64,000 nt of DNA from Prochlorococcus sp. AG-409-L18 (GTDB lineage Bacteria; Cyanobacteriota; Cyanobacteriia; PCC-6307; Cyanobiaceae), in NCBI GenBank assembly GCA_003215535.1, contig QCKG01000006.1, forward strand, positions 1 through 64,000, written 5' to 3'. Both the position numbers and the translations under genes were made by a program. The stretch's first letter is position 1; the number at the start of each line of letters is the position of its first letter. Positions 1 through 64,000 of the stretch are shown here, piece after piece. A model generated the notes under the pieces. The model ran no database searches and was not told the origin of the DNA. It worked only from the letters and a program-made list of their open reading frames with translations.

Positions 1-90
1 GAAAATAAGAAGCTCACTCTTGATCTCCTTACATATACTCTGAAAGAGGAATGTTCTAAGAGTAGGAAGATGGCTATAGTGAATCAATGA
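1..90 (+). CDS. Possible C-terminal end of a gene entering from the left
   Basis: Frame 1 is open from the first base for 29 codons and ends at TGA (88-90). The other two plus frames close early. The peptide is charged and ends in MAIVNQ. No family is recognisable from so short a tail, so this may be the 3' end of a gene starting outside the window or only a chance open frame. Confidence 0.3.
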   Translation, partial: ENKKLTLDLLTYTLKEECSKSRKMAIVNQ

Positions 91-156
91 GACAATCGCA
101 TTAAAATATCTCTTATGCAATATTTAGATTTATAGGCGATAAATAGGAAAATAAAC

Positions 157-504
157 CTATTTAATGGAATTAATAATTGTCACGAAGTCATAGGCCACAG
201 GAAAGCTAGAATTGGTATAAATCCTAAATTTAACCCCTCTAGATAATAACCATTTATTTAAAAAAGGTAGAAGCGTTCTTATTGTAGTGAATTCTCCTTC
301 AATGGGAACCCAACCAACATTACATGGCAGTAATGATATAAGCCTAAGGTGGTTATAGGTTTGCTTATCAAGCTTAACTGACGTCGTACCAATTCCTTTG
401 TATGTGGGTTTTAGTATATCCTTATAAAAATGTTGATAAGTACCATCATTAGATGCAACAGCAAAACCTATAGTAAAAATGCTACTAAAACTTGTTAACT
501 CCAA
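157..504 (-). CDS. Hypothetical protein, 115 aa
   Basis: A 115-residue open frame with an ATG start (MELTSFSS). I do not recognise a family. The product is mixed alpha/beta by eye, with no signal peptide and no long hydrophobic segment. It has an internal stretch VGWVPIEGEFTTIRTLLPFL and several aromatic residues. No strong Shine-Dalgarno sequence was seen. It lies alone on its strand next to a long region with no convincing gene. It could be a real strain-specific gene or a remnant. Confidence 0.4.
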   Translation of the reverse strand: MELTSFSSIFTIGFAVASNDGTYQHFYKDILKPTYKGIGTTSVKLDKQTYNHLRLISLLPCNVGWVPIEGEFTTIRTLLPFLNKWLLSRGVKFRIYTNSSFPVAYDFVTIINSIK

Positions 505-1085
505 AAAATAGAATACTGATTCGAGGACAATCCCTGGACCCAGTGGCGAGCATTTAGATTTTCGCCTTGAGTTTGTCTGAGTCGCGAGTAGCTAAGTCTT
601 CATAAATAGTCGTATCAAAAGACTTATTTATTAGCATCACGACGAAGTAGAGCCGTGAATAATAAAATTGCTGGTGCCTACATATTCATCCCATATAGAT
701 TGGTATAGAGCAATAAACCCTTCATTCGAAATAACTACTTGATTTTCTTTATAGCAAATGGGATAAGACTAGAACTCTGGTGAATAATTTTGCTGGTTGA
801 TTTTACAAGATGATCCAAGTTACTTTTGGAAATTAGAGGGGTGTTGCAATTGACATCAAACTACAGACTTAAGCATAGGTATTTTCAACCCTTTTACCAC
901 CAAGAATCCTTGGAGAGATCCCTACGGGTGCATAACCCGAATGTTGGGTTTTAAACTGCGTCGCATACAAATCAACCTAAAGCAAGGAAAAGTAATTTGT
1001 CTAATGCCAGATCAACCTATAAGCGGGCAACATAAGAAGCATGTTTATTTATCAAAATGCAAATGAGAATAGGGAAGTAATGACT
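505..1085. other. About 580 bases without a convincing gene; hairpin-rich stretch at 920-950
   Basis: No open frame with protein-like composition was found. At 920-950 four short complementary blocks alternate: CCC at 920-922, GGG at 926-928, CCC at 936-938 and GGG at 946-948. AACCC (934-938) can pair with GGGTT (946-950), and GGGT (926-929) can pair with ACCC (935-938). These pairings exclude one another, as in an attenuator or a small structured RNA. I see no match to a known riboswitch or to a Prochlorococcus Yfr RNA. Confidence 0.25.
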
Positions 1086-1421
1086 TTATTGGTCTGTACC
1101 ACTTCTATAACCAGGTTCAAAACGTCGTCGAGCTAGCTCTGTATAGAGAAGTGATGTGCGAAAGGAACTTGCGAAAGTCAATCTCAGAGCTTTTCCTGAT
1201 TTAAACATAGCCTCTGCTATTGACTTGGCTCGCAAAAGCTCTGCTCGGTAGGCTCGCGCTAAAGCCCTTTCTGCGTCAACATTTGCCAATTCTGCTTGTT
1301 TAGCCAGGCGCGCAGATTTTGATCTTGGTAATACGGTTAAAACTGTCTCTGGTTCAGCCCATGACCAAAGTGAGCTTACCTTGGACTTGGTAATTGGGGC
1401 AGCCTTCTTTTTCCTATCCAT
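1086..1421 (-). CDS. Conserved-looking small basic protein, 111 aa
   Basis: A 111-residue, Lys/Arg/Ala-rich protein beginning MDRKKKAAPITKSK. Its central part (about residues 35-75) is predicted by eye to be a long amphipathic helix, with repeated Ala/Arg/Glu (AELANVDAERALARAYRAEL). There is no membrane segment and no recognised domain. It is typical of the small charged hypothetical proteins of marine picocyanobacteria. The function is unknown. Confidence 0.55.
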   Translation of the reverse strand: MDRKKKAAPITKSKVSSLWSWAEPETVLTVLPRSKSARLAKQAELANVDAERALARAYRAELLRAKSIAEAMFKSGKALRLTFASSFRTSLLYTELARRRFEPGYRSGTDQ

Positions 1422-1748
1422 TTATTTAATCTATGAAAAGGAAGATCAGGTTGACAGCTCGACAGCATTTAATGGTGTTTTACGATCAAGCCGACGTAGA
1501 TCTTCAAACTGAAGAATAAATGACAAATCATTTAATAACCAGCAATTGAAAGAATTCAGACTTAAAAACTACCCAAAAAGCTGGCTAGCAACAATTATAA
1601 GAATATGAACAAAAAAGGGATAATACCTTGCTAGAAATAATAAGCACAGGAGAGGAAGCCCTTGTCGTTATGGCAACCCAAGTAAATTCACCTATTGCTC
1701 TTATGAGCCTTATAAAGCACCTTTGGAGGAATTCATAATAATTTAACT

Positions 1749-1931
1749 GTGCAATCCCTCCCAGAATTAATCCATGCAACGCCCCAGGGTGGCACAATAC
1801 ACAAATATGAACTTAGTGGAGGTAAAAGATCGTTCCTGAGATTCCTTGGTTGCTATTTAGGATCATGTAAATTCTGCAACAATCTAGAAGAAGCAAACCA
1901 ATATTTAGAGACACTAGAGGGAAGATCATGA
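1749..1931 (+). CDS. Small hypothetical protein, 60 aa
   Basis: A 60-residue frame starting at GTG 1749. It is open upstream only to 1716 and has no in-frame ATG there. A GGAGGA lies at 1725-1730 but is rather far (18 nt) from the GTG. The sequence has a CysxxCys (SCKFCNN) and ends EEANQYLETLEGRS, which looks protein-like. A 70-residue frame on the other strand ends inside it and is less convincing. Function unknown. Confidence 0.35.
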   Translation: MQSLPELIHATPQGGTIHKYELSGGKRSFLRFLGCYLGSCKFCNNLEEANQYLETLEGRS

Positions 1932-2075
1932 ATTAGCTATATTTAAATCTAAACTAATATATCTGATTGGATTTTCCTTTCATGTAGTAATAATTGGAGA
2001 AGGCCTAACTCATCACAATATAGATATTGATAACTAAGATAATTCCTGGGATGTAATATAACTAATTTAAAAATA

Positions 2076-2885
2076 TCAACTCGAGGCTGATGTGTAAAAT
2101 CTTAATGCAAATTTCCAAAATATCCTACTAGCGAAGAAACTAAGAACAGAAAATATTACAGCAAGAATAAGTATCTTATATGAGATCTGACCTAAAATTG
2201 CCTCGGCAGGGAAAGTCGTAAGAAAGGCTACAGGTAAAACAAATGTCAGAATTGTCCTTAAAACTGGTGGATAGGAAGAAATAGGATAACGTCCAGAAAC
2301 CAGTACCGACCTTAGAACTTCATTGGCATTCCAAACACGTATAAACCAGATGCTAAAAGTGGATACAATGAACCAAATACTATATAAAATAATTAAACTA
2401 CATAGGAATAATATAATTGTATAGGATATCAACAGGAGAGACAAACTCCAATTAATCATTGATAATCCAAAGATTATCAATGATACCCCACAAATAACTG
2501 ATGGTATGCCCCACGGCGAGAATATTCGAAGCGATAAGATAAATTGACTATCTATTGGTTTTAAAAGGACAAAATCAAAGGTCCCATCTTGTATCTGATT
2601 AACTATTCTTTTCATATTTGGCTGTAAAAGAGAAATAGTAAATCCTTCTAATAATGTGTAGAATCCAAGCACTATTAAAGATCTAGCCCAGTCCCAACCT
2701 CCTAATTCCTGGCCTTCTCCAAATAGAAGCTTTAGAATTAAGATAGAACCAGCTAGATTACCAATTACAGAAATGGACTCAATATATAGGTTAATTGGGT
2801 ATTCCATTTCACAGGCTATACTTGTTCCCCAAAATTGGTTTATTATATTGATAATATTAATAAACCTAAGCTTCCTAACGATCAC
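2076..2885 (-). CDS. ABC-2 type transporter permease (COG3694-like)
   Basis: A membrane subunit of an ABC exporter, with about six hydrophobic segments spread over 269 residues. The open frame reaches further upstream (to 2966), but that would overlap the preceding permease by 79 nt. GTG at 2885, directly after the preceding stop (2888-2890), is the likelier start. The motif region RIVNQIQDGTFDFVLLKPID is typical of the DUF990/COG3694 permease that partners a COG4587 permease and a COG4586 ATPase. It is the last gene of the minus-strand operon. The substrate of this family is not established. Confidence 0.8.
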   Translation of the reverse strand: MIVRKLRFINIINIINQFWGTSIACEMEYPINLYIESISVIGNLAGSILILKLLFGEGQELGGWDWARSLIVLGFYTLLEGFTISLLQPNMKRIVNQIQDGTFDFVLLKPIDSQFILSLRIFSPWGIPSVICGVSLIIFGLSMINWSLSLLLISYTIILFLCSLIILYSIWFIVSTFSIWFIRVWNANEVLRSVLVSGRYPISSYPPVLRTILTFVLPVAFLTTFPAEAILGQISYKILILAVIFSVLSFFASRIFWKFALRFYTSASS

Positions 2886-2887
2886 TT

Positions 2888-3706
2888 TTATGCCCCCATC
2901 GATGAGTAATGGCGAACACCAAGTCGCCAAAGAATAGTACTTGTTACAGTCAAGAATAGAACCCAAAAAGTAATAATCAGAAAACCATTTAAAACATTTA
3001 CAGCTTGGCCAGCTAAAATTTTAGCTGGAAATGACAAAATAATAGGGAAGGGAGTCAAATTAGCAAGCTTGTATAATGTCTCCGGATAAAGTTCTAAAGG
3101 CGCTACAAGACCAGAAAGAAACAAATAAGGGATCAATAATAGCCGTTCAATTCCACTTGCTCTATCTGTCCAAAAACACATCATTGCAAAGTTCCAGTGC
3201 AATAGAAAGCGTATTAGGAAAGCCCCAAATATAGTTATTAATGATAATAATAATGTGGCAATATTTGGAAGCCAAATCATATTTGGAGAAACAAAATAAA
3301 TTAACATACAAATTAGAATGACAATCGGTACTCTCGTCAACTGCTCTGCAATATGTGAACTTAGATATCTCCAAAATGGGTTAACTGGCTGAATTAAATA
3401 AGGAGATATTAGCCCTTTAAGATTATCCTCCTCGAAGGAGATTATGACCCAAACAGCTGTAAATTGCCTAACGATAAAAGCTGACATAAAATACTTTGTT
3501 AAATCTATATTCTGCAAGTAACTCGTTACATCAGTATTAATTTGACTCCATATCGATAACATAATCAAAGGTAGCAATCCAGAAAGTGCCCAAAGTGCAA
3601 TTTCAGCTCTATATTCAAGCATTAAAGCATATTGACTTACAATAAGAGCCTTGATGATTCGGAGGAATGATATAATATTAACTTGATATCTTCTAATTAC
3701 AGTCAT
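2888..3706 (-). CDS. ABC-2 type transporter permease (COG4587-like)
   Basis: A 272-residue integral membrane protein with about six hydrophobic helices. It contains FEEDNLKGLISPYLIQPVNP, the amphipathic coupling region common to this permease family. Its ATG overlaps the stop of the upstream ATPase gene (ATGA, 3703-3706) and its stop abuts the GTG of the next permease, so the three genes are almost certainly co-transcribed. It is inferred to form a heteromeric permease with the downstream protein. Substrate unknown. Confidence 0.82.
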   Translation of the reverse strand: MTVIRRYQVNIISFLRIIKALIVSQYALMLEYRAEIALWALSGLLPLIMLSIWSQINTDVTSYLQNIDLTKYFMSAFIVRQFTAVWVIISFEEDNLKGLISPYLIQPVNPFWRYLSSHIAEQLTRVPIVILICMLIYFVSPNMIWLPNIATLLLSLITIFGAFLIRFLLHWNFAMMCFWTDRASGIERLLLIPYLFLSGLVAPLELYPETLYKLANLTPFPIILSFPAKILAGQAVNVLNGFLIITFWVLFLTVTSTILWRLGVRHYSSMGA

Positions 3707-4698
3707 AATACATCTTTGTTGCTAGTGAACATTTTAGCAATTAGATTTTCTATAGGTGGATCAGTAATCTCGAGATCCTTAATAGGTAGGTTATCTAATA
3801 ATAATGACAGCCTTTCTGTAAGTGATGTCTTGGGAATCAAAAGTTCTACATAATAAGGATTGAATTCAACTAATTCTCCATATTGGCTAAAATATTCACT
3901 CGTATATGGTTTGGTAAGTTCTAACCTTACGGAACGAAATGGTGAGAGTTTAGATGTCAGTTCCTTTAATGATCCATCAAAAAACAATTTACCTTTATCT
4001 ATAATAATGGTTCTATCACACAGAAAATTTATGTCACCCATATAGTGGCTGGTCAACAAGACTGTTGCTTGGAATTTTTTGTTATAGGATTTAAGAAACT
4101 CTCTAACTCTTACCTGTGCATTAAAATCTAGGCCTAATGTAGGCTCATCTAAAAAAAGAATTGATGGTCGGTGTAGAAGGGAGGCCATTAGCTCAGCCTT
4201 CATTCGCTCTCCAAGAGATAACTTACGAACTGGTCGATAAAGCTCTTCGCCTAAGTCAAGCATTTCAGATAACTCCTTTATCCTATTTTTAGCTTCAGTA
4301 TCTGATAAGCCATAAACACTTGCATTAACCCTTAGAGAATCCATTGGTGGAAGATCCCAAATTAATTGCTGCTTTTGGCCCATAACCAATGTAATTTGCT
4401 TTAGAAAACTTGATGTACGTTGATAGGGTATATATGAAGCTACATTTACCAATCCCTTACTTGGATGAATCAGTCCACAAAGCATCTTTAATGTTGTTGT
4501 TTTACCAGCACCATTAGGTCCTATAAATCCAACTATTTCACCATGCTGAATGTCAAAACTAATATCATCAACTGCTCGAATTGTTCTGGTATTCCTTGAA
4601 AAAAAATGATTAAAAGTACCAATAAGTCCTGGCTCTTTCTTGCTTACACGAAAATTCTTAGAAAGATTTCTTACACTGATGATTGACATAACTGACAT
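3703..4698 (-). CDS. ABC transporter ATP-binding protein (COG4586-like)
   Basis: A 331-residue ATPase. It has Walker A GPNGAGKTT near residue 60, a variant signature LSLGERMKAEL, Walker B SILFLDEP, and the H-loop in LLTSHYMGD. About 80 residues follow the nucleotide-binding core, as in the COG4586 group that pairs with COG4587/COG3694 permeases. It is the first gene of the operon and overlaps the next by 4 nt. It is expected to act at the cytoplasmic face of an exporter. The start is ATG 4698, with a second Met three codons on that is equally possible. Confidence 0.88.
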   Translation of the reverse strand: MSVMSIISVRNLSKNFRVSKKEPGLIGTFNHFFSRNTRTIRAVDDISFDIQHGEIVGFIGPNGAGKTTTLKMLCGLIHPSKGLVNVASYIPYQRTSSFLKQITLVMGQKQQLIWDLPPMDSLRVNASVYGLSDTEAKNRIKELSEMLDLGEELYRPVRKLSLGERMKAELMASLLHRPSILFLDEPTLGLDFNAQVRVREFLKSYNKKFQATVLLTSHYMGDINFLCDRTIIIDKGKLFFDGSLKELTSKLSPFRSVRLELTKPYTSEYFSQYGELVEFNPYYVELLIPKTSLTERLSLLLDNLPIKDLEITDPPIENLIAKMFTSNKDVL

Positions 4699-4740
4699 AA
4701 GTGGACGTTTATTGAGCCAAGAATCTATGAATTCAATTTA

Positions 4741-4887
4741 ATGAGCCCAGACCTAATCAACTATGCCATCAGGAATGGGAAAGCTCGTAAAGCAGGATCT
4801 CTATATCATAGTTTTGCTAAAATGGCTAGATTTGTAACTTTTATAATTATTAGAGCCGTATATGGTATTTTTGTGTTTGGAAATTAA
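4741..4887 (+). CDS. Small protein, 48 aa, basic N-half and hydrophobic C-half
   Basis: A short frame from ATG 4741 to TAA 4885-4887, in the gap between the divergently arranged ABC operon and the Rieske gene. The N-terminal half is basic (AIRNGKARKAGSLYHSF). The C-terminal half has a hydrophobic stretch (FVTFIIIRAVYGIFVFG) long enough for one membrane helix. The frame stays open upstream of the ATG with no better start. There is no Shine-Dalgarno sequence, which is common in this organism type. The amino-acid pattern suggests a real gene; the function is unknown. Confidence 0.5.
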   Translation: MSPDLINYAIRNGKARKAGSLYHSFAKMARFVTFIIIRAVYGIFVFGN

Positions 4888-5014
4888 ATTGATACGTGGC
4901 TTCATGCGACAGAAGATACACATTTCACTGCTAAGCCGAGATTGATATAGCGATGCTCTAGTATGGTAAATGATCTCTAGTCCAACTTTGCTTTATATAT
5001 AGTGCAATTAAACT

Positions 5015-6349
5015 ATGAGCGAAGCAGCGCTAAACCAAATTAACTCTCTAGATGTGGCAGATCAAAACTCTGTCGCAGATAGATTTAATGAAAATACGAC
5101 TAACAAATTAGGAACAGAAAATCATATTAGCCCTAACGATCATCTATCCAAAAACATTCTAGGATGGTATGCCATTTGCAGCGCACAAACATTAAAGCCT
5201 GGTGAACTATATCATTTCTCTATGTTTAATGAGCCTCTGGTTTTATATAAAGATAAAAATTCAACTGCCAGATGCATTAAAGATCTATGCCCACATAGAG
5301 GAGCATCTTTTATTAATGGTGTATTGAGAAATGGAGAGTTAACTTGTCCATATCATGGCGGTCGTTTTTCCTCTGAAGGAGAATGCTTAAATCTGGATAG
5401 GATTACATGCCAGCATATTGTCGATTCAAAGTATAACAACTATGCCAAAAAGATACATCTCTTCCAATATCCATGTATTGAAAAAGATGATTACATATTT
5501 ATCTATTATACTGGGAATGCAAAAACCAATTTAAATGATTTTGAAATAAATGACTCTTTAGAAGACTCAAGAACAGATTCATACGGCTTTAATTCAAAGT
5601 CATGTGCCTATGAAGAAGTTTATGTTGATTTTAAATGTGACTGGACAAGAATTATAGAGAATCACTTAGATATTCTCCATATTTTTTGGATACATGGAGA
5701 TACTATCCCTGATAAAGATGTCAACAAAAGTGCAATCACAAGCTTCAATCAGAAAATAACAAAAGACCATAGACATATTGTAAGTAAATACCACCATAAA
5801 TCCAAAGAAAAGGGTGAATTTATAACTATTAGCTTTATCCCACCGGGAAGAATAGTTATTTATAAAGGAACACCAGAAGAAGCGAGATACCTTCAAGTTC
5901 TTGATCATATACCTCTCGCAAAAAATAGGGCAAGAGTTATTGTCAGACATTATAGAAAGTTTCTAAAGAACAAACTGTTTACTAAATTAGTTCTTTTTAA
6001 ACAACTTCAACATAGAATTTTCTACAGAATATTCTCTGAGGATTATATGGTTCTAAAAACACAGACCTTTAACCAACAAATGGGTTATATAAAAAAAGAC
6101 AACGTAAAGCTGCTAGGAGAGGATAAAATGATTCAGTACTATTGGGATTGGCTAAAGGATTCACTAAAGAATGAGAAACCTTGGGAAATACATCAAACTG
6201 GCTTACATACCAATACAGTACACCAAGATATGCCTATGAAATACCCACCTGAGAATTTAGATCTAGCGAACAAAAACAACTTAAATCTTCTTACTAATCT
6301 AATAATTCGTGCTCTTATACCAATTGGTATTATTATTATATTAATATAA
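5015..6349 (+). CDS. Membrane-anchored Rieske/mononuclear-iron oxygenase, PAO/CAO-like
   Basis: A 444-residue Rieske-type oxygenase. The [2Fe-2S] ligands are visible as C92-P-H94 and C111-P-Y-H114. The mononuclear iron site is the N216-x2-D219-x2-H222-x4-H227 pattern in the segment ENHLDILHIFWIH. The last 20 or so residues form a hydrophobic helix (LIIRALIPIGIIIILI), as in the pheophorbide a oxygenase / TIC55 / chlorophyllide a oxygenase group, whose plant members are membrane-bound. The first 45 residues are polar and poorly conserved-looking. By family it should hydroxylate or oxidise a tetrapyrrole or another ring substrate using ferredoxin-type electrons. The Prochlorococcus enzyme for chlorophyll b synthesis is also a divergent Rieske protein, but I cannot say this is that gene. 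Confidence 0.85.
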   Translation: MSEAALNQINSLDVADQNSVADRFNENTTNKLGTENHISPNDHLSKNILGWYAICSAQTLKPGELYHFSMFNEPLVLYKDKNSTARCIKDLCPHRGASFINGVLRNGELTCPYHGGRFSSEGECLNLDRITCQHIVDSKYNNYAKKIHLFQYPCIEKDDYIFIYYTGNAKTNLNDFEINDSLEDSRTDSYGFNSKSCAYEEVYVDFKCDWTRIIENHLDILHIFWIHGDTIPDKDVNKSAITSFNQKITKDHRHIVSKYHHKSKEKGEFITISFIPPGRIVIYKGTPEEARYLQVLDHIPLAKNRARVIVRHYRKFLKNKLFTKLVLFKQLQHRIFYRIFSEDYMVLKTQTFNQQMGYIKKDNVKLLGEDKMIQYYWDWLKDSLKNEKPWEIHQTGLHTNTVHQDMPMKYPPENLDLANKNNLNLLTNLIIRALIPIGIIIILI

Positions 6350-6438
6350 TAATCCCCTTTCAAGGTTTATATACCAAATAGCAATCTATTAATCATAAAT
6401 TACCTTGTATAATGATTTCGATTTTATAACTAATAAAG

Positions 6439-6546
6439 ATGACCAACAAGCAAGACCGACCAGCTTGGATGAACTGGGCATTCCTTGGAATCTTTTTATG
6501 GTCAAGTTGGCAACTTTATGGCTTCTGGAGCACAAGGCTAGGTTAA
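6439..6546 (+). CDS. Small single-helix membrane protein, 35 aa
   Basis: A 35-codon frame from ATG 6439 to TAA 6544-6546. The product begins MTNKQDRPAW and continues with a Trp-rich hydrophobic stretch (WAFLGIFLWSSWQLYGFW) that fits one membrane helix, then a short basic tail. It lies between the Rieske gene and flavodoxin on the same strand. Its size and composition resemble the small photosystem or NDH-associated peptides, but I do not recognise a named family. Confidence 0.5.
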   Translation: MTNKQDRPAWMNWAFLGIFLWSSWQLYGFWSTRLG

Positions 6547-6778
6547 ATTATTAGGTTAAATCTGAATACAATTAAATTCAAATCAACGATAAATAGCCAA
6601 ATAATAATTAAAATAATTCTGTACTGAGGATTTCTATTTAGAAAGAAAATTGTTTTATTCGATATGTTTATTAGTCAAATAATCCTTTTTAAATGTATAA
6701 ATTGTCACTTCTAGGAGTGCAAACTGATATGCAGCATAAGAAATATTGGTTTATGAATGTATAGCTATTTTTAAGTCA

Positions 6779-7300
6779 ATGTCTGTAGGAATCTATTTCG
6801 CAACAACAACTGGTAAAACAGAGGATATCGCAGAAAGGATTCATGGGATGCTTTCAGGAACAGAAGTTCCAAAGGACCTAGCTGATGTAGATGATGTGAT
6901 TGAGTTTTGTTCTCATGAATCTATTATTTGTGGTGTACCCACCTGGAACACTGGAGCGGATAGCGAGCGTTCTGGTACGGCCTGGGATTCAATGCTTGAG
7001 GAGATCAGTGAACTAAGTCTTAATGAAAAGAAGGTTGCAATTTTTGGTTTAGGAGATTCATCAACATATACAGAAAATTTCTGTGATGCAATGGAAGAAT
7101 TACATTCACACTTCCTAAAGGCTGGCGCAACTATGGTTGGATACGTAGACAAGTCAAGTTATACCTTTGAAGAATCCAAGAGTGTAATTGGCGATTCGTT
7201 TTGTGGGCTTCCATTAGATGAAGATAGCGAATCAGATATGACCGATGAAAGGATATTAAATTGGTGTACACAATTAAAGAGTGAAATTCCAGGCTTGTGA
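6779..7300 (+). CDS. isiB: Flavodoxin
   Basis: A 173-residue long-chain flavodoxin starting MSVGIYFATTTGKTED. The frame is open 11 codons upstream, but ATG 6779 matches flavodoxin N-termini. The FMN phosphate loop is TTTGKTE, and the two isoalloxazine loops are TWNTGADSERSG and GLGDSSTYTENFCDA. Flavodoxin replaces ferredoxin as photosystem I electron acceptor when iron is short, which is the classic cyanobacterial iron-starvation response. The 230-base AT-rich gap upstream probably holds its promoter. Its position near ferritin, pcb and a FutC-type gene fits iron-dependent control. Confidence 0.95.
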   Translation: MSVGIYFATTTGKTEDIAERIHGMLSGTEVPKDLADVDDVIEFCSHESIICGVPTWNTGADSERSGTAWDSMLEEISELSLNEKKVAIFGLGDSSTYTENFCDAMEELHSHFLKAGATMVGYVDKSSYTFEESKSVIGDSFCGLPLDEDSESDMTDERILNWCTQLKSEIPGL

Positions 7301-7437
7301 AGATATTCAGCTAATAACCACGTTTTTAAACAATAAAGAATACTTTTCCTTATAATAACTTGATAGTTTTATTTTCTTCCCAATAAATTTCCAATACTTT
7401 AAAAGTATAATAGATTATCTAGATTCTAATATCCTCC

Positions 7438-8253
7438 TTGTCCTGCTTCTATCCTTGGCTTGAAATAAAGAATATGGAAGCATGGGTAGGAATAAACCGT
7501 GTATTCACAAACCTCAATCTTAATCTTAACCTTAAAGAAAATACTGTTATTTTAGGACCAAACGGTTCAGGTAAAAGCTCTTTAATCAAATTAATCAATA
7601 GAAGCATATATCCAGTTATAAAAAATTCATCAAGTTTTAAACTGTTCGGCAAAGAGAATATAAATCTATGGGATCTACGATCAAGAGTTGGATTTGTCTC
7701 TAATGAACTGGGATACAGAATATATGGGAAGTCTTCTGTATTTGATGTTATTCATTCCGGGTACGGTGGTTCATATGGACATCCCTCTACAACTTCAAGA
7801 ACAAATAAATCTATTAATGAGTGCAATGAACTAATCAATACGCTTGGGTTATGGGATCTCAAAGACAAATTTTACTCAGAATTATCTGATGGTCAGAAAA
7901 GAACTTCAATCATTGGTAGAGCATTAATTCACAAACCAAATGTTTTGGTTCTAGACGAACCAACAAGCGGTCTTGATATTAAATCCAAGTATCAATTCTT
8001 AAATTTACTTGGAGAACTGTGCTTAAGCGACACAACAATATTACTAGTAACACACAGTGTTGAATGTATCTTTGAGCAGATTACAAGAGTCATACTTCTC
8101 AAATCTGGAAGTATTATTGGTGATGGACAGACACATGATATTCTTAACTCTAGAAAATTAGGTGACTTGTATGAGACTAATTTACAACTATTAAAATCAA
8201 ATGGATACTGGCAAATCGTTCCTGCGAAAAGGGGAAAGCCTATTAACTATTAA
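7438..8253 (+). CDS. Orphan ABC ATPase (COG1119/ModF-like)
   Basis: A 271-residue ATP-binding protein. It has Walker A GPNGSGKSS, a signature with Asp in place of the usual second residue (ELSDGQKRT), Walker B VLVLDEP, the D-loop SGLD and the H-loop LLVTHS. The TTG at 7438 is used because the preceding residues WLEIKNMEAW form the conserved first strand. The in-frame ATG at 7474 would cut it. No permease gene is adjacent, so its partner is elsewhere or it acts alone, as ModF-like ATPases may. A hexanucleotide-like repeat (7513-7534) encodes NLNLNLNL. Substrate unknown. Confidence 0.85.
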   Translation: MSCFYPWLEIKNMEAWVGINRVFTNLNLNLNLKENTVILGPNGSGKSSLIKLINRSIYPVIKNSSSFKLFGKENINLWDLRSRVGFVSNELGYRIYGKSSVFDVIHSGYGGSYGHPSTTSRTNKSINECNELINTLGLWDLKDKFYSELSDGQKRTSIIGRALIHKPNVLVLDEPTSGLDIKSKYQFLNLLGELCLSDTTILLVTHSVECIFEQITRVILLKSGSIIGDGQTHDILNSRKLGDLYETNLQLLKSNGYWQIVPAKRGKPINY

Positions 8254-8464
8254 TAGCTATAATCCAAAGGATCACTGCCAGAGCAATTAGGATATAAACC
8301 CAAGTTTTATTTAATGTGTTAGTTTTTCCAAGATTTCTATTTAGCTGAATCTTCCCCCTTTGACCAATAGGTGTACCACAATCTGTACAAATCATTCGCC
8401 CTGCCAATGCTCTATCTGCAAGAAAGCTCCTTCCGCCACAATTATTACACTGGTAAGTTGGCAT
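8243..8464 (-). CDS. Zinc-ribbon protein with C-terminal membrane helix, 73 aa
   Basis: Starts at ATG 8464 (MPTYQCNNCGGRS); an 11-codon upstream extension is possible. Two CxxC pairs (C6/C9 and C26/C29) form a zinc ribbon. A basic spacer follows, then a single hydrophobic helix at about residues 53-72 (WVYILIALAVILWIIAI). The layout is that of a tail-anchored cytosolic zinc ribbon. Its 3' end overlaps the convergent ABC ATPase by 11 nt. Such proteins are common in cyanobacteria with no assigned role. Confidence 0.75.
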   Translation of the reverse strand: MPTYQCNNCGGRSFLADRALAGRMICTDCGTPIGQRGKIQLNRNLGKTNTLNKTWVYILIALAVILWIIAINS

Positions 8465-8604
8465 AGTTTTTTTCAATCTTAATGGAAATCTAATCAAAAT
8501 GCTATAAATAGATATTCATTTAAGATCAATTACTAAAATTAGAATAATTTATATATTATTATCTTAGATTTATTTACAAGAGAAATAAAGAATTAATTGC
8601 CTGA

Positions 8605-9429
8605 TTAATCCTTACATAAGGAATCAAGAAAAGACAACGGATTGGCCATATCCTCACAAAATAGTAAGATTGATTTTGCTTTAAACGAATATAGAATTTG
8701 ATCTGAACCCTTAACCATGAAAGTAGCGCCTCGCTGAGTCAAATATTCATTAAAAGGAATATAAGTTGTGTAATTTGATAGGATTTCAATCATGTTGATT
8801 AGTCTTAGTGTGGCTAATTCAAGCGGCCTTAATGATCCTTGACCTCCAATTAAATCAAATAACCTTAAGTTTTTAGGTAATCGACCAACATCTCTATTTG
8901 GTTCACCACTATTAAAAATACTTGCACTGTTTGTATCACCTAAATATCCTCTAACCACCTCGCTCAGTGTCCCCGGAGACGCAACTCCTAGGCACATCAT
9001 CATCAAGTCTAATGTACTGCCAAGAGAGGTTTTTAGACCTTTATTAAGTCCTAGACTTTCGTGCAATTCTGTATTAGATACAACTTCTAATGAATTCGGA
9101 GGAAAACCTGTAAAAGAACAAAATCTATCTTTAGTATGATTATTTCCTATGCCAATAGCAAATAAATTAACACCTAAAGACTTAAGTCTTGGTAGAGCAG
9201 ATACTAATGCACGCGCATACTCAAAGCTATCAAAATCGCCTAATGGGCCAAACAATATGTAGAGAGACACCTCACCGTGTTTAAGAGAAAAGAATTTTGA
9301 AAATGATTTACTTAGGGTGTCTATGACGCCTAGATTATTGTCCATATTAATTACAATCTTAGGTGAACGAACCAAATATTTCAATAATATAGCTATATTT
9401 ATCAGAATCCAAGAGCTAATGTTGTTCAA
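8605..9429 (-). CDS. PRXL2-type peroxiredoxin-like protein (AhpC-TSA_2 fold)
   Basis: 274 residues. The core from about residue 55 reads as the thioredoxin-like AhpC-TSA_2/PRXL2 family. It has the strand LYILFGPLGDFDSFEYA, the helix RALVSALPRLKSLGV, the strand NLFAIGIGN and the conserved RFCSFTGFP segment with its single candidate Cys, followed by ELHESLGL. The C-terminal third (GGQGSLRPLELATLRLINMIE) is also typical. ATG 9429 gives a hydrophobic N-terminus; a Met 28 codons on could be the true start. It is divergently transcribed from the neighbouring ferritin, only 59 nt away, so the promoters share this gap. A redox or lipid-peroxide role is inferred from the family. Confidence 0.75.
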   Translation of the reverse strand: MNNISSWILINIAILLKYLVRSPKIVINMDNNLGVIDTLSKSFSKFFSLKHGEVSLYILFGPLGDFDSFEYARALVSALPRLKSLGVNLFAIGIGNNHTKDRFCSFTGFPPNSLEVVSNTELHESLGLNKGLKTSLGSTLDLMMMCLGVASPGTLSEVVRGYLGDTNSASIFNSGEPNRDVGRLPKNLRLFDLIGGQGSLRPLELATLRLINMIEILSNYTTYIPFNEYLTQRGATFMVKGSDQILYSFKAKSILLFCEDMANPLSFLDSLCKD

Positions 9430-9488
9430 TTCAAATATATTTAATCTTCATATCAGCAGTAAAACTTGATTAGAACTATTATTATATT

Positions 9489-10025
9489 ATGAAAAAGCTA
9501 TTTAAAGTTATGCAAGACCTTACTCGTGCTATAAATAACCATCTTTCATGTGAATTCCAAGCTAGCCATACATATCTAGCAATGTCTATTTGGCTAAGAG
9601 AAAAAGACCTAGCAGGCTTTTCTCAATACATGCAAACTAAAAGCCAAGAGGAAAGAGGTCATGCAGACCGTCTGATTGGATACCTAGTTGACTGTGATGA
9701 ACAAGTGGAACTGCCCAGTGTAGACGCTCCCCAACGTAGTTGGACTTCAACCCAAGCCCTTTTCGATCAAGTATATGAAATGGAACAAGCGGTAACCGCC
9801 TCTATAAATAGAATATATTCAATAGCTGAACAAGCAGGTGAACGAAGTGCGACAGCCATGCTTGATTGGTTTGTTGCTGAACAACTTCAAGAAGAAGCGG
9901 AAGCAAGATTTGTCAGGAAGAGACTAAGGCTAGCAAGTGACAACAGTGCGGCCTTACTATTACTAGACCAACAATTCCTGGATGGGACTGCACTTACAAC
10001 AGTCAAAGGTGGACCTGGGCACTAA
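9489..10025 (+). CDS. Ferritin with complete ferroxidase site
   Basis: A 178-residue four-helix ferritin that stores iron as ferric mineral in a 24-mer shell. The diiron ligands are visible: E22 (CEFQASHTYLAMSIW), E55 and H58 (SQEERGHA), E99 (YEMEQAV) and Q132 (AEQLQEE). The extra site-C acids E54, E131 and E135 are also present, as in E. coli FtnA. The start is ATG 9489; M8 is an alternative. It is divergent to the PRXL2-like gene and lies upstream of pcb on the same strand. Confidence 0.93.
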   Translation: MKKLFKVMQDLTRAINNHLSCEFQASHTYLAMSIWLREKDLAGFSQYMQTKSQEERGHADRLIGYLVDCDEQVELPSVDAPQRSWTSTQALFDQVYEMEQAVTASINRIYSIAEQAGERSATAMLDWFVAEQLQEEAEARFVRKRLRLASDNSAALLLLDQQFLDGTALTTVKGGPGH

Positions 10026-10329
10026 TCTAAATTTACTTTTATGCTTCTAATTGAAAATCTATTCCTATGTAGATCTATCTAGATTCTATAAAAAGAAATC
10101 ATTTCAACGCAGACACTATAATTATACCACTGAATCTAATTCAACATTTAAATCTAATTAATGAAATAAAATCCTAATGATTGTTAGTAACGTCTTAAAA
10201 ATATTATCAGAAAGTAACCAATGTTATTTGATCCATGTGCAAATAGAACATTAGTAATAAATGGTGTGAAGTCACGCTCCAGCAAGTGGCTATTTAAATA
10301 TGTTTGTATTGCCCTATTGCCTTTATTTC
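10026..10329. promoter_or_regulatory. 304-base gap: presumed pcb promoter/leader
   Basis: No gene is seen here. The sequence is AT-rich. TGTGA (10265-10269) and TCACG (10272-10276) form an inverted pair separated by only two bases. This resembles CRP half-sites, but the spacing is wrong for a standard CRP operator. No Shine-Dalgarno sequence precedes the GTG start of pcb. Promoter elements cannot be assigned with confidence. Confidence 0.3.
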
Positions 10330-11391
10330 GTGCAAACTTACGGGAACCCGAACGTTACCTATGACTGGTACGCGGGCAACTCAGGAACAACTAACCGCTC
10401 AGGCAAATTCATCGCAGCTCATGCAGCTCATGCCGGCTTGATGATGTTCTGGGCTGGTGCGTTTACCCTCTTTGAACTTGCTCGCTACGACCCTTCCCTA
10501 CCTATGGGAAATCAAAACCTTATTTGCTTGCCTCACTTAGCAGGCCTAGGTATTGGAGGTGTAGAAAATGGAATAATTACTGAGCCTTATGGTTGCACAG
10601 TAATCGCAGCTTTACATCTAATTTTTTCTGGTGTTTTAGGTGCGGGTGGCCTTCTTCATTCCATGAGATATGAGGGTAACCTCGGAGATTACCCAGCAGG
10701 GAGCAGACCTAAGAAGTTTGACTTTGAATGGGATGACCCAAACAGACTTACCTTCATACTCGGTCACCACCTTATTTTCCTTGGTCTTGGCAACATTCAA
10801 TTTGTTGAATGGGCAAGAGTTCATGGAATCTGGGACTCTGCCCAGGGAGTAACAAGAACTGTTCAGTACAACCTCGACTTTGGGATGATTTGGAATCATC
10901 AAGCAGATTTCCTCTCTATAAATAGTCTTGAGGATGTAATGGGTGGTCATGCGTTCCTTGCATTTTTCACCATCATTGGTGGAATATTTCACATAACAAC
11001 AAAGCAATTCGGTGAGTACACCGAATTCAAAGGTAAGGGGCTGTTATCAGCAGAGGCCGTGCTTTCCTACTCTTTAGCAGGAGTTGCATACATGGCATTC
11101 ATAGCAACTTTCTGGTGTTCTACTAACACAACTATCTATCCAACAGAACTTTATGGTGATGTTCTGAAGCTTCAATTCAACTTCGCACCGTACTTTGTAG
11201 ATACGGATACTGCCTTAGTTGGCGATGCTCACACTGCCAGAGCATGGCTATCAAACGTTCATTTCTACCTGGGATTCTTCTTCCTTCAGGGCCATTTATG
11301 GCACGCTCTAAGAGCGATGGGGTTTGACTTTAAACGTGTAGGTCAAGCGTTCGACAATATGGAAAAAGCGAAGATCACTTCTGGTAGTTAG
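10330..11391 (+). CDS. pcb: Pcb chlorophyll-binding antenna protein, probably the iron-stress/PSI type
   Basis: A 353-residue six-helix membrane protein of the CP43/IsiA/Pcb superfamily, which binds divinyl chlorophylls and feeds a photosystem. GTG 10330 is chosen because the protein then begins VQTYGNPNVTYDWYAGNSG, the standard Pcb N-terminus. Conserved His-containing helices include GKFIAAHAAHAGLMMFWAGA, PHLAGLGIG, GGHAFLAFFTIIGGIFHI and the C-terminal HFYLGFFFLQGHLWHALRA. The large lumenal loop of true CP43 is absent. In other low-light strains the iron-induced, PSI-associated Pcb lies near flavodoxin. The same arrangement here supports a PSI role by inference, but subtype needs a phylogeny. 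A terminator follows. Confidence 0.93.
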   Translation: MQTYGNPNVTYDWYAGNSGTTNRSGKFIAAHAAHAGLMMFWAGAFTLFELARYDPSLPMGNQNLICLPHLAGLGIGGVENGIITEPYGCTVIAALHLIFSGVLGAGGLLHSMRYEGNLGDYPAGSRPKKFDFEWDDPNRLTFILGHHLIFLGLGNIQFVEWARVHGIWDSAQGVTRTVQYNLDFGMIWNHQADFLSINSLEDVMGGHAFLAFFTIIGGIFHITTKQFGEYTEFKGKGLLSAEAVLSYSLAGVAYMAFIATFWCSTNTTIYPTELYGDVLKLQFNFAPYFVDTDTALVGDAHTARAWLSNVHFYLGFFFLQGHLWHALRAMGFDFKRVGQAFDNMEKAKITSGS

Positions 11392-11440
11392 TCAAAATCA
11401 TCATTCCTGCAAATGAATTGATTTTTGAAAATCATTTAAC

Positions 11441-11468
11441 AAAGCCTCCTTGAAAAGGGGGCTTTTTT
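11441..11468 (+). terminator. Rho-independent terminator after pcb
   Basis: An AAAGCC-type left arm pairs with GGGGGCTTT, with a G-T wobble and a very small loop, and the hairpin runs into eight T residues. It sits 50 bases after the pcb stop. Confidence 0.85.
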
Positions 11469-11745
11469 TTGATGTTATTTCTAGCAATATACCTTTCTTC
11501 AGTTTTTCGTGAAAATAAAGCTAATTATAATCAAAGAAAATTACTCTAGTTCAATAAATGGTTGAATGACTATTTAGTAGCTTTAATCAGAATATTAATA
11601 CATTGATTATGATTAAATTACTTTTGAAAACAGAACTTGAGAAATTATTTTGCATTTTCTATTAGAGCCAAATCAAAACTCTTAGAATTTATACTGTGAT
11701 TTCATGACAATGGAATAATGACAATGCTCAATGGATACCTAAATA

Positions 11746-11761
11746 TGTGATTTTTCTCACA
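11746..11761. promoter_or_regulatory. Perfect CRP-type operator TGTGA-N6-TCACA
   Basis: The 16-base site TGTGATTTTTCTCACA has both consensus half-sites of the E. coli CRP/NtcA-superfamily operator with the exact 6-base spacer. It lies 118 bases upstream of the ATG of a Crp-family regulator gene. Autoregulation is the simplest reading. A weaker TGTGA occurs at 11695-11699. Confidence 0.6.
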
Positions 11762-11879
11762 AATACATCGAACAACTCCTAAAAACTCGCAACAACAGTG
11801 TTGCTATTGAGAATCGCTTGCAAAAAGCGCGTTAATCGTTGTATGTTGCTTGAAGCCATCAATAGAAATCGTTTTTTAT

Positions 11880-12473
11880 ATGAGTTTTCGATTCCTGCCA
11901 GATGAACCAGTGGCAGCAGTACGAATGCCCACAGGTCAATCTGTACTTATAGACCCGACATCTCGTTCAGGAGGCTCGTGCCTTGAAGTTATTGAAGGAG
12001 TAGCCAGGGTTTATTGCCCTTGCGAAGAAACTGAGGGAATGACCCTTGCTTTCCTTCAAAAAGGAGATCAATTAAGGACTGATCGTTTATGTAGTGAAGG
12101 GGTTTGCGTTGAAGCCCTTACACCCCTTTGCTTTCGTAGTGATGCAGAGGTTTCAGATACACATGGATTTGATGCCGTCAATGAATGGACTCTTCAATTA
12201 CTTCGCATAAGACATCTAGGTAGTGCTGAACAACGTCTACAAGCATTATTTGCCCTTCTTGTTAATCGTCTAGGTAGGCGATGCGGAGACTGGTGTCATC
12301 TTCCTTTTAGGCTTACACATGAAAGGATTGGTGAACTAATAGGTTCAACTAGAGTCACCTCAACACGATTAATTTCAAGACTACGAACTGCAGATTTGAT
12401 AAATGTTCCCTCTGGTGAACCGATACTGAGACTAGCCCCTATCTTGATTGAGTCAGCACCATTAGCTGCTTAG
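11880..12473 (+). CDS. Crp/Fnr-family transcriptional regulator
   Basis: 197 residues from ATG 11880 (MSFRFLPDEPVAAVRM); the frame is open 10 codons further upstream. The N-terminal part fits a reduced cyclic-nucleotide-binding-type beta barrel. It has the short Cys-containing stretch VYCPCEETEG but no clear phosphate-binding cassette for cAMP. The C-terminal winged helix has the recognition helix region LTHERIGELIGSTRVTSTRLISRL, typical of Crp/NtcA relatives. A textbook CRP operator lies upstream. Its place between pcb and ferritin/FutC genes suggests control of the iron/redox island. The ligand is unknown. Confidence 0.88.
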   Translation: MSFRFLPDEPVAAVRMPTGQSVLIDPTSRSGGSCLEVIEGVARVYCPCEETEGMTLAFLQKGDQLRTDRLCSEGVCVEALTPLCFRSDAEVSDTHGFDAVNEWTLQLLRIRHLGSAEQRLQALFALLVNRLGRRCGDWCHLPFRLTHERIGELIGSTRVTSTRLISRLRTADLINVPSGEPILRLAPILIESAPLAA

Positions 12474-12490
12474 CCAGTTAGAAATTATTC

Positions 12491-12778
12491 ATGAAGAAAA
12501 AAACTGAAGTTTTAACATCTGACTCCCTTATATGGAGTATTGCAAGAGAGACTGAAGCAAGTAGATATAGATGTATTGATATCATTTATTCTATCTCAAG
12601 ATGCAAAGACAACACACTAAAAATAAGGCTTAAAGAAGAACTGAAAAATCACAGGAAGCGCCAAGTAGAGCTTTTAAACATAGCCAAATTATTAAAAAGT
12701 AAAAATAGTTTCGACAAATATACAGTCTGTTTCTTACTCGAAACTTGCAAAAGATCTATCAAGCTTTATGAAAGTTAG
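12491..12778 (+). CDS. Hypothetical helical protein, 95 aa
   Basis: It starts 17 bases after the Crp-type regulator stop on the same strand and so is probably co-transcribed. The product is almost entirely charged amphipathic helix (for example LKIRLKEELKNHRKRQVELL), with three Cys residues in separate helices. There is no membrane segment. A helical-bundle protein or partner of the regulator is conceivable, but no family is recognised. Confidence 0.6.
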   Translation: MKKKTEVLTSDSLIWSIARETEASRYRCIDIIYSISRCKDNTLKIRLKEELKNHRKRQVELLNIAKLLKSKNSFDKYTVCFLLETCKRSIKLYES

Positions 12779-12828
12779 ATACAATCAATTAGCATAAACA
12801 AACTACATGACTTGAATATTTAAAATAT

Positions 12829-13431
12829 TTATGCCAATTGAATAGGTGGAAGTTCCTGTGTGGCAAGTTCTCCATCAATAATCAACAAAGCAGATGAACT
12901 ATTTCTAGCGAACCTAACTCTTCCTAGTAAATAAGAGAACTCATCCTCCGAGGTAAGCTGATTCTCAATAATAGGATCTAGGAAGACAGTAGTTCTAGTG
13001 TCTGAGAATCTCTCAGCCATAGAATAAATTTGATTAAGAGAGGTTGTTACATCAGTTTCCAATTGGAAGGAGGCCAATATAACTTCTTCCACTGAGTCCC
13101 AGCTTTGTGGTGGTGCTGGAATAGCTTGTAACGATGTAGGCTGAGCTCTTATAACCAGATATTCGGCAAATTTTCCTGCATGTTGTTGTTCAGAAATAGA
13201 TTCTTGCTGAAAAAATTTCGTAAATCCTCTTAAGTCTTGTTCGCAAAACCATATAGATGCAGCGAAATAAAATGCACTAGCATTTCTTTCCATAGTTAAA
13301 TGATTTTGTAGAGCCTCTAACAGGGAAGAATCCATTTGATGAGCCATGGCTCGCCCTGATGGGCCTGCTAGTGAAACTCCAGATGAGCTTTCAATAATTG
13401 GTTTCATGTCTTTAGAGTTCAACCAGGACAT
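12829..13431 (-). CDS. Second, divergent ferritin
   Basis: 200 residues; the ferritin fold starts after a 33-residue N-terminal extension. The dinuclear ferroxidase ligands are retained: E48 (TMERNASAFYFAASIW), E81 and H84 (SEQQHA), E125 (FQLETDV) and Q158 (ENQL). The third-site acids of the neighbouring ferritin are replaced: S80, N157 and S161 stand where it has Glu. M9 or M33 could be later starts. The helix spacing matches the other ferritin closely, so this is a paralogue with altered iron handling rather than a bacterioferritin. Confidence 0.85.
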   Translation of the reverse strand: MSWLNSKDMKPIIESSSGVSLAGPSGRAMAHQMDSSLLEALQNHLTMERNASAFYFAASIWFCEQDLRGFTKFFQQESISEQQHAGKFAEYLVIRAQPTSLQAIPAPPQSWDSVEEVILASFQLETDVTTSLNQIYSMAERFSDTRTTVFLDPIIENQLTSEDEFSYLLGRVRFARNSSSALLIIDGELATQELPPIQLA

Positions 13432-13571
13432 TTGGCTTGGAAGCCAACGACAATTCCGAAGGCTGTGATAAATGATACATCGCCTTTAATTTTTCAGAAA
13501 TATTTAGATAAATCGGATAAATACCACTAATATGAAAATGAATCTCATTAAAGTTCATAAGGCCTATTGCC

Positions 13572-13703
13572 ATGGCTAATAATATAGGGAACTTAAATTC
13601 AGGTAAATATCGTATGGATATAAGAACTAGCAAAAGAAAGACATGTAAAAAAGTTAAATGTTCAAAATGGAAAGGTGGCAAATGTCAATGTGGTCGTAAA
13701 TAG
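13572..13703 (+). CDS. Tiny Lys/Cys-rich protein, 43 aa
   Basis: Frame from ATG 13572 to TAG 13701-13703. The C-terminal half reads KRKTCKKVKCSKWKGGKCQC, with four Cys among many Lys/Arg residues, which suggests a small metal- or nucleic-acid-binding peptide. An opposite-strand frame (13412-13681) covers the same bases and would overlap the second ferritin. The cationic Cys pattern makes the plus-strand reading the better candidate. M15 is an alternative start. No known family. Confidence 0.45.
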   Translation: MANNIGNLNSGKYRMDIRTSKRKTCKKVKCSKWKGGKCQCGRK

Positions 13704-13743
13704 AATTTAAGCGAATATTTAGACCTAAATAATTAGCAAAGTG

Positions 13744-14805
13744 TTAATCTAATTTACAATGAGTTGCCCCAGGGAAAAGCATAATATCAACTCCATTACG
13801 AAAATTTATTGAACATCTTTCTCCTGCTTTTATCGGATATTCAATTGGATGCCAAACCCTTAGCAGGTGACCTTCAATAGAGACTCTAAGTAACCAATGG
13901 TCACCTAAAAACTCCCTTGAATAAACCGTTGCATTTCCATTAGGAATAGACTCTATATAAATTGAATGTTCATCAAAAATCAATTCAGTTGAAGAACAGT
14001 CAGTTAAGTTTTCAGGTCGAGCGATTGAACCTATAGCAGTAATTAATTTATCTTCTGTAATATTCACTGGAAGAACATTTCTTTGAAGAACAAACCTACC
14101 TACAAAGGAAGTGGCTGGTTGTAGAACTAATTCCTTAGGGCTAGAACATTGATCTAATGATCCTTCCCGCATTACAGCAACGCGGTCACAAATTGCTAAA
14201 GCTTCTTGTGGATCATGAGTAACAAAAATGGCACTAGCTGAACATGAACTAAGTACACCAGAAAGTTCACTCCTCAATTTCTGTCTTACATCAACATCAA
14301 GATTTGAGAATGGTTCATCTAAAAGAACTAAAGAAGTACCAGGAGCCAAAGCCCTTGCTAGAGCGAGTCTCTGCCTTTGACCTCCTGAAAGCTCATGAGG
14401 GTAACGTTCACGAAAATCAGCCAACCCTAGTAATTCAAGAAGCCAAATTGCACGCTTACAATCCTGCCCACGTCTTAAACCAAAGCAAACATTTCTCCAA
14501 GCATTTAAATGTGGAAAAAGTGCATAATCTTGAAAAACCATACCAACACCCCTTCTCTCAGGAGGAATAAGTTGGTGACTATTCGCTACAAGTTGATCAT
14601 CAATCCAGATACTTCCTTTATTAGGCTTTTCAAAACCAGCAATAAGACGAAGTAAAGTTGTCTTTCCGCAACCTGAAGGACCTAATAAGCCAACTAATTC
14701 ACCATGTTGAAGATTCAAGTTTATCGACTTCAAAGACCATGAATCCAAAGGAGAAGGTGCATATTGATGCCATAGATCCCTAATTTTAAGATTGTTTATT
14801 GACAC
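13744..14805 (-). CDS. futC: Iron(III)-type ABC transporter ATPase (FutC-like)
   Basis: A 353-residue ATPase of the FbpC/FutC/PotA class. It has Walker A GPSGCGKTT, Q-loop MVFQDYALFPH, signature LSGGQRQRLALARAL, Walker B VLLDEPFSNLD and H-loop FVTHDPQEAL. A C-terminal TOBE-like region of about 110 residues follows (from RFVLQRNVLPVNI). By family it energises ferric iron uptake. The iron substrate is inferred from the resemblance and from the ferritin/flavodoxin/Pcb neighbours; other oxyanion or polyamine systems share this architecture. No clear permease gene is adjacent. Confidence 0.8.
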   Translation of the reverse strand: MSINNLKIRDLWHQYAPSPLDSWSLKSINLNLQHGELVGLLGPSGCGKTTLLRLIAGFEKPNKGSIWIDDQLVANSHQLIPPERRGVGMVFQDYALFPHLNAWRNVCFGLRRGQDCKRAIWLLELLGLADFRERYPHELSGGQRQRLALARALAPGTSLVLLDEPFSNLDVDVRQKLRSELSGVLSSCSASAIFVTHDPQEALAICDRVAVMREGSLDQCSSPKELVLQPATSFVGRFVLQRNVLPVNITEDKLITAIGSIARPENLTDCSSTELIFDEHSIYIESIPNGNATVYSREFLGDHWLLRVSIEGHLLRVWHPIEYPIKAGERCSINFRNGVDIMLFPGATHCKLD

Positions 14806-14810
14806 GTTAA

Positions 14811-15530
14811 TTATCTAGATATACTAGTCTTCAGAATTTGAGAAGACAACAATAAATCTCCCTTCGATTGAGGTAATCTCAAATCTGTTTTCTGGGGAAG
14901 AAGAGATATCCGTTTTGTAGCTATTAAGCTTATGGTCGGAATAATCGTAAATTTCATGAAGTGGGACAGCTCAAATGGAAGTAAATATTCATTTCGACAT
15001 CTGATCCCAAGATGATCAACAAAAAATTGAATGAATACAAAAAGCGACTTAAACATCAAATCCTCATCTATGGGGCAGGAGTATTTGTAAACCAATTGAA
15101 TCTGAAAAATAGAAAGACTTACCCCAAAAATAGTAAAACCTCCTGATAAACCAACCCACCTGGTTTGAGTATAACCACAAAAAGCCACAGTCAAATCTTG
15201 AAGAGTATGACCAGTCGAGCCCGTAACTCCTAAAATATTATGTTGAAAAAGCAAGAATACCGAGTTTCTATAGACTCTTGGCGGACCCACAAGAAAGGAG
15301 TGACTCAGATCAATTTGACGTGATCTTTGAAATCCTTGAACTCGTTTGTCCTTGGTAGTTGATTTAATATTCTTTGAGGCAAAGGAACATAAATTCGAAA
15401 TAATCAGTGAACTTGTATAACTAAATCCTGGAGGAGGTCTATCTATAGGAAGTTGTTCAAAATCCCTATAGAGCCAAGATTTTGGATAATGACAAGAAAA
15501 TACCAGGGAAGAAACTATCACAAGTCGCAA
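14811..15530 (-). CDS. Doubtful 239-codon open frame upstream of futC
   Basis: A 239-codon frame ends 5 bases before the FutC start on the same strand, which would suit an operon. However, it has no ATG until about residue 158 and relies on TTG or GTG starts. Composition is Ser/Phe/Leu-rich with no clear domain. It shows only short protein-like stretches such as FEQLPIDRPPPGFS and no obvious permease helices. It may be a strain-specific protein, a decayed gene, or chance. Confidence 0.35.
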   Translation of the reverse strand: MRLVIVSSLVFSCHYPKSWLYRDFEQLPIDRPPPGFSYTSSLIISNLCSFASKNIKSTTKDKRVQGFQRSRQIDLSHSFLVGPPRVYRNSVFLLFQHNILGVTGSTGHTLQDLTVAFCGYTQTRWVGLSGGFTIFGVSLSIFQIQLVYKYSCPIDEDLMFKSLFVFIQFFVDHLGIRCRNEYLLPFELSHFMKFTIIPTISLIATKRISLLPQKTDLRLPQSKGDLLLSSQILKTSISR

Positions 15531-15952
15531 TTAATACTTGCCTTTATCTATCTTCAGTCAAGGAATTGCAAACTGGAAAAGCTAGAAAGTATAAATTGCA
15601 TCAACCCTATGTAACTTTTGCTACTTTAAATCACTTCCTGCTTCTATCCTTGCCTCCAAATCAAGCACTAATGATAGGAACAAGTCCTTGTCTTTATATG
15701 AAAAATAGAATTTTTCTAGGAAATAAGGTCTAATAAAAACAACTTAAATCTATATGTCAGTAACTTTTGATGTCCCTACAGTAAAGTCTAGAGTCAAGAG
15801 AATTTAAAAGCAATATAAAAAGCTTATACTACAATCAAAGATATCTGATTAATCTAAATTGGTCATAAGCACTAATATTCTTAATAAAATTGTTTCTGGT
15901 AAATCAACAACCATGACGCTATTATCAGAAACTATTTAACGGATTAAAATCT
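15531..15952. other. 422-base gap before the VTT-domain gene
   Basis: No convincing gene. A plus-strand frame (15482-15733, 83 codons) exists but overlaps the uncertain minus-strand frame and has no recognisable pattern. A 7-base inverted repeat GTTTCTG (15892-15898) / CAGAAAC (15926-15932) lies just upstream of the next gene. Confidence 0.3.
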
Positions 15953-16603
15953 GTGAGCTTTTCCGAAACCTGGCCTAAAAAGTTAGCGGGCTTAATATTA
16001 ACCTCATCATTTCTCCTGATATTTCTATATTTGCTCAAAGTAAATGGAATAGATCAGCTAAGAGAACGTGTAGAAGTGATGGGTCCCTTAGCACCATTTG
16101 GGATATTCTTACTTAGATCTTCAAGTATCATCTTTCCTGTTTTCCCAAGTACAGCTTATTCATTGCTAGCAGGGGCATTATTAGGATTTAAGAAAGGTCT
16201 CCTTGTGATTTGCCTTACAGACCTTATTTCATGCTCTGTAAGCTTCTGGATATCTAGGATTTATGGCAGAAAATTAGTAGGAAGATTAGTAGGAAAAAAT
16301 TTCATGGGAAAAATTGAAGGTTTAAGTAAAAAGCATCTGGAGAATAACTTTCTCTTAATGGTTGGATTCCTGATGACAGGATTATTTGACTTCATTAGCT
16401 ATGGGATAGGCTTAACAAAAGCTTCTTGGAGAAAATTCTTTCCTGCCTTAGTTTTAAGCATTATGATTTCAAACCCTCCTATAGTTGCTCTAGGCGCTGG
16501 AGTTCTTGATGGTGGTAAGAAGATTTTAATATTTTCAGCTTTAGGAATTATATTCTTATCTATACTTAGTTCTAAGCTAAGAAGGTTCCAAACACTAGTA
16601 TAA
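15953..16603 (+). CDS. TVP38/TMEM64 (VTT/DedA-superfamily) membrane protein
   Basis: 216 residues starting at GTG 15953. About five or six hydrophobic segments are present. The VTT-domain core is visible: FPVFPSTAYSLLAGALLGFKKG, then ISRIYGRKLVGRLVG, and later GIGLTKASWRKFFPALVLSIM near the C-terminus. Family members are inner-membrane or thylakoid proteins implicated in lipid movement or membrane homeostasis. The exact role here is unknown. Confidence 0.85.
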   Translation: MSFSETWPKKLAGLILTSSFLLIFLYLLKVNGIDQLRERVEVMGPLAPFGIFLLRSSSIIFPVFPSTAYSLLAGALLGFKKGLLVICLTDLISCSVSFWISRIYGRKLVGRLVGKNFMGKIEGLSKKHLENNFLLMVGFLMTGLFDFISYGIGLTKASWRKFFPALVLSIMISNPPIVALGAGVLDGGKKILIFSALGIIFLSILSSKLRRFQTLV

Positions 16604-16628
16604 AATACCCGACTAATCTGCTAGACCC

Positions 16629-17282
16629 ATGCTAAAGAAGGAGCGAGCACAAGTAATAATAAATAGACTTGACGAACTTTATCCAAGCCCCCCAATACCG
16701 CTAGTCCATAAAGACACTTTTACTTTACTTGTAGCTGTTATTTTAAGCGCACAGTCTACAGATAAAAAGGTCAATCAATTAACACCAGCTCTATTTGATC
16801 TTGGATATGATCCAGAATCTATGGTTAGACTAGGAAAAGAAAATATTCTTAAATTAATAAAGCAATTAGGTCTTTCCAAACAAAAAGCTGAGAATATTTA
16901 TAAGACTTCCAAGATATTACTTAAGGATTACTCTGGTGAAGTGCCCAGAAATTTCAAAGACCTTGAATCATTACCTGGAGTAGGTCATAAAACCGCAAGT
17001 GTTGTAATGGCTCAAGCCTTTAATGTGCCTACATTCCCAATTGATACTCATATTCATCGCTTGGCTCAAAGATGGGGGCTATCTCGTGGAAAGAATGTTC
17101 AAATGACAGAAAGAGATCTAAAATCAATTTTCCCACAAGAACTTTGGAATAAATTACACTTACAATTTATTTATTATGGTAGAGAACACTGTACGGCTAG
17201 AGGCTGTGATGGGACCATATGCAATCTCTGTCGAGAATTATTTCCACTAAGGAGATCAGCCAAAATATGCAATAAACCATAA
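16629..17282 (+). CDS. nth: Endonuclease III
   Basis: A 217-residue HhH-GPD DNA glycosylase/AP lyase for oxidised pyrimidines. The helix-hairpin-helix is LESLPGVGHKTASVV, with catalytic Lys121. The catalytic Asp is D139 in FPIDTHIHRLAQRWGLS. The C-terminal Cys residues (C188, C193, C198, C201, C214) do not have the standard C-x6-C-x2-C-x5-C spacing of the [4Fe-4S] loop, because the fourth expected position is Leu207. Cluster binding may therefore be altered. It starts 26 bases after the previous gene. Confidence 0.93.
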   Translation: MLKKERAQVIINRLDELYPSPPIPLVHKDTFTLLVAVILSAQSTDKKVNQLTPALFDLGYDPESMVRLGKENILKLIKQLGLSKQKAENIYKTSKILLKDYSGEVPRNFKDLESLPGVGHKTASVVMAQAFNVPTFPIDTHIHRLAQRWGLSRGKNVQMTERDLKSIFPQELWNKLHLQFIYYGREHCTARGCDGTICNLCRELFPLRRSAKICNKP

Positions 17283-17370
17283 ACTTGTCATAGGAAATAA
17301 TTGATCAATGAGTAAATGCTATGAGATTGTCAACGAGAAATGATGCGCTATCAATAAGGAAAAATTAAAC

Positions 17371-17604
17371 ATGGAAATCATCAGATCAGCAGGAAAAGCC
17401 TGGGTTGATTCCCAAGAAGCAAGTATCTATCTTGGATTTAGTGAAAAGACACTAAAATGCTGGTGTGATTGTGGATATCTAAAAGCTGGTAAGCACTGGA
17501 GAAGAAGCTCCCAACCCTCAAATGATTCTGTGATCTACAACACAAGGCTTTGTGCCCAGGAAATGAAGGAGTGGTGGGGAAGAGACGCTTTAACTGGACC
17601 TTGA
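17371..17604 (+). CDS. Small winged-helix/excisionase-like DNA-binding protein, 77 aa
   Basis: 77 residues. The segment WVDSQEASIYLGFSEKTLKCW looks like the helix-turn-helix of MerR/excisionase-type small proteins. It is followed by GKHWRRSSQPSNDSVIYNT, a possible wing. No integrase is nearby, so a phage role is unlikely. DNA binding is inferred from pattern only. Confidence 0.65.
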   Translation: MEIIRSAGKAWVDSQEASIYLGFSEKTLKCWCDCGYLKAGKHWRRSSQPSNDSVIYNTRLCAQEMKEWWGRDALTGP

Positions 17605-17698
17605 CTTATGAATTCACCAATAAATCGAATCTAGCCATAGCGAAATTCACCGACTTTTCGCTAGAAGTAGTGTAGCGATCTTTATATTGGAGTCTGGG

Positions 17699-18367
17699 AT
17701 GAAAATTGCTATTAGTGGAGCCTCAGGGAAGACTGGTTATCGAATAGCTGAAGAGGCATTGTCTAAAGGATTCGAAGTTCGACTCTTGTTGAGAAAGAGC
17801 TCACAACTACCAGAAAGTCTTAAAAATTGTGAGCGGGTCTTCGTCTCCCTAGCAAATGCCAACGATCTAGATAAAGCAATCAAAGGTTGTGATGCTCTTT
17901 TAATTGCAACTGGAGCAAGACCTTCAATTGACTTAACAGGGCCTGCAAGAGTAGATGCGCTAGGAGTTAGGAGACAAATAGCAAGTTGTCAGCGTGTAGG
18001 AACACAACGAGTTGTGTTGGTCAGTTCTCTATGTGCAGGTAGATTGCAACACCCGTTAAACCTCTTTGGCCTAATCCTTATTTGGAAGCGTGTAGGAGAA
18101 GAATATCTCGAAAAAAGTTCTCTTGACTGGACAGTGATCCGACCTGGTGGCCTTAATGAGCGAGAAGAAGATCTAGATAAGGAAGGACTTAGATACTCCG
18201 GTCCTGATACTCAAGAGGATGCCTACATACCTCGCAGACTATTAGCAAGGTGCTGTGTTGAAGCGCTTTCTACTCCAAGCTCTATCGGTCAAATCATTGA
18301 AGTAACTAGCAGCCCCGAGCAACCACCTATAACAATGAAAAAAGCAATTGATGCCTTTAAGCTTTAG
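17699..18367 (+). CDS. Atypical short-chain dehydrogenase / NAD(P)-binding protein
   Basis: 222 residues. ATG 17699 is chosen because a GGAG (17688-17691) lies at good spacing. The Rossmann motif is ISGASGKTGYRIAEEAL, with LLLRKSSQ after the second strand. The later segments VVLVSSLCAG and WTVIRPGGL are typical of NmrA-like/ycf39-like atypical SDRs, which bind NAD(P) and often lack the catalytic Tyr-x3-Lys. It may act as a reductase or as an assembly factor. Confidence 0.85.
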   Translation: MKIAISGASGKTGYRIAEEALSKGFEVRLLLRKSSQLPESLKNCERVFVSLANANDLDKAIKGCDALLIATGARPSIDLTGPARVDALGVRRQIASCQRVGTQRVVLVSSLCAGRLQHPLNLFGLILIWKRVGEEYLEKSSLDWTVIRPGGLNEREEDLDKEGLRYSGPDTQEDAYIPRRLLARCCVEALSTPSSIGQIIEVTSSPEQPPITMKKAIDAFKL

Positions 18368-18402
18368 TCGTCATAGGCTCGTATTGCAACATGAGCAAAT
18401 AA

Positions 18403-18609
18403 ATGAATACCAACGCCAAGATAGATGCGTTGCAGCTAATGCTTACTGACCTACGAACTCGTAATGAGCCAATTCGTCACAAAGCAGCCTTTAGGGGATG
18501 TCAACCCGAATTTCAAACCTTAGTAACTAAGCTAATCAAACAATTGGAGTCAGATTTGCTCCAAGAAAAACAAATTCATCGAGAAGAATTAAATAAGCAA
18601 AGAAAATGA
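18403..18609 (+). CDS. Small hypothetical protein, 68 aa
   Basis: A 68-residue, highly charged helical protein (MNTNAKIDALQLMLTDLRTR), with a C-terminal coiled-coil-like stretch rich in Glu, Gln and Lys. It follows the SDR gene by 35 bases. It resembles a conserved small picocyanobacterial protein in character, but no function is known. Confidence 0.55.
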   Translation: MNTNAKIDALQLMLTDLRTRNEPIRHKAAFRGCQPEFQTLVTKLIKQLESDLLQEKQIHREELNKQRK

Positions 18610-18689
18610 CTAATAACTAAGTTCTAATAAATAATTAATTTACTATTATTAATAAACTTCGGATGGAAAAAGATAACTGTTTATTAATC

Positions 18690-19580
18690 CTAGCCTAACT
18701 CTAAGCAGGCCAAACCGTATACATCATGCATTGAGATTGGAGGCTGTTCACCAGAGTACATCCGTAAAGTTTGTGACACCTTTACAAAGGAAAGCTTATC
18801 CAGCAATGAGTTAACAAAAGGGTTAAGACCAGGAGAGTCAATCAAGACAATGCCTGGGTGACGAATTAAAAGCTTCTTTAGTAACAATTCCGCCAAGTCT
18901 GGTGTATCAGCCAATAAAGGACCAATTCGCCACCCCTCACCATCTCGCAAAAGACAAGGTCTTATTCTTCCAAAACCATGACAGGACCCATCTGGATCAA
19001 CAAGAGCCATAACGGTACCAGCTGGATGATGAAGCCAATCAGATAAGAAATGAGGTCGGGGACTTGGCTCCCTCTTTGCGTCATAAGACTGAACAACTTT
19101 ATATGGAATTGATTTGCCCTCTAAAAGGCTCAAGCCACTAGCTTGGCTCTCAGCTGAGTTTTTATCGAAAATTTGATCACTATTCCCAACTAATTGCCAA
19201 CGTGTTGTTATTGAGGATGGCTTAAAACCCCAACTTGAATAGTCATCAACTCTATCTAAAGCGGCCTCTAGGCCAATACAGGGAAGATTTTCCAAATGCC
19301 CCAGTGCATGCTTCCAAAGTTCAACGCCATATCCATTTCCTCTTTGTTCTGGTATTACCAAAAACAAACCAATGAAGCCATATGCTTCGTTATATCGAAT
19401 CCCTGCAATGCATCCCACTGGTTGATTGCCTAGCCAGCCAACCCAAACCCCTTGTCGGTCTGTATGGCGATAGATAGCCACATCCCCTGCACCTGGAGTA
19501 AAACCTTCAATCCTTGACCATTGAGTAATAAAAGGAATGTCCTTTGCTTTAAGTGAACGGATTTTCAGGAAAGATTCCAT
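18690..19580 (-). CDS. GNAT-family N-acetyltransferase
   Basis: 296 residues. The N-terminal half is a GNAT domain with the acetyl-CoA loop in FLVIPEQRGNGYGVELWKHA (Q/RxxGxG/A) and preceding strands GCIAGIRYNEAYGFIG. The C-terminal half looks like a second, degenerate GNAT-type domain (GFGRIRPCLLRDGEGWRIGPLLADT). Substrate unknown. It is monocistronic on the minus strand. Confidence 0.85.
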   Translation of the reverse strand: MESFLKIRSLKAKDIPFITQWSRIEGFTPGAGDVAIYRHTDRQGVWVGWLGNQPVGCIAGIRYNEAYGFIGLFLVIPEQRGNGYGVELWKHALGHLENLPCIGLEAALDRVDDYSSWGFKPSSITTRWQLVGNSDQIFDKNSAESQASGLSLLEGKSIPYKVVQSYDAKREPSPRPHFLSDWLHHPAGTVMALVDPDGSCHGFGRIRPCLLRDGEGWRIGPLLADTPDLAELLLKKLLIRHPGIVLIDSPGLNPFVNSLLDKLSFVKVSQTLRMYSGEQPPISMHDVYGLACLELG

Positions 19581-19776
19581 ATTGTGGGAGGGTCATACCT
19601 TGTCGGTACAGAAAAAGTGTCCAGACCAATCACATCTTGACGCCTATTTCTAAATCAATCAGCAATCATTTCCTTTCAAACACTTACAAAAACATTTTCA
19701 GGAATAAATATAAGTTTCTTTTATTTAAAAGAAGAGGCCATAATTTCCCTGAACCAGCTAGTTAACTAAATCAGGG

Positions 19777-20034
19777 TTATGATTTAATATTTTCGGTCTG
19801 TTTGTCCGAGGGACTAATCTGCCTTTCATATAAGGAAGGAGCAATCAGCAAAAATAATAACCACCATAAAAAAATCAAGAATGCTAAAAAGCCAGTAAGA
19901 AAAAACAGATGAAATAAATTCCAACTGACTAAAATAAAGATAAAACCACTAAGTAATATTGTCCATGGTTGGCACCACCAACTTTTCTCAGCCCAATAGT
20001 CTGAGCCAATAGAAAACAACGAATCAGATTTCAT
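19777..20034 (-). CDS. Small two-helix membrane protein, 85 aa
   Basis: 85 residues with a continuous hydrophobic centre (ILLSGFIFILVSWNLFHLFF, then FLAFLIFLWWLLFLLIAPSL) giving two membrane helices. Its start overlaps the stop of the DUF296-glutaredoxin gene by 4 nt (ATGA), so the pair is translationally coupled. No known family. Confidence 0.7.
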   Translation of the reverse strand: MKSDSLFSIGSDYWAEKSWWCQPWTILLSGFIFILVSWNLFHLFFLTGFLAFLIFLWWLLFLLIAPSLYERQISPSDKQTENIKS

Positions 20035-20657
20035 TTAAAGGATTGCAATTGTCCTGAAGCATGAATTTCTGCAAGAGCTTCATAGCCTCCAATGAATTCA
20101 CCATCAATAAATATCTGAGGAAAAGTGGAGAAATTACTGCGTTCTTTTACTAACTGAAAATTAACATCATCATTAATTGTATTAACAATATGAGGAAGTC
20201 CTAAAGTCCTCAACATTCTGGTTGCTCTCGCAGACCAAGGGCAACCAGGCAAAACAAAAATCTCGATCCGAGGAGAAGTTTGCTTTGTTAATGAATCAGG
20301 ACTGTGTTGCTGTTTTGTATTAACTTCACTTGTATCTAAAAGGCCCACCAAAACATCTGCCCCCTTAAGGACAGTTGAGCCAACTTCTAGATGCCCCCCC
20401 CATACTTTGCAGTCCCCATCAGAAAGGCTCAGATGCAGATGAACACCTTGCTCAGAGAGGGTTCCATTTAATGTAATTATCTCAAGGTTTCCTTCTAAAA
20501 CTGTAGGAGCCGCTTTCCCTGGACATTGAAATGTTGCTCTAGATAAATTCCCTACGACACCTAAAATGAATCCTTCTTTATTTTCTTCCCGCACAAAGTT
20601 TTCCAAACTTACTTTAAGGTCACTACCAGCGGGGAGCGTTAAAGGAAGAGAAAGCAT
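20031..20657 (-). CDS. DUF296/PPC domain fused to glutaredoxin
   Basis: 208 residues in two modules. Residues 1 to about 112 are a PPC/DUF296 beta domain with H73-x-H75 and GGH89, the conserved His set of prokaryotic DUF296 proteins. A polar linker (113-130) leads to a glutaredoxin at 131-208. The glutaredoxin active site is C139-P-W-S, followed by the TFPQIFIDGEFIGGYEAL glutathione-binding region. The CPWS motif lacks the second Cys, so it is monothiol in form. The gene overlaps the small membrane protein downstream. The biological role of the fusion is not known to me. Confidence 0.88.
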   Translation of the reverse strand: MLSLPLTLPAGSDLKVSLENFVREENKEGFILGVVGNLSRATFQCPGKAAPTVLEGNLEIITLNGTLSEQGVHLHLSLSDGDCKVWGGHLEVGSTVLKGADVLVGLLDTSEVNTKQQHSPDSLTKQTSPRIEIFVLPGCPWSARATRMLRTLGLPHIVNTINDDVNFQLVKERSNFSTFPQIFIDGEFIGGYEALAEIHASGQLQSFK

Positions 20658-20816
20658 AAAAGCACGTCCAGCTCATATAGAATAATATAAAGTGTCCTAA
20701 AATGGTTTTAGTAGCTCGAACCCATAATATCTGTTTTTGGCATTTAATTTCAAGGATAACAAAGAACACAAATAAAACCCTTAATAAATTAACCTATTAA
20801 TACCTACAAGAATGAA

Positions 20817-21353
20817 ATGATCCTAGAAAGTCTAAGCAACTGTCAATTACAAATCGGCCGATATCCACCCTTTATTTATGATGCGACTGGAGGGGGTGGC
20901 AAAGGCATAATTAAGTTTAAGTATCCAGATGGGGCGTACAATGTTGAATTCAATATAGACTCATTTCGTATACCATCTATCAACCAAAAAACCACTAAGT
21001 TCTTAGGATTGCCCATACCACCTGGTCTTGAAATAGTTATCTCCGTTAAAAAACTAGCAGGCAAGCTTAATCCTTCAAATGGGGAGGTCAAATTAGAGTT
21101 TGAAGCCGATTTTACATTAACATTTATAGGTTCTATGAAAGCACCAAAGCTACATATAAAGACTTTCCTGACATCAAAAAGTGCTATTGGGAAGAGAAAT
21201 ATTTATCATGGGAATGGGTTAAAGGAAAATGGGAGAATAGACCTTGTAGCCTTGGCTAATGTTCAGAAAACAGGGAACAAATTGTTAGATCTATTTCTTG
21301 GGCTTCCTAATGAAGCCTTGGCATCATTAAAATGTAAATTACTACTGAAATAG
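20817..21353 (+). CDS. Conserved cyanobacterial hypothetical protein, 178 aa
   Basis: A 178-residue, beta-rich soluble protein with GGGGKGIIKFKYPDGAYNV near residue 25 and LPIPPGLEIVISVKKLAGKL near residue 65. The end GLPNEALASLKCKLLLK looks complete. No signal peptide. The pattern resembles cyanobacterial proteins of unknown function with a lipocalin-like or jelly-roll look, but I cannot name a family. Confidence 0.7.
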   Translation: MILESLSNCQLQIGRYPPFIYDATGGGGKGIIKFKYPDGAYNVEFNIDSFRIPSINQKTTKFLGLPIPPGLEIVISVKKLAGKLNPSNGEVKLEFEADFTLTFIGSMKAPKLHIKTFLTSKSAIGKRNIYHGNGLKENGRIDLVALANVQKTGNKLLDLFLGLPNEALASLKCKLLLK

Positions 21354-21438
21354 ATATTACTAATTAAAACTAGTGATTACAAACAAAGAGCATAAAGTTT
21401 GTTTATTAGGAGAAACCTATGAAAAATTCAGACTTTAC

Positions 21439-21519
21439 TTATTTCCCCTCCAATCTACGTACAATGTATGTCATTGCAACAAGTGAGCCAGCCAAAACCA
21501 AAAGAAGAAATAAAGTCAT
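21439..21519 (-). CDS. Tiny single-helix membrane peptide, 26 aa
   Basis: Frame from ATG (21517-21519) to TAA (21439-21441). It encodes one hydrophobic helix (LFLLLVLAGSLVAMTYIV) and a short basic tail RRLEGK. Size and layout resemble small photosystem, cytochrome b6f or NDH subunits, but the sequence does not match PsaM, PetL, PetN, PsbM or Psb30 as I know them. It lies in a 320-base gap. Confidence 0.45.
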   Translation of the reverse strand: MTLFLLLVLAGSLVAMTYIVRRLEGK

Positions 21520-21676
21520 GGACCAAAAGGTTAATTATTTACCCACATTGGCATCCCAAACGAATATGAGCAAATATTGATGTCCTTTAAAATACTAAGT
21601 ATAAAATGTTCTTAGAATCTTATAAAATTATCCTTAAAAGCTTCCCATCCTCCACAAAGGAGATCATTAATCACTC

Positions 21677-22243
21677 GTGCATGATCAATCTTTGAATAGA
21701 AGAGCAAATAAATTAATAGCCTGGGCTAATGGATTAACTGCTGCACGAGCTCTTGTGGGCGTCCCACTTGTCATAGCCCTTCGGAATGAATGGCTTCTCT
21801 GCGCCTGGACTCTTTTACTTTTTGCAGGAATTAGCGACTGCTTAGATGGGTTGCTGGCTAGGAAAGCGGGATTGCAAAACGAATGGGGAGAAAAGTTCGA
21901 TCCTCTTTCAGACAAAATTCTTCTGTCAGCAGCTCTGATCTGGTTGTGCAGTAAACAGGTATTGCCATTTTGGTCAGTCTGGGGGCTATTAGCCAGGGAA
22001 TTGATCGTTACAGGTTGGAGAGCTCAAAAGTCAAAAGGAGGAGCTGCATCAAAACAAGGAAAGATAAAGACAATTCTCCAGTTCATAAGTGTGCTGCTAA
22101 TGATTTGGCCATATAACCTAGGAGGAATAGATTTAGCCTTAAGAATAAGAAGTTTAGGTTGGTTTATTTTTTGGCCGTCATTTATTATGGCCTTGAGTTC
22201 CTGTCTTGACTATTTCAGGCCCCAATCAACTCGAGATCCTTAG
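21677..22243 (+). CDS. pgsA: CDP-diacylglycerol-glycerol-3-phosphate phosphatidyltransferase
   Basis: A 188-residue membrane enzyme making phosphatidylglycerol phosphate, the precursor of the only phospholipid of thylakoids. The full CDP-alcohol phosphotransferase motif DG-x2-AR-x8-G-x3-D-x3-D is visible from DGLLARKAGL to GEKFDPLSD. The start is GTG 21677, because an in-frame stop lies 3 codons upstream. AGGAGA at 21658-21663 precedes it. Its 3' end overlaps the convergent epimerase gene by 29 bases. Confidence 0.92.
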   Translation: MHDQSLNRRANKLIAWANGLTAARALVGVPLVIALRNEWLLCAWTLLLFAGISDCLDGLLARKAGLQNEWGEKFDPLSDKILLSAALIWLCSKQVLPFWSVWGLLARELIVTGWRAQKSKGGAASKQGKIKTILQFISVLLMIWPYNLGGIDLALRIRSLGWFIFWPSFIMALSSCLDYFRPQSTRDP

Positions 22244-23135
22244 AAAAATCAACATCAGTTTTTGGGTGTGATAAGTAATCATTCTGATAACTATCAACAA
22301 GTCCATCTTCTAAAGAAAAGCTAGGTTGCCAACTAATATCTTTTTGCAATCGACTTATATCAGTAACAAAATTAACAATGCGTAAAGGGTAAGCCTTTCG
22401 TGCCTTGGGATCCAATTTGAGGGGGTCAAAAGATCTAATATCAAGCATTTCAATATCTTTTCCACAAGCCTTTGCTGCTGTATGGATCAACCCAAGAAGC
22501 GTGACACCCTTCTTCCCTGAACAGTTATAAGCAATATTATTTGTTATATCAAAATCCAAACTCTTAACCATAGCTTCAGCCAAATCGTCAACATGCCCTA
22601 ATTGAGTAATAGTCGAACCGTCTGCAGGCATAGGGATAGGGCGACTATAAGCTATACGATCAAAAAACCATCTTTCTATTGGATTGTAATTGCCTGGTCC
22701 ATAAATATAGGTTGGTCGAAAACTAGTAAAAGGTATTCCTGAATCTAATAACCATTTCTCTGTTTCAGCTTTGCCTGAATGTCTACTATGAGGATCTATC
22801 TGAGAATCCTCACCAAGAGGAAAATAAATTGAATCACTATATATTCCTGCAGAGCTTAAATATAGAAATCTATATTTTGGAGCTCCTGTTAAAGACAGCA
22901 CTCTCTGAGTATCAACAAGTTTTCTACCCGAGGTATCCACAATTACATCAAATGACCTATCTGTGAGCGCCTTCAAGTCTTCATCCGAATGGCGATCGCC
23001 ACGAATATGCTCAACATTTAAAGGAAGGGGATTCCTACCACGAGTAAAAAGGGTTAGATGATGGTTCTTAGCCAGAAGCCGCTCAACGATTGGCTTCCCA
23101 ACAAATCGAGTCCCACCCATTAAAAGAATCTTCAC
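22215..23135 (-). CDS. NAD-dependent epimerase/CSP41-like protein
   Basis: 306 residues with an N-terminal Rossmann motif MKILLMGGTRFVGKPIVERL. It then has FLYLSSAGIYSDS and SFRPTYIYGPGNYNPIERWF, and a C-terminal segment as in the atypical SDR group that contains plastid RNA-binding CSP41. The usual catalytic Tyr-x3-Lys is not clearly present. It may bind RNA or a sugar nucleotide. Convergent with pgsA. Confidence 0.85.
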   Translation of the reverse strand: MKILLMGGTRFVGKPIVERLLAKNHHLTLFTRGRNPLPLNVEHIRGDRHSDEDLKALTDRSFDVIVDTSGRKLVDTQRVLSLTGAPKYRFLYLSSAGIYSDSIYFPLGEDSQIDPHSRHSGKAETEKWLLDSGIPFTSFRPTYIYGPGNYNPIERWFFDRIAYSRPIPMPADGSTITQLGHVDDLAEAMVKSLDFDITNNIAYNCSGKKGVTLLGLIHTAAKACGKDIEMLDIRSFDPLKLDPKARKAYPLRIVNFVTDISRLQKDISWQPSFSLEDGLVDSYQNDYLSHPKTDVDFSKDLELIGA

Positions 23136-23233
23136 AAGGCAGAGTAATCAGGTACTCACTATTGAAGCGCGTGACAGGTCACCCAAAGTGCGATATTTAG
23201 CTGCAGGATAGTAATGAACAAAAAAAGCTTGTA

Positions 23234-24004
23234 ATGGAGATCATTCCCGCTATAGATCTGCTTCAAGGAACTTGTGTCCGACTAAACCAAGGCGACTACA
23301 GCAAAGTCACTAAATTCAATCCAGACCCGGTCGAACAAGCAATAGATTGGCAAAATCAAGGAGCGCGTCGTCTTCACCTAGTAGACCTAGACGCTGCAAA
23401 AACTGGCAAGCCTATTAACGACTCAATTATTCGACAAATAACGAAAGAACTTTCAATCCCAACCCAATTAGGAGGCGGGGTTAGATCTATCGATCGTGCT
23501 CAAGAACTTATCTCTTATGGAGTAGATCGAGTGATTCTTGGAACGATTGCAATTGAGAACCCCCAACTTCTTCAAGAAATTGCAACGTTATATCCAAAAA
23601 GAATAGTTGTAGGTATAGATGCTAAAGAAGGTAAAGTAGCCACAAGAGGCTGGACTAATCAAAGTGAAGTTAATGCTTCCGACTTAGCGAAAAACCTCTC
23701 GGAAACAGGTATAAGTTCTATAATTTGTACCGACATCGCAACAGATGGGACATTAAAAGGACCAAATATAAAAGTCATGAAAGAGATAGCCAGTGTCAGT
23801 AATGTCCCTGTAATTGCATCTGGAGGAGTCGGTTGTATGGCAGATTTACTTGCTCTTCTCGAATTAAAACCCTTTGGTGTTACAGGAGTAATTGTTGGGA
23901 GAGCTCTTTATGATGGAGCAATTAATTTGGAAGAAGCAATAAAGGTAATGGATAATTCCCATTTGCAAGACCAGAGCATTCAAGAAAAGGCGTTTTACAC
24001 ATAA
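23234..24004 (+). CDS. hisA: ProFAR isomerase (histidine biosynthesis)
   Basis: A 256-residue TIM barrel. The catalytic Asp pair is in PAIDLLQGTCVRL (D8) and TDIATDGTLKGPN. Phosphate-binding loops are QLGGGVRS and ASGGVGC. It converts ProFAR to PRFAR in histidine synthesis. The C-terminal 15 residues exceed the usual end. A possible terminator follows directly. Confidence 0.95.
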   Translation: MEIIPAIDLLQGTCVRLNQGDYSKVTKFNPDPVEQAIDWQNQGARRLHLVDLDAAKTGKPINDSIIRQITKELSIPTQLGGGVRSIDRAQELISYGVDRVILGTIAIENPQLLQEIATLYPKRIVVGIDAKEGKVATRGWTNQSEVNASDLAKNLSETGISSIICTDIATDGTLKGPNIKVMKEIASVSNVPVIASGGVGCMADLLALLELKPFGVTGVIVGRALYDGAINLEEAIKVMDNSHLQDQSIQEKAFYT

Positions 24005-24042
24005 ATCTTCTGATCTTAAAAGTTCTTTTAGGTAAAGATTTT
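24003..24042 (+). terminator. Possible nested hairpin after hisA
   Basis: Outer arms AAATCTT (24003-24009) and AAGATTT (24035-24041) enclose an inner hairpin TAAAAG-TT-CTTTTA (24017-24030). A short T-rich stretch follows. It is AT-rich and weaker than a typical terminator. Confidence 0.4.
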
Positions 24043-24265
24043 AACTTCATACGTAAGGGGAATAAGTATGGACCCTATTTGAAGAACAAATACCTAAGCT
24101 TATAAAAGACATGATTTAAAAAATAATTTCCCTAAAAATTCAACCGCATGTTGAGAGAGTTCTCAAGACCGAAACTTTATATGGTTTTTTGCCCATTCCT
24201 ATCTAACAATTTTTGTTTTCTAATAATCAAGGACTGGAGCTTTCCATATTCACTCGTTACATTTA

Positions 24266-25915
24266 TTGCATGAGAGCTACTTGGTGACTTACTTGGCTGA
24301 AGGAGCATCAAACCAAATTTTGCTGATTGCCAATGACCTTCTAGGCCAGTCTTTGGCAATTCAACTAAATTCAACCGATCGAAGCCTAGAAGTGCTTCTT
24401 AATGAAGAGAAACTAACCCGACATCCTTGCACAGTCATATGGAATGTTGATGCTCTAGAAGCTCCGGATGCTATTCGTTTAGAACTTAGAAAACTCCAGC
24501 AATTCTGGTATCCCGCTCCAGTATTACTAGTCATACCAGCAAGTTCAAGACTAAACGAAAGCGAATTACTCCAATTTGATTGCCCAGGACTACTGCAAGA
24601 TCCAGATCTAAACACCTTAAAAAAGGCAATAACTACCCTTCGTGGTGGTGGGCGAATGGTTCGATTGAAATGCTCATCACCTAAGTCAGAGATGGTTGTC
24701 CAACCAACCATGGGGTTGGCTGATTGGCTTCTCTTAAGTGGGCTACAACAAATAAATAATGACTTGCAATGTGTTGAGTCTCAATTGAGCCCAGCATCGA
24801 AAAGTACATTGTTAATAATGCTGAATAAGGGGCGAAGAAGAGAATTAAAGACTGCAAAATACTTTCTTCTGTGGTTATGGGGGCCAAGACAGGTACTAAT
24901 AAAACAAAACTTGCAAACAAACAACTCTTCACCTACAGAAGATTCAGGTACTAGTATTACACTTTTAGATAAAAGTCCTGTTTCTGTATGGAGTGCTATT
25001 AAGAATAGAATAAATGCTGAGATAAAGCATGGTTTAGTCAATTCTACTGGAGGCATTTTAGCTCTGGAGAGTTTAAATAATCCTAGACAGAAAGAATTAC
25101 TAAACTCCCTACTTTTACAATTAGACCAGATCATTCAAAAGCTAAGAGAACAGGAAATTACTGAAGTTCCATATTTCGAAACATGGTTAGCTATTCAACC
25201 AGAACTCCGCAAACAAGCAGTAAGAGAAATGATTGGGAGTTATGTTCGGCTGCCATGGGAAGGAGCGCTAACTCCTGTAGCTGAAAAGCTTCTTGAAATT
25301 TCAAGTCTTGAGGATTCTGATGAAGATCTCCCTAGTCCCGAATTCATGCTGAATTCATTAGTACTCAACAAAACAATTGAAGTAAATGGTCAATTCCTTT
25401 CACCCGATGACCCACGTGGCTTAATTCAGTTGGAAAGATTTGTTAGTAATTGGTTAATTAGAACCTCTGAATTAGTTAGTGCGGGTATTTTAGGTAGCTG
25501 TGGTGAATGGCCAGAATTAAGAAGATATCTTTTAAATCCAAATCTCATTTCAACAAGGGAACTAGAACGACTCCGCAACCAGTTAAATAGCCTAAACCGG
25601 TGGAAAAGTTTTATTCAACGCCCAATTCAAATATATGAGAGCAAAAGATTGCTTTATACGATAAAGGAAGGGGCTATAAGTCCTATATATGTCACTGAGC
25701 CTCGAGATGAAGAACTACGTAAACTAGACTGGCTCCAACAGCAAGTGGCACTTCTTGTAGAAGCAAGAGATGCTCTTGCACCTCAACTGCAAGCTCTTGT
25801 TAAAAAGGTTGGTGACCTAATGGTAGTAATACTTACCCAAGTGATTGGACGAGCCATCGGTCTAATTGGAAAGGGCATAGCACAAGGGATGGGCCGAAGT
25901 TTAGGTAGAAGTTAA
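24266..25915 (+). CDS. DUF3685 / Ycf55-like protein
   Basis: 549 residues. The first 120 resemble a receiver-like alpha/beta domain (ILLIANDLLGQSLAIQLN). The rest is the cyanobacterial DUF3685 region, with GLADWLLLSGLQQINNDLQ, YFLLWLWGPR and a C-terminal amphipathic helix AIGLIGKGIAQGMGRSLG. TTG 24266 is the first usable start; no ATG fits. Plastid homologues are called Ycf55. Function unknown. Confidence 0.8.
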   Translation: MHESYLVTYLAEGASNQILLIANDLLGQSLAIQLNSTDRSLEVLLNEEKLTRHPCTVIWNVDALEAPDAIRLELRKLQQFWYPAPVLLVIPASSRLNESELLQFDCPGLLQDPDLNTLKKAITTLRGGGRMVRLKCSSPKSEMVVQPTMGLADWLLLSGLQQINNDLQCVESQLSPASKSTLLIMLNKGRRRELKTAKYFLLWLWGPRQVLIKQNLQTNNSSPTEDSGTSITLLDKSPVSVWSAIKNRINAEIKHGLVNSTGGILALESLNNPRQKELLNSLLLQLDQIIQKLREQEITEVPYFETWLAIQPELRKQAVREMIGSYVRLPWEGALTPVAEKLLEISSLEDSDEDLPSPEFMLNSLVLNKTIEVNGQFLSPDDPRGLIQLERFVSNWLIRTSELVSAGILGSCGEWPELRRYLLNPNLISTRELERLRNQLNSLNRWKSFIQRPIQIYESKRLLYTIKEGAISPIYVTEPRDEELRKLDWLQQQVALLVEARDALAPQLQALVKKVGDLMVVILTQVIGRAIGLIGKGIAQGMGRSLGRS

Positions 25916-25958
25916 AAATTCCACTAATTGACCCATTACATTAGAAAATAAAACATGC

Positions 25959-26555
25959 TTGTTTTTTCATCTCGGCCAAATGCATAGTTTTGTCAGTTTT
26001 ATCTTTAGCCTATGCATTGCGATTGCACTTTTTGTTGACCCTGTTTTTGCCGCAAGGGATACAGATAGTTATGACGGAAACATATTTCCTATATATGCAG
26101 GCAACGGTTCTCTTGTGCCTCCTCAAAGCACCCTGTCGGAGTCACTTAATCAAAATCGTGCCACTGTAATCGTTTATTACCTAGACGACAGTGCAACTAG
26201 TAAAGCATTTGCTCCAGTTGTTTCGGGGTTAAAGCTCCTCTGGGGCACCTCGATTGATATCTTGCCTTTAACCACAGATGAGCTACAAGGTAAAAAAAGC
26301 AATGACCCAAGAGAACCTTCTTATTATTGGCATGGTCACATCCCTCAAATAGTTGTTATAGATGGCAAAGGCAATGTGAAATTAGATGAAGAGGGTCAAG
26401 TCCCATTAGACAAATTAAACAAGGCAATTAGTATTGCCTCAGGATTGGATGAGCCATCATTCACTATAACTATCAAGAGCTTTAATGAATATAATAGCGA
26501 GCCAGAGAAAGAAGGGTATACAGCTCCACGTTTATCAAGAAATAATCCCGACTAA
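25959..26555 (+). CDS. Exported thioredoxin-like thylakoid protein (PSI accumulation factor-like)
   Basis: 198 residues with an N-terminal signal peptide (SFIFSLCIAIALFVDPVFAA, cleavage after VFAA). The mature part has a thioredoxin-like order: RATVIVYYLDDSATSKAFAP, a proximal IPQIVVIDGKG with cis-Pro, then LDEEGQVPLDKL. It lacks CxxC. The layout matches cyanobacterial lumen-facing proteins named thylakoid photosystem I accumulation factor. The name is from memory of the family and not certain. Confidence 0.65.
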   Translation: MFFHLGQMHSFVSFIFSLCIAIALFVDPVFAARDTDSYDGNIFPIYAGNGSLVPPQSTLSESLNQNRATVIVYYLDDSATSKAFAPVVSGLKLLWGTSIDILPLTTDELQGKKSNDPREPSYYWHGHIPQIVVIDGKGNVKLDEEGQVPLDKLNKAISIASGLDEPSFTITIKSFNEYNSEPEKEGYTAPRLSRNNPD

Positions 26556-26614
26556 ATATATAGGGTTTCATTTTAATACCTTTAATATGAATTAACTTTC
26601 ACTTTCAATCCAAA

Positions 26615-27781
26615 ATGATTAGCTTACCATTCTTCTTTTTAATTATTGGATTATTCTTCTTATCCATTGAACTTCAACATCTTTTAAAGCCAACTTCCCC
26701 CTTAAAACTAAAAGCAACTAGTTATTCATTCAACCAGACTAAAGAAGGTCTAGAGATAACAACAATTTTAGAGATCAACAATCCCCATAAGCGAATGGAA
26801 GTAATGATTCCTAAATTAGATGTTAATCCAGTTTTACTTGGGAAAGCTGATCTAACTGGCATAAGGACTACGACTCAAGTAATAGCCAATCATCCAGATG
26901 AAAAGACTAGAAGAGATGGATATTGGGTAGCCTATATTGTCAAAAGTAAAAGTCATACGAATGTAGAAATAAAAGTCGTAATTAATGATTATTCAATTCA
27001 AACATTTAAAGATGAAATAGAAAGTATCTGGCTAGATATTGAATGGATTAATTACGGCCCATTTGGGCGGCTAGAATATCGCGAAGGGATTGCACTACCA
27101 ATTAAAACCATTCAAGCCATAGAACCATCAGATGCCTATTTTTATGCTAAGGATGGATACAAGTTACTACCTCTTAAAACACATATTTTAGGTGGACTAG
27201 ATGATGTATATGAAGTTCTTAGATATTATTCAGAGAAATTAATCCAAGAAGGTGATGTCCTAACACTTGGAGAAACACCATTAGCTCTAATGCAAGGCAG
27301 ATATATTGACCCATCTATAATTAAGCCAAGTTGGATCGCAAGACTTTTATGCAGAGTTTTTCATCCCACAAGCAGTCTTGCTACAGCATGTGGCCTACAA
27401 GTACTAATTAACGCTGTCGGTCCCTCAAGAGTTCTATTAGCTTGGATCATAGGGGTATTTCTAAAGATTATTGGCATCAAAGGTGGTTTTTATCGAATAG
27501 CCGGCAAGCAAGCACGCCTAATAGATGACGTAACTGGTACAACCCCCCCTTATGACAAAACAATTGTTCTTGGACCAAATAACCCAGAAGAGGTTTGTAA
27601 AAGAGCAGCCCAGGAACTAGGAATTGATATAGCTATTGTTGATGTGAATGATCTAGGAGGTGTGGCTGTTTTGGCATCAAGCTCAGATTGCAACCAATCC
27701 TTTATAAAGAAAGCTTTAAAAACAAATCCTGCAGGCAATGCCAATCAACATACACCATTGGTTTTAGTTAGGCCTTCTTAA
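26615..27781 (+). CDS. CofE-like (F420-0:gamma-glutamyl ligase family) membrane-anchored protein
   Basis: 388 residues. An N-terminal hydrophobic helix (FFFLIIGLFFLSIEL) is followed by a beta-rich region, then a C-terminal part resembling the F420-0:gamma-glutamyl ligase fold. That part shows YFYAKDGYKLLPLKTHIL, EGDVLTLGETPLAL and the DVNDLGGVAVLASS segment. The Trp-rich region WIARLLCRVFHPTSSLATAC is typical of the cyanobacterial branch. A ligase activity on F420 is not implied; it is a family-level assignment. Confidence 0.7.
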   Translation: MISLPFFFLIIGLFFLSIELQHLLKPTSPLKLKATSYSFNQTKEGLEITTILEINNPHKRMEVMIPKLDVNPVLLGKADLTGIRTTTQVIANHPDEKTRRDGYWVAYIVKSKSHTNVEIKVVINDYSIQTFKDEIESIWLDIEWINYGPFGRLEYREGIALPIKTIQAIEPSDAYFYAKDGYKLLPLKTHILGGLDDVYEVLRYYSEKLIQEGDVLTLGETPLALMQGRYIDPSIIKPSWIARLLCRVFHPTSSLATACGLQVLINAVGPSRVLLAWIIGVFLKIIGIKGGFYRIAGKQARLIDDVTGTTPPYDKTIVLGPNNPEEVCKRAAQELGIDIAIVDVNDLGGVAVLASSSDCNQSFIKKALKTNPAGNANQHTPLVLVRPS

Positions 27782-27841
27782 AAAGCTCAAAGCAAAATCT
27801 GGTTTAGCTAGATAGATTGAACAAATATTTGTGGTCTTAGC

Positions 27842-28891
27842 GTGATCGAGGCATCCAACAGCCCCCTTCGCGTCGAATCGCTTAAAGGGAATCATCTTTC
27901 AATGCTTGCTACAAGCAGGCATTCCCGTCACCTTGCCAAACTCCAAAAGATCTTTATACGTGGATTGCTTGCTCAATTAGAAAAGAATTTGCCAGGTGTT
28001 CTACCTACAAGACAACCTAGATGTCTTGTAGCAATTGAAGAAAATAACTTAGTGGCTTTTATGGTTCTTCAACCGTATAACCGCCGTGGAACTTGCTGGT
28101 CTATTGCAGACATAGAGATAATTGAAGAGCCCAATAAAGAAAGTCTTTATGAACTTCGCTTAAAGCTTATAAAAAGTGCACTTCAACTTGAAGATAATCG
28201 TACCAAAAGTTGGGTTATTAAATGCTCAACATCTGATTCTGATGAGATTTCCATAGGACGTGAGCTTGGGTTCCAACCCCTAAAGATCTTCAAAAGTTGG
28301 TTGCCTCCAAAAAATAAATTAAAAACCATAGAGTTCCAATCTCAACCACCCTTACCAGATGGACTAGATTGGGAACCATTAAAAAGGATTAACGTACCTC
28401 TTCTATGGAGCTTAGAAAAGGGAAATGAATCTAGTCAACTCCGTCAAATCCTAGATCGTCAATGGTCTGACCTTCTAGATCAAAATCAATATGGTAGTGG
28501 TATCCTAATAAGTAGGAGAAGTCAAATTACAACTGCAATTGCAGGCTTCTTAAGTCATAATCTAAATAATAAGCAACCACCACTTCAACTCTTAAGGGAT
28601 CCAGGATGGGATACTAGATTATCAGATTCACTAGAGATAATCCTAGATATGCAAGCGAATATAAACCCATCATGTATTGTAGAAACATCCAGTGAAGACA
28701 GAGTCTTGAATAATTTTTTAGGAGAAGTTTCCTGGCAAGAATCAGGAGAGAATATCCTTTTAGGTAGAACTTTATGGAAACGTCAATTGAATAACAAATT
28801 CATACCTAGGAAGAGACCACTTGAGTCAATGCTTGAACAATTAACCCCCCAACAACCTCCACTCCCATCTCCTAGCTTGTCAAAGCGCTAA
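27842..28891 (+). CDS. Conserved cyanobacterial protein with GNAT-like region
   Basis: 349 residues from GTG 27842. The early part PRCLVAIEENNLVAFMVLQP then WSIADIEIIEE looks like GNAT beta strands, but no clear acetyl-CoA loop is seen. The C-terminal segment is Pro-rich (TPQQPPLPSPS). It ends 4 bases before ruvX and is likely co-transcribed with it. Function unknown. Confidence 0.65.
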   Translation: MIEASNSPLRVESLKGNHLSMLATSRHSRHLAKLQKIFIRGLLAQLEKNLPGVLPTRQPRCLVAIEENNLVAFMVLQPYNRRGTCWSIADIEIIEEPNKESLYELRLKLIKSALQLEDNRTKSWVIKCSTSDSDEISIGRELGFQPLKIFKSWLPPKNKLKTIEFQSQPPLPDGLDWEPLKRINVPLLWSLEKGNESSQLRQILDRQWSDLLDQNQYGSGILISRRSQITTAIAGFLSHNLNNKQPPLQLLRDPGWDTRLSDSLEIILDMQANINPSCIVETSSEDRVLNNFLGEVSWQESGENILLGRTLWKRQLNNKFIPRKRPLESMLEQLTPQQPPLPSPSLSKR

Positions 28892-28895
28892 AGCA

Positions 28896-29375
28896 ATGTC
28901 GAGTCCGAAACCAAAATCTATTCTTAGCCTAGATGTAGGTCACAAGAGAATCGGTTTAGCCGGATGTGATCCACTTGGAATAACTATCAAGGCACTACCA
29001 GCAATACTTAGAGGCACCTTTGATCAGGATCTACAAACATTTCAAACCTATTGTCAAATCAGAAATGTTGAGGGCCTAGTTGTTGGACTCCCACTAGATG
29101 AAGAAGGTAAGCAAACACGACAATCAATACACTGCAAACGATATGGACATCGAATAGCCAAAGCCCTTGAGTTACCTGTGGCTTGGGTAAACGAGCACAG
29201 CAGCACTTGGACAGCTGGCGAAGTCCATAAACTTCAGCAAGACCGCACAGGAAAACTCGATAGTGAGTCAGCAGCATTGCTCCTAGCGCAATGGTTAGAA
29301 GAAGGTCCTGAACTAAAACCGGTCCACGTGGCGGCCTATTCGACAACCGAAGTCGTCTTGGATGCTAGATCCTGA
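28896..29375 (+). CDS. ruvX: RuvX/YqgF-type Holliday junction resolvase
   Basis: 159 residues of the YqgF RNase H-like fold: ILSLDVGHKRIGLA (first Asp), VEGLVVGLPLDEEGK, WVNEHSSTW (second acid) and KLDSESAALLLAQWL (last Asp). It is implicated in recombination or rRNA 16S end maturation (YqgF). The C-terminal 15 residues extend past the usual end. Confidence 0.9.
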   Translation: MSSPKPKSILSLDVGHKRIGLAGCDPLGITIKALPAILRGTFDQDLQTFQTYCQIRNVEGLVVGLPLDEEGKQTRQSIHCKRYGHRIAKALELPVAWVNEHSSTWTAGEVHKLQQDRTGKLDSESAALLLAQWLEEGPELKPVHVAAYSTTEVVLDARS

Positions 29376-29395
29376 TTAATATTAGGAACAAAACT

Positions 29396-29938
29396 ATGGC
29401 TACTTCTGAGGCAAATACAAATAACGAAGTGCCAACCGTCCTGGTAAGGGATCGGCAAGGAAGCGCAATACTCTGTTTTCTTGAGGAGCTGATTAATATC
29501 AAGGAAAATGACTACGCCCTCTTAACACCTGTCGATACTCCTGTCTCATTATTTCGACTTATTGAAGATGAAGATCCAGAATTATTAGAAACAATTGACA
29601 GTACTGAACCAATCCTTTCAGTAGCCGATGTTGTTCTTCAAGAGCATGATTTAACCCTTGTTAGATCTGCTGTAACCCTTACAGTTACAGGCGAACTTGA
29701 TGAACCTGACCCTGAGGAGCTTGAGGAAGAAGATATTGATGATGAATCAGAAACATATGAACTCTTAGTAAGTTTTAGAGTTGAAGAAGAAGAATATGGT
29801 CTTTATATACCATTGGACCCATTTTTTATCGTTGCGAAAATAAAAGATGGTAAAGCTTCCCTTGTAGAAGGTGATGAATTTGACAAAGTCCAACCACTTA
29901 TTGAAAAAGAGCTTGAAGATAAGGAGTTAACCAATTGA
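29396..29938 (+). CDS. DUF3727 protein
   Basis: 180 residues, very acidic (EEEDIDDESETYELLVSF in the middle). The N-terminal part (VRDRQGSAILCFLEELINI) and the C-terminal YGLYIPLDPFFIVAKI match the cyanobacterial/plastid DUF3727 family. It starts 20 bases after ruvX. The TTGA overlap couples it with the next gene. Function unknown. Confidence 0.8.
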   Translation: MATSEANTNNEVPTVLVRDRQGSAILCFLEELINIKENDYALLTPVDTPVSLFRLIEDEDPELLETIDSTEPILSVADVVLQEHDLTLVRSAVTLTVTGELDEPDPEELEEEDIDDESETYELLVSFRVEEEEYGLYIPLDPFFIVAKIKDGKASLVEGDEFDKVQPLIEKELEDKELTN

Positions 29939-30447
29939 AAAGTCAGCATTGGTTAGAGCCTGATTGGAGACCCAATGTTAGTGTGCCAAATCTACCTCTT
30001 AAACATTTTCTTGATAAGAACATAAAAGCACTTCTTTTAGATGTGGACGGTACCCTTTTGACTGGTCGAGAAGTAATAATTCACGATTCAGTTATCAAAT
30101 GGATTAAGGAGGCAAGACTTCATTTAAAACTTCACCTATTAAGTAATAATCCATCAAGGAAAAGAATAGGTAACGTCGCTAAGAAGTTAGATCTTACTTT
30201 TACATATGGAGCAGCTAAACCAAGAAGAAAATCTGCTAAGAAGGTATTAGATGAGCTTAAACTAAATCCAAACCAGATCTCCTTGGTAGGCGACAGAATA
30301 TTTACTGATGTATTAACTGGCAATCGCCTAGGACTATATACAGTTTTAGTTAAACCTTTAGGAGCAGATGGAAGCACCAATCAAAACAATAAGATTCAAG
30401 CAATTGAAGACAAAGTCGCATGTTTATTTGGAGCCAAGCATAAATGA
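29935..30447 (+). CDS. YqeG-family HAD phosphatase
   Basis: 170 residues. The HAD motif I is [12 protein letters not shown], motif [10 protein letters not shown], and motif [14 protein letters not shown] ... [14 protein letters not shown]. Related plant enzymes (PGPP1) dephosphorylate phosphatidylglycerophosphate, which would fit with pgsA elsewhere in the window. The start is TTG in a 4-nt overlap with DUF3727; the stop overlaps proB (ATGA). Confidence 0.88.
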
Positions 30448-31541
30448 GTCTCTGGGTAGTAAAAGTCGGAACTAGTCTTCTAAGAGGAACGAATGAACGA
30501 ACTACATTCGAAGTAATTCAAAGCTTTAGCTCCTGCCTAGCTGAAAGCAAAAACAAAGGTGATCAAGTGATTCTTGTAACCAGTGGTGCCGTTGGACTTG
30601 GATGTCATCGTCTAGGAATAAAAGAAAGGCCTAAAAACCTTGTATTTCTTCAAGCAGTGGCTGCTATTGGGCAAGGACATCTCATGTCTCTTTACGAGAA
30701 GGCCATGGAAAGTCACGGTTACCACGTTGCGCAGGTTTTATTAACTCGTAAAGATCTTTCTTCAAGGAATGGTTTCAACAATGCTTCAAAGACTCTAAAA
30801 CAGCTTCTGAAATGGGATGTTTTACCCATCATTAATGAGAACGACACTCTTTCATCCGAAGAATTGAGGTATGGGGATAACGACACTCTCTCTGCTCTTG
30901 TTGCCACAGCAGTTGCTGCAGATCAACTAATTCTTTTAACAGATATTGATCGGTTGTATTCCTCTGATCCCAAAAGTCATTCTGAGGCCATACCAATTAC
31001 AGATGTTCACGATCCAAGTGAATTAAAAAATTTGGGTCAAGATTCGGTTATTGGAAGTGGCTGGGGAACTGGAGGAATAACAACAAAACTATCGGCCGCT
31101 CGAATTGCTACTTCAAGCGGAATAACAGTACAACTTGCCGATGGTAGGAATCCTGAGGTCCTCAAGGAACTTTTAAATGGTTCTAGAGGAGGAACTGTTT
31201 TTCATCCAAGTCCTCAACCCCTAGGGAGCAGGAAAAGCTGGCTTGCCCACGCGTTAGAACCAATCGGCACCATTTCTCTAGACAAAGGCGCATCAGATGC
31301 TATTCAGAATCGAGGGGCGTCCTTACTTTTAGTTGGGATAAAAGACTTCAATGGAGATTTTGGGATTAATCAACCTGTAAGAATCCTCAATGACGAAGGA
31401 GTAGAGATTGCCAAAGGAATTAGTTCAATGAGTAGCAAAGAAATATTTCTTTCGCTACAAAGCTCCTGTGACTCAAAACAGTCTCCTGTTGTCATTCACA
31501 GAGATGTCCTAGTTCTCACATCTGAATCACTTTGCAACTAA
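30444..31541 (+). CDS. proB: Glutamate 5-kinase
   Basis: 365 residues: amino-acid kinase domain with [19 protein letters not shown]-type loop [20 protein letters not shown], and [13 protein letters not shown]-terminal PUA domain begins near residue 285 ([19 protein letters not shown]). It catalyses the first step of proline biosynthesis. The start overlaps the YqeG stop by 4 nt. Confidence 0.95.
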
Positions 31542-31583
31542 TCACAAAAGCGGGTCTACGATCTAGAAGGAAACTATTGAACG

Positions 31584-32627
31584 ATGCGTTTTAGCAAATT
31601 AATCAATTCTCTCCAACATCAAACCACTGAATGCCAGCAACACTATCTGGCCGAGGATCCAGAGATAATTAATGGTGCTTCATTGGATCAAGCTAAATCC
31701 AATCAAATAAGTTTTTTAGAAATAGGTAACAGTCTATCTCTAAAACTAACATCAACTAGAGCTGGTGCAGTCCTACTTCCTCAAGATGAGTCTCTAATAT
31801 CAATAGCTAAAGAGAAAAATATTGCTTGGTTAGTTTTAGGAAATCCACGCCTGGGTTTCGCAAAGTGTCTTGAATTACTCAATCCAAAGCCCTTACCCGT
31901 AGAAGGTATTCATCCCTCTGCCGTAATAGGCAAGAACGTTCATCTCGGCGAAAACTTATCTATTGGGGCCAATGTATGTGTTGGGCAAAACTGTCAAATA
32001 TCTGATGGTTGCATAATTCACCCTGGTGTTGTTATTTATGAAAATGTTTTATTAGGATCTGGGACTGAAATCCATGCCAATTGTGTAATACACCCTTACT
32101 CTAACATTGGTGAAAACTGTGTAATTCACTCCAACGCAGTTATTGGATCAGAAGGTTTTGGATTTATCCCAACAGAAAAAGGCTGGTACAAAATGCCTCA
32201 AACAGGAATAGTACTTATTGAAAATGATGTCGAAATTGGTTGTAATTCAACCATCGATAGACCTGCAGTTGGCGAAACACGAATAGGTGCAGGTACAAAA
32301 ATAGACAACCTAGTACAAATTGGTCATGGAGTTAGTACTGGCAAAGGTTGCGCAATGGCTGCCCAAGTAGGCATCGCAGGCGGCGCAAAGATTGGCCATG
32401 GTGTAATCCTAGCTGGCCAAGTTGGTGTAGCCAATAGAGTAAAAGTTGGAGATGGTGTTATTGCAAGTTCAAAATGCGGTGTCCATACAGATATAGAGCC
32501 TGGTCAAGTCATTAGTGGGTTTCCAGCTTTACCGAACAAACTTTGGCTCAGATGCTCTGCCAACTTCAGGAAACTACCAGAAATGGCAAGGTCACTTCGT
32601 GAGCTAACTAGGCCTATGCCTAAGTAA
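31584..32627 (+). CDS. lpxD: UDP-3-O-acyl-glucosamine N-acyltransferase
   Basis: 347 residues with a left-handed beta-helix built from hexapeptide repeats ([20 protein letters not shown]). The catalytic His region is [11 protein letters not shown]. The N-terminal uridine-binding domain spans about residues 1-105. It acts in lipid A synthesis. It lies 42 bases after proB. Related outer-membrane genes lptB and an LptF/G permease occur farther right. Confidence 0.93.
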
Positions 32628-32661
32628 CCTCTAAAGGGAGACAACATTATGAGCGCAACCT

Positions 32662-33735
32662 ATGCGACAACACCGCATTGTTTTACTACCTGGTGATGGC
32701 ATAGGTCCCGAGATCACAGCAGTAACAAAGAATTTATTAATTGCTCTAAGCCAAAAGAGTTCATTTGATTTAATTTTTGAAGAACATCCCATAGGAGGTA
32801 CTGGCATTGATTCAACTGGGTCTCCTTTGCCAGATAGCACATTAAAAGCCTGTAAAAATAGTGATGCAGTTTTAATGGCAGCAATAGGTAATCCTAAATA
32901 TGACTCTTACCCCAGAGAACAACGCCCCGAAACAGGTTTACTCAAATTAAGGGAAGGATTAGGTTTATTTGCGAATCTTAGACCAGTGAAAGTATGGCCC
33001 GCATTACTAGGATCGAGCAGTCTTAAATCTGAGATAATAACTAATGTAGACCTAATGGTAGTTAGGGAATTAATAGGTGGAATATATTTTGGAAAGCCGA
33101 AAGGTTGTATTGAAACAGAAAATGGAGAAAGGGCATTCAATACAATGTCTTATTCTTCCAACGAAATAGAGAGAATTACCAGATTGGCTTTTGAAATAGC
33201 ACTTAATAGACGAAGTAAAGTGTGTTCAGTTGATAAAGCAAATGTCCTTGATGTTAGTCAACTTTGGAGAGAGAAAGTTAGTTCTATAGCCAAAGAATAT
33301 CCTCAATTAGAAGTTAGCCATCTTTATGTTGATAATGCCGCAATGCAATTAGTAAGAGAACCTCGTCAATTCGATGTGATTCTCACTGGAAACTTATTTG
33401 GGGACATCCTTAGTGACGAAGCTGCAATGCTTACAGGTTCAATTGGGATGCTGCCATCAGCTTCTCTCAGTAGTGACGGGCCTGGATTGTTTGAGCCTGT
33501 TCATGGATCGGCACCTGACATTGCAGGTTCAAACAAAGCTAATCCAATTGCCATGATCCTCTCTGCAGCAATGATGTTAAGAATTGGGCTGAAAGAGACA
33601 GAGGCTGCCGATAGGCTAGAAGAAGCAGTCGATCAGGTCCTTAGCGAAGGTTTCCGAACTGTTGATTTAATGGAAGAATCCTTTATAGAACTAGGATGCA
33701 AGGAAATGGGAGAAGAAATAATGCGCGTCTTGTGA
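32662..33735 (+). CDS. leuB: 3-isopropylmalate dehydrogenase
   Basis: 357 residues of the isocitrate/isopropylmalate dehydrogenase family: IVLLPGDGIGPEI, RPETGLLKLREGLGLFANLRP substrate loop, DNAAMQLVREP, and the NAD loop EPVHGSAPDIAGSNKANP. It oxidises 3-isopropylmalate in leucine synthesis. It starts 34 bases after lpxD. Confidence 0.96.
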   Translation: MRQHRIVLLPGDGIGPEITAVTKNLLIALSQKSSFDLIFEEHPIGGTGIDSTGSPLPDSTLKACKNSDAVLMAAIGNPKYDSYPREQRPETGLLKLREGLGLFANLRPVKVWPALLGSSSLKSEIITNVDLMVVRELIGGIYFGKPKGCIETENGERAFNTMSYSSNEIERITRLAFEIALNRRSKVCSVDKANVLDVSQLWREKVSSIAKEYPQLEVSHLYVDNAAMQLVREPRQFDVILTGNLFGDILSDEAAMLTGSIGMLPSASLSSDGPGLFEPVHGSAPDIAGSNKANPIAMILSAAMMLRIGLKETEAADRLEEAVDQVLSEGFRTVDLMEESFIELGCKEMGEEIMRVL

Positions 33736-33832
33736 GCTTACAAATGATCAATAAAGAAAACTACAAGATTTAAGAACTAATCCCTATGCCTTATGACCTG
33801 CCAAAATCTCATAGCCTATATATAAAGCGTCG

Positions 33833-34738
33833 ATGTCGAAGCGTCACCCGGTAGTAGCCGTTACTGGTTCCTCCGGAGCTGGAACCAGCACCGTAAAAAG
33901 AGCCTTCGAGCACATCTTCGCAAGGGAAAACATCATCCCTGCAGTGGTGGAAGGGGATAGTTACCACCGCTTTGAGCGGATGCCAATGAAACAAGCAATG
34001 GCTGATGCTCTAGCAAAAGGTGAAAACTTCTCTCATTTCGGCCCAGAAGCAAATCTATTTGACAAGCTTGAAGACCTATTTCGCACTTATGGCAAAACTG
34101 GGGGAGGCCAGAAGCGCTATTACCTCCATAGCCCAGAAGAAGCTGAAGAACACAACTCGCGTCTTGGCACAAATCTTTCTCCTGGACAATTCACCCCATG
34201 GGAAGAAATTCCAAACGCGACTGACCTCCTTTTCTACGAGGGATTGCATGGTGGAGTTGTTGGAGAGAACTATGACGTAGCCGCTGCTGTTGATTTACTC
34301 GTGGGAGTAGTCCCGATAACAAATCTTGAATGGATACAAAAGATCCATAGAGACAATGCTGAGCGAGGTTATTCAGCTGAAACGATTGTCGATACGATTC
34401 TTAGAAGAATGCCTGATTACATCAATCACATCTGCCCCCAGTTCAGCAAAACAGACATTAATTTTCAGCGAATTCCAACTATTGACACCTCAAATCCCTT
34501 TATCTGTAGAAACATCCCAACACCAGATGAGAGTTTTGTAATAATCCACTTTCGAAAAGGCGCACGTGAAAAATGGGGAATCGATTTTAGTTATCTCCTA
34601 GGGATGATTCATGATTCGTTTATGTCTAGCCCTACAAGCATTGTTGTGAATGGGGGTAAGATGGGATTTGCGATGGAGCTTATTCTTACTCCTATCATTC
34701 ATAGAATGATAGAAGAAAAGAAAACGCTTTCAACTTGA
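33833..34738 (+). CDS. prk: Phosphoribulokinase, class I-like
   Basis: 301 residues. The P-loop is TGSSGAGTSTVKRAFEHIF, then VVEGDSYHRFERM, YLHSPEEAEEHN and LLFYEGLHGG. The product makes ribulose 1,5-bisphosphate in the Calvin cycle. The sequence has the compact proteobacterial (class I) form and lacks the P-loop Cys of the thioredoxin-regulated plant/cyanobacterial class II enzyme. Thiol/CP12-type regulation may therefore differ. Start ATG 33833. Confidence 0.92.
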   Translation: MSKRHPVVAVTGSSGAGTSTVKRAFEHIFARENIIPAVVEGDSYHRFERMPMKQAMADALAKGENFSHFGPEANLFDKLEDLFRTYGKTGGGQKRYYLHSPEEAEEHNSRLGTNLSPGQFTPWEEIPNATDLLFYEGLHGGVVGENYDVAAAVDLLVGVVPITNLEWIQKIHRDNAERGYSAETIVDTILRRMPDYINHICPQFSKTDINFQRIPTIDTSNPFICRNIPTPDESFVIIHFRKGAREKWGIDFSYLLGMIHDSFMSSPTSIVVNGGKMGFAMELILTPIIHRMIEEKKTLST

Positions 34739-34785
34739 TCAGATTGATTAAAAAGATATATAATCAGGTTAATATAGGTAAATAG

Positions 34786-35118
34786 GTGAGTCCAATTAAA
34801 ATAAACTCCCCTTCATTCAAATTAGCAGTAAGAGGCAAGAAGCCCCGAAAAATACCTTCCTGGGAATTCGTTAATAGTAGAGTTCTAATTCACAATGCCA
34901 GAGTTGTATATTTTGAATATCTATGCCTCTCCAGGCTCAATGCAAGTCCTAAGGGGGTAGTTATTAATAGGGACAATGGTAAAGGTAAAGTTGTTTTTAA
35001 CTTACCCTCGCTTCTACCTAATGAAGACTTTATCTCTATAGAACACCTCTATCTGAAGGAAATAAGAACAAATAAGGCCTACCAATCAGAACAAAGATCT
35101 AGAAATACTCACAATTAA
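34786..35118 (+). CDS. Hypothetical protein, 110 aa
   Basis: 110 residues from GTG 34786, preceded by AGG. Basic N-terminus (KLAVRGKKPRKIPSWEF), mixed core, polar C-terminal tail. No membrane segment and no recognised family. It sits between prk and the prepilin peptidase on the same strand. Confidence 0.45.
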   Translation: MSPIKINSPSFKLAVRGKKPRKIPSWEFVNSRVLIHNARVVYFEYLCLSRLNASPKGVVINRDNGKGKVVFNLPSLLPNEDFISIEHLYLKEIRTNKAYQSEQRSRNTHN

Positions 35119-35204
35119 TAACATCACCAGATGAACCTTAAGAGAACAAATAGCAAGAACAAAATATTTACGAGGCAAAAGTTTAGGATAGAAGTCAGGT
35201 TCCG

Positions 35205-35849
35205 TTGAAAGCTAATAAAACAATCATTACAAGCCTTCCTCTCTTGAAAAGGAACAGTATCCTTAAGATATTTCAATCAATCCTTTGGGTATCCTGCCTA
35301 TTTGCATCACCAGAACATCTAGGAAGTCTGCCTGATATCATACTAATAATAACCAGCCTAATTCTACTCTTTATCTTACAACGTCTTGTATTAATTGATA
35401 TCCGAGAGATGTATATTCCGAGGAAACTTATATGCCAAGGTATTCTATTTGGCGTAATGTTTAATTCACTATCCTTTATATTCGATGGATTTAATCAGGG
35501 GGTTTTATTATTGAGAAGCCAATTGATTGGGGGAATCTTTGCTTATGTAATAATGATAAGCATTAGAAATCTTTCAGGAAGGATATTCAAGAAAGAAGCC
35601 TTAGGCTTAGGAGATGCATATCTTGCTGCCATGGGAGGTGTGTGGCTTGGACTTGAAGGTATTAATGCAGCATTGTCCCTAGCCTTCATTAGTGCAGGCT
35701 TATTTGCCCTAACTGCTCGATTAATTGGGACCCTAAAGCCACTTCAGGCGTTTCCTTTTGGTCCATTCATCTCTGGAGGCATATGGGGAATATGGCTACT
35801 TGGGCAAACCTGGTGGCTACAAAGTTTGGAAGCAATAATGGGTGTTTAA
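35205..35849 (+). CDS. Short type IV prepilin peptidase (A24 family)
   Basis: 214 residues from TTG 35205, with about six hydrophobic helices. The two catalytic Asp of A24 aspartic peptidases are present: D65 in VLIDIREMYIP and D137 in GLGDAYLAAMGG. The N-terminal methyltransferase domain and its CPxC-x(n)-CxxC zinc motif are missing, so methylation would need another protein. It would cleave prepilins or pseudopilins at the membrane. Confidence 0.8.
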   Translation: MKANKTIITSLPLLKRNSILKIFQSILWVSCLFASPEHLGSLPDIILIITSLILLFILQRLVLIDIREMYIPRKLICQGILFGVMFNSLSFIFDGFNQGVLLLRSQLIGGIFAYVIMISIRNLSGRIFKKEALGLGDAYLAAMGGVWLGLEGINAALSLAFISAGLFALTARLIGTLKPLQAFPFGPFISGGIWGIWLLGQTWWLQSLEAIMGV

Positions 35850-35873
35850 TAGACTCAAACAACTTTTTAACTC

Positions 35874-36752
35874 GTGTCACTTTTTGACTGGTTTGCTGAT
35901 CGACGCAAGGGTCAGTTCGTAGGCAAAGTAATCCAAGAAACTGATGAAGGGGATGGATTGTGGGGCAAATGTCCTGAATGCGGACAAGTTGTCTATAGAA
36001 AAGATTTAATCGCAAATGCGAATGTATGCAGCAATTGTGGTCATCACAATCGCATTGATAGTGAGGAAAGAATAAATCTAATAGCAGATGAGGGGAGCTT
36101 TCATGCTTTAGACCAAGACCTAAGTCCTACAGACCCTTTAGGCTTTAAAGATCGAAGAGCCTATGCAGATCGATTAAGAGAAAGCCAAGCAAATACAGGC
36201 ATGAAAGATGGCGTGATTACTGGTTTTTGCAAAGTGGAATCGATATCACTCGCTCTAGGAGTTATGGACTTTAGATTCATGGGTGGCTCCATGGGATCAG
36301 TAGTAGGAGAAAAGATAACCCGCCTCATAGAAGGAGCAACTGCAAAGAAAGCTCCTCTACTAATAGTGTGCGCTTCGGGAGGAGCTCGCATGCAAGAAGG
36401 CATGCTTAGCCTGATGCAAATGGCAAAAATCTCAGGAGCTCTTGAAAGGCATAGGGAGGCAGAATTGCTTTATATGCCATTACTAACTCATCCCACCACT
36501 GGTGGAGTCACAGCCAGTTTCGCAATGCTTGGGGATCTAATTCTTGCAGAACCAAAAGCCTTAATAGGCTTTGCAGGAAGAAGGGTAATTGAACAAACCC
36601 TTAGGGAAAAGTTGCCCGATAATTTCCAAACAGCTGAATATTTGCAGGAGCACGGTTTTGTAGACACGATTGTCCCGAGACCACAACTTAAAAAGACCCT
36701 TTGCTCACTGCTTAAACTACATGGATATCTACCTGATAAGCAAAAAGACTAA
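35874..36752 (+). CDS. accD: Acetyl-CoA carboxylase carboxyltransferase beta subunit
   Basis: 292 residues from GTG 35874 ([14 protein letters not shown]). It has an N-terminal zinc finger CPECGQ ... CSNCGH, then the carboxyltransferase domain with [34 protein letters not shown] and [16 protein letters not shown]. It forms the first committed step of fatty-acid synthesis with AccA. It lies 24 bases after the peptidase gene. Confidence 0.96.
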
Positions 36753-36878
36753 ATAATTATAATATATAAGATTACAAGCAATCATTAATTAGTAAATTGC
36801 AAATAAATCTAATTTGTACTTAATAGCTGTAGGCACTAAAATTGTTGATACAAGTTTTTCCTGCAGAATCGACTAAGA

Positions 36879-37988
36879 ATGTCAACAAATGCCATTAACA
36901 ATTCATCTGCAGGTATTGCTATTGCAGGTCTTGGCTTTGGAGAGTCTGTGCATCTACCTGCCCTCCAATCCAACAAAGGGCTAAAGCCAATAGCACTTTG
37001 GCACCCACAGAAATCAAGACTAGAAAAAGCCTTTAAAGAGACCCAAATCAATTGCCATGAAAATTGGTCCCAACTACTCGAAGACCCCGCTATAGATGGG
37101 GTAATTATTGCAACACCACCAGCTCCTAGATATCACCTCGCCTACGAAGCTCTAAAGGCAGGAAAACACCTTCTTCTAGAAAAGCCCGTAGCTTTGACCT
37201 CTGAAGAAATATTGAGTCTTCAAAAGCTTGCAATCAACAATAAGTTAAGTGTGGCTGTTGACTTTGAGTATCGAGCCGTTCCTTTGTTTATGCAGGCAAA
37301 GCGGCTTATTAGCAATGGAGAAATTGGAGAACCTTGGCTAATAAAATTTGATTGGCTCATGAGTAGCCGCGCAGATTCCAGCAGACCATGGAATTGGTAT
37401 TCCCAAGTTGAATCTGGTGGAGGAGTAATAGGGGCTTTAGGGACCCATGCCTTCGACATACTGCACTGGCTTTGCGGCCCAACTATCAATGTGGCAGGAG
37501 AAATCTCCACCTCTATTAGGAAGCGGGTAGATCCAACAAATGGAGAAATGCGAGAGGTAACAAGTGAGGATGTTGCATTAGCTCAACTAGAAATTGAAGG
37601 TATAGATGGGAAATCAGTAATCCCAGCACAAGTTAGTCTTAGTGCTGTATCAAGAAATGGAAGGGGATGCTGGCTAGAAATTTATGGAAGTAAGGGAAGT
37701 CTAATTTTGGGAAGCAACAACCAAAAAGATTATGTTCACGGATTTGGGCTTTGGTTTGCTTCTGTAGGGGAAAACCTAAGACAAATTAATCCAGAAGAAG
37801 ATCTCATGTTCTCAAAAACCTGGAAAGATGGACGCATTGCACCTGTGGCCAGATTACAAAGTTGGTGGCACACCTCAATAAAGAGTGGAAGCCCAATGAT
37901 TCCAGGAGTTGCAGAAGGACTGGCAAGTCAAAGAGTCTGCGAGAAGCTAAGAGAATCTGCAACAACTGGAATTAAATTAGCTATATAA
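36879..37988 (+). CDS. Gfo/Idh/MocA-family oxidoreductase
   Basis: 369 residues. The N-terminal Rossmann domain has IAIAGLGFGESVHLPAL. The conserved GKHLLLEKPVALTSEE (EKP) motif of the family lies near residue 95. The C-terminal domain has GALGTHAFDILHWLCGP. It is an NAD(P)-dependent sugar or sugar-like dehydrogenase of unknown substrate. Confidence 0.88.
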   Translation: MSTNAINNSSAGIAIAGLGFGESVHLPALQSNKGLKPIALWHPQKSRLEKAFKETQINCHENWSQLLEDPAIDGVIIATPPAPRYHLAYEALKAGKHLLLEKPVALTSEEILSLQKLAINNKLSVAVDFEYRAVPLFMQAKRLISNGEIGEPWLIKFDWLMSSRADSSRPWNWYSQVESGGGVIGALGTHAFDILHWLCGPTINVAGEISTSIRKRVDPTNGEMREVTSEDVALAQLEIEGIDGKSVIPAQVSLSAVSRNGRGCWLEIYGSKGSLILGSNNQKDYVHGFGLWFASVGENLRQINPEEDLMFSKTWKDGRIAPVARLQSWWHTSIKSGSPMIPGVAEGLASQRVCEKLRESATTGIKLAI

Positions 37989-38273
37989 TTTATAAATTAA
38001 AAGCCAAGATAAATTGACTATTAGCCTTTAATCTGAGAAAATTATTGGAATTTATCTAAACGAGGAAAGTAGCAAAATTTTTCAAACAAAACCTAGAAAT
38101 CAGAATACCTCTAAAGCAATCAAAGCAAAAGAGCTAAGAAAATCTCTCAACCCAACAGTGAACTTGAAATACATTGGGCGTGACATTTCAGACCTTGATC
38201 TTTTACAGTCCCGGACACACTCCTAGGACTTCTGATAGGCCTAGGTCCTACTGCAAACTCTGAAACAAAATCG

Positions 38274-39347
38274 ATGGCACTCGTTCCTCTTAGGCTTCTA
38301 CTAGATCACGCTGCAGAAAACGGCTATGGCATTCCTGCTTTCAACGTAAATAACCTTGAGCAGGTGCAAGCCATCATGGAGGCTGCTGCCGAAACCGACA
38401 GCCCAGTAATTCTCCAAGCTTCTAGAGGTGCGAGAAGCTATGCAGGCGAGATTTTCCTTCGTCACTTGATCATTGCTGCGACTGAAACTTATCCAAATAT
38501 CCCAGTCGTTATGCACCAGGATCATGGCAACGATCCATCAACCTGTTACTCGGCAGCAATAAATGGGTTCACTTCAGTAATGATGGATGGTTCTCTAGAA
38601 GCCGATGCAAAAACTCCAGCTAGCTACGATTACAACGTTAATGTAACGAAAACAGTCGTAGACTTTGCTCACTCAGTGGGTGTAAGCGTAGAAGGAGAAC
38701 TTGGTTGCCTTGGATCATTAGAAACCGGAAAAGGCGAAGCTGAAGACGGACACGGCTTTGAAGGTGAGCTTTCAAAAGACATGCTTCTTACAGACCCTGC
38801 AGAAGCAGCAGACTTCGTTGCCAAAACAAAAGTAGATGCTTTAGCTATCGCTATTGGTACAAGTCATGGTGCTTACAAGTTCACAAGGAAGCCAACAGGA
38901 GAAGTACTTGCAATCAGCAGGATTGCAGAGATTCACAAAGCTCTCCCTAATACCCACCTTGTTATGCATGGTTCAAGTTCAGTTCCTCAAGAATGGCTTG
39001 ACATGATTAACAAATTTGGTGGTGCCATCCCCGAGACTTATGGGGTACCGGTAGAAGAAATCCAGGAAGGTATTCGTAATGGAGTTCGCAAAGTCAACAT
39101 CGATACAGACAATCGCCTAGCTTTTACTGCCGCCGTTCGAGAAGCTGCAGCAGCTGATCCAACAAACTTCGACCCAAGGCATTTCAACAAGCCCGCCAGA
39201 AAATATATGAAACAAGTTTGTCTAGATAGATATCAGCAGTTCTGGTGTGCTGGTCAAGCCAGCAAAATCAAACAGCAAAGTATCAATTACTATGCAACTC
39301 TCTACTCAAAAGGATCACTAGATCCAAAGACTGCAGTTGCAGCTTAA
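38274..39347 (+). CDS. fba: Fructose-bisphosphate aldolase, class II
   Basis: 357 residues. Zinc and substrate residues are in [20 protein letters not shown] and [10 protein letters not shown]. The C-terminal extension after [16 protein letters not shown] is typical of the Calvin-cycle class II-A form. It cleaves or forms FBP/SBP in glycolysis and the Calvin cycle. Two long hairpins follow. The 285-base gap upstream (37989-38273) holds no gene and presumably its promoter. Confidence 0.96.
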
Positions 39348-39357
39348 TCAGATAAAC

Positions 39358-39407
39358 CTTATCAAGTGAAGATTAAGGGACTATTCCCTTAATCTTCACT
39401 TGATAAG
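39358..39407. terminator. Perfect 23-bp hairpin after fba
   Basis: Left arm 39358-39380 pairs without mismatch with right arm 39385-39407 around the 4-base loop CTAT. It begins 10 bases after the fba stop. An A-run follows rather than a T-run, so on the plus strand it may act as a 3' stabiliser rather than a classical terminator. Confidence 0.7.
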
Positions 39408-39442
39408 AAAATATATTGAATCTGATAATGAATATGTCCAAG

Positions 39443-39488
39443 AAAAACGAATGTATTTATCTAGAGATAGATAAATACATTCGTTTTT
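39443..39488. terminator. Second perfect hairpin (21 bp), bidirectional terminator
   Basis: Left arm 39443-39463 begins with AAAAA, the loop is the GNRA-type tetraloop GAGA (39464-39467), and the right arm 39468-39488 ends in TTTTT. Because both arms carry A/T runs, it would give a T-tail in either direction and suits the convergent fba and purQ genes. Confidence 0.8.
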
Positions 39489-39503
39489 TACTAAGAACAT
39501 CTA

Positions 39504-40166
39504 TTAGTTTGTTCCTATCAATGCCTCTAGTATTCTCTTCCCATCAATACCTCCAGTCATAGAATCACATGCTCTCTCAGGATGAGGCATTAGACCAAAA
39601 ATATTTCCCTCTGAATTCGTAATTCCCGCGATATTCTCTATAGAGCCATTTGGATTCCCATCTGTATATTGCAAAGCTATTGAATCATTCTCCTTTAACT
39701 GATTAAGTGTATTTAGACTACATTGAAAACGACCTTCCCCATGGGCTATCGGTAAGGATATGTGCTCACCATGATTGTATCCATTAAGCCAATTAGTCCT
39801 TGAGCTTGTTACCTTCAAAGAAACATCTCTACAGATAAAATTTAGTTTTTGGTTGCGTGTCAGAGCTCCAGGAAGAAGTCCAATCTCAGTAAGAATTTGA
39901 AAGCCATTACAAATTCCCAGTACTTTTCCACCACTTTTAACGAAGTCGATTAAAGAACTCATTAAAGGAGCAAATCTAGCTATCGCGCCACATCTTAAAT
40001 AGTCTCCGTAGCTAAATCCACCGGGTAGAACAATGGAATCGAGGCCTCCCAGATCAGTAGTCTCATGCCAAAGAAAACGTGTTTTCATCCCCAAGCATCC
40101 TTCAGTAGCCCATCGAACATCTCGATCACAATTTGATCCAGGGAAAACAACTACACCGATAGTCAT
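39504..40166 (-). CDS. purQ: FGAM synthase glutaminase subunit
   Basis: 220 residues, class I glutamine amidotransferase. The nucleophile Cys is in [11 protein letters not shown], and the His/Glu pair in [23 protein letters not shown] is the standard N-terminus. It supplies ammonia to PurL in purine synthesis. It lies 7 bases after purS. Confidence 0.95.
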
Positions 40167-40173
40167 TGAGGAA

Positions 40174-40446
40174 TTAAGCGATTTTGTTAGATGAAACTTG
40201 CTTTAAATCTAAGCTCCAATCTTCAATAACAGGGTTTGAAAGCAATCTTTCACTTAAAAGCTCCAGTCTGCGACGAGCTTCCGTCTCGTCAGGAGCCTCT
40301 AGTTCTAATTCAATAGATTTCCCAATACGTAGCTTCCCAATACCGTCAACCCCAAGCCTGCTGGCCGCGGATCTAGCGGCCTCTCCTGCAGGGTCCAGGA
40401 CTGAAGGACGAAGACTTACCAAAACTCGGGCTTGAAAATTAGGCAC
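40174..40446 (-). CDS. purS: FGAM synthase PurS subunit
   Basis: A small ferredoxin-fold protein that links PurL and PurQ. GTG 40446 gives 90 residues beginning [19 protein letters not shown], which matches PurS. The open frame extends 13 codons further upstream, but that would be longer than the family. [15 protein letters not shown]-type and [22 protein letters not shown] segments are present. Confidence 0.92.
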
Positions 40447-40554
40447 TATCAGAGTTGATAAACTAAGTTGATCTTCGCAGTACAAGTCAAGTCTCTATTA
40501 AGAAGAAAATAATGAGCTTGCTGCAAATAATGACTTGAGGAAGGCAAATGAGCT

Positions 40555-40788
40555 TCAGACTTTGATCAAAGACTCTCCTCTACCAAGACAATGAAGACAA
40601 GTGTGATAACAGTTAGGAGTGGTTTTCATATAACCATTCCCTCCACAATGGGAGCAAATCAATCTGGAATTGGTTGCGATTGATTTTTTATCTTGAAATT
40701 TTGGAGGGTTTTGGGAAACAGATGTGATCACTGAAACTCTATCGATCCTAGGAAGAGAGGTTGGAGTAAAAAGGTCTAAGGGGGACAC
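40555..40788 (-). CDS. DnaJ-type zinc-finger small protein, 77 aa
   Basis: 77 residues. The C-terminal half has two CxxCxGxG-type units (ICSHCGGNGYMK and CLHCLGRGE), the zinc module of DnaJ, without any J domain. The first 40 residues are polar and disordered-looking. Cyanobacteria and plastids use similar stand-alone modules as thiol or assembly factors. Role here unknown. Confidence 0.75.
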   Translation of the reverse strand: MSPLDLFTPTSLPRIDRVSVITSVSQNPPKFQDKKSIATNSRLICSHCGGNGYMKTTPNCYHTCLHCLGRGESLIKV

Positions 40789-40937
40789 TCCCCTTAAGGA
40801 ATTTAATATTCGCTAATTAGATAAAAATAATCAACCATGTTGAGGCAATTTTTGACATCAATTATCGAAATTACTGATTTAGTTAAAGTTCAGAGGTCCC
40901 CTCCCCCACAAAATCCAATATTGTTGGCGCCTAACTC

Positions 40938-41993
40938 TTAAGCAAAGGATAAGATTTTTTCAATCTTTCCTCTAACCGCATCTACTGCTTCCTTCTTTAA
41001 GCTAAGAACAACTATCTCGATACCAGAATTCTTAGGCCTCCAAGAACTATCAGGTGCTAGCTCAAACCAACTATTCAATCTCGGTCCCACCATCTGTATC
41101 TGCAAGGGCAAAGCCTTACCAGGGATCCAAAGACGACCTTTCAATCGAACAATCTGATAACAGACAGCAAGTTCAGGTAAAAGAGCTTCTATTTCACTTC
41201 TAGTAAAAGAAGCCTCTAACTGAATTGATCCACTGAACATCTCAACATGGTTATGATCATGCTCAGTGTTTTCTAGATTCTCAACATCTTCATATACAGG
41301 ATCCACATTTTGCTTTAGCCCAAGAACAATTGAAGAATCTATTTTCCCATATTCTGTAGAAAAGATTTGAGTACCTTTACGAACCTTTTTTTGAAGATCT
41401 TCCTTTATAGAAGTAAGTTCATTAGAAGAAAGAGAATCAGCTCTACTAATTAAAACCAAGTCAGCAACTTCTAGTTGGTGAGTAAACAACTCTTTGATAG
41501 AGGTTAGGTGGTCAATACTTTGATCGTCAATTCTCTGTTGTTCCAAAGAAGAGATATCACCTACAGGACTACCTGCCAACAACGCTTCTCCATCAACTAA
41601 GGCAATAACTCCATTTAAATGGACTTTTGATCGAATAGAAGGCCAATCTAGTGCTTGCAATAATGGACGAGGTAATGCAAGACCACTAGTCTCAATTACA
41701 ATGCCTTCCAAATGCTGGGAACGAGATAACAACTTCTCCATAGAAGGAAGAAATTCATCTTGAACAGTGCAACAAAGACAACCATTGTTTAGTTCAACAA
41801 GGCGTCCTTCTACTTCATCATCAGGGCAAAAACCACAACTCCTTATTAAATCCCCATCTAATCCCACGCTGCCAAACTCATTAATAATTACCGCCAAGCG
41901 GCGGCCACCATTAGTCAACAAATGACGTAGAAGAGTTGTCTTACCAGCACCTAGGAACCCAGTGACAACAGTTAAAGGAATACGTTGTTTCAT
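40938..41993 (-). CDS. CobW/COG0523 metal-chaperone GTPase
   Basis: 351 residues. Walker A GFLGAGKTTLLRHLL, the diagnostic GCLCCTVQDEF (CxCC) metal site, ETSGLALPRPLL, and a His-rich linker NTEHDHNHVEMF before the CobW C-terminal domain. It is inferred to insert or carry zinc or another metal; the family also includes cobalamin-linked CobW. Its stop lies 12 bases from the pentapeptide gene stop region on the same strand. Confidence 0.9.
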   Translation of the reverse strand: MKQRIPLTVVTGFLGAGKTTLLRHLLTNGGRRLAVIINEFGSVGLDGDLIRSCGFCPDDEVEGRLVELNNGCLCCTVQDEFLPSMEKLLSRSQHLEGIVIETSGLALPRPLLQALDWPSIRSKVHLNGVIALVDGEALLAGSPVGDISSLEQQRIDDQSIDHLTSIKELFTHQLEVADLVLISRADSLSSNELTSIKEDLQKKVRKGTQIFSTEYGKIDSSIVLGLKQNVDPVYEDVENLENTEHDHNHVEMFSGSIQLEASFTRSEIEALLPELAVCYQIVRLKGRLWIPGKALPLQIQMVGPRLNSWFELAPDSSWRPKNSGIEIVVLSLKKEAVDAVRGKIEKILSFA

Positions 41994-42005
41994 TTAGAAA
42001 TTGAT

Positions 42006-42518
42006 TTAGCACCCAAGGCTGTAACTAGTACTTACACCAGTTGAGGGATTAGATCCTTCAGCTATAGAACAAAGTTTCTTCAACTGAATCCTATTGACAA
42101 TTGCATCAGTGAAATCAGCCCCTTCAATACTTGCATCTGTAAAGCTGCTTTCCATCAACAACGCATTAGTCAAGTTTGCATCCCTTAAATCAGCTCCATT
42201 AAAATCAGTTGAATAAGCCAATACATCCTTCATCTGAGCACTTCTCAAGTTTGTCCCCTCTAAGAGACTGTTATTAAAAACAGCACCTGTTAGATCTGTT
42301 TCGCTCAGATCTATTCCACGTAGATCAACCTTGATGAATTCATAACCACTTAAATCCCTTCCATGCATGTCCTGAGAAATTTGTATTTTCTCTTGGTTCC
42401 GTGTCTCAGGTGGCCTTTTTGCCCATACCTGAGAGGTAGGGAACAAAAGGCATAGGACCAACAAAGTAGAAAGTATTAAAGAACGAAAGCGCATCAGAGA
42501 ATGAGAAATAGTTGTCAT
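42006..42518 (-). CDS. Exported pentapeptide-repeat protein
   Basis: 170 residues. A signal peptide (LILSTLLVLCLLFPTSQVWA) precedes a right-handed beta-helix of A(D/N)LXX repeats: LRGIDLSETDLTGAVFNNSL and on to FTDASIEGADFTDA. It ends with a two-Cys tail (LCSIAEGSNPS ... YSLGC), which may form a disulphide. It is expected in the lumen or periplasm. The 12-base gap suggests an operon with the CobW-like gene. Confidence 0.88.
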   Translation of the reverse strand: MTTISHSLMRFRSLILSTLLVLCLLFPTSQVWAKRPPETRNQEKIQISQDMHGRDLSGYEFIKVDLRGIDLSETDLTGAVFNNSLLEGTNLRSAQMKDVLAYSTDFNGADLRDANLTNALLMESSFTDASIEGADFTDAIVNRIQLKKLCSIAEGSNPSTGVSTSYSLGC

Positions 42519-42589
42519 GAGGCATCAAGGTGGAGGCCGACCAGTAATTTATTTATTCACCTTATGGCAAGAATGCCAAATTGAGCGAT

Positions 42590-43195
42590 ATGGCCATGAC
42601 CTTAAGAGTAGTGGTACCTCCGCATACCCTGATCGCACACTGGCTAACAATGCTCCGAAATGAATCTACGCCCGCTTCACTTTATTCAACAGGACTGGAA
42701 GAATTAGGCCGATGGCTTACGTATGAAGCTTTACGGGACTGGCTCCCATATCGGCAAGAAAAAGTTACCACTAATCTATGTTCAACTGAAGGTCAAGTTA
42801 TTGAATCAAGCGTCCCAATACTTGCAATTCCTTTCTTACCAGGTGGGTTGGAACTTTGGCAGGGTGCCAGAAAAGTTCTGCCAAATGCTCATCTATGCCT
42901 AAAAGGAGTTCCAAATTTCATAGAAGAAAACGCAGGAATAGTTCTTTTATTGGATCAAATAGATACTGGGGGAAGACTTGTTGAAGCACTCTCTGTTCTT
43001 AAAAAGAAAAATGTAGATACTCGGAGAATCCGAGTCGTGACAGCACTAGCTTCAAGCCCAGGACTTGTAAGAACTGGAGAAGAGAACCCAGAGTTGAATA
43101 TTTTCACAGCCTGCATTGACCCTGAACTTACAGAAAATGGCGAAATCAAACCAGGAATTGGAAATCCATCATTACGTATTAACACCAGGACCTAA
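42590..43195 (+). CDS. Uracil phosphoribosyltransferase-like protein
   Basis: 201 residues from ATG 42590; TTG 42581 and ATG 42596 are alternatives. The N-terminal part (VVVPPHTLIAHWLTMLRNES, LGRWLTYEALRDWLP) matches UPRT homologues. The PRPP loop is LLLDQIDTGGRLVEAL instead of the usual DPMLATGG form, and the C-terminal uracil site is KPGIGNPSLRIN rather than GLGDAGDR. It may have lost uracil activity. Confidence 0.75.
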   Translation: MAMTLRVVVPPHTLIAHWLTMLRNESTPASLYSTGLEELGRWLTYEALRDWLPYRQEKVTTNLCSTEGQVIESSVPILAIPFLPGGLELWQGARKVLPNAHLCLKGVPNFIEENAGIVLLLDQIDTGGRLVEALSVLKKKNVDTRRIRVVTALASSPGLVRTGEENPELNIFTACIDPELTENGEIKPGIGNPSLRINTRT

Positions 43196-43231
43196 GGCCT
43201 GAACTAGGATTAGAGCAATCAAGAAATAACA

Positions 43232-43531
43232 ATGAATCAGTATCGAGATGGTACAGGAGGAAGCCTATCCTCATTGATTAGTGGAGCAGTATTAGGAGCT
43301 GCTGGACTTGCCTGGTGGTTATTCTCGGAAGCGGAACGACGCCAAAAAACTAGAAAACAACGAGCGATGCTTTATGCACCTCGAATGCAGGATGGTTCTG
43401 AAGCACTAGACACCCCTGCTCCTACAAAAAAAATAGAAACCAGCGAGCAACTAGAGCAAAGAGTCGAACAACTGAATAATGCCATCGCAGATGTTCGCCA
43501 ACAGCTAGAAGATCTAGGAGCAAGAACCTAA
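43232..43531 (+). CDS. Single-helix membrane protein with coiled coil, 99 aa
   Basis: 99 residues. A Gly/Ala-rich helix (LISGAVLGAAGLAWWLF) is followed by a basic stretch and a C-terminal coiled coil (SEQLEQRVEQLNNAIADVRQ). It is 36 bases downstream of the UPRT-like gene. No function known. Confidence 0.65.
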   Translation: MNQYRDGTGGSLSSLISGAVLGAAGLAWWLFSEAERRQKTRKQRAMLYAPRMQDGSEALDTPAPTKKIETSEQLEQRVEQLNNAIADVRQQLEDLGART

Positions 43532-43543
43532 ATCAAGGTTAAT

Positions 43544-45244
43544 TTGACCAATAAAGAACAATCTCCAAACAACATGCTCAGATCCAGTGCAATAACTCAG
43601 GGAATTCAGCGCTCCCCTAATCGAGCAATGCTTCGTGCCGTAGGTTTTGGAGATGAAGACTTCAACAAGCCAATAATTGGCATTGCCAATGGATTCAGCA
43701 CAATTACACCCTGCAATGTAGGTCTCAATAAACTGGCTCTAATAGCAGAAGAAGCTGTCAAGAGATCAGGGGCTATGCCACAAATGTTTGGAACAATAAC
43801 TGTTAGTGATGGGATCTCTATGGGGACAGAAGGAATGAAGTATTCCCTTGTTTCTAGAGAAGTAATTGCTGACTCAATTGAAACAGCTTGTAATGCTCAA
43901 AGCATGGATGGAGTTATTGCTATTGGTGGTTGCGACAAAAATATGCCAGGAGCAATTCTCTCGATGGCAAGAATGAATATACCTTCTATATTCATATATG
44001 GTGGAACAATTAAACCCGGCAAACTAGATGGTAATGACCTAACAGTTGTCAGCGCTTTTGAAGCTGTAGGTCAACTAACAAGCGGCAAGATAAGTGAAGA
44101 AAGGTTAATTGCTGTTGAGAAAAATGCCATACCAGGAGCAGGTAGTTGTGGTGGTATGTTTACAGCAAATACAATGTCAGCGGCTATTGAAACAATGGGG
44201 CTGAGCCTCCCTTATAGTTCAACAATGTCAGCTGAAGATGAAGAGAAGAAACATAGCACCTCAAGAAGTGCAGAAGTTCTAGTACAAGCCATCAAAAATA
44301 ATATCCGCCCCCTAGATCTTCTTACAAAAGAAGCCTTTGAGAATGCAATCACTGTGGTAATGGCAATAGGAGGTTCAACCAATGCAGTGCTTCATCTTCT
44401 GGCAATTGCACTAACATCCGGAGTTAATCTGACCCTCAATGATTTTGAGAGGATTCGCCAAGAAGTTCCTGTAATTTGTGATCTCAAACCAAGTGGTAAA
44501 TATGTAACTGTTGATCTTCACAAAGCTGGTGGTATTCCCCAAGTAATGAAAATACTTCTTGATGCTGGATTAATTCATGGAGAATGCAAAACAATTGAAG
44601 GGAAAACAATTAGTGAAGTTCTCAAGGATCTACCTTCCTCACCTGATCCAGGACAGGACGTTATAAGACCTATTGATAATCCAATTTATAAAAAAGGACA
44701 CCTAGCAATACTCAAAGGGAATCTTGCATCTGAAGGCAGCGTCGCCAAAATCAGTGGAGTCAAGACACCAGTTCTTACAGGTCCTGCGAGGGTATTTGAA
44801 AGCGAGGAATCATGTCTCAAAGCAATCCTAAGTAAGGAAATAAGTGCAGGAGATGTAGTAGTTATTCGCTATGAAGGTCCTGTGGGAGGGCCAGGAATGA
44901 GAGAAATGCTTGCCCCAACATCTGCGATAGTCGGTCAAGGTCTTGGAGAAAAAGTCGCACTTATTACTGATGGTCGATTTAGTGGTGGAACCTATGGACT
45001 TGTAGTCGGGCATGTCGCACCGGAAGCGGCCGTAGGTGGCAATATTGCTCTAGTTCAAGAGGGTGACAGCATCACGGTAGACGCTCACAAAAAGCTTATA
45101 CAGCTAAATATTGACGAGTCCGAACTCCAAACAAGACGTTCTAAATGGGAAAAACCTAAACCACGTTATAAGACAGGCATTTTAGGGAAATATGCCAGGC
45201 TGGTAAGCAGTTCAAGCAAAGGAGCTGTTACAGACATTCTCTGA
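43544..45244 (+). CDS. ilvD: Dihydroxy-acid dehydratase
   Basis: 566 residues from TTG 43544; M11 (43574) is the alternative. Cluster ligands are visible: [17 protein letters not shown] and [26 protein letters not shown] and [20 protein letters not shown] follow. It is an Fe-S enzyme of branched-chain amino-acid synthesis, sensitive to iron and oxygen. Confidence 0.96.
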
Positions 45245-45249
45245 GAACC

Positions 45250-45663
45250 TCACAGTTCTCTAAAAGACGAGATCGAAGACCGCAGTTTCCTCGCCAAAGC
45301 TTCCATTGGCTCTGAGTCATTTGGTGGTTTACAAAGACGTCCTGATTCACCATCCATCCAAACAGGATGTTGACCTTGCCATAGGATTGGGTTTTCAGGC
45401 TTATAAGACCAAGAAAGTATGAGGTTCAGTTCATCTCCACTCTGAAAAATTTCAAGCTCAAGATCTTGTTCTGGACACCTAGTCCCATCAGGACTTCGAG
45501 ATTCAATTCGTAATATGAGTTCGATCAAATCAATGCTATGAGAATGAGCCTCATCCATTGATCTCTGATCAACAACTGCATGTCTCCAAGGTTTTATGCA
45601 CAAGTCAGCAGCAGCAGCCACCAAGCTCGCAAGATCGTCAAAAGAATTAGTATGAGTAAGCAC
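45250..45663 (-). CDS. Conserved hypothetical protein, 137 aa
   Basis: 137 residues, soluble, acidic. It shows WRHAVVDQRSMDEAHSH near the N-terminus and QGQHPVWMDGESGRLCKPP in the second half. It overlaps the CIA30 gene by 17 nt and is co-directional, so coupled expression is likely. Family not recognised. Confidence 0.7.
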   Translation of the reverse strand: MLTHTNSFDDLASLVAAAADLCIKPWRHAVVDQRSMDEAHSHSIDLIELILRIESRSPDGTRCPEQDLELEIFQSGDELNLILSWSYKPENPILWQGQHPVWMDGESGRLCKPPNDSEPMEALARKLRSSISSFREL

Positions 45664-46228
45664 TTATTGAACGAAGCACAACTCTTATTTTTCCGGGCAT
45701 AAAGCCTGGATTAATATCATTCTGATGGCCAAATTTTGAATGGAGCACTTGAAACTGTGTAATGCCAGATGGATCAAAAGCAATAGGTAAAGGGACTCTT
45801 TTTGCTCTAATTGCTGGGACAAGTTCATTAAACGGTATTTGAATTTTTGTAATTCCAAGGGTATTAGTAGGAATAGAGGCAATCCAACGAAGACCAGAAG
45901 CCATTAATTCATTCAGGCCCAAAAGGCCCTTACAAGCAAGCGCCAACTTAAGAGTTCTGCCTTCACCGTCGACTTCAAGCCTTAGGCCTTTAAACCTAGA
46001 GAGATCTAATGAAGGGCTCAGAATCGGTGAACGACAACTAACAAAACCTCCACCCTCTTCAATCAATTCTCCTTCAAGAAGAAGTCCTTTAGAAATAAGC
46101 CTGCAAGTTGCTTGACTACTTCCTCCCATAATCGAATCATTCAAGGAAGTCCATTCTGAAAAGTTCTCAGAAGAGAAAATCAAAGCATCAGTATTGTTTG
46201 GTGGCAAGTCGTTAATCATAAGAATCAA
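45647..46228 (-). CDS. CIA30-family protein
   Basis: 193 residues. WTSLNDSIMGGSSQATCRL is the hallmark CIA30 N-terminal segment, followed by FVSCRSPILSPSLDLSRFKGLRL and IQIPFNELVPAIRAK. The family was named for a mitochondrial complex I assembly factor; in cyanobacteria a role in NDH or PSI assembly is only inferred. Confidence 0.85.
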   Translation of the reverse strand: MILMINDLPPNNTDALIFSSENFSEWTSLNDSIMGGSSQATCRLISKGLLLEGELIEEGGGFVSCRSPILSPSLDLSRFKGLRLEVDGEGRTLKLALACKGLLGLNELMASGLRWIASIPTNTLGITKIQIPFNELVPAIRAKRVPLPIAFDPSGITQFQVLHSKFGHQNDINPGFMPGKIRVVLRSISAYSY

Positions 46229-46281
46229 ACCAACATCTAATCTTGACTGAAATCAAACAAATCGGAACTAGAAGTTAATGT

Positions 46282-46995
46282 TTAGATTAAGGCCGATGCG
46301 GCCTCATCTACTAAAAGCAAAATTTCGCTATTTGGTTGAACTAGTCGTGCTGGTGTTCTCTCTGATGATTCACAAGGGTCGAGTAATCTTTTTAAAGCAT
46401 GTTTTTTATTCGAACCGCAAACCAAAAAGATTACCTTATTTGCTGAGCTTAGAACAGGTGATGTGAGAGTAATTCTAGCCAAGCCTTTACCCTCGCTTAC
46501 TGTTGTCCAAGAATCCTTGACTTTTAAAGATTTGGTGCCCGGAAATAATGATGCAGTATGTCCATCCTCACCAAGACCTAAAACCATAAGATCAAAAATA
46601 GGTGGTTTTCCTATACATACTTTTTGAATAAGACCAGAGAAAACTTCTGCACTCTTGTTAGGGTTTAATTGTTCGGTAGTAGAAACTGGGTAAAAGCTTG
46701 CATTGGAACCAGGTTCAGAGGATAAAAGAGTTTCTCTAAGCATACGCGCATTACTAGACTCGTCATTGCTATCAACCCACCTTTCATCTCCAAGAAAAAC
46801 ATCTACACGTTCCCACGCCAAATATTCCTTACCTAACAATCTATAGGCTGATGCAGGCGTTGAACCTCCTGAAAGAGCTAACTGAGCACGTTCTTTTTTC
46901 TCAAGGGTTAGATTTATATAAGAAGCAATAATTTGAGAAGCCAAGTAGGCTAACTGAACGGGATCAGAAACCTTTTCAATAATGTAATTAGCCAT
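46282..46995 (-). CDS. pgl: 6-phosphogluconolactonase
   Basis: 237 residues: LALSGGSTPASAYRLL, VFLGDERWVDSNDESSNARM and LMVLGLGEDGHTASLFPGT are the three DevB/Pgl signatures. It hydrolyses 6-phosphogluconolactone in the oxidative pentose phosphate pathway. It starts 9 bases after gnd on the same strand. Confidence 0.95.
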   Translation of the reverse strand: MANYIIEKVSDPVQLAYLASQIIASYINLTLEKKERAQLALSGGSTPASAYRLLGKEYLAWERVDVFLGDERWVDSNDESSNARMLRETLLSSEPGSNASFYPVSTTEQLNPNKSAEVFSGLIQKVCIGKPPIFDLMVLGLGEDGHTASLFPGTKSLKVKDSWTTVSEGKGLARITLTSPVLSSANKVIFLVCGSNKKHALKRLLDPCESSERTPARLVQPNSEILLLVDEAASALI

Positions 46996-47004
46996 TAGTA
47001 AAAT

Positions 47005-48420
47005 TCAATCAATCCAATCAGTATGAAATACACCTTCTTTATCCACACGTTGATATGTATGAGATCCAAAGCAATCTCTCATGGCTTGAACAAGATTCTG
47101 AGGCAAACGACCTGTTCTATAGCTATTTATATAATCAAGACTACTACTAAGGCATGGCACTGGAACACCAGCTTGAGCAGCTCCTGCTACCACGTTTGCA
47201 AGATTCGAAAGTCTTTTATTTACTTGATCGGCAAACCAAGGATCTATCACTAAATTTGGCAGCTGAGGATCAGCACTAAAGGCTTCTTGTATACGTTTAA
47301 GAAGTCGTGAACGAATGATGCAGCCTCCTTTCCATATTTGAGCAATAGAAGGCATATTCAAACTATAATTATATTCATTTGAAGCTATTCGCATTAACTC
47401 CATTCCTTGTGCATAACAAACAATAGTTGAAACAATAACTGCATCCATAAGTGGAATCATCCCTTCCGATGGGTCCCCAATATCAAAAGTCTTTATTGAT
47501 GGACCCTTCAAAATAGATTCTGCAAACAGTCTTTCTTCTTTTAGTGAACTTAAAACTCGCCCATTAAGTGAAGCATAAATTGTAGGAACAGAAGCACCAA
47601 GTTCTAAAGCACTAAGTACTGTCCACAAACCAGTACCTTTCTGACCTGCCTTATCCATTATTTTCTCGATAATATCGCCACCATCAGTATCTTTTGTACG
47701 CATACATATCTCAGTAATCTCAACTAAATAAGAAGAAAGTTCCTCAGTCTTATTCCAATGGCCTAATACATCTGCCATCTCAGATCCGGTCATTCCTCCA
47801 ATTCGCCTCATAAGGTCGTAAGCCTCAGAAAGGATCTGCTCAATTCCATATTCAATCCCGTTATGAACAGTTTTAACGAAGTGACCTGATCCTCCTGGGC
47901 CGATATACGTAACACAAGGGCCATCTTCAACCTGGGCTGCCATTTTCTTAAGAAGGCTCTCAATAGCTTCATAAGAAGCCTTTGTCCCACCAGGCATCAT
48001 GCTTGGGCCTTCTAATGCTCCTTTGGCTCCTCCAGAAACACCCATTCCTATATAGCCAAAACTCTGACTTTCTAATTTCTTAACCCGTCTTTCCGTATCT
48101 CTAAATTCAGAATTCCCACCATCAATCAAAAGATCACCCTCCTCTAAAAATGGGGAGATCTGATCAATCACTGCATCAGTTGCAGAACCAGCTTTGATCA
48201 TCATCAAAATTCTGCGAGGCCTTTCTAAGCGATTAACAAAATCTTGTAGGTCAATTGCTCCAGAAATATCCCGACCCAAGCCTCTACCTTTTAGAAAGCT
48301 TTCTGTTTTTGAGTAGGTACGGTTGTAAACAACGCTTGAGAAACCTTTACTCTCGGCATTAAGGACAAGATTTTCACCCATTACACCAAGACCTATTAGA
48401 CCGAAATGAGCCTTGGACAT
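47005..48420 (-). CDS. gnd: 6-phosphogluconate dehydrogenase
   Basis: 471 residues: FGLIGLGVMGENLVLN Rossmann motif, MIKAGSATDAVID, GVSGGAKGALEGPSMMPGG, HNGIEYG and GGDIIEKIMDKAGQKGTG. It oxidises 6-phosphogluconate to ribulose 5-phosphate with NADP+. It is the first gene of the gnd-pgl pair. Confidence 0.97.
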   Translation of the reverse strand: MSKAHFGLIGLGVMGENLVLNAESKGFSSVVYNRTYSKTESFLKGRGLGRDISGAIDLQDFVNRLERPRRILMMIKAGSATDAVIDQISPFLEEGDLLIDGGNSEFRDTERRVKKLESQSFGYIGMGVSGGAKGALEGPSMMPGGTKASYEAIESLLKKMAAQVEDGPCVTYIGPGGSGHFVKTVHNGIEYGIEQILSEAYDLMRRIGGMTGSEMADVLGHWNKTEELSSYLVEITEICMRTKDTDGGDIIEKIMDKAGQKGTGLWTVLSALELGASVPTIYASLNGRVLSSLKEERLFAESILKGPSIKTFDIGDPSEGMIPLMDAVIVSTIVCYAQGMELMRIASNEYNYSLNMPSIAQIWKGGCIIRSRLLKRIQEAFSADPQLPNLVIDPWFADQVNKRLSNLANVVAGAAQAGVPVPCLSSSLDYINSYRTGRLPQNLVQAMRDCFGSHTYQRVDKEGVFHTDWID

Positions 48421-48538
48421 GGGAACGAAGTTTTATGCTCCAATAGTGTGACTAGCCAAACAACAAAATGCTGGCTTAAAGGGAGCTATGTCAGGGTTGA
48501 AGAATCCCTCTTAAAGTTAAGCAATTAACAATTTTCGC

Positions 48539-48558
48539 AAAAAGCTTGTCCTGACAAG
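48539..48558 (-). terminator. Rho-independent terminator after glgC
   Basis: Read on the minus strand, CTTGTC and GACAAG form a hairpin with a tight AG centre, directly followed by CTTTTT. It begins about 30 bases after the glgC stop. Confidence 0.75.
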
Positions 48559-48586
48559 TAAATGAAAGAATTAAAAGCTTGCAGAA

Positions 48587-49882
48587 TTAAATAACAGTGC
48601 CATCTGTAATAGTTGCGTTTTTCACCACAACCACAATCCCATTGCGAATATAAAATCCCTGATCAGCTCTATCAGCTTCTTCAATACGATCTTTATTCAC
48701 AATCGTCACATTATTTCCTACACGAGTGTTCTTATCAAGAATTGCTCTTTTAACAGTCGTTCCTTTACCAACTCCTAAAGGGATTCCCCCTCCCTGTCTC
48801 AAAGCCGATCGTTCCTCAGAGGACTCAAAGAAGTCAGACCCCATTACAAGAGAATCTTTTAGGACTACATCACTTTCAACACGACTTCGTACACCCAAAA
48901 CGCAGTGATGAATACTGCAAGATTTGAGGATTGATCCCTCTCCAATAATTGAATCAGTGATTTGTGCATCTACTAACTTGGTAGGAGGTAAATAGCGTGG
49001 ACGAGTGTAAATAGGAAACTTCTCATCATAAAAACTAAAAGGTGGCATTGGCTGCTGCGTCAGAGCCAAGTTAGCCTCATAGAAAGCTCCAATAGTTCCA
49101 ATGTCCTCCCAATAATCATCGAAAACATAACTTTTAAGCACATCTCCCCGTCTAAGGGCTTCTGGTATAACTTCTTTACCAAAGTCCTTATGGGCGGGAT
49201 TCTTCTTAAGTAAATCAAATAACGTCTCTCTACTAAATACATATATGCCCATAGATGCCAAATATGGCCTTTCTTTAGAAGAATCAGCTGTTAGTCCAAA
49301 TCTGGAAGTATCAACAGCCATAGCCCTTAAAGCATCGCCTGAAGGCTTCTCTCTAAACTCTTTAATATTGCCCTCATTATCTGTTCTCATCAAACCAAAC
49401 CCTTGAGCCAAATCAGCATTAACAGGAAGTGCTGCAACTGTTAAATCAGCCCCCGTTGATCGATGATGTTCAACAAAAAGGCTGTAATCCATTCGATACA
49501 GTTGATCTCCCGAAAGAATTAAATACTCGTCTACGTCCCATTCCTGGAATAACCATTGGTATTTACGTACAGCATCTGCAGTTCCTTCAAACCAAGAAGG
49601 GCTTTCTGGGGTCTGCTGAGCTGCCAACACCTCTACAAACCCCTGCCCAAATGGTGCGCTGAGGTTATAACTTTGGGCCAAGTGCCTGTTTAAAGAAGCA
49701 CTATTGAACTGAGTTAATACGTACATCTTATTGATGTTCGAATTAATACAGTTGCTGATGGGGATATCAATTAGTCTGTATTTACCTGCAAGAGGCACTG
49801 CAGGTTTGGCTCTCATCTTTGTTAAAGGATAGAGACGTGTTCCAGCCCCCCCTCCAAGAATAATTGCAAGTACACGCTTCAT
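48587..49882 (-). CDS. glgC: Glucose-1-phosphate adenylyltransferase
   Basis: 431 residues: [23 protein letters not shown] nucleotide loop is within the first 30 residues. [23 protein letters not shown] and the C-terminal beta-helix with [10 protein letters not shown] follow. It makes ADP-glucose for glycogen, normally activated by 3-PGA. Upstream of gnd on the same strand but with its own terminator. Confidence 0.96.
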
Positions 49883-50005
49883 GCCGCCCCCAAAGATCGG
49901 CTTGACGAAGCAAACCTACTGGATAACTGACAATTAAGGCCAGCACCCTCTTGAAAAGAACAAACAAAGGTCACTAAAAGTTTTTTATTTACTTCTTTCA
50001 TAGAA

Positions 50006-51316
50006 CTAACCCTCCTCATTTGACTGAACCAAGTCAAAGATTGCTTCAACTACCTTCAAGGCCTCTTGCCGCTCTGATCGCGCCTGAGGGGCTCTTAGCT
50101 GAGTCACAGGTGTATGCAAAATCTTATTGATAATTCCTTTGCTCAGGGCTTCAACTACCTTTCTTTCTCTAGCTGAGAAATCTGGCCCCATTCGACTCAA
50201 TGCCTTCTGTAACTCCTCAGTTCTAATTGCCTCTAGTGAAGCTCTCAATAGATTAATGGTAGGAACGGCCTCAAGACTATCCCACCATTCAAGGAACAAT
50301 CGACATTCCTCTTTCAATAAGCCCTCAGCCTCCTGAGCAATTTGCTGTCTTGCCTCTTGGTTCCTAGAAACGACTTCCTGTAGATCATCCACATCAAAAG
50401 AATCAACTCCAGGAATATTTTCAACATCAGCAGCAATGTTCCTTGGCACTCCTATATCAATCAACCTCAAAGAGCTACGAAGACTCAAATTCATTAGCCT
50501 GGATGCATCAATAATCGGATCGTCAGCTGCTGTACTCGTAAAAACAAGAGAACATCTGCTAAGACAGGCATCTAAATCTGTTAATAAAGAACACTCCACC
50601 TCAAGCGTTGCAAAATCTGCAGCAAGAGCTTCTGCTCGTTTCAGAGTCCGATTTATCAAGATCACCTTTGAACATCCTTTGGCGAGGAGATGTTGAAGCA
50701 AAAGTCGACCCATACGTCCAGCACCAACTACAGCAACCATCTCAGACTCAAGAGTCATCAATTGATCTTTCCCTAAAGATTGACCTAACTTCAATTGAGC
50801 CAATTCAACTGCAGCGGAGCTAATTGAGACAGCTCCAGTCCCAAGATTGGTTTCACTTCTTACTCGCTTCCCAGTACTAACTGCCTGAGTAAGAAGCCGA
50901 TTAAGGATGGGGCCCAAGGATTGATGTTCTTGACCCAATCGAACCATTTTTTTGACTTGAGAAAGGATCTGTCCCTCACCTAATACAAGGCTGTCAAGAC
51001 CAGCAGCAACTCGCATTAAATGCTCAACGGCATCTTCTTGATGGAAAGTAAAAAGATGTGGAGAAAGTGTCTCCTCAGGAAGTCCAGAATAATCACTAAG
51101 AAAGCTATTAACAGCAGAGACTCCTAAAGAAGGATCTCGAACCAATGTATATATTTCAAGCCTGTTACAGGTACTTAGGATAGAGACCTCAAGTACCTGA
51201 TCACTTCCTTTAAGTTCCTTGAGGGCCGTATCTATACTCTGCTCAGTAATACTGAGCTTTTCACGGATTTCCACAGGAGCCGTGCGATGACTAAGACCGA
51301 CGACGGCAATATGCAT
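50006..51316 (-). CDS. hemA: Glutamyl-tRNA reductase
   Basis: 436 residues. MHIAVVGLSHRTAPVEIREK, catalytic C50 in LSTCNRLEIYT, GEGQILSQVKKM, and the NADPH motif VVGAGRMGRLLLQHL. The C-terminal dimerisation helix follows. It is the first committed enzyme of chlorophyll and haem synthesis. Confidence 0.97.
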   Translation of the reverse strand: MHIAVVGLSHRTAPVEIREKLSITEQSIDTALKELKGSDQVLEVSILSTCNRLEIYTLVRDPSLGVSAVNSFLSDYSGLPEETLSPHLFTFHQEDAVEHLMRVAAGLDSLVLGEGQILSQVKKMVRLGQEHQSLGPILNRLLTQAVSTGKRVRSETNLGTGAVSISSAAVELAQLKLGQSLGKDQLMTLESEMVAVVGAGRMGRLLLQHLLAKGCSKVILINRTLKRAEALAADFATLEVECSLLTDLDACLSRCSLVFTSTAADDPIIDASRLMNLSLRSSLRLIDIGVPRNIAADVENIPGVDSFDVDDLQEVVSRNQEARQQIAQEAEGLLKEECRLFLEWWDSLEAVPTINLLRASLEAIRTEELQKALSRMGPDFSARERKVVEALSKGIINKILHTPVTQLRAPQARSERQEALKVVEAIFDLVQSNEEG

Positions 51317-51349
51317 AGAAAAATTCCTGAGGTTCTTTTCTTTAAGTAA

Positions 51350-52354
51350 TCAGCTCAAGGCGATGCTCTTGGCACCAGGCTTGATGTGCACGGTATTAGT
51401 AAAGCGTGCTGAATCATCAAGAGTGCTAATTACTAGACTGCTTGTACGGGTGCAGTCGCTTTCGAACTTAACTCCGTGGAACAAAAGTCCATCGGTAATC
51501 CCGCTACCAGCGAAAACAACATTCTCCCCTGAAGCAAGTTCTTCTGCCTCATAAATCTTGTCAATATCAGTTATTCCCATTTCATTGAGGCGAGCAATAT
51601 TCCCTTCCTTTGTGTAATCAGCCCATTCACTGGTCTGAGCTATTGCTGGGTCATAAACTAATTGCCCCTGAAAATGACCTCCTAAAGCTCTCATTGCAGC
51701 AGCAGAAATAACGCCCTCAGGTGCAGCTCCTATACCCATCAAACAGTGGGTTCCTGTGCCAGCAAAACCACAAGCAATTGCAGCTTGAACATCACCATCA
51801 GATATGGGCTGAACTCTTGCTCCTGTAGAACGAATTTCTTTAATGAGGTCTTTATGACGTGCTCGGTCCATTACAACAATAGTCAGCTCATCAACTGCTA
51901 ATCCAAGACATTTACTAAGAATATTTATATTTTCAGTAGCTGATTTACGAATATCAACTTTGCCTTTGGCTGAAGGAGGTGCCGCCAACTTCTTCATATA
52001 AAAATCTGGTGCATTAAATAGCCCTCCTCTATCAGAAGCAGCTAGAACAGCCATTGATCCACGCTGATTATTAGCGCAGAGGTTTGTTCCTTCGCAGGGA
52101 TCAACTGCAAAGTCGACTCCAGGTCCAGAGCCACTACCAACCTCCTCTCCGATATAAAGCATAGGAGCCTCATCTCGTTCACCTTCACCTATGACAATGC
52201 GACCTTGCATTTGTATCTTGCCCATACGATTTCGCATGGCCTCTACAGCCGCTGCATCAGCTTCATCTTTTTTTCCTAAGCCTGTCAGTTTTGCAGAAGC
52301 AATAGCAGCTTGCTCTACAACCTCGAGAATTTCCTGGATAAGAGTGCGGTCCAC
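51350..52354 (-). CDS. glpX: Bifunctional fructose-1,6-/sedoheptulose-1,7-bisphosphatase (GlpX type)
   Basis: GTG 52354 gives 334 residues beginning [15 protein letters not shown], the usual length and N-terminus; the frame is open 28 codons further up. [20 protein letters not shown] and [16 protein letters not shown] hold the metal-binding acids. [21 protein letters not shown] follows. It is a Calvin-cycle enzyme. It starts 34 bases upstream of the hemA gene region in the same direction. Confidence 0.96.
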
Positions 52355-52560
52355 GTGCAGAGGCGGGGGATAGTTTTGCGACAAAAGAAGCGAGGTGGGC
52401 AGAACTCTTAAGACAAGTGAAGGGGTTTCGCTCGTCAATTAAAAGAACGGATACCGCAATGTTGCTCAGCTCTTAAGCGGGGCTAACTGTATCAGTGCAA
52501 GCAACTTCAAAAGAAAGGAGGGATGAATTAATAGAATCTTGATCTATCAATCAACTAAAG

Positions 52561-53235
52561 ATGAGTACCAAGCCCCTAGTAATAGCCCCTTCAATCCTCT
52601 CTGCGGATTTTTCTCGTCTAGGTGAGGAAGTTCGAGCTGTTGACGAAGCAGGTGCTGACTGGATCCATGTGGATGTGATGGATGGTCGTTTTGTACCCAA
52701 CATCACCATTGGCCCTTTGATTGTGGAAGCACTCAGACCTGTCACCCAAAAGCCATTGGATGTTCATCTGATGATTGTTGAACCTGAGAAATATGTAGGA
52801 GACTTTGCAAAAGCAGGTGCAGACCACATCTATGTCCAAGTAGAAGCTTGTCCACACCTGCACAGAAACCTTGCCCAAATAAAGGACTTGGGAAAAAAAG
52901 CAGGTGCAGTTTTAAATCCAAGTACAACACTTGACTCTCTTGATTATTGCCTTGAGTTATGTGACCTTATTTTGATAATGAGTGTTAACCCTGGATTTGG
53001 CGGACAAAGCTTTATAGACAGTCAAGTAAATAAAATAAAAGACCTAAGAAGGATATGTGACGAAAAAGGACTAGATCCTTGGATAGAAGTTGATGGAGGA
53101 ATAAAGGCTAGCAATGCATGGAAGGTTATAGATGCTGGTGCAAATGCAATTGTTAGCGGCTCAGGAGTCTTCAATCAACCTAGTTACGAAGAAGCCATTA
53201 AAGGAATACGTAATAGCAAAAGACCAGGAAGCTAG
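52561..53235 (+). CDS. rpe: Ribulose-phosphate 3-epimerase
   Basis: 224 residues of a TIM barrel: [33 protein letters not shown] with metal and catalytic acids, [22 protein letters not shown] and EVDGGIK. It interconverts Ru5P and Xu5P. It is divergent to glpX, with a 206-base gap (52355-52560) containing no gene. Confidence 0.96.
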
Positions 53236-53239
53236 GAAT

Positions 53240-53270
53240 AACTAAAGATATATTTCCTTGAGCTTTAGTT
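53240..53270 (+). terminator. Possible terminator after rpe
   Basis: AACTAAAG (53240-53247) pairs with CTTTAGTT (53263-53270); TTTTT follows after a few bases. The loop is long (15 bases), so the call is tentative. It also lies in the convergent gap with ccsA. Confidence 0.4.
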
Positions 53271-53295
53271 TGATAGATTTTTCGTATTTCTCAAG

Positions 53296-54243
53296 CTAAG
53301 AAGAGAAGAACCATCCATAACTATGAAGACCAATTCCCATAAGATTAACTCCTATATAACAAATAGAAATAACAAAAAACCCACTTATTGCAACTAATGC
53401 AGATTTTCTACCCTGCCAACCCCTACTAAGCCTTGTATGAAGATAGGCCGCATATACTAACCAACAGATGAGGGCCCATGTCTCCTTCGGGTCCCAACTC
53501 CACCAACTACCCCAGGCCTCATTTGCCCAAACAGCACCACTGACCAAACCAACAGTAAGTAACAAGAAACCAACTGTAATTGTCCTGTAGCTCATACTAT
53601 CAAGTTGTTCTATTTTGCTAAATAAGACTGGTTTAACCTCTATGGGATCTAACAAGTTAGATCCAACATTTAAATAATTAGGTTTACGATAACCCCCAGT
53701 GCCAAGTGAATTACTTCTAATCTCAAGTTGGTGGGAGTTATCACTAAATAAGACTAAAAGTGAAAGCAAAGATCCAACTAATAAAGCAGCATAACTGAAC
53801 ATAATTACACTCACATGCATAACTAACCAACTTGATCTAAGTGCTGGGACCAAGGGAGAAGCCTCTTGAAGACGGTCCGGCAAAGCAAAACTTGCAAAGG
53901 AAATAGAAAGAAGAGCAACTGGCGTAACACCAGCAGAAACAAGTGGAGAAGGCCAAGAACGCTCAATAATTAACTGCGTAAAAGTACAAGCCCAACTCAA
54001 AAAGCAAAGAGATTCATAAAGGTTGCTTATAGGGAAATGTCCTGATTGCCACCACCTCAAAACCAACTGAGTCGCAAGTGCAAGATTTGCCAAAGCGACT
54101 AACAATCTGACACTCGAGGAACTTTTATCCCCACCCAAAGACCAAAATGAAAAGGGCAAGGCTACTAACAAAAGGAAAAAAGCGCCCAAACCAAGGGCTA
54201 ATACTGGGTCCCCTATTGAAAATTGGAAATCAGTCAAAGCCAT
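53296..54243 (-). CDS. ccsA: Cytochrome c biogenesis protein CcsA
   Basis: ATG 54243 gives 315 residues and leaves a 14-base gap after the LptF/G-type gene; the frame is open 26 codons further. Eight or so hydrophobic helices. The haem-handling motif [14 protein letters not shown] and flanking His residues are present. With Ccs1 it delivers haem to apocytochromes c on the lumenal side. Confidence 0.93.
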
Positions 54244-54257
54244 AGCGATAATGAGGT

Positions 54258-55469
54258 TCAGCGACTTGCTTGCTTGAGCAATAACCCACCACCCAATATT
54301 GATATAAAAATAGGTGACCATGCAGCAACAAAAGGAGCAAAGGTTCCCTTCACACCTAAAGAGCTAAAGCCAAAACTTAGAACGTAATACAAAAGAATTA
54401 AGATCACACTTAGCCCGAATCCCTGACTTCTACTAGTTCTTGAATTTGGCTTCGATCCAAGACTGCTCCCTATAAGCGCAAAAACAATGCAAGCCATAGG
54501 CAAAGTGAATTTCTCTTGGATTCGGACTCTCATTCTTCTTGATTCTTTGATATTCCCAGCTTCCTGATACAACCTCTCAGCTCTAATGGCTTGAGAAACT
54601 GTCATATCATTTGCATCCTTAGGAAGTCGAGCAATCTTTGATGGCCCCCTACCAAGTGGATAAAGATAACGTTCAAACTTGGCTGCTGTTGTTCTCCCAT
54701 TAGGTGAAAGGGTAAGAATTGTCCCATCGAGAAATTCCCACTTTGCTTCACGCTCATTCCAAAGTCCTTTTTTTGCAATGAGCATTTGCGTATAACCAAG
54801 TCTGGAGAAATCAAGCACAGTCACTTCCTGCATAGCACTTCTGCGGAATTCCCTTGCATAAAAAAGTTGAACCAATCCCTTTATATCTTCAGAGGAATCA
54901 GAGCTCGCAATTCTTCCAAAACGGGAATAAATAATGTCATCACCCTTTTCAGTAGAAATAGATTTACCAAGAGCCTGTTTTAAGGTAATTTCAGCCTTAC
55001 GATTAGAATGAGGAACAATAATGTCATTGAAAAGGAAGGTAAGTCCTGTCATTAATAAAGCCAAGATAAGAGCTGGGACAATCATCCTTTTAGTTTTCAC
55101 ACCAAGGCTTCTAAGTGCTTTTAATTCACTATTAGAAGACAAGCGGCTGTATGCAAGTAAGGAGGCCATAAGCATGGCCATTGGAAATGAAATAACTAAA
55201 AATCCAGGAAGCTTAAGCAATAAAACCTGCAAAGCTATTTGTACAGGGAGTCCTGATTCAACAATCTTTCTTACAAGATCAAACATTACCCCCACAGAAA
55301 GGGAGACAACAGTAAATGCAGCAATAGCAAAAAACAAAGGGGGGAATAATTCTCCTAAAAGCCATCTATCCAAAAGTGGGATCAATCTCCATTTAATAAG
55401 AGTCCATCTAATTGACTTAGACAGAAATGGAATATTTTGGATTAACAAAATAGGATTAGAGCTTTTCAT
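54258..55469 (-). CDS. LptF/LptG (YjgP/YjgQ) permease
   Basis: 403 residues, with N-terminal and C-terminal sets of three membrane helices around a large periplasmic beta domain. [20 protein letters not shown] and [14 protein letters not shown] near residue 100 are typical. It extracts LPS for transport to the outer membrane. The start overlaps the lptB stop by 4 nt, which supports a shared role with that ATPase. Confidence 0.9.
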
Positions 55470-56194
55470 AACTGAAATTCCTCTCCTAAATAATGCCTCT
55501 TAACAAGAGGATCGTTGGCAACTTGTTCAGAAGGACCCGCGGAAAGTATCTTGCCATCATTAAGAATGTAGGCACGATCTGTAATGGCTAGAGTTTCTCT
55601 AACATTGTGATCAGTAATAAGTATTCCCATCCCTTTGTTTTTGAGGCGTTGGATCAAGTTTTGAAGGTCAGCAACAGCTATAGGGTCAACTCCAGCAAAA
55701 GGCTCATCAAGAAGAAAATATCTTGGGCCTCTTGTACCAACTGCTAAAGCCCTAGCTATCTCACAACGTCGCCTTTCTCCTCCAGAAAGTTGATATCCGT
55801 ATCGATCGATAAATGAAGTCAATTGAAAATCTTCTATTAGTTGTTCTCTGCGCACTCTGAACAAGCCAGTGGAAGGATTGCTTTGGGAAAGAGCAATATC
55901 TAAATTCTGCCGGACTGTCAACTGACGAAAGACACTAGGCTCTTGAGGGAGATAACCAATGCCCATACGCGCTCGCATTGGCATAGACAACTTAGATATA
56001 TTGCTCCCATCAAGTTCTATTCGACCAAAATCAGGGCCTAATAATCCAATTATCAGATTAAAAGTTGTTGTTTTACCAGCACCATTTGGCCCCAGAAGGC
56101 CAACAACTTGACCTGGTTTCATTATTAAAGAAAGATTATTTACCAATCGACGGCCATTAATATTTACTGCTACACCATCAAGCGAAAGGCTCAT
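55466..56194 (-). CDS. lptB: LPS export ABC ATPase LptB
   Basis: ATG 56194 (MSLSLDGVAVNING) gives 242 residues and starts just after the DUF309 stop; the frame opens 13 codons higher. Walker A GPNGAGKTT, signature LSGGERRRCEIARAL, Walker B YFLLDEPFAGVDP and H-loop ITDHNVRETL. It powers LptF/G. Confidence 0.93.
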   Translation of the reverse strand: MSLSLDGVAVNINGRRLVNNLSLIMKPGQVVGLLGPNGAGKTTTFNLIIGLLGPDFGRIELDGSNISKLSMPMRARMGIGYLPQEPSVFRQLTVRQNLDIALSQSNPSTGLFRVRREQLIEDFQLTSFIDRYGYQLSGGERRRCEIARALAVGTRGPRYFLLDEPFAGVDPIAVADLQNLIQRLKNKGMGILITDHNVRETLAITDRAYILNDGKILSAGPSEQVANDPLVKRHYLGEEFQL

Positions 56195-56196
56195 TG

Positions 56197-56583
56197 TTAT
56201 GAAACTTCTATAGAGATAACTGGCAATGGACAATTATCTGTTTCTCTTTTCTGCTGAAGGAGATTAAGTCTTTTCTCCACACAAAGGCATAGTTTTTCTA
56301 CATCAAAGCCTAAAGATGGATTCCCCATTTTTCTTAGACGACCTAAACCTTCTCCATAAAGGATTGTTGCTCCAGATGTGTTTCCCCGTTCCAAATGCAA
56401 CTGAGCAACGGCAACCTGAAGAACACCTTGAATAACATCTCTTTCTGGACCAAATGTCTCGTGCCATAATTCCTCAAATGCATCGTGGGCCTGGTACCAT
56501 TTTTCAGAATTAAAGAGCTTTATTGCTTCAAAGAAACGAGAGTCATCTAGAAGGTTTGAAGTTTGGTATTTATTATTTATCAT
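56197..56583 (-). CDS. DUF309 protein
   Basis: 128 residues, helical, with the DUF309 signature WYQAHDAFEELWHETFGPER and VLQVAVAQLHLERGNTSGA. The start overlaps the typA stop by one base (TAATG), so translation is coupled. Function unknown. Confidence 0.9.
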   Translation of the reverse strand: MINNKYQTSNLLDDSRFFEAIKLFNSEKWYQAHDAFEELWHETFGPERDVIQGVLQVAVAQLHLERGNTSGATILYGEGLGRLRKMGNPSLGFDVEKLCLCVEKRLNLLQQKRETDNCPLPVISIEVS

Positions 56584-58385
56584 TATCGCTTTGCTGTTTT
56601 CTTATTGGGAAGTTTTCGCAATCTTATTGACTCAGGAGTGACCTCTAGCATTTCTCCCGGGCCAATATATTCTAGTGCTCTTTCAAGAGTGATCTCTACA
56701 GGCGATTGCAACGTATCCAATTCCTCTGCACCAGCAGAACGCATATTTGTAAGCTGCTTACTTTTACAAATATTGATTTCCAAATCCTGAGGTCGATTGT
56801 TCTCACCAATAATCATTCCCCTATATACCTTTGCTCCTGGGGAAATAAAGAACTGTCCTCTATCTTCAGCATTTTTAAGTGCATAGAATGTTGCTACACC
56901 CTCTTCAAAAGAAATCAACACTCCATTCCTACGGGCATCAAAATCGCCCATCATTGGACGATACTCAAAGAAAGAGTGACTTAATATCCCCTCTCCTCTA
57001 GTAGCTCGAACAAACTCTCCTCTAAAACCAATCAATCCTCTAGAAGGAACTATAAATTCTAGTTGAGTTCTACCATCTGTTCCAGTCTCCATATTCTGCA
57101 TCTCACCTCTACGAACTCCAAGTTTTTCGATACAAGCCCCTACAGCCACTTCAGGCACATCCATCACAAGAGTTTCTACTGGCTCACAGGGAGTCCCATC
57201 AATATTTCTGAAAATAACCTGAGGTTGCGAAACTTGAAATTCATAACCTTCACGTCGCATTGTTTCTATCAATATTCCTAAATGGAGCTCGCCCCTCCCA
57301 CTAACAGCAAAACGATCGGGGGAGTCGGTATCCTCTACACGTAAAGCCACATTAGTTAGTAATTCCTTCTGTAATCGGTCACGCAATTGTCTGCTAGTCA
57401 CAAATTTCCCTTCTTTTCCAGCAAAGGGGGAATCATTAACAACAAAAGTCATTTGCAAAGTGGGTTCATCCACCCGTATCAAAGGCAAAGCCTTTGGCTC
57501 GTCAGGACAAGCAATAGTCTCTCCTATATTGACCTCATCGAAACCTGCCAATGCCACCAGGTCTCCTGCACTGGCTTGTTCTATCTCAACCCTCTGGAGG
57601 CCTTCAAACCCTAAAAGTTTACTTATTCTCCCTCTTTTAATGGTCCCATTCTCTTTAATTAGAGATGCATTCTGACCATTTCTTATAGAGCCATTATGAA
57701 CTCTTCCAATAACAATTCTTCCAAGAAAATCAGAATAATCTAATGTTGTCACCTGAAGTTGCAATGGCTTCCCCTCATCACCGACAGGAGGAGGTACATG
57801 TCTAATGATTGCATCTAGAAGTGGCATCATATTTTCACTATCTGTTTCCATATCTGGCTTAGCAAAACCTCCCAAGCCACTTCCAAAAAGATAAGGAAAA
57901 TCACACTGATCATCATCAGCACCTAGCTCTAAAAACAAATCAAGAACCTTGTCAACTGCTGTTTCAGGAACGACTCTTGCCCTATCGATTTTATTCACAA
58001 AGACTATTGGCCTTAATCCTTGTTCGAGAGCCTTTTTCAAAACAAAACGAGTTTGAGGCATGGGACCTTCATTAGCATCAACAATTAGAAGACAGCCATC
58101 GACCATGCCTAAAACTCTCTCTACTTCACCACCAAAATCGGCATGTCCAGGTGTATCAACAATGTTAATCCTCGTGCCTTTATATCTAACTGAAGTGTTT
58201 TTAGAGAGAATAGTAATTCCCCTTTCACGTTCCAAGTCATTAGAATCCATTACACAAGTAGGAACTGTCTCGTTTTCTCTGAAAATTCCCGACTGAGATA
58301 AAAGCGCATCCACCAACGTGGTCTTGCCATGATCGACGTGGGCAATAATGGCAATATTCCGAATAGCCTTTATCTGAGAACTCAT
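56583..58385 (-). CDS. typA: Ribosome-associated GTPase TypA/BipA
   Basis: 600 residues from ATG 58385; an ATG 8 codons earlier is possible. G-domain motifs: [18 protein letters not shown] and VNKIDR. Elongation-factor-like domains follow, then the BipA C-terminal domain ([13 protein letters not shown]-type [18 protein letters not shown]). Needed for ribosome function under stress in other bacteria. Confidence 0.95.
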
Positions 58386-58564
58386 ACGACTGGAAACTTT
58401 TAAAGGCAAAAAAACGCCCTTAGGCGAGTTTTGAAGGTTATATCAGCACGAGATAAATTTGAATGGTTTAAGGAATCCCTGAAATTTCCCATTAACAGTT
58501 AAACAACTGAATAGCCCCGAGATGCCATACAAGAAAGTTATTGGAGTTAATCACCTCTCAAATT

Positions 58565-59305
58565 TCATAGAGCCTCAAGAAATAAACGTGCGTCTTCAAA
58601 CTGCCTTAAAGCTTTGGCTGACCCCTCATATCGCCAATGCCAAGGCTCATAGCTAACGCCCTGAGCATTTCCAATAGGGAACGAGAGGGTGAAATGGTAT
58701 CTAGCTGCATTTTTTTGCAACCATTTAAATGCTTTGGTAGAGGCAAATTCCACTTCAAAATCTGTTTCTCTCATTTCCCCATCTCCCAAATCAATCGCAT
58801 ATCCAGTGCTGTGTTCGGAATGACCGGGTGGTGCTGATACTTTTGATCGTTCAAACGCCGTCTGGTTGCGATGGGATTTGATCTCGAAAAAGATTTCTTT
58901 TTGAAGTTGATGGGATCGATATCCGCTTAAAAGGACCAACTGAACACCATCTGATGCTGCAGCTGCTCGCATCCGCTTCATAGCCTCATAGGTGTCCTTA
59001 TGAACCTGGAGGCCTGGATAAACAGAAACCAGATCTTCAGGTTTTGCCTCTGGATAAGGGAAATGACCCAGTAGTCGGCCATCTAAGGAAGGAAGAGGCT
59101 GTAAACCTTTAAAACTCCCTTGAACTATTACAGGTCTTATCAAATTTGTTCGAACCAAAATTGCAACTATTGAACTAAATAAGGCAAAAGCAAAAAAAGA
59201 GATGAATCTCAATTGCTTTGTAGAAAGTCTTTTGTAAGAACTAGACCTACTAGCAATAGGGATGTCATCTGATTTATTGCTTCGAGCTTTTGCTGCTCGA
59301 GCCAC
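58565..59305 (-). CDS. VanY-type D-alanyl-D-alanine carboxypeptidase
   Basis: 246 residues. A membrane helix near residue 40 (FISFFAFALFSSIVAILV) is followed by the peptidase M15B domain: SGYRSHQLQKEIF, PGHSEHSTGYAIDLGD with zinc His and Asp, and EPWHWRY with the last His. It trims peptidoglycan stem peptides on the periplasmic side. Confidence 0.9.
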   Translation of the reverse strand: MARAAKARSNKSDDIPIASRSSSYKRLSTKQLRFISFFAFALFSSIVAILVRTNLIRPVIVQGSFKGLQPLPSLDGRLLGHFPYPEAKPEDLVSVYPGLQVHKDTYEAMKRMRAAAASDGVQLVLLSGYRSHQLQKEIFFEIKSHRNQTAFERSKVSAPPGHSEHSTGYAIDLGDGEMRETDFEVEFASTKAFKWLQKNAARYHFTLSFPIGNAQGVSYEPWHWRYEGSAKALRQFEDARLFLEAL

Positions 59306-59418
59306 GAAATCAATGCGGAGTGTTGTTTCGATCGTAACGGGCTATGCCAAACACCTCCACGAGAACAGTTGCAACAATGTTAGTTTTCAATTAATAAACA
59401 CTAGATTAAGGTCAAAAG

Positions 59419-60765
59419 ATGTTGCGAGTAGCAGTGATCGGTGGAGGACCTAGTGGGTCATGCGCCGCAGAGATTCTTGCTAAGGCTGGAATTAAAACCT
59501 GGATTTTCGAACGAAAGCTTGATAATGCAAAGCCCTGCGGAGGCGCGATTCCACTCTGCATGGTTTCTGAATTCGACCTCCCTGAATCAATAATCGATAG
59601 AAAAGTCCGAAACATGCGAATGATATCCCCTTCGAATCGCGAAGTTGACATAAGCCTAGACAAGGTATATGGCACGGAAGACAAGGGTGAATTTATTGGA
59701 ATGTGCAGAAGAGAGGTAATGGATGCATTTATGCGAGATAGAGCGGCTGAATTAGGAGCCAATTTGATCAACGGACTGGTAACTAAAATTGATACAGGAT
59801 CAAATCGTCAAGGCCCCTATAACCTGACTTATTCTGACTATTCAAGTGGTGAGAAAACAGGAGAAACTAAAAGTCTTGAGGTTGATTTGATAATTGGTGC
59901 AGATGGCGCCAATAGTCGTGTAGCAAAAGCCATGGATGCTGGAGATTACAACGTGGCAATTGCATTCCAAGAGCGGATAAAACTACCCGAAAAAGAAATG
60001 ACCTACTACGAAGACCTAGCTGAAATGTATGTAGGCACTGATGTGTCACCAGACTTTTATGGCTGGGTTTTCCCTAAATACGATCATGTTGCAGTGGGAA
60101 CAGGCACAATGCAAAAAAACCAGTCTTTAATAAAAAGCCTGCAAGAAGGTGTTAGGAATAGGGCTAAAAAGCGACTTGTAAATGGTGAAGTAATTAAGGT
60201 TGAAGCACATCCAATCCCTGAGCATCCTCGACCTAGACGTGTTGTTGGCAGAATGGCCTTGGTAGGAGATGCAGCAGGTTATGTAACAAAAAGTTCAGGC
60301 GAAGGTATTTATTTTGCCGCAAAAAGTGGACGAATGTGTGCCGAAGAAATTGTTGAAACGAGTCAGGGTGGGAAAGTAATCCCAACAGAAAATGACTTAA
60401 AGAAATATATAAAGAAATGGGATAAGAAATATGGAACTACCTATAAGGTATTAGAAATACTGCAAAACATTTTTTATTCCAATGATGGAGCTAGAGAAGC
60501 ATTTGTAGAGATGTGTGATGATATGGATGTACAAAGGCTTACGTTCGACAGTTATCTTTACAAGACCGTGGTTGCCATGAAGCCCTGGCAACAATTAAAG
60601 CTCACATTCTTAACCCTTGGATCTGTATTAAGAGGAAGAGCTCTAGCTCCTGGTGGCAGCTATAAACCAGTACCTAGTGCAGTAAGAGATGATGATGAGG
60701 TAAATTCAATGCTTTCTGTTAGTACTATAAAAGGTGGGATAAAAGTAAAGGCTCAAACAGACTGA
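59419..60765 (+). CDS. chlP: Geranylgeranyl reductase
   Basis: 448 residues. FAD motif VIGGGPSGSCAAEILAKAG, AKPCGGAIPLCM, GADGANSRVAKAMD and RMALVGDAAGYVTKSSGEGI. It reduces the geranylgeranyl chain to phytyl for chlorophyll and tocopherol. ATG 59419 is preceded by a 113-base gap to the divergent VanY-type gene. Confidence 0.97.
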   Translation: MLRVAVIGGGPSGSCAAEILAKAGIKTWIFERKLDNAKPCGGAIPLCMVSEFDLPESIIDRKVRNMRMISPSNREVDISLDKVYGTEDKGEFIGMCRREVMDAFMRDRAAELGANLINGLVTKIDTGSNRQGPYNLTYSDYSSGEKTGETKSLEVDLIIGADGANSRVAKAMDAGDYNVAIAFQERIKLPEKEMTYYEDLAEMYVGTDVSPDFYGWVFPKYDHVAVGTGTMQKNQSLIKSLQEGVRNRAKKRLVNGEVIKVEAHPIPEHPRPRRVVGRMALVGDAAGYVTKSSGEGIYFAAKSGRMCAEEIVETSQGGKVIPTENDLKKYIKKWDKKYGTTYKVLEILQNIFYSNDGAREAFVEMCDDMDVQRLTFDSYLYKTVVAMKPWQQLKLTFLTLGSVLRGRALAPGGSYKPVPSAVRDDDEVNSMLSVSTIKGGIKVKAQTD

Positions 60766-60821
60766 ACTTATAATCATATTTTAGGATTTTCTTAGCTCTA
60801 ATTTCAGCAATTTCTTCCGTA

Positions 60822-62987
60822 TTAGCCAACTATTTTGTTAAAGTCGCCTAATACACATGCCTGATTTCTTAGTACACCTAATAGGTTTAAGCGGTTACAT
60901 CTAATTTGTGGGTCTTCAACCATTACCATTACACTTTGTTCACCATCAAAAAAGTTAGATAGGACTTTAGAACCGGCAGCAAGACCTTGAGCTATTTTTA
61001 AATATCGTTCTTTTGATTGACCTTTAACAATTGGTTCTATCGAATTGAGGATATGAAGCATATCCTCTTCACATTGTTTCTCAAATAGTGCACTATTCAC
61101 CACTCCAGATGCTCCCAAGACATTTATAGGCAAGTCCCCTTTCTCTGCAAGCCTTGAAGCTCTTGTGACAACGGCCTGTACATCTAAAAGCTGACCAGAC
61201 TCGCGCATATTCATTAACAATCTTGCACGCAATTGGGCATCAGCAGTATCAGATAACAATCGAGATAAAGGCAATGTTTCTCCAGCAACGGCTTGCACGA
61301 GGTCATAGTCTATTCCAGTTTCCTCAAGTAAGCTGATAATTCTTTGTCGAAGAAAGTCAGACAGCTGATTATTAAGTAATTGAGGATTTATATCTAATTC
61401 GGGGAATAGATCTGACCAATACTTAGATGAATTCAATAGCAATTCAGATATATTTAATTTCCAATTTCTATTCCACAGAATCTGCAAAATGCCATTACCA
61501 GCTCTTCTTAACGCATACGGATCTGACGAACCGCTAGGCAGATCACCTTTTGCAAAAATACTAAGCAGCAATTCAAATCTTTCGACTAGGGCAACTACAG
61601 CTCCTGCCTCTGATTTAGGCAATTTATCTGCTGCAAACCTTGGCAAGTAATGTTCCAAAACTGCCAAAGAAACATTATGCCTTTCACCTTCATCTAAAAG
61701 GTATTTAGCGCCCATTATACCTTGCAGTTCAGGGAATTCTCCGACAATTTGACTTACTAGATCATGCTTACAGAAATAAGTTGCCCTCCTAGAATCTTCT
61801 TCAACAGAATCCAGTAGATCTAACAAATTTATAACAACTTCCACAAGCCACTCCATTCTATTTACACGATCCAATAATGAACCCAGTCCATTTGCAAAAG
61901 TAACATTTGAGAGTTGTTCACGTCTCTCCAAACTGGAAACAGAGCGGTCTGAATTAACAAAAAATTTGGCGTCTGAGAGGCGTGCACTAAGGACCCTTTC
62001 ATTTCCTTTCTTAACTACTTCTTTAGCATTCTCTAGAGCATTGGAGATACACAAGAAATTAGGTAAAAGGATTTTCCTAGCATCAAGCGCCAAAGGATTG
62101 TTCTCCTTATCTAATCGATAAAGTGGGATATACCTTTGATGTACTCGCATAACAGTACTTAAAACCTCGGCAGGTAAATCCAAGAAGGACTTCTTGATTT
62201 CACCCTTTATAAGAGAGGGCGACTCGACAAGATCTATTAATTCCTCAAATAATCCATTAGATAAATCTTCCTTGCCATTTAACTCAGAGGACGCTTTAGC
62301 AACAAAATCTTGTATCAACGAGGCACGTTCTTGACGGTCTACATGAACTCCTTGATTTAAAAGAATTTGGCAATACTCACTTGCTGAAGTGATCGGAACC
62401 CTTTCACTGTGAAGTCTGTGTCCTCGGCTAAAATTGCTAGATCTAATTTCCGGATCGGATCCATTAAGAGTAAAGGGAATCAACTCTTTTCCATATAAAG
62501 CGACAATCCACCTAATTGGCCTTGAGAAACGTCTATCTCCGTCACCCCAGCGCATAAAGCGACGGCCTTGAAGGCTACTTATCCAATGAGATATCAAATG
62601 AGGGAGCAACTCAACTACAGACTCTCCTTTTTGAACAACCTTGGCAAAAACAAACTTCCCTTTTGATGTATCACGAATTTCAAGCTCCTCAATTGGAATA
62701 TCAAACTTTTTCGCGAACCCAAACGCGGCTTTAGTAGGGGCTCCATCATTAAAAGCCTGTTCAAGGGGGGGGCCTTTACGTTCTTCCTGAAAATCCTTTG
62801 CGAAGCAAGCAAGGTCATCTACAAGAAGAGCGGTTCTCCTTGGAGTACCTGTACAAAGAATTTTGCCGTGCTCCAGACGACTTTTAGCCAGGTCACCACA
62901 AACCAACTCTTTCAATTGATTCAGAGCTGACTGCGCGAAATCCGCAGGAAGCTCTTCGGTGCCGATCTCAAGCAAAAAGGTCGTCAC
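60822..62987 (-). CDS. glyS: Glycyl-tRNA synthetase beta subunit
   Basis: 721 residues starting FLLEIGTEELPADF. It shows RFMRWGDGDRRFSRPIRW, the HD-like middle region, SDPYALRRAGNGILQI and the C-terminal anticodon-binding region. It acts with GlyQ, which is not in the window. Divergent to sir. Confidence 0.97.
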   Translation of the reverse strand: MTTFLLEIGTEELPADFAQSALNQLKELVCGDLAKSRLEHGKILCTGTPRRTALLVDDLACFAKDFQEERKGPPLEQAFNDGAPTKAAFGFAKKFDIPIEELEIRDTSKGKFVFAKVVQKGESVVELLPHLISHWISSLQGRRFMRWGDGDRRFSRPIRWIVALYGKELIPFTLNGSDPEIRSSNFSRGHRLHSERVPITSASEYCQILLNQGVHVDRQERASLIQDFVAKASSELNGKEDLSNGLFEELIDLVESPSLIKGEIKKSFLDLPAEVLSTVMRVHQRYIPLYRLDKENNPLALDARKILLPNFLCISNALENAKEVVKKGNERVLSARLSDAKFFVNSDRSVSSLERREQLSNVTFANGLGSLLDRVNRMEWLVEVVINLLDLLDSVEEDSRRATYFCKHDLVSQIVGEFPELQGIMGAKYLLDEGERHNVSLAVLEHYLPRFAADKLPKSEAGAVVALVERFELLLSIFAKGDLPSGSSDPYALRRAGNGILQILWNRNWKLNISELLLNSSKYWSDLFPELDINPQLLNNQLSDFLRQRIISLLEETGIDYDLVQAVAGETLPLSRLLSDTADAQLRARLLMNMRESGQLLDVQAVVTRASRLAEKGDLPINVLGASGVVNSALFEKQCEEDMLHILNSIEPIVKGQSKERYLKIAQGLAAGSKVLSNFFDGEQSVMVMVEDPQIRCNRLNLLGVLRNQACVLGDFNKIVG

Positions 62988-63081
62988 GGAGAACTGGCCT
63001 ATAAAGTGAGTACTCTATTAAGGAAGCGGCAAGAAAAACTTTGTCCGTTTAGCTACCGTGTAAAAGAAAAAAAAAGACGCC

Positions 63082-64000
63082 GTGACTGAAGGAGAGAAAG
63101 TAGCTGATCAGGTTCCAGATACAAGGATCTCTCCATGCATTGCGTCTGGAGCAGAGAGATCAAGATTCGAACAATTTAAAGCCGATAGCAATTATCTTCG
63201 AGAGCCCCTCGCAACAGAACTCAAAAACTCTTGCAACCACTTTAGTAATGATGCTGTTCAATTACTGAAGTTCCACGGGAGCTATCAACAAGACAATCGA
63301 GAAAATAGGAAGAAAGGCAAAGATAAAGATTGGCAAATGATGCTTCGTCTAAGGAGCCCTGGAGGAAGGATTCCACCCTCTTTGTTCATTGCCCTAGACA
63401 ACCTTTCAAACCAACTTGGGAATGGGACCCTTCGCGCAACAACACGACAAGCCTTTCAAATGCATGGCATTCGCAAGGAGAGCCTCAAAGAGGTAATCGG
63501 AACAATTGTTCGATCCATGGGATCCACCCTTGCTGCCTGTGGGGATATCACGCGCAATGTCATGGCCCCTGCAGCTCCTTTTGAATTTGGAGGCTATCCG
63601 GCAGCACGAAAATTAGCAATTGAGATAGCAGATCTTCTCTCACCACTAAATGCCGAAACCTCTTATCTTGAACTTTGGGCTGATGGTGACGTTCAGTATC
63701 GAATCAAACCATCAAAAAACGTTCAAAAGAATCGCACCAAACAACTTGAAGGGAATGTATTTAGTGGTGATCTAAATGAACCTCTCTATGGAACAACCTA
63801 TATGCCAAGAAAATTCAAATGCGCAGTAACTGTTCCTGGAGATAACTCAGTAGATTTACTAACTCACGACATTGGATTAGTTGTTTTTACAACTAAAAAA
63901 GGAAAGATCAAAGGATGCAATGTATATGTTGGCGGTGGAATGGGAAGGAATCATAATAACGATGAAACATTTGCTCGGATTGCAGAACCATTAGGTTATG
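63082..64000 (+). CDS. sir: Ferredoxin-sulfite reductase, N-terminal part (cut by the window)
   Basis: GTG 63082 opens a frame that stays open to the window end (306 codons seen). The ferredoxin-type N-terminal domain reads MLRLRSPGGRIPPSLFIALD, then TLRATTRQAFQMHGI, AACGDITRNVMAPAAP and LWADGDVQY. These match the nitrite/sulfite reductase family, closest to the ferredoxin sulfite reductase type. The siroheme/[4Fe-4S] Cys residues lie beyond the end. It reduces sulfite to sulfide. Confidence 0.9.
   Translation, partial: MTEGEKVADQVPDTRISPCIASGAERSRFEQFKADSNYLREPLATELKNSCNHFSNDAVQLLKFHGSYQQDNRENRKKGKDKDWQMMLRLRSPGGRIPPSLFIALDNLSNQLGNGTLRATTRQAFQMHGIRKESLKEVIGTIVRSMGSTLAACGDITRNVMAPAAPFEFGGYPAARKLAIEIADLLSPLNAETSYLELWADGDVQYRIKPSKNVQKNRTKQLEGNVFSGDLNEPLYGTTYMPRKFKCAVTVPGDNSVDLLTHDIGLVVFTTKKGKIKGCNVYVGGGMGRNHNNDETFARIAEPLGY

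Follow-up and report, generated by a model that had tools for sequence, protein, structure and literature searches.

Related Regulatory Systems

Iron limits phytoplankton across large areas of the ocean, and regulators are very few in Prochlorococcus. In Synechococcus elongatus, idiA is activated by IdiB, a regulator of the Crp/Fnr type, and NtcA is known to read the GTA half-site of its targets through its recognition helix. IdiB has been named as a characterised local regulator (PMC11979508), and a Crp/Fnr gene in Trichodesmium's isiAB cluster (Tery_1663) is reported to be more than 100-fold up when iron is low (PMC12090762). The sequence reported as NtcA-specific in Prochlorococcus is GTAN8/9TAC (PMC5767323), and the published consensus for FurA of Anabaena is AAATAAATTCTCAATAAAT (PMC4788461). 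Regarding Crp itself, Xu and Su report that 17 of 29 cyanobacteria, mostly marine ones, lack crp (PMC2633013).

The locus described here lies in a window of 64,000 nucleotides, the whole stretch of Prochlorococcus DNA that was analysed, and comprises a Crp-family regulator gene preceded by the palindrome TGTGATTTTTCTCACA (Table 1). The regulator resembles IdiB in its Crp fold and iron context, the picocyanobacterial gene being found beside or near idiA/futA in several Cyanobium-type relatives, but they align over part of their length only, at about 30% identity, and the conserved cysteines of the regulator are not common to IdiB. A distant Crp homologue stands beside idiA in G046 (L198). In a phylogenetic tree the picocyanobacterial regulators formed a group separate from the idiA-linked and isi-linked homologues, with long and weakly supported deep branches, and for these reasons the protein is called here IdiB-related rather than IdiB. 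As for the Trichodesmium gene, regulators of this type also accompany isiA/isiB in G045 and G041, whereas neighbourhood and sequence have diverged; the isiA-isiB clusters of these two genomes (L200 and L203, respectively) adjoin a Crp-type regulator in the manner of the Trichodesmium cluster (PMC12090762). NtcA provides the closest solved fold, a nearly identical recognition helix and nearly the same DNA motif; the regulator nonetheless falls far below the NtcA family cut-off, carries no match to the cNMP domain and, if it is the binder, accepts GTG/CAC halves. Finally, the palindrome reproduces exactly the TGTGA-N6-TCACA of the E. coli CRP operator, but the protein is of another subclass, the link to cAMP is unsupported here and the motif is looser in relatives.

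Table 1. Features of the regulator locus and its surroundings (positions in the window).
Feature	Position	Strand	Remarks
GTATAAATTGTCAC upstream of flavodoxin isiB	6695..6708	+	Suggestive only; TATAAA is possibly a -10
Palindrome TGTGATTTTTCTCACA	11746..11761	+	Matches GTR-N8-YAC as GTG-N8-CAC; proposed site of autoregulation
Upstream arm of the promoter module	11789..11804	+	GCAACA-N4-TGTTGC here; CAACA-N6-TTGCTAT in most orthologues
TATTGAGAATCGCTTGCAA, nearly invariant Fur-box-like element of the same module	11805..11823	+	TTGCAA at 11818-11823 can act as -35
Possible -10, TATGTT	11842..11847	+	Inferred only; TATAGG/TATATG nearby in orthologues; start predicted
Crp-family regulator, 197 aa, HTH_Crp_2	11880..12473	+	No cNMP Pfam match; recognition helix STRVTSTRL
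Small ORF, 95 aa, immediately 3' of the regulator	12491..12778	+	Possibly co-transcribed; no Pfam match
Ferritin-like gene, proposed target	12829..13431	-	Start perhaps at 13407
Second motif copy TGTATCATTTATCACA	13464..13479	-	Upstream of the ferritin gene, which is convergent with the regulator
ABC transporter ATPase, proposed target	13744..14805	-	Motif conservation in relatives

The Regulator Protein

The regulator matched only HTH_Crp_2 and Crp HTH among Pfam-type families, and no match to the cNMP-binding domain was obtained, though the predicted fold is Crp-like. The nearest solved structures to the confident AlphaFold2 model (mean pLDDT 86.5) were those of NtcA. The Crp-type HTH and the modelled fold together place the protein in the Crp/Fnr superfamily. 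Its recognition helix differs from that of NtcA (STRVTVTRL) at a single residue. Scores against the NCBIfam equivalogs were low, amounting to 30 bits for NtcA (cut-off 244.95) and 39.7 bits for PtrA (cut-off 300). Two Crp-family proteins exceeded the threshold in the genome, the regulator and one NtcA-like protein, and a search covering class III adenylate cyclases (PF00211) found none in this 90%-complete genome. Across 52 aligned orthologues C46 and C71 are invariant and C48, C76, C135 and C139 nearly so; these cysteines may serve as metal or Fe-S ligands.

Crp-like frames interrupted by a single internal TGA stop were observed in several genomes (G006:C6:8863-9198, G019:C17:8235-8570 and G014:C20:11152-11388). 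In the window, an apparently degenerate ORF beside the ABC ATPase (14811-15530, minus strand) is similar to a further regulator of the Crp type; its counterpart is intact in G027, G002 and G035 (L213, L212 and L214, respectively), and the window copy is seemingly decaying.

The Palindrome and the Motif Conserved among Orthologues

The exact TGTGA-N6-TCACA that an earlier note on this DNA had placed 118 bases before the regulator ATG was found where described. A scan of the window for imperfect copies revealed no excess, with 30 matches having no more than two mismatches against 30.4 expected from shuffled sequence. Exact copies number three in the 1.78 Mb genome, about two being estimated from base composition, and the other two are both intragenic, one in a cyclophilin-like and one in a tgt-like gene; a genome-wide CRP regulon was rejected on these grounds. 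Taken by its letters alone, TGTGATTTTTCTCACA is thus not above chance, and it is position, not count, that sets it apart.

The regulator orthologues were gathered from 60 genomes and 80 named contigs, mostly of Prochlorococcus, Cyanobium and Synechococcus, and their upstream regions were compared with the most highly conserved promoter element, the TATTGAGAATCGCTTGCAA box, as anchor. Among the AT-rich (mainly Prochlorococcus) orthologues, 36 of 52 upstream regions contained GTRN8YAC within 80 bp of the box, against 1.6 +/- 1.2 in the shuffled control (maximum 7 in 1000 rounds), and all these exact matches sit at -60 to -63 or at -49/-50 relative to the box, two position classes about 11-12 bp apart, that is, about one helical turn. 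Counted at fixed position, the motif occurs in 36 of 53 AT-rich orthologues against 0.3 expected, with 28 distinct 14-mers, in sequences that are related and hence do not represent independent events. Eight of the 17 that have no exact site carry one with a single mismatch. The surrounding sequence is mostly poorly conserved; a weakly conserved position (0.83 bits) was seen 13 bases before the GTR half-site, apparently part of an AGCAC-like string in several Prochlorococcus.

The conserved form is therefore GTR-N8-YAC and not the CRP consensus proposed in the earlier note, the perfect CRP form being present, among regulator promoters, in the window only. Its perfection is a local accident, while the motif is real and its location is conserved among relatives. 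In the Cyanobium-type set the motif was found upstream of one of 43 orthologues, that one being a Prochlorococcus. The expectation that the site should precede orthologous genes thus holds for the AT-rich set and fails for the Cyanobium-type set, and autoregulation by the Crp-family protein, which fits a site at fixed spacing in the regulator promoters of related Prochlorococcus, would be lineage-specific when exerted through GTR-N8-YAC.

A Fur-Like Box in the Regulator Promoter

A stronger and nearly universal signal, missed by the earlier note, is the Fur-like box at 11805-11823, which lies about 70-80 bases ahead of the start codon in orthologues. Of 121 genomes of the family, 94 contain the exact pattern TTGAGAAN4TTGCAA, most retrieved copies sitting just upstream of the regulator, and a reversed control pattern gave only a handful of hits. 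The box shares with the cyanobacterial FurA box ten contiguous bases, TATTGAGAAT, read on the opposite strand, and like it appears to overlie the promoter; it differs in its right half, which is CTTGCAA. A further Fur-like palindrome follows the -10 in most orthologues but has decayed in the window, and one Fur-family protein was found. TGAGAATN3TTGCAA was rejected as the mark of a genome-wide Fur regulon, near matches in the window genome being mostly intragenic.

In G023, which is 99% complete and where no regulator orthologue was found, a similar box stands directly before one futA. On the strength of this single case, direct control of futA by Fur seems possible in genomes that lack the regulator. 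Opposite-strand pairs of the box, 39 bp apart and with the look of divergent promoters, were noticed elsewhere (G096:C1:697588-697643, G087:C6:51606-51661 and G127:C23:232121-232176).

Candidate Target Genes

Further copies of the motif were found ahead of iron genes. It precedes the neighbouring ferritin in 21 of 45 AT-rich relatives (2.4 expected), the ABC transporter ATPase in 15 of 39 (2.3 expected) and futA/idiA in all 13 Cyanobium/Synechococcus loci (1.1 expected), with exact TGTGAN6TCACA before futA in two relatives (L108 and L196). One of the searches for futA used a query whose last 47 residues differ from the protein of the genome itself, and of the loci it found only the upstream sequences were used. 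Sites at futA are weaker in Prochlorococcus than in Cyanobium; in G023, where no orthologue was detected, one futA still has the motif with a single mismatch. Among genomes searched for both, the neighbouring ferritin was seen only in those where the regulator, whole or as a fragment, is present as well. In G009 the genes for FutA, the regulator and the ferritin lie next to one another, and in the window genome futA is on a different contig from the regulator.

Looser sites near pcb, isiB or ferritin had also been anticipated, and this holds best for the neighbouring ferritin. Sites upstream of isiB score well by PWM in several genomes, but the support is suggestive only, as the GTATAAA found there may be a promoter -10. 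Neither pcb nor ferritin 1, the other ferritin, showed motif enrichment among relatives, and both were rejected as targets. The listed start of the pcb ORF (10300-11391) is uncertain, a protein-family match suggesting GTG 10330.

Which Protein Binds the Site

The palindrome is best explained as the operator of the iron-linked regulator of the Crp/NtcA fold, most likely binding its own promoter, a reading that we favour with some reserve. Its main rival, which we regard as unlikely, is that NtcA binds the site, linking the iron regulator to nitrogen status without autoregulation. An NtcA-like protein is encoded in the genome, the two recognition helices are nearly identical, 11 of the 37 training sites have the NtcA form GTA-N8-TAC, and the NtcA-type glnA sites GTACYYNTTGATAC contain the same TGATAC half. 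NtcA's own sites are so similar that the motif alone does not separate the two proteins. Nevertheless, the sites of the regulator promoters have GTG as left half in 20 of 37 cases and CAC as right half in 10 of 37, while every clear glnA site reads GTA..TAC, and these half-site frequencies favour the regulator as binder. The window site is itself GTG..CAC, and the motif targets are iron genes beside the regulator. The two proteins might also share the site with graded preference for GTA or GTG, making it a point of nitrogen/iron crosstalk. This agrees with the common helix and half-sites and with the free interchange of GTA/GTG and TAC/CAC among relatives, but it would predict action of the regulator at NtcA targets too, and we judge it improbable.

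The remaining two readings concern the palindrome as such. That it is functionless and due to chance would suit the frequency of exact CRP matches, which is about that expected in both window and genome, but the retention of the motif at fixed position across diverged orthologues makes this very improbable. A true cAMP-CRP operator, as the wording of the earlier note implied, draws on the perfect consensus match and is the least credible of all: a cNMP match is missing from the regulator, its recognition helix is of the NtcA type, the search of the 90%-complete genome for class III cyclases was negative, and exact sites occur genome-wide at about chance level.

Proposed Model and Implications

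In the preferred explanation, the regulator would be a Fur-repressed, iron-linked, IdiB-related member of the Crp family with an NtcA-type recognition helix, which probably binds the site and activates itself. When iron is sufficient, Fur would occupy the TATTGAGAATCGCTTGCAA box across the -35 region and hold the regulator gene off. As iron drops, Fur would leave and the regulator would be produced, its dimers then binding GTR-N8-YAC sites through the NtcA-type helix. One such site would be its own, with its centre about 55 bp ahead of the Fur-like box and about 100 bp before the predicted start, and the presence of this site in its promoter leads to the proposal that the regulator further activates its own gene. 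Others would be those before futA/idiA, the neighbouring ferritin and the ABC transporter ATPase.

What was observed is a motif that keeps a fixed position and recurs at iron genes, together with the near-universal Fur-like box, the predicted fold and the missing cNMP match; from these we infer the identity of the binder, whether it activates or represses, and that iron is the signal. Several points stand against the model: the motif resembles NtcA's own sites, 17 of the 53 AT-rich orthologues carry no exact site and the Cyanobium-type ones lack it, the motif persists in one-mismatch form at a futA of G023, and a ferritin is not an obvious gene for an activator of iron uptake to switch on in iron starvation. 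A more elaborate version is conceivable and, in our view, doubtful: a Fur-gated, self-activating switch combining direct iron or Fe-S sensing via C46, C48, C71, C76, C135 and C139, a Fur-to-Crp cascade replacing direct Fur control of iron genes, and positive autoregulation gained only in Prochlorococcus.

Taken together, the proposed operator, the regulator, its candidate set of iron targets and the upstream Fur-type box would provide a specific and checkable wiring diagram for the regulator-poor Prochlorococcus.
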